Shown here one piece after another: positions 1 through 64,000 of a stretch of DNA of 64,000 nt. Location of the stretch: assembly GCF_900044015.1 (NCBI RefSeq), contig NZ_LN999835.1:398365-462364 (forward strand). The letters are read 5' to 3'. Position numbers and translations under genes: made by a program. This stretch comes from Candidatus Hoaglandella endobia. Its GTDB lineage: Bacteria > Pseudomonadota > Gammaproteobacteria > Enterobacterales > Enterobacteriaceae. The notes under the pieces were generated by a model, which saw only the letters and a program-made list of their open reading frames with translations, did not search any database and was not told the DNA's origin. Within the stretch, counting starts at the first letter, position 1, and every line of letters begins with the position of its first letter.

Positions 1-1126
1 GATGGTACTTAACTGCTTGGTTAGATAATTCAGCCATATCTCCTAACACCATAACCCGATAACCAGGCATCTCCGAGAGCACCTGCGCAGCAACAGTCAT
101 CGAGCTAACATTGGCGTTATAGCTGTCATCCAGCAGCAGCTGTCCAGCACCGAGCGGAATAGGAAATAGACGTCCTGGCACAGCGCGTAGCTGTATTAGT
201 CCGTCATGTACCGCCGACAGCGGTGCCCCAACTGATAGTGCCAACGCACTAGCGGCCAATGCATTGGCAATATTATGCTGTCCATGCAGAGGTAACTGCA
301 CTTGACATTCTCCCGCAGGACAGTGCAGCTTAAAATTTAATCCCTGCTGATTGCTTCTAATGTTAGTAGCATAAAAATCCACGCCGTAGGAGGGATTTAC
401 GGCGAAGCGCCAGATTGCCTTATGCCCAATTACCTGCTTCCAATATGACCAAGCATTGCTGTCAGCATTGATAATTACGCGTCCGCTAGTAGGTAATCTA
501 CCAAAAATTTCACCCTTAGCCTGTACTACGCCTGATAGAGAACCAAAACCAGCCAAGTGTGCTACGGACAGATTATTGACCAGCGCAGTTTCTGGCCGGA
601 CTAAATCGGTAGTCCAGGCAATCTCACCATGATGGTTAGCACCAAGCTCGATTACTGCAAAATTATGCTCCAGTGTTAGGCGCAGTAGAGTTAGTGATAC
701 GCCAATATCGTTATTAAAATTCTTTTCGGTTGCTAGTACCTGTCCACATTGCCGTAAAATAGCAGCAGTCATCTCTTTAACTGAAGTTTTACCAGAAGAT
801 CCTGTCAGGGCTACCACTCTTGCCTTAGCTTTCTGGCGCATCCAGGCACCTAACAGCGCCAAAGCTCGGCGCGTATCGGAAACGATTAGCTGCGGCACTT
901 TCAGAGGTAGACGGCGGTTAACCAATAGTGCTGCAGCGCCATAAGCAACCGCCTTTGCGGCAAAATCATGGGCATCAAAGTGTTTTCCCTTGAGAGCAAT
1001 GAATAAATGACCCTCGTCGACGTAAGAAAAACGAGAATCTGTAGTGACCGAGAGTACGGTATAGTCTTCGCCTATTCTTTCGGCATTCAGTACAGGTGCG
1101 ATGTCACTTAGGTTAAAAGGAATCAT
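1..1126 (-). CDS. murF: UDP-MurNAc-tripeptide D-Ala-D-Ala ligase MurF (partial)
   Basis: Adds D-Ala-D-Ala to UDP-MurNAc-tripeptide, the last cytoplasmic step of the peptidoglycan precursor. The minus-strand frame starts at ATG 1126 (MIPFNLSDIAPVLNAERIGE) and stays open to the left edge, giving about 375 residues of the usual 452; the C-terminus lies outside the window. The Mur-ligase P-loop is visible as TGSSGKTSVKEM, followed by a conserved ELGANHHGE segment and the central-domain motif LLLDDSYNANVSSM. Only two bases separate it from the murE stop, so the two are surely cotranscribed in the mur/fts cluster. Confidence 0.95.
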   Translation of the reverse strand, partial: MIPFNLSDIAPVLNAERIGEDYTVLSVTTDSRFSYVDEGHLFIALKGKHFDAHDFAAKAVAYGAAALLVNRRLPLKVPQLIVSDTRRALALLGAWMRQKAKARVVALTGSSGKTSVKEMTAAILRQCGQVLATEKNFNNDIGVSLTLLRLTLEHNFAVIELGANHHGEIAWTTDLVRPETALVNNLSVAHLAGFGSLSGVVQAKGEIFGRLPTSGRVIINADSNAWSYWKQVIGHKAIWRFAVNPSYGVDFYATNIRSNQQGLNFKLHCPAGECQVQLPLHGQHNIANALAASALALSVGAPLSAVHDGLIQLRAVPGRLFPIPLGAGQLLLDDSYNANVSSMTVAAQVLSEMPGYRVMVLGDMAELSNQAVKYH

Positions 1127-1128
1127 TT

Positions 1129-2619
1129 TTACTTCTCTCCTAATAGACATGCGACAGTAGTGCGGTCGGAGTAATGCAGCCGCTGTTGGCCAATAATTTG
1201 ATAATTTTCATGGCCTTTGCCTGCTACAAGTATCAAATCTGTAGGGGCAGCTTGCATGATAGCACTGGTCACAGCTTCAGTACGACCAGAGATCGTCTGC
1301 GCGCCGTCCGCATCCAGTAGGCCGCTTAGAATATCGTTTATGATATCCTGCGACACTTCATTGCGGGGGTTATCGTCAGTAATGATTACCTGATCAGCAT
1401 ACTTTTCGGCAATAGCACCCATAAGTGGTCGTTTTACCTTATCACGATCGCCTCCGCAGCCGAATACGCACCATAGTTTACCGTGGCAATGTAACCTAGC
1501 CGCCTTAAGCGCTTTTTCCAGCGCATCAGGAGTATGAGCGTAATCTACCAATACTGTTGGTTGTCTATCAACATGAAATATTTCCATCCGACCGCATACT
1601 GACTGCAGATTGCTAGTAGTAGCCAGTAAAGCAGGTAGCGGATAATCTAGTGCCAGCAATGTTGCTAGCGCTAAAAGTAAATTGTTAACGTTGAATTCGC
1701 CTACTAATTGGCTATATAGTAATCCTGTACCCCAACTTGAACGGAATGAAATTTCCGTGCCGTGCGCGTGATAATGTACCTTATCGGCACAGAGCCAGTT
1801 TCCTTTCCATAAAGTAGGTAAATCGCCACTGATTGATACTGCTACCGCCTGTGGTAGTTGTTCTAACCAGCGCCTACCGGTTGCGTCGTCGGCATTTATA
1901 ATACGCTGGACAACATCCAACTCGTTAAATAAACGCCATTTTGCCGCTTCGTACTGCACCATATCACAATGGTAATCCAAATGATCGATACTTAGATTGG
2001 TAAAAACCGCGGCAGCAAAATGCAAATGGCTAACCCGATGTTGCACCAGACCGTGGGACGATACTTCTATTGCCGCTAAACTAGCACCCTGGTTTTTTAA
2101 ACTAGCAAGCAACTGTTGAATTTCTACAGGTGAACCAGTGGTATTAGTTGCTGCTGTATTATTAATCTGCCCAATAATACCTTTTCCCACGGTGCCCATG
2201 ACTGCGCTTACTTTGCCTAACAGATGCGTCCATTGAGCTAATAGATGGGTAGTCGTGGTTTTACCGTTGGTTCCGGTCACGCCAATTAAGTGTAATGTGC
2301 GGGAAGGTTCGCCATAAAATCGGCCTGCTAACACTGAAAGAAGCTCATTCAGCCGACGGAGATAAATAACCGGCACGCCGTGCAAAATACTAATTTTAAC
2401 TTCTTCGGTATCATCTTCTGATTGTGCAACAACAGCAGCAACTCCTTGCGAGATAGCCTGAAGAATATAGCGCCGTCCGTCCGTCTTATGACCGGCGACG
2501 GCTATAAACACATCGCCTGTAGCTGCGGTACGGCTGTCTAGCGTCATTTCCCTCAACACTTGATCTGGAGCTTCAGGCACCCAGGGGGCTAGTAACTCAC
2601 GCAAATTACGATCGTTCAC
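1129..2619 (-). CDS. murE: UDP-MurNAc-L-Ala-D-Glu:meso-DAP ligase MurE
   Basis: Adds meso-diaminopimelate to UDP-MurNAc-dipeptide in the cytoplasm. The 496-residue product matches the normal length (495 in E. coli). It has the ATP-binding motif [12 protein letters not shown] near residue 115 and the DNPRNE motif near 415 that selects meso-DAP over lysine, so the wall should be DAP-type. The start overlaps the ftsI stop by four bases (ATGA type), indicating translational coupling. Retained dapB in this window is consistent with a local DAP supply. No truncation or frameshift is seen. Confidence 0.97.
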
Positions 2620-4394
2620 CTGATATCTCTTTTAGCTTTTAGCTTATTAATAACTATGCTAGTTTTTTCTTTAGTATGCGGCAGAGCATCTGGCTCAATA
2701 TTCACTGAGCGCAGAATACCACCCATGATGGAGCTAAACACCGGCGCAGATACTGTTCCTCCATAGTATTTGCCGCCCTTAGGATCATTTATCACAACCA
2801 CCAGTGCAAAACGTGGGTTACTTGCCGGCGCAACACCGGCAGTATAAGCAATATATTTATTGATGTAGTTGCCGTTCTGGCCTAATTTTTTAGCGGTACC
2901 AGTCTTAATCGCGATGCGATAGCCTTTTATGGGGGGGGTATTGGTGGTGCCCCCTGCAGGCAATGTCACGCTTTCCATCATATGGACCACGGTACGCACC
3001 AGCGGTTCAGGGAACAACCTCTTTCCTGCTACTGGCATATCGACCCGGGTAATAGACAACGGGCGCAACATACCCATCCCGCCAATGATGGCATATACTC
3101 GTGCTAACTGTAACGGCGTTACCATTAAACCGTAACCGTAAGAGAAGGCAGCCCTTTCCATATCTGACCAACGTTGTTTTTTGGGTAATAAACCACGACT
3201 TTCCCCGATTAATCCCAAATTAGTTGTTTTACCTAATCCAAAACGTGAGTAAGTTTCTACCAGTGCTGAGGACGGCATTGCTGCCGCTAATTTAGATACT
3301 CCTACATTACTAGATTTTTGTAAAATACCGGTTACAGTCAACTCAGCATAACGCGATACATCCTTAATGTAATGACTATTAATCATGTATGGTAGCGTAT
3401 TAAGTACACTATTTTTTTTTACTACTCCGCGTTGCATAGCGGTCATTATTACCATCGGTTTTACCGTTGAACCTGGTTCGAAACTATCAGTAATAGCGCG
3501 GTTACGCATCATATCTATAGTGGTACCGGTAAGATTATTAGGGTTATAAGAGGGACTATTAGCCATAGCTAGAACTTCTCCGGTATTGACATCAACTAAT
3601 ACTGCAGTGCCCGATTTGGCTTTATTAAAAGCCACCCCATCATTAAGTTTTCTATACACTAAATTTTGTAGTCTTGCATCGATACTTAATACTAGATTGT
3701 GTGCCTCCTGACTATTTACAGAAGAGATATCCTCGATGACACGATCAAAGCGATCTTTACGTATCGTGCGTTCGCCTGGATAACCAGTCAACCACTGGTT
3801 GAAACTCTTTTCAATGCCCTCTATTCCTTGACTATCAATATTAGTAATACCAATAAGATGTGCTGTTATTTGGGTAGTAGGATAATAACGACGTGACTCC
3901 TGACGTAAGTAGATACCGGGCAGTTTAAGTTTGTTGATATAATCGCTAATAGTAGGATTTATCTGGCGTGCTAAATAAATAAAACGCCCTTCAGGATTTG
4001 CCTTCTTAAGGCGCGAGTATAGCTGGCCTAGGGGGATGGAAAGAGCGCCGGAAAGAGCCTTCCAGCGACTGTCGAAGTTGATACCTCCTTGATCTTTAAG
4101 TTCTTTTAAATCGGCCCAAATAGCGTTAACTGGTACACTAACTGCTAATGGTCGACCGGCACGATCACTGATCATACCGCGTGCAGTAGATACCTGCTGT
4201 ACGCGTAAGGAACGCATATCACCTTCGTGTACCAGTAGTTGTGAATTAATAACTTGTAAATAAGCAACCCGCAGTATCAACCCAAATAGCGCGAGCAGAA
4301 TAAAACAGCACAGCAATGCAAAACGCCAGCTAACAAAGCTGATCTTAATCTCCTGATGCTTCATCTTTTTTATTGTGCGTGTGACGACTGTCAT
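2616..4394 (-). CDS. ftsI: Septal peptidoglycan transpeptidase PBP3 (FtsI)
   Basis: Class B penicillin-binding protein that crosslinks septal peptidoglycan. The 592 residues hold a short cytoplasmic tail, one membrane segment (about residues 24-46), a pedestal domain, and a transpeptidase domain with the active-site serine in GSTVKP (near residue 310), the SSN motif and KTGTAKK. E. coli FtsI has 588 residues. It sits 25 bases after ftsL and overlaps murE, the usual mra cluster order. The C-terminal tail is divergent, as expected for a region processed in relatives. An eight-G run on the plus strand at 2931-2938 lies inside the coding region without breaking the frame. Confidence 0.96.
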
Positions 4395-4419
4395 CTAGCG
4401 TGAACAATTCATAAGCAAA

Positions 4420-4740
4420 TTACGGTTGAACCACAATATGTTCTTTCGACTGATCTACATACTGCATTTTTAGTTGCTCAGTTGCGATATGCTCTATGCC
4501 GCTGTGACCTCCTAGCGTATTTTCTTCCAAAATCAAATTTCGCCATTCGATATCTAACAAATTTTGCTCTAGCCCTATCTGTTCCCGCTCGGCAGTCAGT
4601 CGGCGGGTCTGATAAGTAGTTGTTATTACCAAAATTGCAGAAATTAACACTGAGATCAACAGCAGCAGCGGTAATTTATCGTATCTTAGTAAGTCACTAC
4701 CTATTATAGAGGTAAGTCTATGTCGTTTATTACCAATCAT
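4420..4740 (-). CDS. ftsL: Cell division protein FtsL
   Basis: Small bitopic divisome protein that pairs with FtsB and FtsQ. The 106 residues (121 in E. coli; the cytoplasmic N-terminus is shorter) contain one transmembrane helix around residues 23-41 and a periplasmic coiled coil that keeps the conserved [19 protein letters not shown] stretch. The start overlaps rsmH by four bases, so coupling is likely. Confidence 0.93.
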
Positions 4741-5678
4741 AAAGCCAGTTTTTCAGCACAGCGTAACACCGAACTACGTGCACGCGGGTTATCATTTATC
4801 TCCTGCGCCGAAGGATGCATTTTCCCTACTGCTTTTAGTATCCTTTTATTCGGATACAGCTGTGCTATTTGGATTTCTGTAAGCGATAATCCAACAGGTA
4901 CCTGCGGCCAGCTACTGTGCTGGCGGATAAAATGTTTTACTAATCTATCTTCTAATGAATGGAAGCTTATCACAGATAACCTACCACCGGGTGCTAATAC
5001 TTCTAATGCGCCATTTAGCGCCTGTTTAATCTCTTCTAGCTCGCTATTTATATAAATACGGATGGCCTGGAAAGTGCGCGTAGCCGGATGTTTATGCTTG
5101 TCTTGAAACGGGCTAGCATTGGCAACTAACGCTGCAAGTTCGCGGGTACGTGTTATCGGTTGCTGCTGATTTTGTAGAAAAATAGCTTTCGCGATGCGTT
5201 TAGCAAAGCGCTCCTCTCCGAATGTTTTTAACACCCAAGCAATATCTTCTGTGCTCGCTTGTACCAACCATTGTGCAGCCGACTGACCGCGCGTATTATC
5301 CATACGCATATCTAATGGCCCATCACACATAAATGAAAAACCGCGCCGCGGATCTTCAATCTGCGGTGATGACACGCCCAAATCAAATATAATTCCTTTG
5401 ATACTTCCCAACAAATTCCATTGGTTCATGTAATCAGAAATGGCAGAGAATGGTCCATGAATAATAGTAAAACGCGGATCTTTTATAGCCCGCGCTGCAT
5501 CGATAGCTTCTGGATCTCTGTCGATAGCAAACAATCGCCCTTTATCATTAAGATTTGATAAAATCAAACGGGAGTGACCGCCGCGTCCGAAGGTTCCATC
5601 AAGATATATGCTGTCTGGTCGAATATTTAGATAATTAACCGCTTTATCCAGTAATACGGTAGTATGTTTATAATTCAT
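4737..5678 (-). CDS. rsmH: 16S rRNA (cytosine1402-N4)-methyltransferase RsmH
   Basis: SAM-dependent methyltransferase acting on C1402 of 16S rRNA. It has 313 residues, as in E. coli, starting [14 protein letters not shown], with the SAM-binding glycine motif [10 protein letters not shown] near residue 30 and the conserved FDLGVSSPQ motif. It is the first gene of the division/wall cluster here; mraZ, which normally precedes it, is absent and replaced by an AT-rich spacer. Transcription must begin in or beyond that spacer. Confidence 0.96.
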
Positions 5679-7560
<1,882 letters not shown>

Positions 7561-7588
7561 GGTAAATTGGGAAGGGACATTAAAGGGC

Positions 7589-8989
7589 ATGGGTAAATCT
7601 TTATATCAAAAACTATATGATGCACACGTGGTCTATGAGGCTAAGAACGAAACTCCGATTCTGTATATTGATCGCCATTTAGTACACGAGGTTACTTCTC
7701 CCCAAGCGTTCGATGGTTTACGCGCTCAGGGACGCACAGTCAGGCAGCCAGAAAAAACTTTTGCCACAATGGATCATAATGTATCTACCCAAACCAAAGA
7801 CATCAATGCTTGCGGCAAAATGGCTCGTATTCAGATGCAAGAACTTATAAAAAACTGCGCTGAATTCGGAGTGCAGCTATATGACCTAAATCATCCTTAC
7901 CAAGGTATTGTGCACGTCATAGGCCCTGAGCAGGGCATGACGCTGCCTGGTATGACCATCGTCTGCGGCGATTCACATACTTCTACCCATGGCGCGTTTG
8001 GCGCGCTGGCGTTCGGTATTGGTACCTCAGAAGTCGAGCATGTTTTGGCGACGCAAACTCTCAAACAGGGTAAGGCCAAGTCAATGAAAGTTGACGTAAC
8101 CAGTAAACCTGCACCTGGTATAACTGCTAAAGATATTGTGCTATCGATCATCGGTAGAATTGGCTCTGCAGGCGGCACTAGCCATGTTATAGAATTTAGC
8201 GGCGAAGCAGTGAGCGCGCTTAGTATGGAGGGCCGTATGACGCTTTGTAATATGGCGATCGAAATGGGTGCTAAAGCAGGCCTAGTAGCGCCGGACGAAA
8301 AGACATACGAATATCTGCAGAATAGACAATTTGCCCCCAAAGGAAAAGATTGGCACCAGGCATTGTTATATTGGAGTACGCTAAAATCAGATGTTGACGC
8401 ACAATTTGACACATTATTTACGCTGGATGCTCGCGATATTGCACCCCAAGTTACTTGGGGGACCAATCCTGGTCAGGTTATTGCTGTTAACCAGGTCATT
8501 CCGTCACCGGAATCGTTCAGTGACCTAGTGGAGCGTAATTCAGCTGCAAAGGCGTTGGCGTATATGGATTTACAGCCAGGTATTCGTCTGACTGATGTAA
8601 CTATCGATAAGGCTTTTATCGGCTCTTGTACGAACTCACGTATCGAAGATTTGCGCGCCGCCGCCGCTGTTGCCCTTGGTAGACATGTTGCCCCTGGAGT
8701 GCAGGCCATTGTGGTACCAGGATCAGGCCCGGTAAAAAAGCAAGCGGAGGCTGAAGGGCTGGACAAAATCTTTCTAGAAGCTGGTTTTGAATGGCGCTTG
8801 CCCGGCTGTTCAATGTGTTTAGCAATGAATAACGACCGTCTTAATCCAGGTGAGCGCTGTGCTTCAACTAGTAACCGTAACTTTGAAGGTCGTCAGGGCC
8901 GTGGCGGGCGTACCCATTTATTGAGCCCGGCAATGGCTGCAGCTGCGGCAGTAGCAGGCCGTTTCGCCGATATTCGTGATTTAAATTAA
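7589..8989 (+). CDS. leuC: 3-isopropylmalate dehydratase large subunit LeuC
   Basis: Aconitase-family subunit that isomerises 2- to 3-isopropylmalate together with LeuD. The 466 residues equal the E. coli length. The 4Fe-4S cysteine ligands are visible in IGSCTNSR (near residue 345) and GCSMC (near 406). It lies 28 bases after leuB in the same operon. The frame is intact. Confidence 0.97.
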
Positions 8990-9019
8990 GGAAATAAATT
9001 GGTAAGGAAATAAATTGGT
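8988..9019 (+). repeat. 16-bp perfect tandem duplication at leuC/leuD junction
   Basis: Two perfect head-to-tail copies of AAGGAAATAAATTGGT occupy 8988-9003 and 9004-9019, starting within the leuC stop codon and ending at the leuD ATG. Each copy carries an AAGGAA Shine-Dalgarno core, so leuD now has a spare upstream ribosome site. A perfect duplication implies a recent event. Confidence 0.97.
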
Positions 9020-9625
9020 ATGGCTAAAAAATTTAATCAACATACTGGCATCGTAGTGCCGTTAGACAACGCGAACGTGGATACTGATGCTATAATTCCC
9101 AAGCAATTCCTACAAAAAATGACCCGCAGTGGTTTTGGTCAGCATTTATTTAACGACTGGCGTTTTCTAGATGCTGCTGGACAGCAGCCTAATCCAGATT
9201 TTGTGCTTAATCAGCCGTGCTATCGCGGTGCTAGTATTTTGTTAACTCGTGAAAACTTCGGGTGTGGCTCTTCGCGAGAGCACGCACCTTGGGCATTAAC
9301 TGATTATGGTTTTCATGCGGTGATAGCCCCGAGTTTTGCTGATATTTTTTATAGTAATAGTTTAAACAATCAATTGCTACCTATTACGCTGCAAGAAGAA
9401 GAAGTAGATGAGCTTTTTGCGCTAGTTAAAGATCACGCAGGCATGACTTTTACTATCAATCTGGAAAAACAGCAGGTGCTAGCCGGCAATAAAGTCTATT
9501 CGTTTGAGATAGATAGTTTTAGTCGCCACTGCATGATCAATGGCCTAGACAGCATCGGTTTAACTATGATGCATGAAGACGCGATCAGTCAGTATGAAAA
9601 ATGCCAGTCAGCGTTTTTAAACTGA
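9020..9625 (+). CDS. leuD: 3-isopropylmalate dehydratase small subunit LeuD
   Basis: Swivel-domain partner of LeuC in the isomerisation of isopropylmalate. The 201 residues match the E. coli length and keep the [12 protein letters not shown] substrate-recognition loop near residue 76. The ATG at 9020 sits directly after a duplicated ribosome-site segment, with AAGGAA ten bases upstream. It is the last gene of leuBCD and converges on traT. Confidence 0.97.
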
Positions 9626-9704
9626 CTAAAAGCATATCCGTATCCGTAATTTTATAATCACTCAGGCAGGAAGGAAAAAACTACAAAAAGATATATTTTA
9701 GAAC

Positions 9705-9748
9705 AACAAAATAAAAAAAATTAAAGAAGCCCAACTATAGATTGGGCT
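9705..9748 (-). terminator. Rho-independent terminator of traT
   Basis: Plus-strand arms AGCCCAA (9728-9734) and TTGGGCT (9742-9748) form a seven-pair stem with a seven-base loop. On the minus strand it is followed by a T-rich tract. The stem lies within the last codons and stop of traT. Confidence 0.7.
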
Positions 9749-10470
9749 AACTGATCTTCAAGTACAGGCTTAGCTTCATCAAATTTTAGATTAACTTTAT
9801 TAGCAATAGAAACAATGCGAGTCTGATATTTATTATGCTGATTACCTGTCTCTATGCTAGTATGTACTTTATTTCCTAAAGCCCCCTGTCTTAGGGTTGT
9901 CTTGTTTAATGTTTGTACCTTAGTACAATTTATTATGCGTTCAGCAATCTGTACATCAGTAATCATTGTATAATTAATATCTTCAATAAGGGCATCTGCT
10001 ACAGTTCCAGCTAGTCCAGCTACCAGTCCTACACCTAATACTGCACCTATAGAATTATTATTATAGCCGGCTATACCAGCTCCTATAGCCATTCCTGTTA
10101 AGCTACTACTACTTTCAAAACCACTTTGCAAACAGCCTTGAGCATCCCTCAATTCTATTTTATCCGCCTTAAGCACATTCGCTTGAATCCAGTAGTGTGC
10201 CGTACTTGGCATCTTTACTATTTTATACCCCTTCATACGTAAAGCATGAGATATCTTGCTTTGCAAAGCGCTCATATCCTTATCAGAGGTATTTTTAATT
10301 TGCAGATACACGGTCCGATTACTAGATGGCTCAAGAAAAATGGTTTCACTCATCTTAGTTTTTACTTCTAGATTACGTTTCTTGATTGCTGTATTCATAG
10401 CACTACAACCGGATAAAAAAAGCATAATACTGATAACTAGAGCTGCCACAATACTTTTATTTATCATCAT
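9721..10470 (-). CDS. traT: TraT-type outer membrane lipoprotein (surface exclusion / serum resistance)
   Basis: TraT of F-like plasmids is an outer membrane lipoprotein that blocks mating-pair formation and raises resistance to complement. The 249 residues (244 in F TraT) start with a lipoprotein signal ending in the lipobox LSGC, with the lipidated cysteine at residue 22. Conserved family stretches follow: [44 protein letters not shown], a glycine-rich hydrophobic region (about 125-160), [14 protein letters not shown] and [12 protein letters not shown]. Two adjacent ATGs compete for the start; the second (10467) has better spacing to AAGGA. No other transfer gene is nearby. Retention with an open frame and a terminator suggests use, perhaps at the host or co-symbiont interface; that role is inference. 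Confidence 0.92.
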
Positions 10471-10814
10471 TGTTTCCTTTATTTTTTTAATTCTTATTTA
10501 AAATAATTTCTTTTTTTAAATAAGAATTTTCTGTACTATGTTTTAATTAATTAAAATTTATATTTATATTGAAAATATGATCATAAATTTATAAAATGTT
10601 ACATATAGCATTATAAATAATGCTATTAATAATAAAGATAAAATATTTATAAGTGTTATATTGCGCTTAAATTTTTACCCGTATTTTTATTTTTTTTTAT
10701 TTCAACTAGTATATTTTTTATCTTAACCCATTAAAATAAATCAAATATTTTTATATATTAAGATATAACTTGATGTTATTAGATATGCTAATCTAAAATC
10801 TAATTAGATTAGAT

Positions 10815-10838
10815 AGATATGCTTAGATATGCTTAGAT
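10815..10838 (+). repeat. 10-bp tandem duplication in spacer
   Basis: AGATATGCTT occurs twice head to tail (10815-10824, 10825-10834) and a third partial copy, AGAT, follows. Confidence 0.9.
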
Positions 10839-10874
10839 TATAAACACACAATGTGATAAATTGATTAAGATGAG

Positions 10875-10985
10875 AAGTGCAGCAGTTACCCTGTAACTAT
10901 CAGACAATTATATCTAATGACAAAGTCATATTATGACTATTTTTGTTTTAGCACATGATTACGTTTTAGTAACTGCACTTTTTTT
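10875..10985 (+). ncRNA. Candidate small structured RNA, unidentified
   Basis: AAGTGCA (10875-10881) and GTTAC (10885-10889) pair with GTAAC (10969-10973) and TGCACTT (10974-10980), leaving a three-base bulge, and the 3' arm runs into a T run ending at 10985. Inside lies a second hairpin, AGTCAT/ATGACT at about 10924-10938, followed by TATTTTTG. This is the shape of a terminator-ended transcript of about 110 bases. I could not match it to any sRNA I know, and no promoter is clear. It might be only a decayed locus. Confidence 0.3.
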
Positions 10986-11039
10986 ATGATCTATCCAGAT
11001 TAAATAAAATTAGGATATACCTTAGTAGGGATTTCTTTT

Positions 11040-11060
11040 AAGAAAGAAATAAGAAAGAAA
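11040..11060 (+). repeat. 11-bp tandem duplication downstream of DUF2076 gene
   Basis: AAGAAAGAAAT at 11040-11050 is followed by AAGAAAGAAA at 11051-11060, just past the stop of the minus-strand gene at 11066. Confidence 0.8.
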
Positions 11061-11065
11061 ATGGA

Positions 11066-11785
11066 TTAAATAAATCCATCATCGTCATTGCTGAAGTCAT
11101 CAGTATCTAAATCGTCATTGCTGAAGTCAGCAGTATCTAATTTGTTATTAGACAGAGCATCATTTTGATCAAAAAAATGACTTTCAGAAACTTTGTTAAA
11201 GATATCTAGATTACAAGCATCAAAATCTTGAGTTAATAACAAACCACTATCTTCTACAAACGACGTAGTAGGATCATCAATCATATTAATGATCTCGCGA
11301 TAGGATGAGTGGTGAAACATATGAGTAAGCATATTTCCCAAAACCACACCGCTAGCTACGCCGGCAGCAGTCTGCAAAGCACCGGACATAAAACTGCCAC
11401 CACGTGGTATATTATTGGAGCACTGTGGCTGTATTATATTGTAGCCAGCCGATGCAAGCGTTGGTTGTGGCGATGGTGGCGATGAATGAAAACGACAACG
11501 ACCAAACAACCAGCTGAGAAAACCTCTGCCTCTGCTGGCCTGTTGTTGGGCTGCCTGCAACTGGGCAACTTTGTTTTGCAACTGCTGCACCTGCTGATTA
11601 AGCCGATTCAGTGCTGCCTCCTGAATCAATATCGACTGCGCCATATAATAAGGCGCCGCAGGCTGTTGCTGAATAAATTTCTGAATATGCTGATCTGCCT
11701 CAGAATCCCGCGACCTTGAGCTTTGCTCAACCTGTTTCAGACGGTTAAATAGTCCTTCTATTAGACGTTGCTCTTCAGCTTGCAT
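11066..11785 (-). CDS. DUF2076 domain protein, envelope-associated, function unknown
   Basis: The N-terminal half (MQAEEQRLIEGLFNRLKQVE, then QPAAPYYMAQSILIQEAAL and a glutamine-rich coiled coil to about residue 85) matches the DUF2076 family of enterobacterial proteins of unknown function. An SRGRGFLSWLFG segment and a glycine/alanine-rich stretch (about 125-155) follow, with no clear signal peptide. The last 60 residues are acidic, and the final 20 are a tandem repeat of a ten-residue unit around DTADFSNDDL, encoded by a 30-bp duplication. Together with traT it forms a small accessory island between leuD and fmt. No function is proposed. Confidence 0.8.
   Translation of the reverse strand: MQAEEQRLIEGLFNRLKQVEQSSRSRDSEADQHIQKFIQQQPAAPYYMAQSILIQEAALNRLNQQVQQLQNKVAQLQAAQQQASRGRGFLSWLFGRCRFHSSPPSPQPTLASAGYNIIQPQCSNNIPRGGSFMSGALQTAAGVASGVVLGNMLTHMFHHSSYREIINMIDDPTTSFVEDSGLLLTQDFDACNLDIFNKVSESHFFDQNDALSNNKLDTADFSNDDLDTDDFSNDDDGFI
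11081..11140 (-). repeat. 30-bp in-frame tandem duplication in DUF2076 gene
   Basis: The segments 11081-11110 and 11111-11140 are direct repeats differing at one base (11100 T, 11130 G). Because 30 is a multiple of three, the frame is kept and the protein gains a second acidic D-FSNDD unit at its C-terminus. Confidence 0.95.
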
Positions 11786-11889
11786 AATTCACGCTCCTAT
11801 TCTAAATATTGTAGGCAATACCAGAAAAAGAATGATGATACATAAAACAGAAAAACTAACTAACTGCCAATAAACGCCGAAGAAAAAGA

Positions 11890-12840
11890 TTAATCCAAAA
11901 CCATACCGGGACTAAACCAATTATGGCGTGAATTGAGAAACTCTAGAACAGACATCACTTTTTTACCAGCCGGTTGCAGTAATGTTAAAGTCAATATACC
12001 ATCACAGGTGGCAATATGAATACCGGATTTATCTGCAGTCAAAATGGTGCCCGGCACGGACGAAACAGACGGTTGCGTGCATATGCTGGCAGCCCAGACC
12101 TTAATCAACTTTCCTGCTAACTGAAAATAACTAATAGGCCAAGGATTAAACGCGCGGATGCAGTGTGCAAGCTGGATTGACGGCAAACGCCAATCCAGAC
12201 GAGCTTCTTCTTTTTTGATCTTATGAGCATAAGTAGCCTGGGCATCGTTTTGTGGTTCGGCCTTAGCGTTACCTGCAGTGATCTGCTGTAGCGTGGCTAA
12301 TAAGGCCTCCGGCCCAATTCGGGCTAGTTTTTCGTACAAAGTGGCGCTGGTATCGGCAGGTTGAATATCACACGCCGCTTTGTACAATATCGCCCCGGTA
12401 TCTAAACCGGCATCCATCTGTATAATCGTTACACCGGTTCGTTCATCACCGGCCAATAATGCCCGCTGAATAGGCGCTGCACCGCGCCAACGCGGTAACA
12501 ATGAACCATGTACGTTGATACAGCCAAAGCGCGGTATGTCCAGAACTACTTGTGGTAAGAGTAAACCGTAGGCCACCACTACCATTATATCCGCATCAAG
12601 CGCCGCTAAGCTCTGATAACTTTCCGCTTCATGTAGTGAAGCAGGTTGAAATACCGGCAGATTATGTTGCTCTGCTAACTGTTTTACTAGGCTTGTCGTC
12701 AGTCGATTACCGCGACCAGAAGGTCTATCTGGCTGTGTAAATACGCCGATAACTTTATAATTAGCATGTATCAGCGCTTTTAAATGGCGCGCAGCGAAAT
12801 ATGGCGTACCGGCAAAGATGATGCGTAGAGAATCTGACAT
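11890..12840 (-). CDS. fmt: Methionyl-tRNA formyltransferase Fmt
   Basis: Formylates the methionine on initiator tRNA using 10-formyl-THF. The 316 residues (315 in E. coli) start [20 protein letters not shown] and keep the catalytic and folate-binding [15 protein letters not shown] loop near residue 110. It follows def by 26 bases, as in other Enterobacterales; the normal downstream genes rsmB and trkA are gone. Its dependence on folate is notable because folA is broken in this window. Confidence 0.97.
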
Positions 12841-12866
12841 AATTATTTATATATTATTCGCTTAGA

Positions 12867-13382
12867 TTATTTTTCTTTCTGGGCATTAACTCGCCTCAGT
12901 TTTTTCATTTTATGAAAAATACGCTGCCGTTTAAGCGGCGAGAGATAATCAATAAATAGCTTACCTACCAGGTGGTCCATCTCATGTTGAATACAAATCG
13001 CCAGCAAATCGTTTACTTCAAGCTCAAAGCTGTTGCCGTCGCGATCCAGCGACCGCACCTTGACTTTTTCAGCTCTAGGTATGAAGTCACGTTGATTCGG
13101 TATAGAAAGACAGCCTTCTTTTATGCCTGTTTTACCACTTTTCTCCAGCAATTCAGGATTGATTAGTACCAGACGTTGTTTTCGGTTTTCAGAAACATCT
13201 ATAACAATAATCTGCTGGTGGATATCTATTTGGGTTGCAGCTAGGCCAATACCTTCTTCAGCGTACATGGTATCAAACATATCATCCACAATTTGGCAAA
13301 TGACGTCATCAACGTTAGCCACTGGTTTAGCGATTTTTCGCAGCCGATCGTCAGGATAATGTAATACCTTTAATAAGGACAT
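12867..13382 (-). CDS. def: Peptide deformylase Def
   Basis: Removes the formyl group from nascent proteins. From ATG 13382 ([20 protein letters not shown]) it gives 171 residues (169 in E. coli). All three metal-site motifs are present: GIGLAATQ (near 44), EGCLS (near 90) and HEMDH (near 133). An upstream ATG at 13403 would add seven residues not found in the family, so I prefer the internal start. It is the first gene of def-fmt. Confidence 0.96.
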
Positions 13383-13606
13383 AGTAATAAGATTAATTTG
13401 CATCTGAGTTTAAAATAAAAATCATTTCTAATCTAATAGAGACATTTTATAAGCTAAGTGATAGCCTTAATTAGAACTAATTAAGTTAGTTGCTAAAATA
13501 AAGAAAAAACAAAGCATAAAAGCATAAGAGAAAAGATAAGAGCAGACAGAAATTCTTGCTTGTTCTTCTTGAGCTTAAGAAAGAAGAGACATAAGTTTTC
13601 CTGGTT

Positions 13607-13682
13607 TGGCAGGGGCGGAGAGACTTGAACTCCCAACTCCCGGTTTTGGAGACCGGTGCTCTACCAATTGAACTACGCCCCT
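13607..13682 (-). tRNA. trpT: tRNA-Trp (anticodon CCA)
   Basis: The minus strand folds as a 76-base tRNA: acceptor AGGGGCG, D-arm GTTCAATTGGTAGAGC, anticodon loop CTCCAAA (CCA reads UGG), T-loop TTCAAGT, acceptor CGCCCCT, discriminator G, and an encoded CCA end. It closely matches E. coli trpT. A duplication of its 5' end lies directly upstream. Confidence 0.97.
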
Positions 13683-13701
13683 AAAATTACGCCCCTAAAA
13701 T
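13674..13701 (-). repeat. 14-bp tandem duplication covering the tRNA-Trp 5' end
   Basis: TACGCCCCTAAAAT is present twice head to tail (13674-13687, 13688-13701). The first copy includes the first nine bases of mature tRNA-Trp, so a second acceptor 5' strand lies just upstream of the gene and could mispair in the precursor. Confidence 0.95.
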
Positions 13702-13709
13702 AGAAATAC

Positions 13710-13758
13710 GGTGGGGGTAGGAATTGGCCAAAACTAATGCCTACTAAACTACCTCACC
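13710..13758 (-). pseudogene. aspT: Collapsed tRNA-Asp gene (aspT remnant)
   Basis: The 49-base minus-strand stretch begins GGTGAGGTAGTTTAGTAGG, close to the tRNA-Asp 5' half (GGAGCGGTAGTTCAGTCGG in E. coli), and ends CCCCCACC, which can still pair with the first seven bases except for one. The anticodon arm and most of the T-arm are deleted. In E. coli aspT lies directly before trpT, as here. It cannot work as a tRNA, so another tRNA-Asp must exist elsewhere. Confidence 0.6.
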
Positions 13759-13866
13759 ATCTAATATATACAGTATCAAATGTACTTTATTATGTTAGGT
13801 AGGGTACTGCTGAATGTTACATTGTTTTTCTGTAAAGTCAAGTTATGCTTAATTCTAATATATGGT

Positions 13867-13887
13867 AGGTTCTAGGTTCTAGGTTCT
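13867..13887 (+). repeat. Triple 7-bp tandem repeat
   Basis: AGGTTCT occurs three times in a row with no mismatch, within a gene-free stretch upstream of the tRNA-Asp remnant. Confidence 0.9.
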
Positions 13888-13906
13888 AGAAGTAGCAAGA
13901 TCACGA

Positions 13907-14059
13907 TCACTCCAGCGGCGCTGAACCAAGCAGTTTCCAGACCATATCTCCCTCACTATAAGACTGACTGTAATCGGCTCCTCTCAACGTATCTTATAGC
14001 ATGCCGCTATATTCGTCTAAAATATGCCAGCCAGCACGTTTTCACTTTTAACTTTTTGA
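13907..14059 (-). pseudogene. Possible protein-gene remnant, unidentified
   Basis: A minus-strand frame reads RAGWHILDEYSGML, one stop, then DTLRGADYSQSYSEGDMVW and KLLGSAPLE before a final stop at 13907. The composition looks like genuine protein rather than shadow. I do not recognise the family. Confidence 0.3.
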
Positions 14060-14132
14060 GAAAAATCGTATTAGATTTTACGCATACGGGTAATGACTCC
14101 TTCAATACTAGCGTCGCCAATAAGACGGCAGG

Positions 14133-15128
14133 TTAAATAAGATCTCGTGCCCGCAATTCGGTTTTGAGATAAGCATAATAAATAGGAGCAGCCACTAATC
14201 CTTCCAGACCAAATGAAGCCTCGAAGATAAGCATTGCCAAAAGCAGTTCCCAAGATTTGGTATTTATACGGCTACCGATGATTTCGGCATTAAGAAAATA
14301 CTCTAACTTATGAATTAAAATGAGGTATAGCAACATTATACCGCCGACGGTCAACGAAATAGATAGTGCAGAGATGAGCATCATGAAATTGGAGATAAGA
14401 TTACCGATAATAGGCAACAAGCCAAAAATGAAGGTTGCTATAATCAGCGTTTTACCTAACGGCAAATGAACGCCGAACATAGGCAAAATAACTAGAATCA
14501 TTATTGAGGTCAAGAGAGTATTGACCAGAGATACTTTTATTTGGGCAAAAACGATCTTGCGAAAAGCCTGAGAAAAATAATGTAAACGTTCTAACAATTG
14601 CTGAGTGAAATAGGTGCTTCGGTTAGAAGGTTGATTCAATGAAATTACCGCACTAATGATGAGACCAATGAAGATAGTCATGAAAAAATGGAAAAAACTA
14701 CGGCCCATATTACGAATTATGGTCATGTTAGATTCAACCAGAGCAAACAGCTGGGCCTTTAACTCTTCAGCGCTTTCTGGCAAAAATGATGGAAAATAAT
14801 CTGGGATGCTACTGTTAATATCAGAGAATATGCGGTTAGTTTCAGCAGTGATATCTATTCCATGCTGTATATCCGATGTCATAAAACTTACCAGGCTAAT
14901 AATGCCTAATATCATGACAATGATCACGAACGTGGCGATTAAAATGACGATTACCCACCGCGCTCTGCTACTACCGACCAAGCGCTCAAACCAAGGCGTG
15001 AGTGAAATTATCACCTCATAAGCTAGAAAGCCGGCGATAAAGCCGGGAAATAAATTCAGCGGAATAGTTAGAGTCATAAAAAGAAACATCAAAAGGTACG
15101 AGATCCCTTTAAGGTAGGTATCGCTCAT
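14133..15128 (-). CDS. AI-2E family transporter-like membrane protein
   Basis: The 331 residues contain about seven hydrophobic segments: paired helices near 9-42, one near 58-83, then a soluble region (about 85-145), and helices near 145-170, 205-245, 250-280 and 290-320. This layout and the motifs LLPIIGNLISN and LEGLVAAPIYYAYLK fit the AI-2E/PerM-like exporter superfamily. Substrates in this family are poorly defined, from quorum signals to ions, so I assign none. It is isolated, with remnant-filled spacers on both sides. Start MSDTYLKG at 15128. Confidence 0.75.
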   Translation of the reverse strand: MSDTYLKGISYLLMFLFMTLTIPLNLFPGFIAGFLAYEVIISLTPWFERLVGSSRARWVIVILIATFVIIVMILGIISLVSFMTSDIQHGIDITAETNRIFSDINSSIPDYFPSFLPESAEELKAQLFALVESNMTIIRNMGRSFFHFFMTIFIGLIISAVISLNQPSNRSTYFTQQLLERLHYFSQAFRKIVFAQIKVSLVNTLLTSIMILVILPMFGVHLPLGKTLIIATFIFGLLPIIGNLISNFMMLISALSISLTVGGIMLLYLILIHKLEYFLNAEIIGSRINTKSWELLLAMLIFEASFGLEGLVAAPIYYAYLKTELRARDLI

Positions 15129-15290
15129 TCTGCTTTTCCCTCATTGCTTGCCGGTTCTTCTGGTGTATAAAAAATTGGAGAGAATAAAGTATATTGGTGA
15201 TTGATTATTTATAAAAAGATACGCCATGAAAAGTATATCCTATCAGGTCAGGTATTACTTAAATTAGGATCCTAGCATAAACTCCCCTGT

Positions 15291-15460
15291 CATGCTGCAA
15301 GACAGCTGATAGAAGCAGCCGTTGATGCTGAACTGGACTTCCGGCCGATCCGTAACGATTATTTGCTCCAAAGTTCTATCCAGTCTAAGAGACTAATATT
15401 GACTGACCTCTTGAGCTTGAGGTTAAGAGATTTACTACCGTTGCTGTATCGTATCTATAT
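15291..15460 (+). mobile_element. Possible IS256-family transposase remnant
   Basis: The plus frame from 15291 reads HAARQLIEAAVDAELDFR, PIRNDYLLQSSIQS, then a degraded LRLRDLL. IS256-family transposases have a segment of the form AARQLIEAAVEAEL, then RNGYLPERxIQT, then a PxVRDR motif. The spacing is shortened and no terminal repeats are visible, so this is at best a fossil. Confidence 0.4.
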
Positions 15461-15557
15461 CGTATCTATGAGGCATAGGCATATCGACCAGTAGTCCAGT
15501 AGTAATAAGGCATCTGAATCGACTTTTGCGACTGTAAGTACAGAGGATTGATAACTT

Positions 15558-15584
15558 CTTCACTCGCCTAAAAGGCGAGTGAAG
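15558..15584. repeat. 12-bp perfect inverted repeat
   Basis: CTTCACTCGCCT (15558-15569) and AGGCGAGTGAAG (15573-15584) pair perfectly around a three-base loop. Neither strand has a T run after it, so it is not a standard terminator for lipA. Confidence 0.9.
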
Positions 15585-15692
15585 AGATTAACGAAGAATC
15601 AAAAAGAAAGTTATTCTAACTGTTGTATTACCGTATACTTCCCCAAGCGTAGGGACCATCTTCTCTTATTATATAGAGGCAATGGTTACTAA

Positions 15693-16652
15693 CTATTTCA
15701 ACTCGACACCCTTGGCTTGCAAATCAGCATGGTAAGAAGAGCGAATAAAGGGACCGCAGGCAGCATAGGTAAAACCCATTGCCATTGCTTCTTGTTTAAG
15801 TTCATCAAATTCCTGCGGGCTGACATAGCGCTTGACGGGAAAATGATAGCTGCTGGGCTGTAAATATTGCCCCAGCGTCAGCATCGTGACACCATGGTTA
15901 CGCAGATCGCACATGACTTCAATAATTTCAGCACTGGTTTCACCCAGTCCCACCATCAGACCAGATTTGGTCGGTAAATGCGGATTGGCCTCTTTGAAAA
16001 GTTTTAGTAACTTCAGCGATAAGTTATAGTCAGCACCAGGGCGAACCTGGCGATACAGGCGCGGCACGTTTTCCAAATTGTGGTTGAATACATCTGGCGG
16101 CGCTGCATTGATGATTTCCAGCGCGCGATCCATACAACCGCGAAAGTCGGGCACCAGAGTCTCTATATATATAGATGGATTTATGGAGCGGATTGCGTTA
16201 ATGCAATCCGCAAAATGCTGTGCGCCGCCATCGCGTAAATCGTCGCGATCGACGGAGGTTATTACTACATAGTGCAGCCCCATGTCGGCGATGGTCTTGG
16301 CTAATTTTTCAGGCTCATTAGCATCAGGCGTGACCGGCCTACCGTGCGCGACATCGCAAAATGGACAACGGCGTGTACAAATAGCTCCTAAGATCATAAA
16401 AGTAGCGGTACCGCGGCTAAAACATTCAGCCAAATTTGGACAAGAAGCTTCCTCGCACACTGAATGTAGCCCGTTTTTACGCATCGCGTCTTTGATGCTC
16501 TGGATACGGCTAGAGCTAGCTGGCAGTTTAATTTTCATCCAAGATGGTTTACGTAAAATTTCCTGACTTGTAAAGGTTTTAATAGGAATTAAAGCTATCT
16601 TGTCAGCATCACGGTATTTAACACCGCGTTCCATCTGTATAGGTTTACTCAT
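15693..16652 (-). CDS. lipA: Lipoyl synthase LipA
   Basis: Radical-SAM enzyme that inserts two sulfurs into octanoyl groups to make lipoyl cofactor. The 319 residues (321 in E. coli) carry the auxiliary-cluster cysteines in [12 protein letters not shown] (near residue 70) and the radical-SAM motif CTRRCPFC (near 95), plus the C-terminal RSSYHAD. It follows lipB with 218 bases between them, where ybeF has been lost. NfuA, which repairs its sacrificed cluster, is also present at 29067. Confidence 0.97.
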
Positions 16653-16870
16653 AGTAGTGTAAGTCCAATTTTTAAGGATATTGTTTAATAACTAAAGTCC
16701 GTCAATTTATTAAATTACTCTTGATAAAAAATTTCTTTAAAAGAAAGAAAAGTGGTACCACTAGTTCATTGTAGATCAAAAAATGTAATATAAGAGTAAA
16801 AATAAAATGCGGGGCGTAACGTTATACGCTTCTAGTTTGCTTTGCTGAAAATTATCTTAACCACAGACGG

Positions 16871-17509
16871 CTAAATTCTGTACGGCACACCTGCGGTACC
16901 AGGCAGTAGCTGCAAACATTTAGCAAGCAACACCGGCGCGACATCATCAATACCGGTACCGGGAGCAAAATCGCTTACCTGTGTCATGCGCAGACCAACG
17001 TAGCCACAAGGGTTAATACGCCTAAAAGGGGATAAATCCATAGAGACGTTTAGTGCTAGACCATGAAAGGAGCAACCTTTGCGGATGCGTAAGCCAAGCG
17101 AGCAGATCTTATCTGCCCCCACATACACTCCGGGCGCATCAGTACGGGAGTGTGCATTTATGGAAAAGTGAGCAAGGGTGAGGATAACCGTTTGCTCCAA
17201 AAGCTTGATCAACGCGCGTACCCCAAGCTTGCGGCGCCGCAAGTCCAGCAAAGTATACATAACCTGTTGGCCCGGGCCGTGGTATGTCACCTGTCCGCCA
17301 CGATCGCTTTGGATAACTGGGATATCGCCAGGCATCAATAGGTGTTCTGTTTTACCTGCTTGGCCTTGAGTAAAAACCTGTTGATGCTGCACGAGCCATA
17401 TTTCGTCGGCGCTGTCGGCGATGCGCCGATCAGTGAAATGTTGCATTGCTTGTGCAACAAGTACGTAGGGCTTTAAGCCAAGCTGGCGGATAATTAAACT
17501 TTCTAACAG
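16871..17509 (-). CDS. lipB: Octanoyltransferase LipB, probable CUG start
   Basis: Transfers octanoyl groups from ACP to lipoate-dependent enzymes. Motifs include [16 protein letters not shown], the acyl lysine in [11 protein letters not shown], and the catalytic cysteine in INPCGY. The first ATG (17569) lies 44 bases inside ybeD and adds residues absent from the family. An in-frame CTG at 17509 aligns with the known N-terminus ([14 protein letters not shown]), has AGGAGG five bases upstream, and yields 212 residues (213 in E. coli). I infer a non-AUG start, as with the unusual TTG start annotated for E. coli lipB. Confidence 0.9.
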
Positions 17510-17525
17510 TTTGTCCTCCTCCAGC

Positions 17526-17789
17526 TTACAATACCATGCGCACGATGTATATTTTGCCCAATTCTTCATACAGTGTTTTTACTTGTTCGCCATTAGTGGC
17601 AGTAATGGTAATAGAAACTGAATAGTAGTTTCCTTTGTTGCTGGGTGTTACCTTTGGTGAATAATCGCCTGGGGCGTAGCGCTGTACCACTTCAACTACT
17701 TCATCGACTAATTCGGGCTGAGCGTTACCTATAATTTTATAGGTAAACAGACAAGGAAAGTCGAGCAGTTCATTTAATTTAGTTTTCAT
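17526..17789 (-). CDS. ybeD: YbeD / DUF493 family protein
   Basis: Small protein of 87 residues, identical in length to E. coli YbeD, beginning [19 protein letters not shown] and folding as an ACT-like alpha/beta domain in relatives. The function is not firmly known; it lies just upstream of lipB in Enterobacterales, with 16 bases between stop and the likely lipB start here. dacA, normally upstream, is gone. Confidence 0.93.
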
Positions 17790-18150
17790 AAGAAGTTCTT
17801 GATAACCGGTAAAGGCGCACCGCCTTTCGGTAAAAGACCGTAGCTAGCACCTAGGTAGGAACGTATCGCATTGTGCGTTATTATTATATGTGCATGAATA
17901 AGACTCTTACAAGTGACTTTTTATCTAGCCAAAGGCTTACATAAAACGTCTAACTATTGATCCCCATATTATGGATTACCATATTATGGATTACCATATT
18001 GATGACGGCTTATAGCGTGGCATTTGTTGTTAGTTTAGCAAATGCGACTGCTTTATGCCTAGCGCACTACTACTATAGGTTGTGGTTGCCGTTAGCTACT
18101 ACTGCGCCTAATTGCATTGCAGGCCCATTAATGCACACCATTGCTAACCT
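17790..18150. other. Spacer where dacA and rlpA have been lost
   Basis: In E. coli this interval holds rlpA and dacA. A minus-strand frame near 18075-18140 reads MVCINGPAMQLGAVVANG, weakly like the mature start of RlpA (VCNGPIVEISG in E. coli), which might be its remnant. A 15-bp unit CCATATTATGGATTA is repeated 2.5 times at 17964-18000. A GC-rich hairpin AAAGGCG/CGCCTTT lies near 17811-17828. Confidence 0.45.
17964..18000 (+). repeat. 15-bp tandem repeat, 2.5 copies
   Basis: CCATATTATGGATTA is repeated exactly at 17964-17978 and 17979-17993, with a seven-base partial third copy. It creates a false repetitive ORF on the plus strand. Confidence 0.95.
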
Positions 18151-19263
18151 CTACAAACTGTTAGATAACATTTTTCTATGAGTATGTATCGACATGACCA
18201 TACCAAATCCCGCCATTAATACGATCAGCGCCGAACCGCCATAGCTCACAAGTGGCAGTGGCACGCCGACCACCGGTAAGATACTACTAACCATACCGAT
18301 ATTCACGAATACATAAACGAATAAAATAAACATCAAACCACCGGCTATAACCCTTCCAAAGGTATTCGGAACCTGCGCAGCAATAATTAAGCCGCGCGTA
18401 ATGACACCAAGATATAGCCCGAGTAATAATAATACACCGATTAGCCCTAATTCTTCACCCAGCACGGAGAAAATAAAGTCGGTGTGGCGCTCAGGCAGAA
18501 ACTCTAATTGGGATTGTGTCCCGTGTAGCCAGCCTTTGCCGAACAGTCCACCAGAGCCGATAGCTATTTTTGACTGGATAATATGATAGCCAGCTCCCAA
18601 CGGGTCTATTTCAGGATTTAATAACATCATCACCCGTTCGCGCTGGTAATCATGCATCAAAAAGAACCACAGCACAGGAATAAAAGCTACAACCCAAAGC
18701 ACGGCGACTGTGATAAGCTTCCAGCTCATTCCTGCCAGAAATAGCACTAATAAACCGGATGCAGCTATGAGTATTGCGGTGCCGAGATCCGGCTGCACCG
18801 CTACCAGCAGAGTGGGAACAAAAATCAGTATCAGAGAGATGGTAGTGTTTTTCAGCGATGGCGGGCAACTTTCTCGGTTGACGAAGCGTGCTACCATCAG
18901 AGGCACGGCAATTTTTGCTATTTCAGACGGTTGGAAACGAACTAATCCCAGATCCAGCCAGCGCTGCGCCCCTTTACTGATTTGTCCAAAAGCCTCCACC
19001 AGTACTAGTAAAAATACGCAAAATAGGTACAGATAGGGCGCCCAAAATTCATAGACCCGAGGAGGTACCTGTGCCATCACCAGCATAATAAGCAGTCCTG
19101 TTACGATTTGGGCAATTTTACGTTCCATTATGCCGATATCCTGACCGCTGGCACTCCAGACGACAAAGGCACTATATACCAACAGCAGAATGATGAAAAG
19201 CATCAGCATTACATCAATATGCAGCTTCTTCCACAAAGAGATTTGTGGCTGATTATTAGTCAT
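18151..19263 (-). CDS. mrdB: Rod-shape SEDS glycosyltransferase RodA
   Basis: SEDS-family peptidoglycan polymerase of the elongasome, partner of PBP2. The 370 residues equal E. coli RodA, with about ten membrane helices and conserved segments such as [29 protein letters not shown] and the C-terminal [13 protein letters not shown]. It follows mrdA by two bases. Keeping both genes suggests the cell still elongates with a wall. Confidence 0.97.
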
Positions 19264-19265
19264 GA

Positions 19266-21173
19266 TCAGTTAATTGCTCTCGTTGCCAGGCAGGGCATGC
19301 TCTGTGTCGGTAAGTCTTTGGTGCTCTCGTTCAGGAGAATATGGTCCAAAATTTGGCGAGTAATGGTACCCACAGCAGGACCCACTCCCCCGTTTTCCAA
19401 AATCACCACCACCGCCACCGTCGGGTTATCAAATGGTGCAAAAGCGGTCATGAGTTTATGATCTCTTAGACGCTCGGAGATTCTATGGGCATTATAGATT
19501 TCGTTAGCTTTCAGGCCATAGACCTGTGCTGTACCAGACTTCGCCGCCACCTTATAAGGCGTGTCGGCGAAACTTTTGTGCGCCGTACCGTTAGGGCGGT
19601 TAGCTACGCCGTACATACCATCTTTAACTATCTTCCAATAGCCAGAATAGGGATCACCGATTTGCACATGCTGTGTCTGACGATAAGGAACTTGCCTGCA
19701 GTTTTTACGCGTGCTGTAAAACAGGTGTGGTGTACGTACCGCACCGTCGTTGATAAGGGTCATAAGGGCTTTCGACATTTGTACCGGTGTGGCGGTCCAG
19801 TAGCCTTGGCCAATCCCTACCGGGATGGTATCTCCCTTGTACCAAGGCTTTTTAAAACGTGATATTTTCCAATCTGGATTCGGCATAATGCCAGCGCATT
19901 CTTCAGAAAGATCGATACCGGTATACTGACCATAGCCAAATTTAGTCATCCATTCTGATATTCGGTCTATACCCATATCATAAGCAACCTGGTAAAAGAA
20001 CGTATCCGCTGACTCCTCTAGCGCCTTGGTTACGTTTAGGCTGCCATGGCCACAGCGTTTCCAGTCGCGGTAACGTTTTTCTGATCTTGGTAACTGCCAC
20101 CAGCCAGAATCAAACAGAGAGAAATTTTTATTAATGACGCCTAGTGTCAGTGCCGAAACCGAAATATATGGTTTGACGGTTGAGGCTGGTGGATAGACAC
20201 CCTGCGTAGCACGGTTGATTAGCGGAAGGTTTTTATTCTCTAGTAGTGCGTGATAATCTTTACTAGAGATACCGTCCACAAATAAGTTAGGATCATAGCT
20301 TGGATTAGATACCAGCGCGCGAATTCCGCCATCGCGAGGATCTACTACCACAACTGCGGCGCGGCTGCCAGCCAGCAATTTTTCGATATATTGCTGTAGA
20401 CTGAGATCCAAAGTCAGGGTAATGTCTTTACCAGCCTGTGGCTGCTGCTTGTGCAGTTGCCGAATAAACCGGCCACGGTTGTCGATCTCGACCTCTTCAT
20501 AGCCGGTCTTACCGTGCAGTGTACTTTCGTAGTACCGTTCGATGCCCAATTTACCAATATCGTAAGTAGCGGCATCATTGGGCAGGATGCTTTCCTTATT
20601 CAGCCGTTCTATATCTCGATTGTTTATTTTCGATACATAACCGATAACATGGGTGAGCGCGGAGCCATAAGGATAATAGCGGCGCTGATACCTTTTTATC
20701 TCGACACCGGGAAAACGATACTGGTTGACGGCAAATCTGGCCTGCTGCACGTCAGTAAGACCTGCTTTCAGAGGGAGATAGGTAAAGCGACGGGAGCGTT
20801 TACGCTCCTTTTCAAAGTTTGCGATATCATCGTCAGTCAAATCTACTATAAAGCGCAAAGTAGCAATAGTTTCCTGTAAGTTACCTACTTTCTCCGGCAC
20901 CAGCTCCAGCTGGTAAATAGTGCGGTTAAGAGCTAACGGGGTACCGTTACGGTCATAAATAATGCCACGATTCGGCGCGATTGGAACTAACTTAATACAG
21001 TTCTCGTTAGAACGCGTTCTATAATCTTCGAAGCGGACAATTTGTAAATGATACAGATTAGCTACAAGAACACCGGTAAGTAGCAAAAGCCCAGCGAAAG
21101 CGATCAATGCACGGCGGACGAACAGCGCCGACTCAGCTGAATAGTCTCGGAAAGGGTTATGTTCTATTTTCAT
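19266..21173 (-). CDS. mrdA: Penicillin-binding protein 2 (MrdA)
   Basis: Class B transpeptidase for lateral wall growth. The 635 residues (633 in E. coli) contain one N-terminal membrane segment (about 22-44), a pedestal domain with [13 protein letters not shown], the active serine in PPASTVKPY (near residue 330), the ESADTFFYQ region and KSGTAQVYG (near 545). The ATG at 21173 lies three bases from the decayed rlmH reading frame, so the old overlap is still visible. Confidence 0.97.
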
Positions 21174-21364
21174 TCAATAGTTATAGGTTTCTCCGTGACC
21201 AGCACACTACCGAAAATGGTAAAGTTAACGTTGATAGTTTACTCTGCTGCCTTAAATTCGGCGCCATCCCCTTTTTTAGGCAAATAGCTAAGATAGTCGT
21301 AGATAAAACCAATTTTTACATAGTTAGACATTTTGGTGCTGACGGCGATAAGCATAATTTTTAT
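21174..21364 (-). pseudogene. rlmH: rlmH remnant (23S rRNA pseudouridine1915 methyltransferase)
   Basis: A minus-strand stretch translates to MLIAVSTKMSNYVKIGF and IYDYLSYLPKK, matching the N-terminus of RlmH ([20 protein letters not shown]). The original start appears mutated to ATA (21362-21364). After an internal deletion, STLTLPFSV and, in another frame, VLVTE match the C-terminal SALTLPHPLVRVLVAES. Position directly before mrdA is as in E. coli. Frameshifts and deletion make it inactive. Confidence 0.75.
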
Positions 21365-21490
21365 GCTCTAGCTAGCTCCAGAGTTTTGTCAAATTAGCTA
21401 GACAGCTAGCAGCTTTTTCTGCATGACATGTACAATCAAATCATCAAAATCGACGCTAATTAGTAAATTTTTACATTTTTACTCCTAACG
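21365..21490 (-). pseudogene. rsfS: rsfS (ybeB) 3' remnant, ribosome silencing factor
   Basis: Minus-strand fragments read GPRPLGVKM, then VDFDDLIVHVMQKK, then after a frameshift ASCLANLTKLWS and a stop. These follow the RsfS C-terminus ([28 protein letters not shown] ... LEKLWS). Several stops interrupt it. It lies just upstream of the rlmH remnant, as rsfS-rlmH do in E. coli. The rest of the gap up to holA (21491-21731), where nadD would be, has no readable match. Confidence 0.7.
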
Positions 21491-21731
21491 GCCTTGGTCC
21501 GATTACATCGGACAATTCAATTCAATAGGCTAATTACTAGCGGTTAGTAGCCCCGGATAAATTCCGGTGAAAGGCGTCTGACGGGACGGCGAAGATAAGT
21601 CGCATAACGGAATAACATACCACTACTTGCAACCTAACGATAGAGGAAGAAAACAGTTGTCACACTCCCCAGCTAATCGATCACCATAGTAGTTGAGGCG
21701 GGCCATATTCGCTCGTAGCTTATAGCTTATC

Positions 21732-22790
21732 TCAGGTGCGGCACGGCGCAGGTGGATATCCATTGATCATCGCTGCCGGCAATGTGTTACCACATAACAC
21801 TAGTGCGAGTGCATGAAGATCGTCCCAAATGGGATAGCTATAATTATGCTTGATGGTCAGCTCGATTTTAGTCATGAGAGTAACCGCAGCTATTAGCTGT
21901 GTTAAAGATAGGCGTACTAACGCTTTAGTTAGCAATAGCCGGCGGTTTTGCCATACTTTCTGGCGGTCGAACAGCGTGCGCATCGGGGTTCCAGCGATTT
22001 GCCGTTTTATTATTAGTAATAACAGTACTTCGCGCTGTATGCAGCGTAGCAAAAGAGTTGGCTCCGTGGCTTCCAGTCGCAGTTGGCATAAAATGTGCTT
22101 AGCGCGTTTGCTTTGTCCTGCTAGAACGGCATCAATCCAATGAAACGGCATGAAGTGCGCTGCGTCATGCACAACTGCTTCAACACGCGGTAGTGTCAGG
22201 CTCCCGTCGGGATAAAGCAATGAGAGCTGCATTAACGCCTGGGCCAGGGCCAACAAATTACCCTCGTAACAATAGCATAATAATTGGCAGGCAGCTTCAT
22301 CAAGCGCTAGTTTCATATTTTTGGCACGTCTTGCCACCCAGCACGGCAAGTGCGCTTGCTCAGGTGTCGAGCAGATCAACAGGACCGATCTTTGGCTAAC
22401 CAACTGAAACCAAGTACTTTTTTCTAACCTGCGCGTTAGCTTACTACCGCGCAGGATGACGAGGAGATCATCATGCAGCAGCAACGCTAATTGATGCAGT
22501 TTCTCGCCTAGCGCTGACTGAATGCTGCCATCCGGCAGAATAAGCAGCAGCGCTTGACGACTGGCAAACAGACTACGCGCTTGGCACCAGCTAAATAAAG
22601 CCTCCCAGTCGGTCCAGACATCTAATATAATGCTAACATATTCGTCAAAGCCTTTTACCTGCGCCAGCTTGCGGATGCGATCCTGACCCTCTTGCAACAG
22701 CAGCTGATCGTTACCAAAAAGTAAATAACAAGGGTACAGTGATTCTTGCAGTTGTGCATCTAGATGTTCAATCTTATAAAGCCGAATCAT
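21732..22790 (-). CDS. holA: DNA polymerase III delta subunit HolA
   Basis: Clamp-loader delta subunit that opens the beta clamp. From ATG 22790 (MIRLYKIEHLDAQLQESLYP) the product has 352 residues (343 in E. coli), with the conserved CYLLFGNDQLLLQEGQDRI near residue 20. An upstream start at 22838 would add 16 hydrophobic residues not found in the family. The sequence is diverged but full length. It sits downstream of lptE, as in E. coli. Confidence 0.92.
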   Translation of the reverse strand: MIRLYKIEHLDAQLQESLYPCYLLFGNDQLLLQEGQDRIRKLAQVKGFDEYVSIILDVWTDWEALFSWCQARSLFASRQALLLILPDGSIQSALGEKLHQLALLLHDDLLVILRGSKLTRRLEKSTWFQLVSQRSVLLICSTPEQAHLPCWVARRAKNMKLALDEAACQLLCYCYEGNLLALAQALMQLSLLYPDGSLTLPRVEAVVHDAAHFMPFHWIDAVLAGQSKRAKHILCQLRLEATEPTLLLRCIQREVLLLLIIKRQIAGTPMRTLFDRQKVWQNRRLLLTKALVRLSLTQLIAAVTLMTKIELTIKHNYSYPIWDDLHALALVLCGNTLPAAMINGYPPAPCRT

Positions 22791-22838
22791 AGCATATAGT
22801 ATCCATAGCACCAGACAGCAGTGCAACGCACCAGCCAA

Positions 22839-23402
22839 CTAGCTGGTGCCGCCGATAGCTGTCGTTTTTTTCAATTTGGCGTTCAGCGCGTTATCCGCTT
22901 CTCTAGCGGCATATACCGACAGTAGTAGTTTACGCACCAATTGCTGTGCAAGCTGCTGAGGAAGTTCCTGGCGAATAATCTTCCTTTCAGCATCTTTCGC
23001 TAACGCTTTTAGCGGGTGATTGAAGAACGAACGGTATACCGTAACTTCGATGGGGTAGTAATCTTTACCTGGTATTAATACCTGAGCATGCACGCTTAAC
23101 ATCATTTGGTATTCCGCAGTCTTACCGTCTCTGAATACCGAGGCAGTCTTCTGGTTCTCTAACGAGCTTTCTATCCGCAGAGAGGGCAGCGTGGCGCTTT
23201 TTACCTTAGCGTCATCGACGATGGTAATATCGTGTAGGCGCAGCTCGGCGCGCACGGCGCGTGAAATTTGCCCGTAAGGATCTTTACTATGAAAGATTAT
23301 GGTGTTAATTTCGTTCGGTACCTGAGCAGTGCTCAGATGATACCCGCAGCCAGCGCTGACTATTGCAGCAAGGCTTACTACTGCTAAAATCCGATATCGC
23401 AC
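22839..23402 (-). CDS. lptE: LPS-assembly lipoprotein LptE
   Basis: Outer membrane lipoprotein that plugs the LptD barrel. The 187 residues (193 in E. coli) have a signal peptide with lipobox VSAGC, lipidated cysteine at residue 19, followed by [20 protein letters not shown]. It lies 14 bases after leuS, and its partner LptD is at 31005. Both being intact suggests LPS reaches the cell surface. Confidence 0.94.
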
Positions 23403-23416
23403 AATGCGTTCACTTA

Positions 23417-25999
23417 TTAATCAACGACCAGGTTCAGCAGCTTACCAGGCACGTAGATCACTTTGCGTACCTTTGTTCCTTCTAAATATTTAGCCACTAG
23501 GTGCTCTTGGGTAGCGCGCTCTTGTACCAGTACCTCATCTGCGTTGGCTGGCACGGTAATCTTGCCGCGCAGTTTACCGTTGACTTGGATAATCATCAGC
23601 TTATATTCTTCCACCATTGCCGAGTTATCAGCTACCGGCCAAGGAGCATTATCAATGTCTTCTCCGCCTAGCGCTTGCCAGAGATAAAAGCAGGCATGCG
23701 GAGTAAACGGATAAAGCATTCTTACCACCGCCATTAAGGCTTCCTGTAGTATAGCACGATACTGTTCGCTTTGGGGCTGGAAACGCTCCAGCTTGTTCAT
23801 CAGCTCCATTATAGCGGCAATAGCGGTGTTAAACGTTTGGCGGCGGCTAATATCGTCAGTGACCTTGACGATGGTTTTATGCACTTCGCGGCGCAGCGCT
23901 TTTTGCATATCGTTTAACGATGCAACATCGAGGGTGCTTGCCTGGCCTCTTTGGGTATGCTCATATACCCGTTTCCATAAGCGCTTTAGAAAACGGTTAG
24001 CCCCTTCAATGCCAGACTCTTTCCATTCCAGCGGCATTTCTGCCGGTGAAGCAAACATCATAAATAGCCGCAAGGTATCAGCACCGTATTTTTCTACTAC
24101 CATCTTCGGATCGATGCCGTTGTTCTTCGACTTAGACATCTTGCTCATACCGGCGTAAATCAGCTGCCGTCCCATCGGATCAGTCGCGTTAACAACGCGT
24201 CCTTTTTTGTCTCGCTCGACGTTTGCTTCGGCGGGAGCAACCCAAACTCTCTCTCCGCTGTCGGAGCGGTAATAAAACGCGTCCGCCAATACCATCCCTT
24301 GACACAGCAGACGCTTTGCAGGTTCATCAGAGGTCACTAGGCCGGCGTCGCGCAGCAATTTGTGGTAAAAACGAAAATACATTAAGTGCATGATGGCGTG
24401 CTCTATGCCGCCGATATATTGATCTACCGGTAGCCAGTAATTGGCAGCGGCTGGATTAAGTATGCTACGATCATAATCCGGGCAGGTATAGCGTGCGTAA
24501 TACCAGGAAGATTCCATAAATGTATCGAAGGTATCAGTTTCACGCAACGCCGGTTGGCCTTGATAGGTAGTTGTAGCCCACTCAGTATCTGACTTCAGAG
24601 GACTGCTAATACCGTCCATCAATACTTCTTCAGGTAGGATAACCGGAAGCTGATCGTCAGGAGTTGAAACTATGGTACCGTCTTCGAGCGTCAACATGGG
24701 AATAGGTGCTCCCCAATAACGCTGGCGGGAAACCCCCCAATCGCGCAGACGATAGTTCACCTTGCGCTCGCCTACACCGCGCGCTACCAGAACATCTGCG
24801 ATAGCGTTGAAACCGGCTTGAAAATCTAACCCGTCGAATTCGTCGGAATTGAACAATACACCCTTGTTAGTCATCGCCTGCATGCTCAGGTCTGGCTCGC
24901 TACCATCGGAGTTTAGGATAACAGGCTTCATCTGCAGCGAATATTTGCGCGCGAACTCCCAGTCGTGCTGATCGTGGCCCGGCACAGCCATGACCGCTCC
25001 GGTACCGTAATCCATTAGCACGAAGTTGGCTATCCATACTGGTAGCGACTTCCTGGTTAAAGGATGGATCGCGTACAGGCCGGTAGCTATGCCTTTTTTC
25101 TCCATCTTAGCCATCATACTAGATCCGACCACCTTAGTCATGTGGCATTCCTGGATAAAGTGGGCCAGGGTCGGGTTGTTCACTGCCGCCCGCAGCGACA
25201 GCGCATGACCAGCAGCCACAGCGATGTAGGTTACTCCCATGAAGGTGTCCGGTCGGGTGGTATAAACCGTCAAAGTTTCTTCGCTATCGACGACATTGAA
25301 AGTGATCTCAAGCCCTTCAGAGCGGCCGATCCAATTGCGCTGCATAGTTTTTACCTGTTCAGGCCAGCTCTCTAGCTTTTCTAGATCATGCAGCAGCTCG
25401 TCGGCGTAAGCCGTTATTTTAACAAACCATTGCGGAATTTCCTTGCGATCAACTTGAGTCTCGCAGCGCCAGCAGCATCCATCGATAACCTGTTCGTTAG
25501 CTAGCACCGTCTGATCCTGTGGACACCAGTTGACCTCAGATATTTTTTTATATACTAGTCCTTTTTCATACAGACGGGTAAAAAAGCATTGCTCCCAGCG
25601 GTAATAGTCCGGACGACAGGTGGTAATTTCTCGGCTCCAGTCATAACCAAACCCCAGCAGCTTAAGCTGATTTTTCATGTAATCAATATTAGCATAGGTC
25701 CAGGAGGCCGGCGCGATATTGTGTTTAACAGCAGCGCATTCTGCTGGTAGCCCGAATGCATCCCAACCCATTGGTTGCAATACATTTTTCCCCAGCATAC
25801 GCTGATACCGCGCTATCACATCACCGAGAGTGTAGTTACGCACATGCCCCATATGCAGGCGTCCTGAGGGATATGGTAGCATGGAAAGGCAATAGTACTT
25901 TTCCTTACTGGAATCCTCGGTGACCTTGAATGTCTCTTGTTCATGCCAGTGTTGCTGGACTGTGGTTTCTATTTCTTCTGGGCGGTAAAGCTCTTGCAT
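23417..25999 (-). CDS. leuS: Leucyl-tRNA synthetase LeuS
   Basis: Class I synthetase charging tRNA-Leu. The 860 residues match E. coli exactly in length, with [20 protein letters not shown] (HIGH-type motif, near residue 40), the CP1 editing domain (about 220-420, [16 protein letters not shown]) and KMSKSKNNG (near 620). Start [11 protein letters not shown] at 25999. It heads leuS-lptE-holA. Confidence 0.98.
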
Positions 26000-26117
26000 G
26001 GCAGCCAGTAGTCCTCAATTAGCGTTTCTTAAACAACAGACAGTGCTTGCTCACTAGTCCAGTAAGCAATACTATTATTAGATAGTATAGAATACACCAT
26101 TCAACTAGTTAATTTAT

Positions 26118-27707
26118 TTATGTATTACGTCGAGATGATGAGGCCCGGCATACATCTAGTAACATGCTTAGCTTATCTAAGATCCTTAGACAAGGACGGC
26201 AGCGTCCAAAAATCAACGCAGTAAATCCGGCTAATAGCGTAATGATCCATATAGGCCAGGAGCCAGCCCGGGCATAGGGCGTCAATGCCCGGGTCGGGAC
26301 CATGTGCACATTAAGCACTTCCCGGGTAAATTGCAGTAATTGTGCTTTTGTTGTGCCATCAGCGTTAATTACTGCCGTAATACCGTTGTTTGTACTGCGC
26401 AAAAGTGGTCGTCCCAGCTCCAGCGAACGCATACGTGCCATCTGAAAATGCTGCCAAGGGCCAATGGAATGCCCAAACCAAGCATCATTGGAAATGGTCA
26501 GTAGAAAGTCAGTATCTGGACGGAAATTATCCCGCACCTGGCCGCCCAAGATAATCTCATAGCAGGCCGTAGCGGTAAGCTTCATTCCGGCTACTTGTAA
26601 TTGCGGCTGCATATATTGCCCCTGGCTCAAAAAAGACATTGGTAGATTAAACAGTGGCGCTAGCGGCCGCAATATCCGCTGCAACGGAACCTTTTCGCCA
26701 AAAGGCACTAGGTGGTGCTTATTATATCGGTCCTCTGCAGGATAACTATAAGGTTTAGATTCGCCTAGAACTACGATACTATTATAATAATCATAGCCGT
26801 GCGGAGTTGGGCGAGCGTCTATAATGCCAGTTATCAAACTAGTGTGCGCTGGGCGCAGTTGCTTATCAAGCTGTATCAAGAAGGCGTTTTGAGCTATCTC
26901 GTCATCCGGAATTGCCGATTCGGGCCAGATAACCATCTGCGCCTTTCCGAGGGACGGCAGAGTATGTTGCAAATAAATATCTAGTGTTGGGTGGACCTGG
27001 CTGGATTGCCATTTCATCGCCGGGGCGATATTGCCCTGAACTAGGGCCACATCGATGCCCCGCTGCGGCTCTAATTGATACCATTGCAGCGAACGTAGCG
27101 GCCAGGATAACAGCAGCAACGCCAGTGTGCTCAATGCCGGCGCCAGCCGCCGCTGGGCTAGAGCCAATACCGCTAGGCCGCTTATCATTACCAATAAGAA
27201 CGTAATCCCCTGCACGCCAACGATGGGCGCAATACCCTTCAACGGCGCGTCTATTTGACTATAGCCAAATTCTAACCAGGGAAAACCTGTTAGCAACCTG
27301 CTGCGCAGGAATTCAGTGACTGTCCAAAGTACCGGAGCACCGAGCGCTAGTCGCCACAGCCCAGTGCTAGGCCATAAACGTGCTAGCAAGACGGCAAATA
27401 ACATGGGATAGAGCGCTAGATAAGCGGCTAACAATCCCACCAGCGCTACGTTGACCAGACTGGGCAAACCGCTAAATTGCGCGATACTTATGTATACCCA
27501 TTTGACGCCGTTACCGAACAAACTAAACCCCCATGCGAACCCTAGTACGGCAGCCTGACGGCTACTACGGCTAAGCGTAGCCGCTAGCAACCCGCCCAAA
27601 GAGACGATTGCTGCAGGCCATAGGTCATAAGGAGAAAAAGCTAACATACCGCAGGCGCCGGTAATAAGCGCTAGCAGTAATCGCAGGCGCTGGCATGCGT
27701 AATCCAT
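26118..27707 (-). CDS. lnt: Apolipoprotein N-acyltransferase Lnt
   Basis: Inner-membrane enzyme adding the third acyl chain to lipoproteins. The 529 residues (512 in E. coli) have about six N-terminal membrane helices and a nitrilase domain with the Glu-Lys-Cys triad in [18 protein letters not shown] and [10 protein letters not shown], and a C-terminal helix near 485-500. Together with LspA it would complete maturation of LptE and TraT. corC, normally just upstream, is reduced to traces. Confidence 0.96.
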
Positions 27708-27724
27708 TTATGGTAACATTCGTT

Positions 27725-27810
27725 GAATATTTGAAAAGTATAATAATTTACTACTTTAGCTATTATCTATGGCAATTTTAAAGAAGATGATCTCAACCTG
27801 CAGATAGCAT
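27725..27810 (-). pseudogene. Possible corC (ybeX) 3' remnant
   Basis: A minus-strand frame between ybeY and lnt reads VEIIFFKIAIDNS before a stop. It resembles the CorC C-terminus (IDGYQFKVAMADS), and corC occupies exactly this slot in E. coli. The match is short, so this is tentative. Confidence 0.35.
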
Positions 27811-27972
27811 TAAAATGCTTTAAACGTGAACGTTTCACGGTTTCACTAGGTAGTGGCTTTCTCTATCTAAGATCTACTAGAAGCTCATCCGAACATGAAC
27901 TCAAGCATATCATCTCATCAATAATCACTATATACTGATCAATTAGTCGATGACCATGTTTATTTACTATTA

Positions 27973-28434
27973 CTATACTTTATCCATAAGATAAGGGTCT
28001 CGATAACCTAGTTTTTTCATAATCTCAGTTTCCAGCGTTTCCATTTTAATGGCTTCATCATTTATGATATGATTATACCCTAGTAGATGCAGCGAACCGT
28101 GAATAACCATATGAGCCCAATGAGCCTCTGGCGTTTTTATCTGCTCTAGCGCTTCTCGCTCCACTACTTGGCGACAGATCACTAAATCTCCCAATAGCGG
28201 CAGCGCTACTTCAGCGTAGTTTGTAAAGGAAAGCACATTAGTTGGCTTGTCCTTGCCGCGGTACCTAAAATTTAGTTCATTGCTTTCTGCTTCATCTACA
28301 AGACGAATGGTCATCTCCGCTTCATCGTGCAATAGCGGTAGTATGCCGCTCAGCCAGCGGACAAAAGCTGACTCGGTAGGTAGATCGTGCATTTTGCTGC
28401 ACGCAAATTGCAAATCAAGAATAATCTTGCTCAT
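27973..28434 (-). CDS. ybeY: Endoribonuclease YbeY
   Basis: Metallo-endoribonuclease in 16S rRNA 3'-end maturation and ribosome quality control. The 153 residues (155 in E. coli) keep the metal motif [11 protein letters not shown] (H-x3-H-x5-H, near residue 112), and the [14 protein letters not shown] motif near 56. The upstream partners ybeZ and miaB are absent. Confidence 0.95.
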
Positions 28435-28656
28435 TCATGTAGTTATTCTAACTATTGAGTTGAATAGTGATAATTGGTATTTATTGAACCACGTCCATAA
28501 TCGGACGTGCCATTATTCTTCGCCTAAACCTACATCAGCAGATACTGTGCCGCCAACAGTACTACTGCATTTGATCAACGCTATTATAAACTTAGTATTA
28601 TGCATTTTACATTAACAACACTACGATGGAATGAGGTACTAAATGCTCACTAACTA

Positions 28657-28684
28657 TAGAATAGGTAAAATAGAATAGGTAAAT
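28657..28684 (+). repeat. 14-bp tandem duplication
   Basis: TAGAATAGGTAAAA (28657-28670) is followed by the same unit with one mismatch in the last base (28671-28684). Confidence 0.9.
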
Positions 28685-28817
28685 TTTCTACGATTAAATA
28701 TCTACTATAATACGGTACAGCAGTGCCGTGTCTATCTATCAAAGATAAAACTAAATCTGCGTATCAACTTAAGCTAAACAGCTTGTTACGCATACCTCTT
28801 CATTTTAATAACAAACT

Positions 28818-28962
28818 GACTGTCAAAGTATCATTGATCTTCGATGTTCAGTATCGAACGCCGTGCACCGGCTTTTAATAAAGCTTTACACCTCTTATCT
28901 ATCATCGGTGGCAAACAATCGAAGTTTCTTAACAGATTGTTTTCAATGATACTTTGACTGTC
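28818..28962. repeat. 20-bp inverted repeat bounding a structured 145-base element
   Basis: GACTGTCAAAGTATCATTGA at 28818-28837 pairs with 28943-28962 at 19 of 20 positions. The 105 bases between contain smaller stems: CGAT/ATCG near 28842-28856 and AACAATC/GATTGTT near 28916-28942. It has the shape of a miniature inverted-repeat element or a folded RNA. I saw no second copy and no T run after it. Confidence 0.8.
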
Positions 28963-29002
28963 CGTACTTACCTGTGCTGATTGTAAGGTATGTTCTATAA
29001 GC

Positions 29003-29032
29003 TTGTATTGTTTAATACAATGTGCCTATAAT
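29003..29032 (+). promoter_or_regulatory. Candidate nfuA promoter with overlapping palindrome
   Basis: TTGTAT (29003-29008), an 18-base spacer and TATAAT (29027-29032) precede nfuA by 35 bases. The -35 element begins a perfect palindrome, TTGTATT-gttt-AATACAA (29003-29020), which could be an operator. Confidence 0.5.
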
Positions 29033-29066
29033 AAAGATTATTTTAGTTCACTATTGAGTTCATGTT

Positions 29067-29639
29067 ATGATCCTTATTACAGATGCTGCCCAAGAATATT
29101 TGGCTAACTTGCTGTTAAATCAGGGAAAAGGTACCCAAATTAGGGGTTTTATTATCAATCCTGGCACGCCACATGCGGAATGCGGAGTTTCCTATTGTCC
29201 GCCAGATGCGGTGGCGGTCACAGACATTGCGTGTAAATTTGAAAAATTTTCTTTATATGTTGATGAGTTAAGCGCTCCTTACCTACAGGATGCAGAAATC
29301 GACTTCGTTACCGATAAACTTGGCTCGCAACTTACATTTAAGGCACCTAACGCAAACATGTGCAAAGTAAGCGACGAAGCGCCGCTAATTGAGCGCGTTG
29401 AGTATCTTCTGCAATCGCAAATCAATCCAAAATTGTCAAGTCATGGCGGTCAAGTGAATCTTATCGAGATAACCGAAGATCTGGCTATTCTGCAGTTTAG
29501 CGGTGGCTGTAATGGGTGTGCCATGGTCAGTTATACGCTTAAGGAAGGAATTGAAAAAGAATTACTAAAAAATTTTCCTGAGTTGAAAGGGGTACGCGAC
29601 TTAACAGAACATCAACGCAGCGAGTCTTCCTACTATTAA
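29067..29639 (+). CDS. nfuA: Fe-S biogenesis scaffold/carrier NfuA
   Basis: Carries 4Fe-4S clusters to targets and restores the auxiliary cluster of LipA after each turnover. The 190 residues (191 in E. coli) have a degenerate A-type domain (about 1-100) and a C-terminal Nfu domain with the cluster cysteines in GGCNGCAMV (near residue 150). lipA and lipB nearby on the chromosome suggest a working lipoylation module. Confidence 0.97.
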
Positions 29640-29978
29640 GGTGTTTACCTTGATCGACCAGTATCATACTGCACTGCTTGAAAAACGCATTAAATTTATT
29701 TTATTATAGCAGTGTGGCTATATTTGGCCGCACCGTTATACCGAATAATTGCCGAGATTTTAATATATTTTAATTTGATATATTCCTTATTCTAGGAGCT
29801 GATAGCGACGTTAGCTAAGCTAAGAAGATATTGACCAGTATTAATGGAACGCTTATTGTTTTAAGCGCAATAGCGCAATATAGCGCAATAATGAATGATA
29901 GAAAACTGTTCGTTAAATATTAGCAATAATAACCTTAAATGAGTAAACTGAAATTATTAAGCTTATCAGGAGACTCTT
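29640..29978. other. Spacer between nfuA and ssb
   Basis: About 340 AT-rich bases. A unit around AGCGCAAT is iterated three times at 29864-29890, with TAGCGCAATA perfectly doubled (29871-29880, 29881-29890). No LexA-like box or uvrA remnant is recognisable, although uvrA is the usual divergent neighbour of ssb. Confidence 0.6.
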
Positions 29979-30491
29979 ATGGCCAGCAGAGGCGTTAATA
30001 AAGTAATTCTAATCGGCAATTTAGGTCAAGATCCGGAAATTCGCCATATGCCTAATGGCGGTGTAGTTGCTAATATAACGCTGGCAACTTCAGATAGCTG
30101 GCGAGACAAGCAGACCGGCGAGATCAAGGAAAAAACAGAATGGCACCGGGTGGTACTATTTGGCAAACTAGCCGAGGTAGCTGGAGAATATTTGCGCAAA
30201 GGTTCCCAGGTATATGTTGAGGGTTCTTTGCAAAACCGCAAGTGGCAGGACCAAAATGGCCAAGACCGTTATACCACCGAGGTCGTGGTCAATGTAGCCG
30301 GCACCATGCAAATGCTCGGCGGACGTCAGAGCACTAATACTGGCAGTGCCCAGCAGGTAAGCTGGGGACAGCAGCAGAGCAACAGTCCTCAATTAAATGT
30401 CGGTAAGGTGTCGGCGATACGGCCACAGAATAATACCCCGACGTCCGGCAATGAATTACCTATGGACTTTGATGACGACATTCCATTCTAG
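29979..30491 (+). CDS. ssb: Single-stranded DNA-binding protein Ssb
   Basis: Binds single-stranded DNA in replication and repair. The 170 residues (178 in E. coli) start [20 protein letters not shown], keep the OB fold (about 1-110), a glutamine/asparagine-rich linker and the acidic partner-binding tail [16 protein letters not shown] is about eight bases upstream of the ATG. A 19-bp duplication covers its stop codon. Confidence 0.97.
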
Positions 30492-30520
30492 AATGGTTAG
30501 GCCATTCTAGAATGGTTAGG
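30483..30520 (+). repeat. 19-bp tandem duplication spanning the ssb stop
   Basis: CCATTCTAGAATGGTTAGG is repeated exactly at 30483-30501 and 30502-30520. The first copy encodes the last two residues and stop of ssb. Each copy contains the 14-base palindrome CCATTCTAGAATGG, giving two adjacent cruciform-capable sites. Confidence 0.97.
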
Positions 30521-31004
30521 GTATTGGTTAGTGCTGCTGTATTCAACGACCCTAAAAATCAGAATTATATATCTAGTTCATTAATAAAATAACTTATTAG
30601 TAGAAGAGCTGCTTGAGTGTGCTTAATTGGCAGGAAGAGGACGCCAGCTGCATAAGCTAGTCTACGCACGAACAGCTATCTGCTATTTTTATACTGTAGT
30701 TGTTAGCTTAGCTAAGCTACCCAGTTTAGATGAAATATGCACCTTTTGCTCTGTAGCAAACGCCCGCCGCCTGGATTTTGATCTCGAGAAAACAGCATAC
30801 CATGGCTTGAAGTCAATCAAACTAGCACAACCGATCTAACCATCCTAAACTTTATTTAACCGTCTTTTTTATCTACCAGGCATATAGCCGATCAAGAGAG
30901 TTGATAATCACAACCAAGGCTAAAAAAATGTAGAGTAACAAATAGCGATACAGCAAAATTTTGAATAGTCTCTTAAATATTATGAAACTAAAATAAAGAT
31001 GCTT
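30492..31004. other. Spacer between ssb and lptD
   Basis: About 510 bases with no intact gene. It holds the second copy of the ssb-end duplication and a probable djlA remnant on the minus strand (30694-30796). Confidence 0.6.
30694..30796 (-). pseudogene. djlA: Probable djlA remnant
   Basis: The minus strand reads FSRSKSRRRAFATEQK then VHISSKLGSLAKLTTTV, resembling the DjlA region after its membrane anchor (FDKARSRKMAWFANQRERQ, then FEVMGHLTKSKGRV). djlA lies divergently upstream of lptD in E. coli, as this fragment does. No J-domain is left. Confidence 0.5.
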
Positions 31005-33329
31005 ATGAAAAGACAGCTTTCCATATTGATAGCCAGCTTGATATGGTCAGCGCTGTGTAGCCAAAAAGCCTTGTCACAAGAATTTTCAGCTTTTAAAGCT
31101 CAGTGTTTTCTAGGCGTACCTGCCTACAACAAACCGTTGGTCAACGAGGACCATAAAACCCTACCGATTTATATTCAGGCCGATAAGGCCAAAGTTCATG
31201 CTACCGATAAGGCAACTTTTTTAGGTAACGTGAATATTGAACAGGGCAACATTACTTTGAGCGCCGATCAGGTTCAGTTGCAGCAGTCCAACGACAAACA
31301 GCTGCGTACCGTAACCGCCATGGGGAACGTCGAATATGCCAGTAATGAGATAAAACTGAAAGGTGCAAAAGCCTTGTCAAATCTCAATACTAAAAACATT
31401 GATGTCTACAAAGGAAATTACCAGATGGTGGGGCGGCAAGGCCGCGGCGAAGCCGACACAATCAAGCAGCGCAGCGATAACCGCTATCTAGTGTTAGAAA
31501 ATGGTAGCTTCACCTCCTGTTTACCAGGTGATAACAGCTGGAGTGTAGCTGGATCAAAGGTGATCCATGATCGCAAGGAACAAGTAGCTGAGATTTGGAA
31601 CGCACGCTTAAAAATTGGTAACTTATCAGTTCTATATAGCCCGTACCTGCAACTTCCGGTGGGCAATAAACGCCGTTCTGGTTTCTTGATTCCCAACGCT
31701 AAATATGGCAGTAGCAACGGCTTTGAGTTCAGCACTCCCTATTACCTAAACCTAGCAAAAAATTATGATGCTACCATCACACCAAAATACATGAGCAAAT
31801 GGGGCATGCAGCTACAAAACGAGTTCCGTTACTTGACTATTCTGGGTGATGGTCTAGTGGAGTTAGACTGGCTGCCTCATAACCAGATCTACAGCGGTGA
31901 ACATAGCAGCGCTAGAGCTAGCGATCGCTGGCTACTATATTGGCGCCATAATGGCGTGATAGAAAAAGTATGGCGCGTTAACGTCGATTATACTAAAGTC
32001 AGCGACTACGATTATTTTCATAATCTGGATTCTAAACACGGTAGTACTAACGACAGCTATACCACACAAAAATTTAGCATCGGCTACGCCAACAAAAATT
32101 GGGATACCGCTCTATTTTACAAGCAGTTCCAGGTGTTTGATAACAGCAGCGCCGCTTATCTCGCAGTGCCCCAGCTTGATTTAAACTTTTATACAAACGA
32201 CGTTCATCTATTAGACTTCAAGTTTTTCAGCCAGGCTGTGAAGTTTATCAACATCAACAAAAGCTATCCCAAGGCAACGAGGCTACATATCGAGCCTACT
32301 CTAGGCCTGCCGATGGCTAACAGCTGGGGCAGTTTGAATACCGAAGCTAAACTGATGGCAACTTACTATAAGCAAGAAAATTTTAATAACTACAATATGT
32401 TGACTGGCCGACATCTGAAAGGAACGGTTAATCGGATCCTGCTGCAGCTCAAAACTGACGGCAAGATAGTTTTTAAACGCGATATAGATTACCTGGTGGA
32501 CTACACCCAGACCCTGGAACCGCGGCTGCAGTATCTTTATGTCCCTTATCGCAATCAGAATAATATCGGCGTCTATGACTCAACTATGCTACAAACTGAT
32601 GATTATGCTGGCATGTTTCGCGATCGCAGCTACAGCGGACTGGATCGTATCTCTTCCGCCAATCAGCTAGCTGGCGGCATTATGACACGTATTTATGATA
32701 ATCAACGAGTGGAAAGAGTTAACATATCCGCTGGTCAAATATACTACTTTTCACGGCCACGAACTGGTGACCTCAAAGGAACATGGGACCGGTATGAGAA
32801 TACCGGCAGCCTGGTATGGGCAGGAAATAGCTACTGGCTTATTAATAATAATTGGGGTTTTCGCGGCGGTTTTCAATATGATTTCCGTCTCAATAGCATC
32901 GCACTGGGCGATATGGTATTGGAATATCGGCGCGATGAGGACTGCATTTTGCAGCTGAATTATCGCTACGCTAGCCCGCAGTATACTAAGCATCTGCTGT
33001 CTAATATGCTGAATCCAGGTTGGCAACATAGCATTTCGCAAGTAGGCGTTACCGGCAGTTGGCTGCTGGTTAATCGGTGGTCATTGGTTGGCACGTATTA
33101 TTACGATGTCAAAATGAACCAGCCAGCAAACCAGCTTATCTGCTTGCAATACAATACTTGCTGCTGGGCTGTCAGCGTCGGATATGAGCGGAAGATTACT
33201 GGCTGGAACAGCGCCGACAGTTCCAGTAAGTACGATAAGCAAATATCTTGTATCATTGAATTGCGTGGTTTGAGCAGCAATCCTGGCTTACATTTCTTGA
33301 CCAAAGACAGCCTAGCTGATATATGGTAA
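31005..33329 (+). CDS. lptD: LPS-assembly outer membrane protein LptD
   Basis: Outer membrane barrel that inserts LPS in the outer leaflet together with LptE. From ATG 31005 (MKRQLSILIASLIWSALCSQ) it has 774 residues (784 in E. coli): a signal peptide of about 24, an N-terminal OstA jellyroll (about 50-200) and the barrel. The cysteines needed for the rearranged disulfides are kept: QCFLG, TSCLPG and the adjacent pair in NTCCWAV. It overlaps the surA region and appears full length. Confidence 0.96.
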   Translation: MKRQLSILIASLIWSALCSQKALSQEFSAFKAQCFLGVPAYNKPLVNEDHKTLPIYIQADKAKVHATDKATFLGNVNIEQGNITLSADQVQLQQSNDKQLRTVTAMGNVEYASNEIKLKGAKALSNLNTKNIDVYKGNYQMVGRQGRGEADTIKQRSDNRYLVLENGSFTSCLPGDNSWSVAGSKVIHDRKEQVAEIWNARLKIGNLSVLYSPYLQLPVGNKRRSGFLIPNAKYGSSNGFEFSTPYYLNLAKNYDATITPKYMSKWGMQLQNEFRYLTILGDGLVELDWLPHNQIYSGEHSSARASDRWLLYWRHNGVIEKVWRVNVDYTKVSDYDYFHNLDSKHGSTNDSYTTQKFSIGYANKNWDTALFYKQFQVFDNSSAAYLAVPQLDLNFYTNDVHLLDFKFFSQAVKFININKSYPKATRLHIEPTLGLPMANSWGSLNTEAKLMATYYKQENFNNYNMLTGRHLKGTVNRILLQLKTDGKIVFKRDIDYLVDYTQTLEPRLQYLYVPYRNQNNIGVYDSTMLQTDDYAGMFRDRSYSGLDRISSANQLAGGIMTRIYDNQRVERVNISAGQIYYFSRPRTGDLKGTWDRYENTGSLVWAGNSYWLINNNWGFRGGFQYDFRLNSIALGDMVLEYRRDEDCILQLNYRYASPQYTKHLLSNMLNPGWQHSISQVGVTGSWLLVNRWSLVGTYYYDVKMNQPANQLICLQYNTCCWAVSVGYERKITGWNSADSSSKYDKQISCIIELRGLSSNPGLHFLTKDSLADIW

Positions 33330-33334
33330 AAATT

Positions 33335-34627
33335 ATGAAAAACTGGAGGAAGTTTGTCCTTAGTCTCACTCTATTAATTAAAGGTGCGTTCGCTACGCCG
33401 CAGGTTGTAGATAAAATCGCAGTTATAGTGGATAACGAAGTCATACTGGAAAGCGATGTGCAAAACATACTCAACACGATGAAACACAGCCTTAAGGAAG
33501 CTAATAATCAAAATGAGGAGGACACGCTGCGTCACCAAATCCTCGATAGGCTTATTATGGATAAGATCATCCTGCAATTAGCGCAGCGCGCAAATACCAC
33601 TATTAGCGATAAACAGCTAGATCAGACCATCAGTAATATCGCTGCTAATAGTCATATGACACTCGGTCAGTTGCGCAGCAACCTGGCCTATGATGGTGTA
33701 GATTACAACACCTACCGAGCTCAAATCCGCAAGAAGATACTTCTTGCCGAAGTTAGTAATAGTGAAATGCGACGTCGCATCAACATCTTACCGTATGAAG
33801 TTGAATACTTAGCAAATAAAATTGCTGTCCAAACCAGCAATAGTGCTAAATTCAATTTAAGCTACATTCTCATTCCGCTACCAAACAATCATATTCAGGA
33901 TCAGTTAGATCAAGCGGAAGCACTGGCTAATGCTCTGGTCAAGCAAAGTAAAAGCAGCGCGGAATTCGGCCAATTAACAATTATTTACTCCAACACCTCT
34001 CATGCGCTGAAAAGTGGTCACATGAGCTGGAATAAATTAGAAGAACTGCCTTCACCGGTGTCGGTACGTCTGCAAAAAGCTCATAAAGGTAGTATCATCG
34101 GTCCAATTCGATCTGGCTTAGGTTTCTATATTATCAAAGTAAACGATATCCGCGGCATCACTCAGAAAGTGACGGTGACCGAAGTGCATGCGCGCCATAT
34201 TCTACTGCATACCTCGGAAGTCGTCACCGATCAGCAGGCCAGCGCTAAACTTGATGATATCGCCCAGCAAATCAAAAGTAGCCGACTAACATTCAGTAAC
34301 ACCGCTAAACAGCTGTCTGAGGATCCTGATTCAGCTAATAAGGGCGGCGATCTAGGCTGGCGTTCCTTCGATACATTTGCCCCGGAGTTAAGGAATGCTC
34401 TTCTGCACCTGAAAAAAGGCGAAATAAGTTCCTCTATTCGCTCTTACTATGGCTGGCATTTGATTCAGCTTCTCGATACCCGCCAAGTTGACCGCACAGA
34501 TGCTGCGCAACAAGATCGTGCTTACCGTCTGCTGTTTAACCGTAAGTTCGACGATGAGATGCAAAAATGGACACAAGAACATCGCACAGCAACCTATGTT
34601 AAAATTATCAATAATCATGCGCAGTAA
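33335..34627 (+). CDS. surA: Periplasmic chaperone / prolyl isomerase SurA
   Basis: Escorts unfolded outer membrane proteins, LptD being a major client. From ATG 33335 (MKNWRKFVLSLTLLIKGAFA) it gives 430 residues (428 in E. coli): signal peptide, N-terminal chaperone domain, then two parvulin domains (about 175-270 and 285-385; GGDLGWRSFD is in the second). An earlier ATG at 33323 lies inside lptD and is less likely. The C-terminal codons overlap the start of the pdxA remnant. Confidence 0.95.
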   Translation: MKNWRKFVLSLTLLIKGAFATPQVVDKIAVIVDNEVILESDVQNILNTMKHSLKEANNQNEEDTLRHQILDRLIMDKIILQLAQRANTTISDKQLDQTISNIAANSHMTLGQLRSNLAYDGVDYNTYRAQIRKKILLAEVSNSEMRRRINILPYEVEYLANKIAVQTSNSAKFNLSYILIPLPNNHIQDQLDQAEALANALVKQSKSSAEFGQLTIIYSNTSHALKSGHMSWNKLEELPSPVSVRLQKAHKGSIIGPIRSGLGFYIIKVNDIRGITQKVTVTEVHARHILLHTSEVVTDQQASAKLDDIAQQIKSSRLTFSNTAKQLSEDPDSANKGGDLGWRSFDTFAPELRNALLHLKKGEISSSIRSYYGWHLIQLLDTRQVDRTDAAQQDRAYRLLFNRKFDDEMQKWTQEHRTATYVKIINNHAQ

Positions 34628-34658
34628 GCAACGCATTGTCATCAATCCAGGCTTGACG

Positions 34659-34678
34659 GCTAATTCGCGCTAATTCGC
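34659..34678 (+). repeat. 10-bp tandem duplication in pdxA remnant
   Basis: GCTAATTCGC is repeated exactly at 34659-34668 and 34669-34678, creating an early stop in the old pdxA frame. Confidence 0.9.
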
Positions 34679-34899
34679 AGCGATGCTCAACGGCCCAGTG
34701 GCCGGCACTACCCGCTAGTAGTAACTGCCTCTAGTAACTACTGCCTAAGGTTATTACTATTCTGGCGCAGGACTCAGCATCACGCAACCTTCTTGTGTCA
34801 GCATAAATAGTTGCAATAAGCAGATTGGGTACTGCAATGTATCATGATCAGGGTCTGCTGGTGCTAAAATATAAGGGATTCAAGCAGTTAATATCAATA

Positions 34900-34931
34900 T
34901 TAAAACGGCACTTAATTAAAACGGCACTTAA
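34900..34931 (+). repeat. 16-bp tandem duplication upstream of rsmA
   Basis: TTAAAACGGCACTTAA is repeated exactly at 34900-34915 and 34916-34931, within the pdxA 3' remnant and 26 bases before rsmA. Confidence 0.95.
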
Positions 34932-34956
34932 TCTAGCATTTTTAGATAAAAAAATT

Positions 34957-35769
34957 ATGAATAACTATCTTTATCAAAGACATTTATCACGTAAGCGTTT
35001 AGGTCAGATCTTTCTACACGACAGATATACTATCAATTCAATCCTCGCCTCTATTAATCCAAAGTCTGACCAGGCGATAGTAGAAATTGGCCCCGGCCTC
35101 GGGGCACTGACTAAGCCAGTGTCGATGCTTGCTGAGAATATGATAGTTATCGAACTTGATCGCGATTTAGCAACGCGTCTGGCTACGCACCCATTTTTAC
35201 AGTATAGAGTGAAAATTGTGCAGCAGGACGCCATGACAGTTGATTTTGCAGCGCTTGCGAACGAGGTGGGCCAGCCACTGCGGATATTTGGCAATCTGCC
35301 TTACAATATTTCTACGCCGCTCATGTTTCACCTCTTCCGCTATATTGATACTATTCGCGATATGCACTTTATGTTACAAAAAGAAGTCGTAAATCGGTTA
35401 GTAGCGGGCCCAAATAACAAGGCTTATGGCCGATTAAGCGTGATGGCACAGTATTTTTGCCAAATCATGCAGTTACTGGAAGTACCGCCTGAGTCGTTCA
35501 AACCAGTACCAAAAGTAGATTCTGCGTTGGTACGGCTAGTGCCGTATTCCACTCTACCGTATCCGGTCAGAGATTTAAAAAAACTAGCTATCTTGACTAG
35601 CCTAGCCTTTAATCAAAGGCGCAAGATACTGCGCAATAGTTTGCGCAATGTTTTCAGTGCGCAACAGCTGGTAGAACAAGGTATCGACGCAACGCTGCGA
35701 GCAGAAAATGTTAGCGTTGAGCAGTACTGCCGTTTGGCTAATGCGCTGGCAGCGCGTGACAATGTTTAA
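34957..35769 (+). CDS. rsmA: 16S rRNA dimethyladenosine transferase RsmA (KsgA)
   Basis: Dimethylates A1518 and A1519 in the 3' hairpin of 16S rRNA. The family start is [20 protein letters not shown] at 34957, giving 270 residues (273 in E. coli). SAM motifs [10 protein letters not shown] (near 45) and the catalytic [11 protein letters not shown] (near 112) are intact. The open frame extends upstream to 34825, but that extension is decayed PdxA C-terminus and should not be annotated as RsmA. apaG, normally next, is deleted. Confidence 0.96.
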
Positions 35770-35804
35770 AATTAAGTAGCTATTTTTTGTAGTATAAACC
35801 AACT

Positions 35805-36632
35805 ATGTCGACATATTTAATTGGTGATATTCACGGTTGTTATGATGAACTAAGAATCCTTCTTACACAGGTGCAGTTTAATAAACTGGTGGATAATCTG
35901 TGGTTAACCGGCGATTTGGTCGCGCGCGGGCCAAACTCGCTAGAGGTGCTTCGGTTAGTGCGCGATGATCTAGGCGACAGTGTTCGCATGGTGCTCGGTA
36001 ATCACGATTTACATTTGCTGGCGGTGTATGCTGGTATAAGCTGTAATAAACCAAAAGATTCTCTCACGCAGATTATAAAAGCGCCGGATGCAGATGAATT
36101 AATTAATTGGCTACGCCGGCAGCCATTACTACAAATAGAAGAAGAAAAAAAAATATTGATGGCCCATGCCGGTATTACGCCGCAGTGGGATATTGCAACG
36201 GCAATTAACTGCGCAAGGGAAGTTGAAGCTATGCTAAAAAGCGATAGTTATCAGTTATTTCTGAAGGCAATGTACGGCAACATGCCTAATAACTGGAGCA
36301 ATAAGTTGAGCGGACTTGCTCGTCTGCGTTTCAGTACTAACGTCTTTACTCGCATGCGTTACTGCTTCCCCAATGGGAAGCTGGAAATGAACTTTAAAGA
36401 TATCCCGGAACGAGCGCCGGTACCACTTCAGCCTTGGTTCTCTCTGCCTGGAGCCAAGCATGAGAGCTACAGTATCGTTTTTGGCCACTGGTCCTCGTTG
36501 AGGGGCCAGGGTACGCCAAATAATGTTTATGGATTGGATACTGGCTGCTGCTGGGGCGGCGAATTGACTTCGTTGCGCTGGGAGGATAAGACATTTACAC
36601 GTGTGCCCTCTAACCACCAGCCCATAAAGTAA
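35805..36632 (+). CDS. apaH: Diadenosine tetraphosphatase ApaH
   Basis: Symmetrically hydrolyses Ap4A to ADP and removes Ap4-type caps from RNA. The 275 residues (280 in E. coli) carry the calcineurin-type phosphoesterase motifs [10 protein letters not shown] (near 7), [10 protein letters not shown] (near 36) and [10 protein letters not shown] (near 65), and the later [10 protein letters not shown]. It lies 35 bases after rsmA; apaG, normally between, is gone. Confidence 0.96.
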
Positions 36633-36639
36633 AAACAAA

Positions 36640-37009
36640 TTCGAGAAAACTAATCATGCTTCCTGATGAACGATACAGACCACCGCCCGGAAACTCGTCA
36701 GGTAAAAAAGTCTCATAAAATTTTAAACTTTAACTTTTAAACTTTACCGCTGCCGATTATCATTATTTCCTCTTTCATTTCCTCTTTTCCTCTTTTATTA
36801 ACCAGTCTTAACCAGATTACGCTCTATTAGGTCTCTTCAAAAACAGTTTCCCGAGAGACTAAAAAATCTTCCGCCCCATAATTGGCTTATTAAGCGTGTT
36901 TCGCTTGAACCAGGCCCGATATGCAGATAAATTACAGGGTATGGTATTTTCCATATCTATGACACGATCTACTGTCAAGGCGGCGATTAAGCTAATAATT
37001 AATCATCAT
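36640..37009 (-). pseudogene. folA: folA remnant (dihydrofolate reductase)
   Basis: The minus strand reads [20 protein letters not shown] then [20 protein letters not shown], nearly the FolA N-terminus ([20 protein letters not shown]). The ATG (37004-37009 region) is in another frame from the body, and TAG follows GRKIF at the E. coli TWESIG position. Past that only a faint YETFLP trace remains near 36700. About 40 of 159 residues survive. Short tandem repeats (around 36721-36746 and 36766-36815) fill the rest. The position between apaH and carB fits the E. coli neighbourhood. Confidence 0.85.
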
Positions 37010-37042
37010 TCTCCTTTAAAAACTCTTGCCTGTAGGCCGGAA

Positions 37043-40000
37043 TCAGTCGGTAATTTGCGCGTGCATTTCCTGCAGTGAAATAACTTGGGCAGTTACGTCA
37101 GCGTTCAACGACATTGTCGTAGCGAAACCGCCATTTAAGGTCGTATCATAATGCACTTTATACTGCAAAGCGCTGCGCCGAATTAGTTTAGAATCTTCAA
37201 TTGCTTGGCGTCCGGCGGTAGTATTAACAATATAGCTGTATTCGCCGTTCTTGATCCGGTCTTGAATATGCGGCCGTCCTTCATGGACCTTATTAACCAG
37301 GCGCGGGTTAATACCTGCTTCGCCTAGGATCACGGCTGTGCCGTGGGTCGCATCTAGCTCAAAGCCGTGCTTAAGCAGCTTGGTTGCTAAATCCACTACT
37401 CTGTCTTTATCTCCTTCACGCACTGATAACAAAGCGCGGCCACTTTTTTTCATGCACGATTGGCTACCAAGCATGGCTTTAGCAAAGGCCTCGGAGAAAG
37501 TCCTCCCTACTCCCATCACTTCACCAGTTGAGCGCATTTCCGGACCAAGGATAGGATCCACTCCATGGAACTTATTGAACGGCAACACCACTTCCTTCAC
37601 CGAATAATAAGGTGGAATAATCTCACGTATCACGCCCTGTTTGGCCAGAGATTTGCCTACCATCACCCTGGCGGCTACTTTTGCCAGGGCAACGCCGGTA
37701 GCCTTAGAAATAAAAGGTACCGTACGTGCGGCGCGCGGGTTGACCTCAATGAGATAAACCTCGTTGTTCTTAACCGCGAACTGAACGTTCATCAGACCCT
37801 GTACCCGCAACTCATAGGCCAATTTATCTACCTGATAGCGTATAACGTTCTGAATTTCTTGGCTAAGAGTATACGCTGGTAGCGAACAGGCCGAATCACC
37901 TGAATGTACGCCGGCCTGTTCGATATGCTCCATAATACCGCCTATCAGCACACTTTCACCGTCGCAAACGACGTCTACGTCTACTTCTATTGCGTCATCT
38001 AAAAATCTATCCAGTAGCACTGGGGCATCATTAGATACGCTGACCGCACTCTGGAAATAGCGTAGTAGATCGTTCTTATCATAAATTATTTCCATCGCCC
38101 TGCCGCCTAATACATAGGATGGCCGAACTACCAGCGGATAACCAATAATTGCTGCTTTCTCAACCGCCATATCGATGGTGGTAACCGTGGTGTTAGCCGG
38201 CTGTTTTAGCCCTAGTCGCTCGACCGCCTGCTGAAATCGTTCTCGATCTTCCGCCCGATCAATAGCGTCTGGGCTAGTGCCAATGACCGGCACACCGGCG
38301 GCTTCTAGCGCGCGCGCTAGCTTAAGCGGTGTCTGGCCACCATATTGCACTATGACGCCCTGCGGTTTTTCAATACGTACGATTTCTAGCACATCTTCTA
38401 GCGTCACTGGCTCGAAATAAAGACGATCGGAGGTATCGTAATCGGTGGAAACGGTCTCGGGATTACAGTTAACCATAATAGTTTCGTAACCATCTTCGCG
38501 TAGCGCCAGCGATGCGTGCACACAGCAATAATCAAACTCGATTCCCTGACCAATTCGGTTAGGTCCACCGCCCAGCACCATGATCTTTTTGCGATCTTGA
38601 TTCGGGTTTGACTCACACTCATCCTCGTAGGTCGAGTACATATAAGCGGTATTAGTAGAGAATTCTGCAGCGCAGGTATCTACTCGCTTATAGACTGGAT
38701 GTAGGTCATAGCTTTGGCGAAGTTTACGGATTTCCGTCTCAGCTAACCCTACCAAAACCGCCAGGCGCGCATCCGCGAAACCTTTACGCTTTAAGAAACG
38801 CAGGTAATCAGCGCTTAGCGCGGTTACGCCTCGCTCCGCGAGGTCTTGCTCTAATTTGACCAACTCTTCTATCTGCACTAGAAACCACCGATCAATATTA
38901 GTAAGATTAAATACCCCATCGACCGACATGCCAGCGCGGAAAGCATCCGCCACATACCAAATACGCTCGCTACCGGCGTCTTTTAACTCGCGGCGAATGG
39001 TGGTTAACGCTTCTGGATCTTTAAGGTTAACTTTAGGATCAAAACCACTGACGCCAACCTCTAGACCTCGCAGTGCTTTCTGCAGTGATTCTTGCTGCGT
39101 TCGGCCGATAGCCATCACTTCTCCAACAGATTTCATCTGTGTAGTTAACCGATCGTTAGTTCCTAAAAACTTTTCAAAGTTAAAACGAGGAATTTTAGTT
39201 ACTACATAATCAATAGACGGCTCGAAGGAGGCCGGCGTACGACCGCCGGTAATATCGTTCATCAACTCGTCCAGGGTATAGCCCACCGCCAGTTTAGCGG
39301 CCACTTTGGCGATGGGAAAACCAGTCGCCTTGGAAGCCAGTGCAGAAGAGCGTGAGACGCGTGGGTTCATTTCGATAATAATAAGTCTACCTGTTCTCGG
39401 ATTAACCGAGAATTGAACATTGGAGCCGCCAGTCTCCACGCCAATTTCGCGTAGTACTGCCATCGAAGCGTTACGCATGATTTGATATTCTTTGTCAGTC
39501 AGGGTCTGCGCTGGTGCTACGGTTATTGAGTCACCGGTGTGAATACCCATAGGATCGACATTCTCGATGGAGCAAATGATGATGCAGTTGTCTTTTTTAT
39601 CGCGCACTACTTCCATCTCATACTCTTTCCATCCTATGAGGGATTCATCAATTAGCAGCTCGGTAGTGGGTGATAAATCTAGTCCGCGCTCACAAATTTC
39701 TTCAAATTCCTCGCGATTGTAAGCGATACCACCGCCGGTTCCACCCATGGTGAAAGACGGCCGAATAATACAGGGAAAACCGACATCTACTGCCACTGCC
39801 AGCGCTTCTTCCATCGTATGGGCAATGCCGGAACGAGCGGTTTCTAATCCAATTTTCTTCATGGCCTTATTAAAACGTTGACGATCTTCGGCCTTATTTA
39901 TAGCGTCGGCAGTGGCTCCTATCATATCTACACCGAACTCTTTGAGTACTCCTTCTCGCGCTAATTCTAGCGCACAGTTCAGCGCCGTCTGTCCACCCAT

Positions 40001-40267
40001 AGTAGGCAACAGTGCATCAGGACGCTCTTTTTCTATAATTTTATGCACTACTTCCCAATTGATAGGCTCAATATAGGTCGCGTCAGCCATCTCTGGGTCG
40101 GTCATAATGGTTGCTGGATTAGAATTTACTAGAACCACCCGGTAGCCCTCTTCGCGCAGGGACTTGCACGCCTGGGCACCCGAATAATCGAACTCGCATG
40201 CCTGGCCAATAACGATTGGCCCAGCACCCAAAATTAAGATACTTTTTATATCGGTACGTTTTGGCAT
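37043..40267 (-). CDS. carB: Carbamoyl-phosphate synthase large subunit CarB
   Basis: Makes carbamoyl phosphate for arginine and pyrimidines. The 1074 residues (1073 in E. coli) contain both homologous synthetase halves, each with an ATP-grasp domain (first near 130-400 with [20 protein letters not shown], second near 680-930 with [15 protein letters not shown]), and the C-terminal MGS-like allosteric domain (about 935-1074). It follows carA by one base. The frame is intact throughout. Confidence 0.98.
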
Positions 40268-40268
40268 G

Positions 40269-41423
40269 TCAAATTCCTGATATTTTAAGCTGTGAACGAT
40301 AAGTATGAATTAGCTTGATAAAATGTTTAAATAATGTCGCGGAATCGTGCGGGCCCGGGCTAGCTTCAGGATGTCCCTGGAAACTGAAAGCTGGTTTATC
40401 GGTACGATGTAATCCCTGCAAAGTGCCATCGAATAGGGAGGTATGGGTCACTTTAAGGTTTGCTGGCAATGTTTTTTCGTCTACTGTAAAGCCATGATTC
40501 TGCGTAGTGATCATCACCCGATCAGCCAGTAAATCTTTTACTGGATGATTACCGCCGTGATGGCCGCACTTCATCTTCATCGTTTTAGCTCCGCTGGCTA
40601 GCGCTAGCAGTTGATGACCCAGACAAATACCGAACAAGGGGATGTTGGTGGTAAGAAAAGTTTTAATGGCAGTGATAGCATAATCGCAGGGAGCCGGATC
40701 GCCGGGACCATTCGATAAAAAGATACCGTCTGGTGCCATCTCCATAACCGTCTTGGCAGGTATATTGGCCGGCACCACTGTCAGCCGGCACCCATGGTCC
40801 ACTAGTATGCGCATAATATTCCGCTTAATACCGTAATCATAGGCAACCACATGGTATGGCAAATCGCTTACCGGAGCAGGGAAACCAGAGCCCAGGCGCC
40901 AAGTGCCCTGAGTCCAGGTATATTGCTCGTTGGTACTTACCTCTTTTACCAAATCCATTCCGCTAAGTCCAGGAAATTCGCGTGCTTTACGCAGCGCTAG
41001 TTGCACGTCCAGGGCGTTGCCGGCAATGATACAGCCGTTCTGTGAGCCTTTTTCACGCAGTAAACGTGTAAGCTTACGGGTATCGATATCGGCAATACCG
41101 ATAATATTCTGCTGTTTTAGATAGTTTGATAGCGATAAAGTATTACGGAAGTTACTGGCGATGAGCGATAAATCGCGGATTACCAGCGCCTGCACCTGAA
41201 CTCTGAATGATTCATTATCAGCTTCGTTAAGGCCAACATTACCGATATGGGGATAGGTTAAAGTGACTATTTGGCGCGAATAGGAAGGATCAGTGATGAT
41301 TTCTTGATAACCGGTTACGGAAGTATTAAAAACCACTTCTCCCACTGCAGTTCCCTCTGCTCCAATGGTCCGACCGTGGAATTGAGTTCCGTCTTCTAAC
41401 ACTAACAGCGCTGACTTTCTCAA
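40269..41423 (-). CDS. carA: Carbamoyl-phosphate synthase small subunit CarA, UUG start
   Basis: Glutaminase subunit that feeds ammonia to CarB. Class I amidotransferase motifs are present: [16 protein letters not shown], the nucleophile cysteine in [13 protein letters not shown], and the histidine-glutamate end [10 protein letters not shown]. No ATG fits: the family N-terminus ([16 protein letters not shown]) is reached from TTG 41423, with GGAGG five bases upstream, giving 384 residues. A second in-frame TTG (41435) lies across the SD and is unlikely. E. coli carA is also reported to use TTG. Confidence 0.95.
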
Positions 41424-41433
41424 AAAAACCTCC
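41421..41433 (-). promoter_or_regulatory. Ribosome site deciding the carA UUG start
   Basis: On the minus strand GGAGG (41433-41429) stands five bases before TTG (41423-41421). No ATG is available in frame near the family N-terminus. Confidence 0.8.
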
Positions 41434-41545
41434 AAGGAATCAGTTTACATTGACATCTTGTATTTAGTTTAGACAGCATCAATGATAATTAATCTAAATA
41501 GTAAAAAATATTTATTACTTAGTAGTAATAGGTCAGAAACTGACA

Positions 41546-42367
41546 CTATATTTTGTCTAAATTTAGCACGTTTACCATATCAAATAGGCCTGTTTTATGC
41601 CTAGAAAGCCAGATAGCTGCACGAACCGCACCGTTGGCGAACGTCATACGGCTGGAAGCCTTATGTGTAATCTCTAACCGTTCTCCAATATCGGCAAAAA
41701 GAGCGGTGTGCTCACCTACGATATCTCCAGCACGTACAGTAGAAAAGCCGATACTTTTAGCTTTACGTTCACCGGTATGCCCCTTACGGCTGTATACGGC
41801 ATTTTGAGCAAATTCTTGTCCAAGAATTCCAGCAATGGCCTCGCCCATGGCCAGCGCGGTGCCTGAAGGCGCATCTACCTTGTAGCGGTGATGCGCTTCA
41901 ATAATTTCGATATCTGCCTCCTCCCCCATAACTTGAGCAGTTTTTTCCAGCAGTTTAAGCATTAGATTGACACCGACGCTGAAATTAGCGGCGAAAACAA
42001 TGCCGATTTCATTAGCAGCAGTAGCAATCATCGCTTGCTGCGCTTTATTAAAGCCGGTGGTACCAATTACCAGGCCTTTACTTTGGCTGTGGCAGAAATC
42101 AAGGTAAACTAGGCTAGCATCTGGACGTGTGAAATCTATAAGAATATCAAAATCATTTTTTACCGATTGCAAATCGTCGCTAATGGCGACATTTAAGGTG
42201 CCGATACCTGCTAATTTGCCGGCGTCTATACCACGTAAGACAGAACCAACACGGCATAATGCTGCTCCTAGCGTTGCCTGTTGTGACTTTGCTACCGCCT
42301 GAATTAATTGGCTGGCCATCCGCCCACCTGCCCCAGCTATGGCGATACGTAAAGGTGTGTTGCTCAT
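41546..42367 (-). CDS. dapB: 4-hydroxy-tetrahydrodipicolinate reductase DapB
   Basis: NAD(P)H-dependent step in lysine and diaminopimelate synthesis. The 273 residues equal E. coli, with the nucleotide-binding [11 protein letters not shown] (near 11) and the active-site [13 protein letters not shown] (near 159). Supplies precursor for the DAP used by MurE. Orientation is the same as carAB; 110 bases separate it from carA. Confidence 0.97.
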
Positions 42368-42469
42368 GAAACCTCTTCTTACGACAGTTATCCTGCAGTT
42401 ACTATCTATCGAATTATTATATATCTCTTAGCAGACAACGATTATACCACTATCTAGCCCTACCCTGAA

Positions 42470-43000
42470 TCAGAATGATTTGTCCTCATTTGACATTGTG
42501 TTCATAGTTATTTTATTAGCGGGACAGAAGAAACCGTCTAATAGCATAAACAATGCGCCGATACAAATAACAAGATCCGCCACATTAAATGTTGGCCAAT
42601 GCCAATCGCTCACATAAAAATCGATAAAGTCGATTACTACGCCGTGAACCATTCGGTCGAACAGGTTACCAAGCGCGCCCCCAATAATCATGGCGTAGGC
42701 AGCATTCAACAACCTATTACGATAATCAGATTGATACATCATGACCAATAGCATCACCGTAATAACCAAAGCAATAACTGAAAATAACCAGCATTGCCAG
42801 CCGCCTTGGTCTGCCAAAAAACTAAAGGCTGCTCCTGGATTATGCACATAGGTAAAATTGATAAAAGGTATAACCACTACTGACTTGCCGAGAGCACAGT
42901 AGGTCATGATCAACTTCTTACTGCTGAGATCCAGCAGTAGTACCACCGAAGTAATCCAAAGCCAGCAAAATCTTGTTGAAGTAAACATGCTATTATTCAT
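42470..43000 (-). CDS. lspA: Prolipoprotein signal peptidase LspA
   Basis: Cleaves lipoprotein signal peptides after lipidation. The 176 residues (164 in E. coli) have four membrane helices and the catalytic aspartates in [10 protein letters not shown] (near 122) and VDFIDFYV with [11 protein letters not shown] (near 140-150). Its ATG shares one base with the ileS stop, as in coupled ileS-lspA. fkpB, ispH and rihC, between it and dapB in E. coli, are gone. Client lipoproteins in this window are TraT and LptE. Confidence 0.95.
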
Positions 43001-45816
43001 TAGACAAATTTACGCTTTTCGCCCGGAGCAACCATGTTGGTAACACAGCGCCCACAAAGTTCCGGATGATCAGCATGTTGACCAATATCAGTTTCATAAT
43101 GCCAGCAGCGCGGGCATTTTTTGCCTTCTGCGTTGCACAAGGAGATTTTAAGTCCCTTAAGCCCTTCGCATTGTACCGCATCATTACTAGCATCGGCTAG
43201 ATTCGCCACCTGCGCTTTCGACGTCAGCAGCAAGAAATGAAGCTCCCCCCCTAGCTCGTTTAATTGCTCGGCTAGTGTAGGCTCTGCATATAGAGTGACT
43301 TGGGCTTCCAACGAAGCGCCGATACGTTTTTCTGCTCTCGCTTGCTCGATGATTTTATTAGTTTCGCAGCGTACCTGCAACATTATTTGCCAATAATCAT
43401 CGTTCAGCGGTTGCGTAACTGCCAGGCCGCACAGACCATCATACCATGTCTCAGTAAAGACAAACTGCGCCCGTTTTCCCAGCATAAAGCCCCAGATCTC
43501 GTCTGCAGTAAACGACATAATAGGCGCCATCCAGCGAACCAGAGCCTCTACAATATGGTAGAATGCGGTCTGACAACTACGGCGGGCGATACTGTCTGCT
43601 TTAGTGGTATATTGTCGATCTTTGATAATATCCAGGTAAAAAGCACTCAGTTCCACTGAGCAAAATTTTATCATAAGCTTTATAACCTGATGAAAATCAT
43701 AGCGTTCATAAGCGGCAATAATCTCCTCCTGCGCTGCTTGTGCTCGGCCTACCGCCCAACGATCAAGCACTACCATTTGTTCTGGACTTACGCTATGTAG
43801 CGCTGGATCAAAACCATTTAGGTTAGCTAGTAGAAAACGCGCGGTATTGCGAATACGGCGATAGGAGTCCGTAGAGTGCTTGAGAATTTCATCGGAGATA
43901 GCCATCTCACCCGTATAATCGGTAGAAGCGACCCAAAGGCGCAAGATATCTGCACCTAATTTTTTTACGACATGTTGCGGGCTAACCACGTTACCTACCG
44001 ATTTGGACATTTTTCGCCCCTTACCGTCCACGGTGAAGCTGTGGGTCAGCACCTGGCGATAAGGCGCTCCGCTTTTTATAGCAGAAGAAATTATTAATGA
44101 CGACATGAACCAGCCTCGATGCTGGTCGGATCCCTCTAAATACATATCAGGCTTTTTGCCGTTGAATTCAGGTCGCACCGCTACTACTGAGTAGTGTGTA
44201 GAACCTGAATCAAACCATACATCAAGCGTATCTGGCACCTTATGATAATAGGTGGCAGCGTCGCCCAGGATTTCTCTAGGATCTAAATCCCACCACGCCT
44301 GAATGCCATCTTGCTCTACTCGTTGTGCCACAGACTCTATTAATTCAACGGTGCGCGGATGCAGCGCTCCAGTTTTATTATGCACAAACAGCGACATCGG
44401 TACACCCCAAGTGCGCTGACGAGAAATACACCAGTCAGGACGGTTAGACACCATGGTTGTAAGACACTCTTGGCCCCACTCAGGGATCCATTGCACCTTT
44501 TTTACTTCAGCCAGCGACTGCTGACGTAAGTCTAGATGGTCCATTTTAATGAACCACTGCGACGTAGTGCGGAAGATAATAGGCGTTTTATGGCGCCAGC
44601 AGTGGGGATAACTATGCTTTAATTTCTCTACGTGCAGTAAAGAGCCAACGTCGCGCAGTAAACCAACTACGACATCATTAGCTTTAAATACTTGCAAACC
44701 TGCCAGTAACGGCAGCATACTCGGTAAATAGCAACCATCAGGACCGATAGGATTAGCAATTTCTAAGCCGTATCGCTTACCAACAATAAAGTCTTCAGGG
44801 CCGTGGCCAGGAGCGATATGTACTGCGCCGGTTCCTACCTCTAACGTTACATGTTGACTGAGAATAGTGGGCACATCGTAATCCATAAAAGGATGAGAGA
44901 ACCGCATCAATTCTAAAGCAACACCTTTGGCACTGCCCAAGACTATACACTGCTCAAAGCCAATGCGGCCCATTACTCTCTTAACCAGAGATTCGGCTAA
45001 AATGTATCCTTGGCCATCGATCTTAATAAGTTGATAGTCGTAATCAGGGTGCAGAGCAATGGCGCGATTAGCAGGCAATGTCCAAGGCGTGGTAGTCCAG
45101 ATGACCAGCGCTATCTGCTCCATGAAACCATGGACGCCAAACTTTGCTGCGACCTCTTGAGGAGCAAGAGCCATGAAGGCAACGTCAATGGATAATGAGG
45201 TCCAATCATAATATTCCACCTCTGCCTCTGCTAACGAGGAACGGCAATCGATACACCAGTGCACCGGTTTAACACCCTTATGCAGATGGCCATTGGCAAT
45301 AATCTTACCAAGCGCGCGGATAATATTCGCCTCAGTAGCGAAGTCCATCGTCATATAAGGGTGATCCCAGTCGCCTAGCACGCCCAAGCGGATAAAATCT
45401 TTTTTTTGCTCAGCCACTTGTTCGGTAGCATAGCAGCGGCAGGCGGTACGAAACTCTGCCTCGCTTACTTTCTCACCTGGTTTGCCAATAAGCTGTTCTA
45501 CCTTAAGTTCTATTGGAAGACCGTGGCAGTCCCAGCCAGGTAAAAAAGGCGAATTATAACCCATTAATCCTTTAGATTTTACAATAATATCTTTTAGAAT
45601 CTTATTAACTGAATGACCGATATGAATCCTACCGTTCGCATACGGAGGACCGTCGTGTAAAATAAATTTTTTTTTACCTTTTTTAGCTTGACGAATTTTC
45701 CCGTACAAATTCTGTTCATACCAGCGTTGCAGCACTTTAGGTTCGCGCTTGGTGAGATCGCCGCGCATAGGGAACCTGGTATGCGGTAAATTCAGAGTAT
45801 TTTTATAATCAGTCAT
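43000..45816 (-). CDS. ileS: Isoleucyl-tRNA synthetase IleS
   Basis: Class I synthetase charging tRNA-Ile. The 938 residues equal E. coli, with [20 protein letters not shown] (HIGH motif, near 55), an editing domain (about 190-400), KMSKSVGN (near 602) and the C-terminal zinc finger CPRCWHYET...CGRC (near 900-925). It precedes lspA with a one-base overlap; ribF, normally upstream, is missing. Confidence 0.98.
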
Positions 45817-46406
45817 TCTATTCTCGGTTTTATTTTTTTGTTGTTTTAATTCATTAAGCGGGAAAACCCGTTGTTTATTATGTAGTTTGGAGCGTATAAA
45901 AAAATTTCAAGAAGCTGGCACAGAACAGCGGCGTTAGCTGGGGATCGAGATTAGCCAAAACAGACAATAAATTATCATATAATGATGCTGGAAAAATACA
46001 GTAAATCTACACAGCGCAACGCGGCCAGAAAGGCGATAAGGGTGACTAACAGTATTTCAGCTTCCATCAGCTACGCAGCCCCCCTGGTTATGCGCTATAC
46101 TCTTGTGGCTGGAATTAAAATATCATTAATGGTAAACCTAGACGATTGTTTTCATACCGTAATTAATATTATTTATTAGACTATCTCTTAGCCTAGATTG
46201 TTATTCGTAATTTTTACGGTGCTCAGCTATTATAAATAGTTAGCTTATAACACTTAAGATCGAACTTAGATAGAGATTAGATCTAATATATGAGTATATA
46301 ATCAAAATTTGTAGTTATTTACTCAAATTAATTGACAAACAAAACTAACAGGTACAGTATTAACCTTTTAGGTATTTTATTAGAATAGGTTTAGGAGAGT
46401 TGGATC
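45817..46406. other. Spacer where ribF is lost
   Basis: About 590 bases separate ileS (minus) and rpsT (plus). Minus-strand fragments such as SIAHNQGGCVA and HPYRLSGRV (around 46000-46110) might be ribF traces (IHNLSQAPQEGCVL and HPFAISGRVV in E. coli), which would fit the E. coli position, but the matches are short. A 65-residue plus-strand ORF at 45982 looks like a shadow. TTGACA at 46332-46337 may be the -35 box of rpsT, with a weak -10. Confidence 0.4.
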
Positions 46407-46670
46407 TTGGCTAAGATCAAATCAGCTAAGAAACGTGCTATACAAACTGAAAAGCGTCGGCAGCATAATGCAAGCCGACGCTCCATGGTACGTACCTTTA
46501 TTAAAAAGGTATATGCAGCTATCGCTTCTGGAGATAAAGCAAATGCCCAGAATGCGTTTGCTGCTATGCAACCGATTATTGACCGTCAGGCCAGCAAAAA
46601 AATAATTCATAAAAATAAAGCTGCACGTCATAAGTCGAAACTAAGCAGGCAGATCAAAGCCATGCAGTAG
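46407..46670 (+). CDS. rpsT: 30S ribosomal protein S20 (RpsT), UUG start
   Basis: Primary 16S rRNA-binding protein. The 87 residues match E. coli S20 in length, starting at TTG 46407 ([20 protein letters not shown]) with AGGAG upstream (about 46392). Use of UUG is the known peculiarity of E. coli rpsT, where it is tied to autogenous control. The start is therefore well supported. It converges on dnaJ. Confidence 0.97.
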
Positions 46671-46701
46671 CAGTAGATGTTTACAGAAACAAGACTCTAC
46701 T

Positions 46702-47823
46702 CTATCGAGTTAAATCGTCAAAGAATTTTTTGACACCATCAAAAAAACTTTTTGATCGTGGACTATTCTGAGCACCACTTGGACCACCGAAACTTTCGGC
46801 TAACTCGCGGAGCAGCTGTTTTTGCCGCTCGTTGAGCTTGACCGGAGTTTCTACCACAGCTTGGCACAGCAAATCACCTGGGTTACCGCCGCGTACTGAT
46901 TTCACGCCCTTACCGCGCATGCGGAACAGCCTTCCCGTCTGGGTTTCCGACGGCACCTTAAGTTTAACCCGTCCGTCTAGCGTCGGCACCTCTATTTCGC
47001 CACCTAGCGCCGCCATAGCGAAATTGATCGGCACTTCGCAATAAAGATCATTATCTTTACGTTCAAAAATAGGGTGTTTACGCACCTGTACCTGAATATA
47101 TAGATCTCCTGCAAGTGATCCATGTCCACCTACTTCACCTTCACCAGACAGGCGAATGCGATCGCCGGTATCTACTCCTGGCGGTATTTTAACCGACAAG
47201 GTCTTATATTTTTCTACTCGACCATGACCATGACACTGATAACATAAATGTTTAATGATCTTACCCTGACCATGGCAGTTAGTACAAGTCTGTTGCACGG
47301 CAAAAAATCCCTGGCGCACCTGTACCTGACCTTTACCATGACAGGTCTGACAGGTTACTGCCGAGGTACCAGGCTTAGCGCCGCTACCATTACAAAAGGC
47401 GCACTCCGCCAATGTTGGAACGCGAATTTCACGGTTCACACCGCGAACTACCTCTTCAAGGGAAAGCTCTATGTTATAGCGCAAATCAGCACCTTTACTT
47501 GCGCGCTGACGCCGACCACCGCCAAAAATATCCCCAAAAACGTCTCCAAAGATATCACTAAAATCTGTACCGCTAGTGCCAGAGCCCATACCTCCCTGTT
47601 CAAATGCTACGTGACCGTATTGATCGTAGGCAGCGCGCTTTTGCGCGTCATTCAATACTTCATAGGCTTCTTTGATCTCCTTAAATTTGGCTTCAGCTTC
47701 AGCATTTCCTGGATTCCGATCCGGATGGAATTTCATCGCCAGTCGTTTATAGGCTTTTTTTATTTCATAATCTTTAGCGTCACGGGAAACGCCCAAAATA
47801 TCGTAATAGTCTGATTTTGCCAT
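46702..47823 (-). CDS. dnaJ: Chaperone DnaJ
   Basis: Hsp40 co-chaperone that stimulates DnaK ATPase. The 373 residues (376 in E. coli) show the J domain with HPD (near 33), a Gly/Phe-rich region (75-105), four zinc-finger repeats ([32 protein letters not shown]; about 140-205) and the C-terminal substrate domains. It follows dnaK on the same strand with 112 bases between them. Confidence 0.98.
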
Positions 47824-47935
47824 CGTCGTCTCTTCCTGCCCTTAACATGCTTGCACGGGCGTAGAGTTACCCCGACGTGCTTCTTACAAGTTGCGGCATT
47901 ATTGCTATCCTTGCCGCAGTGCCCATTTAGGGTTC

Positions 47936-49849
47936 TTATTTTTTATCTTTCACTTCCTCAAAGTCGGCATCAACTACATCTTCACTCGTAGCTTTGGTGC
48001 CGCCGTCAACGTTATCTTCTCTAGCCATCTGTGCCTGCTGCTGAACTACTTCCAGTAATTTACCAGATAACTGGATTAGCACCTTCATTTTAGCTTCGAT
48101 ATTAGCTTTATCCTCACTTTTAAGTGAGGTATCTAAATCTTTCAGTGCCTCCGCGATAGCAGTCTTATCGTTATCTGGTAGTTTATTGCCCGCATCTTCT
48201 AACTGCTTACGAGTGCTATGCAGCAGATGATCTGCTTGGTTGCGGGTCTGTACTAGTTCTTCAAACTTACGGTCTGATTCAGCGTTGGCTTCTGCGTCTA
48301 GAACCATCTTCTGTATTTCTTGCTCGTTTAAGCCAGAAGATGCCTTGATCGTAATTTTCTGTTCACGACCACTGTTTTTATCCTTAGCAGATACATGTAA
48401 AATACCGTCTGCATCGATATCGAACGTCACCTCAATTTGAGGTGTGCCTCGCATGGCCGGCGCGATGCCATCTAAATTGAATTGTCCCAGAGACTTGTTA
48501 TCGCAGGAGCGCTTACGCTCACCCTGAAGAACATGGATAGTCACGGCTGACTGATTATCTTCTGCGGTTGAAAATACCTGGCTATGTTTAGTGGGGATAG
48601 TGGTGTTCTTAGCGATAAGCGGTGTCATAACACCACCCATGGTTTCGATACCTAATGATAGCGGAGTAACGTCCAACAGCAACACATGCTTCACGTCTCC
48701 GGCTAAAACGCCGCCTTGCACAGCAGCGCCGATTGCTACTGCCTCGTCTGGGTTGACGTCCTTACGCGGCTCTTTGCCAAAAAAATCAGAGACTTTTTTT
48801 TGCACTAGCGGCATACGGGTTTGCCCGCCCACTAGAAGAACATCTTTTATATCAGACACTGATAAGCTAGCATCCTTTAGCGCCACTTTCAGCGGCTCTA
48901 GTGTACGATTAACCAGAGCTTCAACTAACGATTCAAGCTTAGCTCGGGTTACTTTTAGGTTCATATGTTTTGGACCAGTAGCATCTGCTGTAATGTATGG
49001 CAGGTTGACGTCGGTCTGCTGCGCAGAAGATAGCTCAATCTTAGCTTTTTCTGCAGCGTCTTTCAGACGCTGCATCGCTAGCGGATCATTACGCAGGTCG
49101 ATCCCTTGTTCTTTCTTGAACTCATCAACTAAGTAATTGATAAGACGGCTGTCAAAATCCTCCCCTCCCAAATGGGTATCTCCATTGGTAGCTAAAACTT
49201 CGAAGGTTTTCTCTCCGTCAACATCGTCAATTTCAATAATTGAAATATCAAAAGTACCACCACCTAGGTCATAGACAGCGATGGTACGGTTACCGGTTTC
49301 TTTGTCGAGACCATAGGCCAGAGCAGCAGCTGTTGGTTCATTGATGATGCGCTTAACATCTAGTCCGGCAATGCGACCGGCGTCTTTGGTCGCCTGACGC
49401 TGTGTATCATTAAAATAGGCCGGCACGGTAATAACCGCCTCGGTAACTGACTCGCCTAGATGATCTTCTGCCGTCTTTTTCATTTTTTTCAAAATCTCTG
49501 CAGAAATCTGTGGAGGAGCCATTTTTTGGCCTTTAACCTCCAACCAAGCATCACCGTTAGCTGCAGCTATGATTTTGTACGGCATAATATTTACATCACG
49601 CTGTACCTCTTCATCTTGGTAGCGACGACCTATTAGACGCTTAATAGCGAACAAGGTATTTTTAGGGTTAGTGACGGACTGACGTTTAGCCGGCTGACCA
49701 ACTAGAATTTCACCGTCCTGCGTATAGGCAATGATAGAAGGAGTCGTACGATCGCCTTCGCTATTTTCAAGTACACGAGGCTTGTTGCCTTCGATAATTG
49801 CGATGCAAGAATTGGTCGTACCCAAGTCGATACCAATAATTTTACCCAT
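47936..49849 (-). CDS. dnaK: Chaperone DnaK (Hsp70)
   Basis: Major Hsp70, often highly expressed in endosymbionts. The 637 residues (638 in E. coli) begin [20 protein letters not shown], with the ATPase domain (about 1-385), the linker [12 protein letters not shown], the substrate domain and a lid that ends EEVKDKK. It heads dnaK-dnaJ and is preceded by a heat-shock promoter at 49972-50003. Confidence 0.98.
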
Positions 49850-50156
49850 CTAAACATCTCCACTAAAAGTTTAATGTTACTGTGGTAGTAAACCTGATAT
49901 GTGGTTTTAAATGTAATTTTCAAGTTTTCCTACCGTATTATTTCCAAGTTTTACAAAGTGTGATACTAGTTATGATGGGGTCATGCCCTCTTTCATCAAG
50001 GGGTACAAGCAAAAAATATGCACAGGATGTGACGCTGACTTTGTTTTATTAGATGTAATTTTTTTGATATGCATTTCGATAAATGTACTTATAAGTAATG
50101 TCTTTTTTTTGAACTATTATCTTTAGTTAAAGGTCGTTTTTATGGTAAGGTCGTTT
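49850..50156. other. dnaK upstream region
   Basis: About 307 bases between dnaK and thrC, both on the minus strand. It holds the sigma-32-type dnaK promoter and, close to thrC, a 17-bp tandem duplication. No remnant of the genes between thrC and dnaK in E. coli (such as yaaA, talB, mog) is readable. Confidence 0.6.
49972..50003 (-). promoter_or_regulatory. Sigma-32 heat-shock promoter of dnaK
   Basis: On the minus strand CCCCTTGAT (50003-49995), 14 bases, then CCCCATCAT (49980-49972) nearly repeats E. coli dnaK P1 (CCCCTTGAT ... CCCCATTTA). This implies that a sigma-32 (RpoH) still works in the cell. It lies about 120 bases before the dnaK ATG. Confidence 0.85.
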
Positions 50157-50163
50157 TTATAGT
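50130..50163 (+). repeat. 17-bp tandem duplication after thrC
   Basis: AAGGTCGTTTTTATGGT (50130-50146) is followed by a copy with one mismatch (50147-50163). The second copy reaches into the thrC stop region. Confidence 0.9.
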
Positions 50164-51443
50164 ATAGACAGCATATACTGCCGCAGTTCAGAGAACTGCG
50201 GCAGTATATGCACTGATAGTATTGGCAACGCTGCGCGTACAGCAAGCGCTGGTGGTAACGGTAGTCTCTGGTTCAGGATCTGCTCTACCAAATCTTTAAA
50301 TTTTGCTGGATGTGCAGTGCCTAAAAACAAACCATATTCGCCTGGTTTTAGTTTTTCGCGTAGAAGACGGTAGGCAATGGCAGCATGTGGTTCGGAAACG
50401 TAGCCTAGCGTTGCTAACTCCCGTATCGTCTCAGCAGTAGTGTCGTCGTCAATGCAACCGTAATCAAGTGTATCTAGTTGCCAATTTTTACGCAGGAACA
50501 GTTCCTCTACCCGAGGCCAATTATTGGGCTGGCTAACGTCCATAGCGTTAGACAAAGTAGTGACGGTAGGATTAGGCCGCCAGAAACCGCCGCTTAAATA
50601 GCGCGGAACTGTATCATTAGAATTAGTAGCGGCGATGTAACGCTTCACTGGAAGACCCAACGTTTTCGCCATCAGGCCGGCGGTCAAATTACCAAAATTA
50701 CCGCTCGGGACCGATATTACTAATTGATTATTTGACTGCTGTGTTAATTGCGCTACCGCCTCGAAATAATAACATATTTGCGCCAGTAAACGGCTAATAT
50801 TAATAGAATTAGCTGAATTTAAACCTAGCCTTTGTTTCAGCTGTTTATCGTCAAATGCCTGTTTGACTAACGACTGACAAACATCAAAATCGCCCTTTAC
50901 TGCCACTGTATGAATATTACCACCGAGGGTACAGAAAAGTTTTTCCTGTAGCGGACTAATTTTACCATCTGGATACAGAATGACGACACGTACGTTTTCA
51001 AGACCATAAAAAGCGTGGGCCACCGCGGCTCCGGTATCACCGGAGGTGGCAGTAAGAATAGTTACCGGTTCCTGTCCAAACTCTGTCAGCATTTGTGCCA
51101 TAAAACGACCACCAAAATCCTTAAATGCCAGTGTCGGACCGTGAAATAACTCCAGTGCCGCAATATTCTCATTTACTGCTACTACTGGCGCTGGAAACAC
51201 AAAAGCTGATTCAACACGTGCAAAAATACGCTCGGGCGACAGCTCATCGCCAATGTAAGCTGCTAAAATGCACGCGCTGCGGCTAACAAAATCCATTTTT
51301 AGTAAATTTTTTATCTCGGTCAAGGTAAATTCTGGCAAAGCCATAGGAAAAAATAAACCTTGATTACAGCCCAGACCCTGCTTAATTGCCTGTGCAAAAC
51401 TGACTTGCTCGTTGTGTTCCTTGATATTATAAAATTTCATCAT
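50157..51443 (-). CDS. thrC: Threonine synthase ThrC
   Basis: PLP enzyme converting O-phosphohomoserine to threonine. The 428 residues equal E. coli. The PLP lysine lies in GPTLAFKDFGGRFM (near 107) and the phosphate loop in SVPSGNFGNLTAG (near 240). It follows thrB by nine bases. The last 20 codons contain a 19-bp perfect inverted repeat (50171-50211). Enzyme function depends on external PLP if pdxA is truly lost. Confidence 0.97.
   Translation of the reverse strand: MMKFYNIKEHNEQVSFAQAIKQGLGCNQGLFFPMALPEFTLTEIKNLLKMDFVSRSACILAAYIGDELSPERIFARVESAFVFPAPVVAVNENIAALELFHGPTLAFKDFGGRFMAQMLTEFGQEPVTILTATSGDTGAAVAHAFYGLENVRVVILYPDGKISPLQEKLFCTLGGNIHTVAVKGDFDVCQSLVKQAFDDKQLKQRLGLNSANSINISRLLAQICYYFEAVAQLTQQSNNQLVISVPSGNFGNLTAGLMAKTLGLPVKRYIAATNSNDTVPRYLSGGFWRPNPTVTTLSNAMDVSQPNNWPRVEELFLRKNWQLDTLDYGCIDDDTTAETIRELATLGYVSEPHAAIAYRLLREKLKPGEYGLFLGTAHPAKFKDLVEQILNQRLPLPPALAVRAALPILSVHILPQFSELRQYMLSIL
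50171..50211. repeat. 19-bp perfect hairpin inside the thrC 3' end
   Basis: GCATATACTGCCGCAGTTC (50171-50189), three bases, and its exact complement GAACTGCGGCAGTATATGC (50193-50211). It encodes VHILPQFSELRQYM of thrC and aligns with the E. coli protein without any length change. No T run follows on either strand. Confidence 0.97.
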
Positions 51444-51452
51444 TCTATTCCA

Positions 51453-52400
51453 TTATAAAACTATGACACGTGCGCCAGTAGGATCCAGGCGACAAATGTG
51501 CACAAAACCTTCGTTATTTTGCAAGTAATACTGCTGGAACCAATCAGCAGCACACGACGCGGTATTCTGGTTATCACAGATAGCAAAGATTGTCGGACCA
51601 GAGCCAGAGATGCCGCTAGCTAATATACCTCTATTACCTAGAGCCTTACGCGCTTTTTCAAAACCGGGCAGTAATCTGGTTCGGGATGGTTCAGCGATGA
51701 CATCCTTCATAAGTCTAGCCGCTAGTGCGGACTGTTTAGTATGACAGGCATGGACAAAACCAGCCAGGTAACGGCCATGGTTAATGCAATCATGAAGACT
51801 ATAATTTTCCGGCAATATCGCCCGAGCCTCGGCAGTACTGATTTTAATACCTGGATAGGCTATTACCCATAACCAGTCATCAAAAATTGGCACTGGCTGA
51901 CTAATAATAGCATTTTCTTCTTCTAGTATCAGTTGCATGCCACCAAGAAAGCAGGGCGCAACATTATCGAAATGCACACCGCCGGAGATGCGTCCTTCCA
52001 TTTCACCCATTAACAAAAGCAGTTGATCATTGCTTAACGGCTGGTCTAAATATTCATTTAGCGCTACCAGCGCTGCCACCACTGAGCAGGCACTAGAGCC
52101 TAAGCCAGAACCGATAGGCATATTTTTCTCCAAACGCATGGTAACCTGGATCGGAGGCGACCCCAACGCCTCACAGAACCGTTGCCAGCACTGATAAACG
52201 ATATTTAGCTCTAACTCAGCTGGTAGCTTATCTACAAAATGCCCGACGTTTTCCAGACTATAACGATCAGCGCGCGTCACGCTGACACAGTCCCCTAGCA
52301 GGTGACCATTTATCGGCAATAACGCCGCGCCCAACACATCAAAACCCACGCTAACGTTGCCGATGGAGGCTGGTGCATACACTTTAACCATTTTAACCAT
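51453..52400 (-). CDS. thrB: Homoserine kinase ThrB
   Basis: GHMP kinase that phosphorylates homoserine. From ATG 52400 ([20 protein letters not shown]) it has 315 residues (310 in E. coli) and the ATP loop [17 protein letters not shown] (near 95). GGAG stands seven bases before this ATG. A 9-bp duplication ATGGTTAAA has doubled the first three codons; the ATG nine bases on would give the ancestral start. A TTG upstream (52406) is less likely. thrC follows. Confidence 0.95.
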
Positions 52401-52438
52401 ATTCAATCTCCAACCTTAAACTACAAGGTGTTTAAATA

Positions 52439-52560
52439 TATAAACTATAGTATCAATAACATCTTGGTCGGCGCCTTTAATGTGCAGTACCAGCGTGATT
52501 TGATTTGAATAGCGGCAAGTTGGGTCCCACTACCTAAATGTTTGATCTTTAGCACTAATG
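52439..52560 (-). pseudogene. thrA: thrA 3' remnant (aspartokinase I / homoserine dehydrogenase I)
   Basis: Directly upstream of thrB the minus strand reads VVGPNLPLFKSN in one frame and YSNQITLVLHIKGADQDV in another. These follow the ThrA C-terminus (EVDGNDPLFKVKN, then [21 protein letters not shown]). Stops and frameshifts interrupt it and the rest of the gene (over 2 kb) is gone; 52561-52801 shows nothing else. Homoserine must come from another enzyme such as MetL or from a partner. Confidence 0.6.
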
Positions 52561-52801
52561 ATTGATCCTGCTCACCACATGGCAGGATTGGCAGCTGCCA
52601 CCTTCGGCACTGGTTGTTACCACATGGTTGGAAAACCTCTATTTTAAGAGAAAACCAAATCATCGTCGTTGGCATTAAAAATTACGGGCTGCTAATACAA
52701 AGCAGCTATCACAACAGCCAACTATGGCTGTGAGATAACGCTAAAATTAACTAATAACCTCCACTGAGGATCTAATCCAGGTAGGTCTGTTAAAGCTGTG
52801 C

Positions 52802-53440
52802 TTAGTCTAGCATTGGTGTATCTACTAAGTGGGAAACATCGCCTGCTGTTTCTACTACCCAGCCTGGCGCCAGCCAGGGACTTTTCTGGTAGCATATACG
52901 GGAAATGGAACAGTTTCTTAGCCGTAATCGGCGTTCAGCAAAGGCAGGTAACCCCAGTACGGTGCTGATTAGACAGCTAAGTGCCATACTGTGACTAACC
53001 AGTAGAGGCGTACTATCTTTAGGTAATACTAGGCAGCTAGTCAGTGCAGCATACATGCGTGCGGCCATCTCGATCATTGATTCACCACCCGGAATACGGC
53101 TATCTTTTTTACCGTTAACCAGCTGCTGTCGCCATTCTTCCTCCTCTTTGCTCAGAGTAGAGATATCACGGTTTTCTAAAATTCCCATATCAAGCTCGCG
53201 CAGACGAGCATCGATCTTCATCTTACAACCGCATCTTGCAGCAATAATTTTAGCTGTGTGGCGTGTACGTCCTAGATCGCTACTGATGACATGGTTAATA
53301 CCTAGGGATTTAGCCCGTTCAGCAACTTGTTGAGCCTGGCGTTCGCCTTTAGCAGTTAATGCACTATCAGATTGTCCCTGAATACGGTGCAGAGCATTCC
53401 ATTCAGTTTCTCCATGACGAACAAGATAGACCTGTAACAT
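52802..53440 (-). CDS. gpmB: Histidine phosphatase / phosphoglycerate mutase-like GpmB
   Basis: Histidine phosphatase superfamily protein of 212 residues (215 in E. coli YtjC/GpmB), with the RHG motif LVRHGETEWN at residue 7 and the second active histidine in LLVSHSMALSCL (near 148). In E. coli it is upstream of the thr operon beyond rob-creABCD-arcA, all lost here. True phosphoglycerate mutase activity of this family is doubtful, so the substrate is uncertain. Confidence 0.92.
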   Translation of the reverse strand: MLQVYLVRHGETEWNALHRIQGQSDSALTAKGERQAQQVAERAKSLGINHVISSDLGRTRHTAKIIAARCGCKMKIDARLRELDMGILENRDISTLSKEEEEWRQQLVNGKKDSRIPGGESMIEMAARMYAALTSCLVLPKDSTPLLVSHSMALSCLISTVLGLPAFAERRLRLRNCSISRICYQKSPWLAPGWVVETAGDVSHLVDTPMLD

Positions 53441-53920
53441 ACTTTTTATCTTTTTCTTTTATATTTAACTTAAGTGCAAGAAAGTAGTTAGCGCACTATG
53501 CACAACGTAATTACTGCCATGCATAAATTATAATAAGATTAACTAACTTCTCAGAATATATACTACTCTTATATTACCAAGACATAAGGCTAAAAAGCTT
53601 AGTATCTACCATTATTATACCATAGTTTTTATGCTATGGCAGGCAGGAAATATTTATTCTAAATGAAAATATAATTTCTACTGAAGGTAGCCAAAATGAT
53701 CAGATGTTGCTGTCTGTATATGCTTGTGGTATCTCCGCGAATTTATGCTAGTTGTGATAGCTGATTAGTGATTAATCATAAGCTACTAGTCCAACAATTA
53801 AAAATATCTTATAAAAAGTATTATCTATATACACTAAAGTATATAGTACAGTAGTAGCATTAACAGTATTGAATCGTTATTTAATCGTTTATCTAGTTAA
53901 GATCGTACGTATAACGTAAC
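53441..53920. other. AT-rich spacer, gpmB to recC remnant
   Basis: About 480 bases with no recognisable gene or remnant. A small hairpin CCATAG/CTATGG lies at 53620-53639. Confidence 0.6.
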
Positions 53921-54720
53921 ATGTCTGTATATCATTCTAATCAGCTAGATCTACTTAAAAAGCTTGCTACCTCGGTGAGGCTGGGTCAGCCATTGCGTGA
54001 TCCCCTTCAGACTGTAATAATTTTATTACAGAGTAACGGTATGGCGCAGTGGATCCAGATGGAGCTAGCAACCTAATTTGGCATTGCCGCTAATATTAAA
54101 TTTCCGTTGCTTGCTGCCCAACCTTCCCAAAGAAAGCGATGTTTTAAAAGTCGGCAATGACCTTAAGTTTGATGAAACTGCTGCCAAGATTGAATCATCA
54201 GTCATAATTAGCCCTAATAAAAAAGTATTTAAGCGTAAATGAGGACAAGCTTAATTGTTTCCAGTTTATCATAAAAATAGCAGATCTATTTGCCCAATAT
54301 CTGTTGTTTCGCCCGGATTGGCTAGAAAGCTGGCAGCGTAGCGAATTTATCGATGTGATTGGATGCTGAAAAGCCAGACGCGTCCAGCAGGACTGCTGGA
54401 AAGAGTATTTATCTGCGGGATCTATGCTCTGCATCCAATACATCTTTAAGTGCTACCGCTTGGCCGCAACATTGATGTTCATCTACTATTTATCAAACCT
54501 TGCCGTTATGACTGGGGGGATATTCAAGATAGTGCTTTTCTTAACCGGTTAATGCACCAAAGCACAAGCGCTGTTTAAAGCACAAGAGCAGATAGGTAAC
54601 AGAGCTGCTGCTAGCGTTATGGGGCCAACAAGGTTGGTACAACTTGTATTTACTAGCGCAGCTGGAAGCTATTTTAGCGGTTGATGCGTTCCTTGAGCCT
54701 GCATGATGCATGTCACGGGA
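53921..54720 (+). pseudogene. recC: recC pseudogene (exonuclease V gamma chain)
   Basis: The start reads MSVYHSNQLDLLKKLATS and LQTVIILLQSNGMAQWIQME (E. coli MLRVYHSNRLDVLEAL, ILVQSTGMAQWLQM), then a stop, FGIAANIKFP, and in shifting frames LFAQYLLFRPDWLESW, RVFICGIYALHP, HLLFIKPCRYDWGDIQD and WGQQGWYNLYLLAQLEAI. These follow RecC order but at least four frame changes and large deletions are present, and only the first quarter of the 1122-residue protein is traceable. Adjacent to an initiator tRNA, as recC is near metZWV in E. coli. Confidence 0.9.
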
Positions 54721-54722
54721 GG

Positions 54723-54762
54723 TAAGCGAGATAGTAGCGTACTAAGCGAGATAGTAGCGTAC
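54723..54762 (+). repeat. 20-bp tandem duplication in recC remnant
   Basis: TAAGCGAGATAGTAGCGTAC is repeated exactly at 54723-54742 and 54743-54762. The segment after it to about 54950 keeps a short open frame (LDQCVDGYREYLLLVRDL) that I could not assign. Confidence 0.95.
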
Positions 54763-55035
54763 TAATAAAAGCTGAATATCAGAACATGCTAGACCAGTGC
54801 GTTGATGGTTACCGGGAATATCTGCTCTTGGTGAGAGATTTAGCTGCACCAACCAAGAGTTTGAAAGCGTTTAACTGCTTCCCACTGCCAAACGGTGATA
54901 CCAAAACTGTTACACTTAGCCGTTTACCGAAACACGAGATAGCTATTGTATAATACTGCGGTAACGCGAGCTCAGGCGTCCTTTTCTCTTTACACCAATA
55001 TAATACTATTATTTTAGTATTAGCGCGCCGTTAAA

Positions 55036-55109
<74 letters not shown>

Positions 55110-55121
55110 TTTATAGATCAT

Positions 55122-55150
55122 ATCTTATTCTTGATAGCGAGATAATGCAA
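55122..55150 (-). promoter_or_regulatory. Promoter of initiator tRNA
   Basis: On the minus strand TTGCAT (55150-55145), a 17-base spacer, and TAAGAT (55127-55122) end 12 bases before the mature tRNA. The spacing fits a direct tRNA promoter. Confidence 0.6.
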
Positions 55151-55325
55151 CTTAATTTTAAAAATTAAATTATACTATATTAGTACGATTACTCTACGAG
55201 AGTATGATAAAAGTATTGTGATGGATATTGATGAACAAAGTGCAGGTAATAAACTTAATATATTAGTTAATAACCTAGTTTTTTCTATTACCTGATTTTG
55301 CACAATAGAGGTTTAGGTTAAAGAA

Positions 55326-56807
55326 CTATTTCTGAGGACGCATCGCAGGGAATAAGATAACGTCACGTATAGTATGTTTATTGGTAAATAACATAATTAG
55401 ACGATCAATACCGATACCTAAACCAGCGGTCGGTGGTAGACCATGTTCTAGTGCGGTAACGTAATCTTCATCATAGAACATGGCTTCATTATCGCCAGCT
55501 TCTTTTGCTTGTACCTGCTCGGAAAAACGCGCAGCCTGATCTTCAGCATCATTTAACTCCGAGAAACCGTTGCCGATTTCTCGCCCACCGATAAAAAATT
55601 CAAAGCGATCTGTAAAGAATGGGTTTTTATCATTGCAACGCGCTAGCGGCGAAACTTCCTTCGGAAAGGTGGTGATAAACGTTGGCTGGATTAGATTACG
55701 TTCTACCGTTTGTTCAAAAATTTCAGTTTGTACCCTACCAAGTCCCCAATGTTTATCTACTTTGATACCCCTGGACTCGGCAATAGCGGTGGCGGAAATG
55801 ATATCGTCTAGAGCTTCTGACTGCGCTTTTGGGTAGTAACGGCAGATAGCCTCTTTCATGGTCATCTGGGTGAAAGGCTGGCAAAAATCAAAAGTATCAT
55901 TACCATAGTGCACTACACTGCTACCTAAAACTCGCTGGGTCAAGGTACGCAATAAATCCTCTAAAAGCAGAATAAGATCGCGGTAATCTGCATAGGCCAT
56001 ATAAAGCTCCATCATGGTAAATTCTGGATTATGACGAGGCGAAAGACCTTCATTGCGAAAATTGCGGTTAATCTCAAATATCCGTTCAAAACCACCTACC
56101 ACTAATTGCTTAAGATAAAGTTCAGGTGCGATACGTAGGTACATATCGATATCCAGAGCATTATGATGAGTAATAAACGGACGTGCTGCAGCGCCGCCGG
56201 GGATGGTTTGTATCATTGGTGTTTCTACTTCCATAAAGTCATGGTCCATCATGAAACCGCGAATTTCTGCCATGATGCAAGAGCGCACTTTGAATGTTTG
56301 GCGCGATTCATCGTTTGTTATCAAGTCAAGATAGCGCTGGCGGTAACGGTTTTCTTGATCAGCCAAACCGTGGAATTTATTCGGCAGAGGGCGTATCGCT
56401 TTAGTCAGCAGACGAATTTCGCTGCTGTTTACCGACAGCTCACCTGTTCTGGTTTTGAATAGCTTGCCACGCGCGCCTATAATATCACCGAGATCCCATT
56501 TTTTAAACTGCTCGTATTGCCCGTTGGGCAGATTATCGTAGGCAACGTATAGCTGAATTCTCCCCCCTACGTCCTGCAAAGTAGCAAAAGATGCTTTACC
56601 CATAATGCGACGATTCATCATCCTACCAGCAATGCTGACTGTGATATTCCGTGAATCAAGCTCTTTACTATTGTTATTGCCATAACGGGTATGCAATTGA
56701 TCGGAAACTACATCTCTACGAAAATCATTGGGAAACGCAACACCCTGCCGACGTAACTGCGTGAGTTTTGCACGCCTTGAACATAGCTCATTATTTAAAT
56801 CCAGCAT
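55326..56807 (-). CDS. lysS: Lysyl-tRNA synthetase LysS (class II)
   Basis: Charges tRNA-Lys. The 493 residues (505 in E. coli; about 12 fewer at the N-terminus) contain an OB-fold anticodon domain (about 55-140) and class II motifs: motif 2 in [20 protein letters not shown] (near 250) and motif 3 in [12 protein letters not shown] (near 470). It follows prfB by 62 bases, as in E. coli prfB-lysS. Confidence 0.97.
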
Positions 56808-56869
56808 TTAAGGTGCCCCTTCATGTGAATATGATTTAGACATATACATATAATTGATGGATTGGTTAC

Positions 56870-57968
56870 TCATAGCCCTGCTTTTAAACTGGCTTCAATA
56901 AATTTATCTAAGTCGCCATCCAGTACCGACTGGATATTACGCGTTTCTATGCCGGTACGTAAATCTTTAATCCGTGAATCATCCAACACATACGAGCGTA
57001 TTTGGCTGCCCCAGCCAATATCGGCTTTAGTATTTTCTAGCGCCTGTTTTTCTGCATTCTTTTTCTGCAACTCGAACTCATGCAGTTTAGCCTTGAGCTG
57101 TTTCATAGCCTTATCTTTGTTTTTATGCTGCGAACGATCATTTTGGCATTGCGTAACAATATTGGTCGGTAGATGGGTGATGCGCACTGCAGATTCGGTC
57201 CTATTTACGTGCTGGCCTCCTGCACCGGAGGCACGATACACATCGATGCGTAAATCTGCTAGGTTAATTTTAATATCTAGATTTTCTTCGACTTCAGGAT
57301 AAACGAAGGCAGAGCAAAATGAAGTATGGCGGCGCCCGCCAGAGTCGAATGGACTTTTACGCACCAGGCGATGCACACCAGTTTCGGTACGTAACCATCC
57401 GTAGGCGTAATCGCCAATTACCTTGATAGTAACTGATTTAATTCCAGCTACTTCTCCTTCTGACTCGTCTAGAATTTCAGTAGTGAAACCACGTGATTCC
57501 GCCCAGCGCAAGTACATTCTTAGTAGCATGTTAGCCCAGTCCTGCGCCTCTGTTCCGCCGGAACCAGCCTGAATATCTATATAACAATCGGCGCTGTCGT
57601 ATTTGCCGGAGAACATCCGGCGAAACTCTAATTGGGCCAGCTTGCTCTCCAATCGATCTAGTTCAATGTTAGTTTCTATGAATGTTTGTTGGTCTTCTTC
57701 TTCTATTGCTAAGTCTAAAAGGCCGGTGACATCTTCTAAACCACAGATAAGATCGTTGATAGTGCTAAGGATAGTCTCTAGTGAAAAGCGTTCTTTACTT
57801 AAAGCTTGCGCGTATTCAGGTGTAGTCCAAACTTCTGGCTGTTCTAGCTCATAGTTTAATTCTTCAATACGCTCTTTTTTAAGAGCGTAGTCAAAGATAC
57901 CTCCTCAGAACTATTATCCTTTCTGACAGGTCCTGAATCCTATTTTTTATTGGATTAATTTCAAACAT
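56870..57968 (-). CDS. prfB: Peptide chain release factor 2 with programmed +1 frameshift
   Basis: Recognises UAA and UGA. The gene starts at ATG 57968 ([14 protein letters not shown]) and codon 26 is TGA (57893-57891). A +1 slip at CTT-TGA-C joins it to the long second frame, giving 365 residues, exactly the E. coli RF2 length. The internal SD AGGAGG (57905-57900) that drives slippage is present. Downstream, SPF ([11 protein letters not shown]) and GGQ ([13 protein letters not shown]) are intact. Any call starting at 57652 is truncated. Confidence 0.97.
57890..57905 (-). promoter_or_regulatory. prfB programmed frameshift site
   Basis: Minus-strand AGGAGG TAT CTT TGA C: an internal Shine-Dalgarno three bases before the slippery CTT codon and a poor-context UGA stop. 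It autoregulates RF2 by RF2 level. Confidence 0.95.
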
Positions 57969-58088
57969 AACTTACATAACTTATTATGATCATTCACGAT
58001 GAATGAAATACGTTAATATTGGCTGATTATAATAAATCAGTGACTATAAAGTGTAAAGATAGTATTGAATTAGTTATTTTACTATTAG

Positions 58089-59825
58089 CTACAGTGGCCA
58101 AAGATGCTGAATTACAAGCTGTAAATTGTAGTTACTACGAAATTTATTTACTTCAATTCTATACACTACTTCGATGGTATGAATGTTATGATCTGGCCAC
58201 AAGCTGGGATCAATATTAAAAGCAATCCCGTCAAGCATTGGTCCACCTGTCAAGGGTTTTAATCGTAACTTTAGATGCTTTTTCCCCACTAATCGCTGAT
58301 ATAAAACGTAAAAACGGCCGTCAAACAGTGGATCGGGAAACCCCTGCCCCCAGGGGCCACCTGCTTGCAGCAGTTTGGCGGTAGCGATAGAGAGTTCCTG
58401 GCTGGTCAATTCGCCGTCAGACCAAATTACGCTTTTTAGCAGCGTTGGATCTAGCCATTCATTAATTAATTCAACGAAATGCTGACGGAATAGCTCGAAT
58501 TTTGATTGTTCAATCATTAGCCCAGCCGCCATTGCATGGCCACCAAACTGCAAAATTAGGCCGGGATGCAGCTTAGCTAAGCTTTCAAGCAAATCACGGA
58601 TATGTAACCCAGTTACTGAACGCCCGGATCCTTTAAGGATACCATCACCGGCTTTGGCAAAAGCAATAACTGGCCGATGGAAACGTTCTTTAATGCGCGA
58701 TGCTAGGATACCAACCACGCCTTGGTGCCATTCAGCATGATAAATCGCCAGACCAAACGGCATTGGACTCTGAATGCGTACCATGTCCTGACATAGCACC
58801 ATCGCTTCTCTCTCCATAACCTGTTCGATCTCACGCCGGATTTGATTGAGCGCATTTAGCTTTGCAGCTAGAATACGCGCCTGTGGTAAGTTATCAGTTA
58901 GTAGCAGCGTTACACCTAACGACATATCATTTAGCCGGCCAGCGGCATTAAGTCTAGGTACAAGCGAGAAACTGAGATCGCTAGTGCATAGACTGATCCG
59001 ATCGCGATTTGCTACCTCCGCCAGTGCGCAAATGCCTGGCCGGCAGCTACCGGCACGAATACGGTTTAACCCTTGATACACTAAAATACGATTGTTGGTA
59101 TCAAGAGGGACTAAATCGGCAACAGTGCCTAGAGCGACTAAGTCTAATAACTCTGCTAGTTTTGGGGATGATATTCCCTGTTGCTCAAACCATCCCTGCG
59201 TACTGAGTCGCGCGCGCAACGCCAGCATAAGATAGAACGCTACACCGACACCTGCCAGCGCTTTTGAGGCGAAAGTACAGCCGCTTAAATTAGGATTCAC
59301 GATAGCATCAGCTGCCGGTAGAGTATCACCTGGTAGGTGGTGATCGGTAATCAGCACCGGGATTCCGTTCTCGTGCGCAAGCGCAACGCCTGCATAAGAA
59401 GAGATACCGTTATCCACGGTAATAATAAGCTGCGCACCACGTCTTATCGCCTGATCGACCAATCTTGGGCTGAGACCATAGCCATCTTCAAATCGGTTCG
59501 GCACTAAAAAATCTACTGCTTGTGCGCCTAATTGCCGCAACGCCAATACTGTCAGAGCAGTGCTAGTAGCACCGTCTACGTCAAAATCACCGACAACTAA
59601 AAACTTACGCTGGTCCACTAACGCATTTATTAGGAGATTAACTGCCTGCTCGATACCGAGTAAGTTTTGGTAGGCTAGTAAACCGTGCAAGCTGCGTTCC
59701 AATTCGCCGACACTTTTAACGCCGCGCTGTGCGTAAAGCCGTTTTAGTAGTGGTGGACAATCCGCTTGCGCTAATACTGTGATATCTCTCAGTGGACGCC
59801 GGCGTAGTTCAGTTTTTATCTTCAC
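58089..59825 (-). CDS. recJ: Single-strand 5'-3' exonuclease RecJ
   Basis: DHH-family exonuclease of mismatch repair and RecF-type recombination. The 578 residues (577 in E. coli) carry the metal motifs VVGDFDVDGATS (near 80), TVDNGISS (near 134), ITDHHLPGD (DHH, near 158) and GGHAMAAGL (near 410). It stands upstream of prfB, as in E. coli; dsbC and xerD before it are gone. It persists although recC is broken. Confidence 0.97.
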   Translation of the reverse strand: MKIKTELRRRPLRDITVLAQADCPPLLKRLYAQRGVKSVGELERSLHGLLAYQNLLGIEQAVNLLINALVDQRKFLVVGDFDVDGATSTALTVLALRQLGAQAVDFLVPNRFEDGYGLSPRLVDQAIRRGAQLIITVDNGISSYAGVALAHENGIPVLITDHHLPGDTLPAADAIVNPNLSGCTFASKALAGVGVAFYLMLALRARLSTQGWFEQQGISSPKLAELLDLVALGTVADLVPLDTNNRILVYQGLNRIRAGSCRPGICALAEVANRDRISLCTSDLSFSLVPRLNAAGRLNDMSLGVTLLLTDNLPQARILAAKLNALNQIRREIEQVMEREAMVLCQDMVRIQSPMPFGLAIYHAEWHQGVVGILASRIKERFHRPVIAFAKAGDGILKGSGRSVTGLHIRDLLESLAKLHPGLILQFGGHAMAAGLMIEQSKFELFRQHFVELINEWLDPTLLKSVIWSDGELTSQELSIATAKLLQAGGPWGQGFPDPLFDGRFYVLYQRLVGKKHLKLRLKPLTGGPMLDGIAFNIDPSLWPDHNIHTIEVVYRIEVNKFRSNYNLQLVIQHLWPL

Positions 59826-60010
59826 TGCTAGATTAATCGCAAGTTTTCATCTATCTATTGTTAAGTATTAAAACATTTTGCAGTGCACTGAGGCATCTGC
59901 CCAGCAGAAACTGCTTAATAGTAAACATACAATTATAAACACGGTTTTTAATCAGGTAATTAACGACAACTAACTAAGATTTAATAACAAACAAATATTG
60001 AACATCCTGG

Positions 60011-60040
60011 TTGTCGTTGTACGCTAACATTCTATATAAT
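60011..60040 (+). promoter_or_regulatory. Candidate ygfZ promoter
   Basis: TTGTCG (60011-60016), an 18-base spacer and TATAAT (60035-60040), 78 bases before the ygfZ ATG. Confidence 0.45.
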
Positions 60041-60117
60041 AAAGAACAGTATTAGGTTTTTATTCTTTACAAGTTCATCTTTAATCCTTCTTGATAGAAA
60101 GGAGTTAGGAATGAGTT

Positions 60118-61110
60118 ATGCCATATCAAGTTCATTTCCAGCCCCGTTTGCCGTATTCTTCCAGCAATTTACCACTGACGCTTATTTCACTTGAAGCGTG
60201 GGCATTAGTCACTCTTTCTGGCGTGGATACAGTTAAATATCTGCAGGGTCAATTGACCTGCGATGTGGCGTCACTAGACGCGAATAGTTTTAGTTTTGCC
60301 GCACATTGTAACGCCAAAGGTAAGATGTTAAGCCACTTGTGTGTCTTTTATAGAGGAGAAGGAATGGCCTATATTGAACGTCGTAGTGTGCTTGATAGCC
60401 AGCTTGCCGAATTGAAGAAATATGCTGTCTTTTCTAAAACTAATATTATCGTCGACGATCAAGCAGTTTTACTGGGTTTGGCTGGTTTTCAAGCGCCGGC
60501 TGCGTTAAGTAGCCTATTTTATGAAATACCTGATGCTTCAAGTTCTGTAGTTCAATATCAGGATACGACGTTACTATATTATAATCTTCCCGCGCCGCGC
60601 TTTTTACTGATAACCACATTGAAAAAAAGTTATTTTATCAAGCAAAAGCTGGAGGGGCAGGCGCAGTTTAATAATAGCAGGCAATGGCTAGTGCTGGATA
60701 TTGAGGCGGGATATCCGGTCATAGACCTCGCTAATAGCGCGCAGTTGATCCCGCAGGCAGCTAATGTTCAGGCACTGGACGGTATCAGCTTCAACAAAGG
60801 ATGTTATGCGGGGCAGGAAATTATAGCACGCACCAAGTATCGCTGCGCTAATAAACGCCAACTATATTGGCTTGTAGGTAAAGCAGGGCATCGCCCCACA
60901 ATAGGCGATAATTTGGAACTAAAAATGGGAGAAAACTGGCACCGCACTGGCACAATACTGGCAGCGTGCCAACTAGAGGATGGTAATTTTTGTCTACAAG
61001 CGGTGTTAAATAACAATCTATCGCCTGACAGCGTACTACGTGTGCGTAACGATAGCGACGATAGTGGAGCACTGTTTATCCAGCAGTTACCATATATTAT
61101 AAATAAATAA
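60118..61110 (+). CDS. ygfZ: Folate-dependent Fe-S assembly protein YgfZ
   Basis: COG0354 protein that helps build or repair 4Fe-4S clusters in enzymes such as MiaB and is folate-binding. The 330 residues (326 in E. coli) have the signature [13 protein letters not shown] (near 223). AAGGAG precedes by about 14 bases; an earlier ATG (60111) is out of frame. Its folate need is notable beside the broken folA. Confidence 0.95.
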
Positions 61111-61299
61111 TGTATCAGTAAGCCTAAAACGAAATACCTAATGAAGGCGGCGACTAATGCATTATTACACAATATTTCATAGTTAGATTAAATAGTATAA
61201 CTAGTGTAGCATTGCACTTTAGATAGGTTATATCTCAATTTTCACGCTTTCATTAATTAACTTAGTCAGTAAAAAAAAGAAAGGAAGGTAAAAGGTAAT

Positions 61300-61629
61300 A
61301 TGTCTGCACAACCGGTAGATATTCAAATTTTTGGCCGTACACTACGGGTAAATTGCCCACCAGAACAACAGGCAGCATTAAATCAAGCAGCTGAAGATCT
61401 TAATCATCGATTGCAAGATCTTAAGTTTCGAACTAAAGTTAGTAACACTGAACAACTTGTTTTCATCGCCGCGCTTAACGTCTGTCACGAATTGACGCAG
61501 GAAAAATTAAAAACTCGTGATTATGCTGCTAATATAGAGCAGCGCGTCCGTTTATTGCAGCAAACTATTGAGCAAGCACTTATCGAACAAGACCGCATAT
61601 CTGAACGTCAGGGAAACCAGTTTGAATAA
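61300..61629 (+). CDS. zapA: Cell division protein ZapA
   Basis: FtsZ-ring stabiliser. The 109 residues equal E. coli, starting [20 protein letters not shown], with an N-terminal domain and a long C-terminal coiled coil (about 70-105). AAGGTAA-type SD upstream. In E. coli ssrS (6S RNA) follows; here only a trace is seen at 61665-61750. Confidence 0.95.
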
Positions 61630-61664
61630 TGCCTAGGCTCTAAACTAGACTTGTCTAAAAACAA

Positions 61665-61750
61665 ATTAAAGAGCTAGATGCTGTCTGTATTCACCTGGAA
61701 TAAGGACTTATAGATCCTTAGGTTATACTAAGGAACAGGTTTTGAGAAAG
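61665..61750 (+). ncRNA. ssrS: Possible degraded 6S RNA (ssrS)
   Basis: Immediately after zapA, where ssrS lies in E. coli, the sequence TATTCACCTGGAATAAGG (about 61688-61705) resembles the 3' half of 6S RNA (CATTCACCTTGAACCAAGG), followed by CCTTAGGTTATAC (AAGGGTTACAGC in E. coli). Two alternative hairpins TAAGGA/TCCTTA and CCTTAG/CTAAGG share bases. The 5' half is not recognisable, so this may be a remnant or a very divergent RNA. Confidence 0.3.
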
Positions 61751-61892
61751 TCGGTAAATTGAATACAGGAATTTCTAGTTTCATCACTACCGAATGCAAA
61801 TAAATTACTCTTTGTAAGAGAGAATAGAAAAAATGTTTGTTATAGTTTTCGTACTAACAGTAACTGTAACCATCGCCAACGCCCTTAAAAAT

Positions 61893-62549
61893 TTAACTAA
61901 TAATTTTAACGCCCTGCTCGCTGCTGATAAGCGCCATATCGGCACCGTGACGCGCAAACAGTCCGACGGTAACCACGCCAGGAATATTGTTGATTTGTTC
62001 TTCAACCGCTACCGCATCAAGTATTGGTAAATTATACGCATCAATAATGATATTGCCGTTGTCAGTAGTAACCCCCTGACGGTAGACAGGCATACCACCT
62101 AAGCGTATTAGTTCACTGGCTACCCAAGCCCTGGCCATGGGAATCACCTCTATTGGAAGGGGAAAGGTACCCAGAACATCTACTAGTTTGCTGGCATCGA
62201 CAATGCAAATAAATTTACGAGCAACGGCGGCAATAATTTTTTCGCGAGTCAGTGCTGCGCCTCCACCTTTAATCATCTGCATACGACCGTTTATCTCATC
62301 AGCGCCGTCCACGTAAATATCCAGTGAATCAACGTCATTAAGCTCGAATAGCGGAATACCTAAGCTTTTAAGCTTTGCAGAAGAAGCCTCAGAGCTGGAA
62401 ACTACTCCTTTAATTTGATGTTTGACAGAGCCTAGCGCGTCAATAAAATACGCAGTAGTAGTGCCAGTTCCCACCCCTACGATAGTGCCATAACGGACAT
62501 ATTTTAGCGCAGCCCAGCCAACTGTTTTTTTTAGTTCATCTTGTGTCAT
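61893..62549 (-). CDS. rpiA: Ribose-5-phosphate isomerase A
   Basis: Interconverts ribose-5-phosphate and ribulose-5-phosphate. The 218 residues (219 in E. coli) include [15 protein letters not shown] (near 26), the DGADEI motif (near 81) and [11 protein letters not shown] (near 95). The order zapA-rpiA and the argP trace upstream follow the E. coli region around serA-rpiA-argP. Confidence 0.97.
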
Positions 62550-62853
62550 GATATGTTTTCTGCTTATATGTTACTAAGTATTGGCGCAAGTATAAATTAA
62601 TCTATGCAGCATTTTCGTTAAAATCACTATAATCGCGGTTTTTAAACTCCGGTAGGACCGATACTGTACGTAATAAATAGGGTAATCGGGCAGAGATCCG
62701 ATTGCAGTTTACAGGGGAAAATGTATGAAACGCATGGATTAGCGATAAGCCTTAGTTAAAGCTATTTATTAACCAATAAAAAATCATTTTGGCCTTCATA
62801 TAAAAGACCAAAGATAATCATAAAATAATTATTTATTTAGTTGTAGTAGCCGA
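62550..62853. other. Spacer between rpiA and fbaA with a probable argP start remnant
   Basis: About 300 bases. At 62725-62772 (plus) the frame reads MKRMD, stop, R, stop, ALVKAI, resembling the ArgP start MKRPDYRTLQALDAVI; argP is divergent from rpiA in E. coli. The rest shows no gene. Confidence 0.45.
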
Positions 62854-63930
62854 CTACAGTACGTCGATCGCGTTCAGTTCTTTGAAAGCTAATTCTAAAC
62901 GGGCTACCATCGAAGTCTGGCTAGCTCTTATCCAAACTCTCGGATCGTAAAACTTTTTATTAGGCTTATCAGTGCCTTCATGGTTGCCCAATTGGGACTG
63001 TAAATAAAATTTATTTTTCTGATAAAAATGCAAAATACCTTCCCAAGTAGCCCATTGGGTATCTGTATCAATATTCATTTTTACCACACCGTAACTTACA
63101 GCTTCCTTAATTTCTTCTGGCGTAGAACCAGAGCCACCGTGGAATACCAGATTTAGTTGATTTGCTGGAAGTCCAAATTTTTTCGAAACGTATTTCTGGG
63201 AGTTATCAAGAATCTTTGGTGTTAATTGCACATTACCATGTTTGTATACGCCGTGTACGTTACCGAAAGCGGCAGCAATGGTGAAATTTGAGCTAATGGA
63301 GTTCAGTTGTTCATAAGCATAAGCGACATCTTCAGGACGTGTATAAAACGCAGAATTATCTAAATGACTATTCTCTACGCCGTCTTCTTCGCCGCCGGTG
63401 CAGCCCAGCTCAATCTCAAGTGTCATGTCTAACTTGGCCATGCGCGCGAGATATTTAGCGCTGATTGCAATATTTTCCTCTAGCGACTCTTCAGATAGAT
63501 CAATCATATGGGAGGAAAAAAAAGGCTTGCCAGTGACAGCGTAATGCTTTTCACTAGCATCAAGCAGACCATCTAGCCACGGTAATAATTTTTTAGCACA
63601 ATGGTCGGTGTGCAACATTACTGGTATACCATAATGTTCCGCCATATGATGTACATGCTGGGCGCCAGAAATAGCGCCTAGAACAGCAGCGGTCTGTCCT
63701 CTAGCTTGTAACCCTTTACCCGCAATGAAGGCTCCACCTCCATTGGAGAATTGCACGATAATTGGTGCTCGTACTTTAGCAGCAGCTTCTAGCACGGCAT
63801 TAATAGAATCAGTCCCTATACAATTAACAGCAGGCAGAGCAAAGTTATTTGCTTTCGCGACTTTGAATACTTTTTGCACATCATCACCGGTGATGACACC
63901 TGGTTTAACAAAGTCCAAGATCTTATACAT
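62854..63930 (-). CDS. fbaA: Class II fructose-bisphosphate aldolase FbaA
   Basis: Zinc-dependent glycolytic aldolase. The 358 residues (359 in E. coli) start MYKILDFVKPGVITGDDVQK, with the metal histidines in MLHTDHCAKK (near 108), GNVHGVYKHGN (near 224) and FHGGSGSTPEE (near 264). The usual upstream pgk would be to the right of the window. Confidence 0.98.
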   Translation of the reverse strand: MYKILDFVKPGVITGDDVQKVFKVAKANNFALPAVNCIGTDSINAVLEAAAKVRAPIIVQFSNGGGAFIAGKGLQARGQTAAVLGAISGAQHVHHMAEHYGIPVMLHTDHCAKKLLPWLDGLLDASEKHYAVTGKPFFSSHMIDLSEESLEENIAISAKYLARMAKLDMTLEIELGCTGGEEDGVENSHLDNSAFYTRPEDVAYAYEQLNSISSNFTIAAAFGNVHGVYKHGNVQLTPKILDNSQKYVSKKFGLPANQLNLVFHGGSGSTPEEIKEAVSYGVVKMNIDTDTQWATWEGILHFYQKNKFYLQSQLGNHEGTDKPNKKFYDPRVWIRASQTSMVARLELAFKELNAIDVL

Positions 63931-64000
63931 AATTACTTTATCCTATGTTGTCGACTATTAGATAGTTAGTAACTAATCGCCGCTGCCCGAGTAACTACAG

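Follow-up and report, generated by a model that had tools for sequence, protein, structure and literature searches.

An intact F-like traT gene in the reduced chromosome of the insect symbiont Candidatus Hoaglandella endobia

The closest described relatives of the protein analysed here are the TraTs of the IncF plasmids pKpQIL and F, for which structures have been solved (PDB 9fsm, 9fs5 and 9e2v). Chromosomal TraTs with no assigned role have also been published, and a survey of the family found plasmid-to-chromosome moves in Enterobacteriaceae (PMC11733297). A chromosomal TraT is therefore not in itself new, and Hoaglandella adds a further example. The chromosomal TraTs of Citrobacter, Enterobacter, Kosakonia and Edwardsiella likewise have no transfer genes nearby, but they belong to large, free-living genomes, unlike that of Hoaglandella. 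Among insect symbionts, Hamiltonella also carries IncFII plasmid DNA integrated in its chromosome; the traT within that DNA is inactivated (PMC5322557), whereas the Hoaglandella gene is intact and stands alone. The tsetse symbiont Wigglesworthia glossinidia, which likewise has a reduced genome, has TraT without transfer genes.

The genome of Ca. Hoaglandella endobia, which we take to be a nested symbiont of the mealybug Trionymus perrisii, comprises a chromosome of 628,221 bp and two small contigs (5,248 and 3,244 bases). The 3,244-base contig, presumably circular, holds the sole copies of proS (prolyl-tRNA synthetase) and a gmhA-type gene; a tblastn search found no second proS in the chromosome. 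We analysed a 64,000-nucleotide stretch of the chromosome (the window). A complete 249-amino-acid traT frame without internal stop, predicted to encode an outer-membrane lipoprotein precursor, occupies positions 9721-10470 on the minus strand, and a whole-genome search identified this copy as the only TraT. A ribosome-binding site, AAGGA (10475-10479, minus strand), precedes two ATGs by 4 or 7 nt. By sequence reading and alignment, the lipobox L19-S-G-C22 (10405-10416, minus strand) lies behind a signal peptide, with Cys22 as the predicted lipidated residue and a Ser at +2, as expected for outer-membrane sorting. A terminator stem-loop, AGCCCAATCTATAGTTGGGCT, followed by a T-run (9728-9748, minus strand), overlaps the last codons at the 3' end of the gene. 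The Pfam TraT profile PF05818 matched over positions 1-213 of 214 with 245.9 bits (cut-off 31; E = 4.8e-73), and the NCBIfam equivalog NF010291 (conjugal transfer complement resistance protein TraT) scored 369 bits, below its cut-off of 445. The frame, lipobox, family architecture and terminator that the sequence-only reading had described as intact are thus all present; the gene is unremarkable for its family, and what is unusual is the genome that carries it.

The mature protein is 69% identical to pKpQIL TraT (9fsm) and 67% identical to F TraT. The Hoaglandella protein has the lipobox, membrane hairpin, beta-hairpin and predicted core fold in common with these plasmid proteins; it differs from them in five added residues at three sites and in its AT-rich codons, and its gene is chromosomal, solitary and without a tra operon. 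The predicted transmembrane alpha-hairpin in the middle of the protein (residues 121-161; 9988-10110, minus strand) is rich in Gly and Ala, with a mean hydropathy of 0.98 and one charged residue in 42, matching plasmid TraTs. A beta-hairpin at residues ~184-210 (9841-9921, minus strand), predicted from AlphaFold2 strands and from homology to 9fsm and 9e2v, corresponds to the inner ring of the solved TraT decamers. The AlphaFold2 model as a whole had a mean pLDDT of only 66.6 and the membrane hairpin was not modelled, a failure likewise reported for plasmid TraT. The best Foldseek matches of the model core were the three solved TraT structures, with E values down to 3.4e-28. Across the bacterial family, TraT scored above the cut-off in 43 of 392 genomes. 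Only 3 of the 107 genomes of ~1 Mb or less had it (Hoaglandella and two Wigglesworthia-type genomes), a count from which absent plasmid contigs may hide more.

The gene lies outside any F-like tra operon, with neither traD nor traG as a neighbour. That no transfer gene lies nearby, as had been remarked from the sequence, holds genome-wide: TraD, TraF, TraG, TraH and TraI had no match at E<=1e-3 in the chromosome or in either small contig. The adjoining leuBCD genes and the rsmH-ftsL-ftsI-murE block retain the gene order of E. coli, and the stretch from leuA to mraZ between them has been deleted; judged by this gene order, traT sits at a rearrangement joint flanked by native genes. The leuBCD genes are retained (5679-6477 and 6478-9625), and leuA, ilvI and ilvH are absent by tblastn of the whole genome; the first steps of the pathway may be supplied by another partner. 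The 595-base spacer upstream of traT (10471-11065) has 20% GC, compared with ~44% in this stretch of the genome. It includes a structured stretch with a T-run at its end (10871-10985, plus strand; folding z -3.1), which had no Rfam match and for which no relative was found; it could act as a terminator or encode a small RNA. The DUF2076 gene, which lies downstream of fmt and was suggested in the sequence-only reading to share an island with traT, has orthologues in Sodalis-like chromosomes at a different place, two of them beside queH-type and EF-G-type genes. It belongs natively to Sodalis-type chromosomes, and the island was rejected on this ground. Its acidic C-terminus contains a 30-base tandem duplication (97% identical; 11081-11140). 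A phage or defence-system family was also considered and gave no match.

Several features point to constraint on the coding sequence. With a consensus built from nine plasmid-type TraTs as reference, traT has a pN/pS of 0.28, with synonymous sites near saturation. The protein keeps 89 of the 102 columns that are invariant in 14 relatives, and the exceptions are mostly mild. All three insertions (2, 2 and 1 residues) are in-frame. The gene has accumulated ~230 differences from the plasmid consensus and not one stop codon, whereas in a simple simulation of 230 random changes the frame stayed open in 0.15% of runs. These results, pN/pS included, cover time on plasmids and leave room for recent relaxation; taken as they stand, they suggest that traT is probably functional today. 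If traT were instead a relic, an open frame without present function and heading to decay, its AT-rich third codon positions (GC 0.26), its GC-poor surroundings empty of other genes and the absence of TraT from nearly all other small genomes would be readily accommodated. The in-frame length changes, the open frame after so many differences, and the intact ribosome-binding site and terminator argue against decay, and we consider a relic unlikely.

If TraT is made, the means to mature it appear to be present. LspA (42470-43000), Lnt (26118-27707), LptD (30999-33329) and LptE (22839-23402) were all located in the window, in agreement with the outer-membrane pathway that had been read from the sequence, and homologues of Lgt, LolA, LolB, LolC, LolD, LolE, BamA, Skp, LpxA/B/D and WaaA/C/F were found in the genome. 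Judged by homology, the gene set for lipoprotein maturation and sorting is complete, and by analogy with the solved structures we infer that TraT would form a homodecamer in the outer membrane of Hoaglandella. TraT has been proposed to act as a general barrier to outer-membrane penetration that is not tied to conjugation (PMC12658005), and this proposal suits a genome where exclusion would serve no evident purpose. We regard a rigid outer-membrane barrier as the likeliest, though still tentative, role of the Hoaglandella protein, to which we would give somewhat less than an even chance. The sequence-only reading had considered the retention of traT odd. Exclusion indeed has no obvious use here, but retention is less odd than claimed because PMC11733297 describes chromosomal TraTs of unassigned role and PMC12658005 puts forward a general barrier role.

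Other parts of the envelope are missing. OmpA, TolA, TolR, an intact TolB and an intact Lpp were not found in the Hoaglandella genome. We considered whether TraT compensates for these losses and rejected the idea as not specific: of 41 small genomes, nearly all of them lacking TraT, 33 gave no hit for OmpA and 30 none for the TolB N-domain. The losses in Hoaglandella would be compatible with a need for stiffening, but because they are usual in small genomes that mostly lack TraT, they give no specific support for such a role. Replacement of LptE by TraT, suggested by their common core fold, was also rejected, since Hoaglandella has LptE and Wigglesworthia has an ORF in its place. That ORF, a divergent lipoprotein gene between leuS and holA at ~640,860-641,430, was not detected by the Pfam LptE profile.

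In mealybug systems Hoaglandella is thought to live within another bacterium, and few immune proteins should reach a symbiont nested in this way. This weighs against TraT serving as a shield that guards against complement-like proteins or antimicrobial peptides, or as a mediator of contact with the Tremblaya cell around it. Reports that TraT counteracts complement in other bacteria are discussed in PMC11733297, and Wigglesworthia, another insect symbiont, has retained the protein; yet F TraT is reported to have formed no complex with complement factor H (PMC12658005), and no sequence feature of the Hoaglandella protein indicates a new partner. A shielding or contact role is, in our judgement, distinctly unlikely.

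The origin of the gene can be stated with more confidence than its role. In a tree of 52 TraTs, from which the long-branched Wigglesworthia proteins were left out, the window TraT fell inside an Enterobacterales group (support 96/94) and outside the chromosomal clade of Citrobacter, Enterobacter and Kosakonia (support 100/97 for the clade without Edwardsiella). Its closest rows were F-like plasmid proteins, the nearest plasmid TraTs being 69% identical. A grouping of the window and Wigglesworthia TraTs (support 85) was given no weight, in view of the great length of the Wigglesworthia branches. The tree, which the sequence-only reading had proposed as a check, and the profile match bear out its description of a TraT of the F-like plasmid group on the chromosome of a genome-reduced symbiont. 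The resident 5.2-kb plasmid encodes an IncFII-type RepA (PF02387), ParM and a StbB-type protein, and its genes match plasmids of Sodalis and Ca. Doolittlea. The third-position GC of traT is 0.26, compared with 0.36-0.54 in 24 other window genes, and is close to that of the plasmid genes parR (0.24) and parM (0.31). Tree group, resident plasmid and third-position GC are all in keeping with an IncFII-type plasmid as the source, and we infer a move from such a plasmid into the chromosome. Some points count against this origin: no plasmid DNA was recognisable at the locus beyond traT itself, and the tree places the protein to group level, not to an exact branch. On balance, we consider a plasmid origin followed by chromosomal placement likely.

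The gene does not track the species tree: no intact TraT was found in the Sodalis-like genomes searched. A single stub occurs in a 4,513,140-bp Sodalis-type genome, where the 3' end of traT adjoins a ParA-like gene in a region rich in insertion sequences, with an IncFII-type repA fragment 3.4 kb away; this setting also favours a plasmid origin. We considered this stub as a sister of the window gene and rejected it, since the 85% match spans only 33 residues, of which 28 are identical to the window TraT and 30 to plasmid TraTs; by these counts, the match reflects shared family membership, not a sister gene. Vertical descent of traT from an ancient chromosomal gene of the Sodalis lineage, with no plasmid in its history, would be in keeping with the frequency of chromosomal TraTs in Enterobacterales (our genome survey; PMC11733297). 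The lack of intact TraT in the Sodalis-like genomes, the position of the sole stub in integrated plasmid DNA and the placement of the window TraT outside the chromosomal clade make such descent highly improbable.

On what was observed directly (the gene, its tree group, its conserved sequence, the pathway genes and the IncFII-type plasmid in the same genome), we would build the following account. An IncFII-type plasmid may have carried an F-like traT into a Sodalis-like ancestor, and the gene would then have moved onto the chromosome, where selection would have kept it once all transfer genes had gone. Lipidation and trimming of the prolipoprotein would fall to Lgt, LspA and Lnt, and Lol proteins would deliver the product to the outer membrane, where a rigid decamer is expected. 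Its present role would be passive, stiffening and covering the outer membrane so that it withstands osmotic damage or penetration, instead of blocking plasmid transfer. Taken as a whole, from plasmid-borne arrival and chromosomal move to retention under selection as a passive barrier, this account has in our view slightly less than an even chance of being correct. That surface exclusion remains the selected function, with TraT barring incoming F-like plasmids, would suit the clearly F-like sequence and predicted fold but is scarcely credible in a genome without transfer genes, for a vertically inherited nested symbiont that encounters few donors and for a process that requires high TraT levels (PMC12658005).

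The passive-barrier account has a possible parallel in other symbionts. The Hoaglandella plasmid carries Hsp20 and MscS; nothing else in the genome matched this MscS, and the genome lacks MscL. The 5.3-kb plasmid of Wigglesworthia, with an RPA-type, not an IncFII, replicon, carries TraT beside MscS, Hsp20 and SPFH. A Doolittlea plasmid combines an IncFII-type RepA with MscS, and an Aschnera plasmid combines an RPA-type RepA with SPFH and MscS. MscS is thus common to the mini-plasmids of four insect-symbiont lineages, on two unrelated replicon types, with Hsp20 or SPFH in several. The Wigglesworthia traT copies, on two plasmids (1882-2601 and 1512-2252, both minus strand), encode proteins only 36-39% identical to Hoaglandella TraT. 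Both lack the membrane hairpin, having 30-31 residues with ten charges in its place as against 40-42 residues with one charge, and may therefore have ceased to span the outer membrane. TraT is also the least conserved cargo between the two plasmids, with 44% identity compared with 59-78% for the others. It is conceivable, if rather doubtful at present, that reduced insect symbionts repeatedly keep a plasmid-derived envelope set (TraT, MscS, Hsp20 and sometimes SPFH), carried by unrelated mini-plasmids or relocated to the chromosome, that would guard a weakened envelope against osmotic or mechanical damage. The parallel MscS, Hsp20 and TraT cargo makes such an envelope-protection set testable across more symbionts.

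Two structure papers from 2025 describe the role of TraT outside conjugation as an open question. A genome of ~0.63 Mb without transfer genes that holds a constrained, intact TraT offers a natural experiment on this question: surface exclusion is hardly the reason for TraT here, and the search for another function is therefore narrowed.
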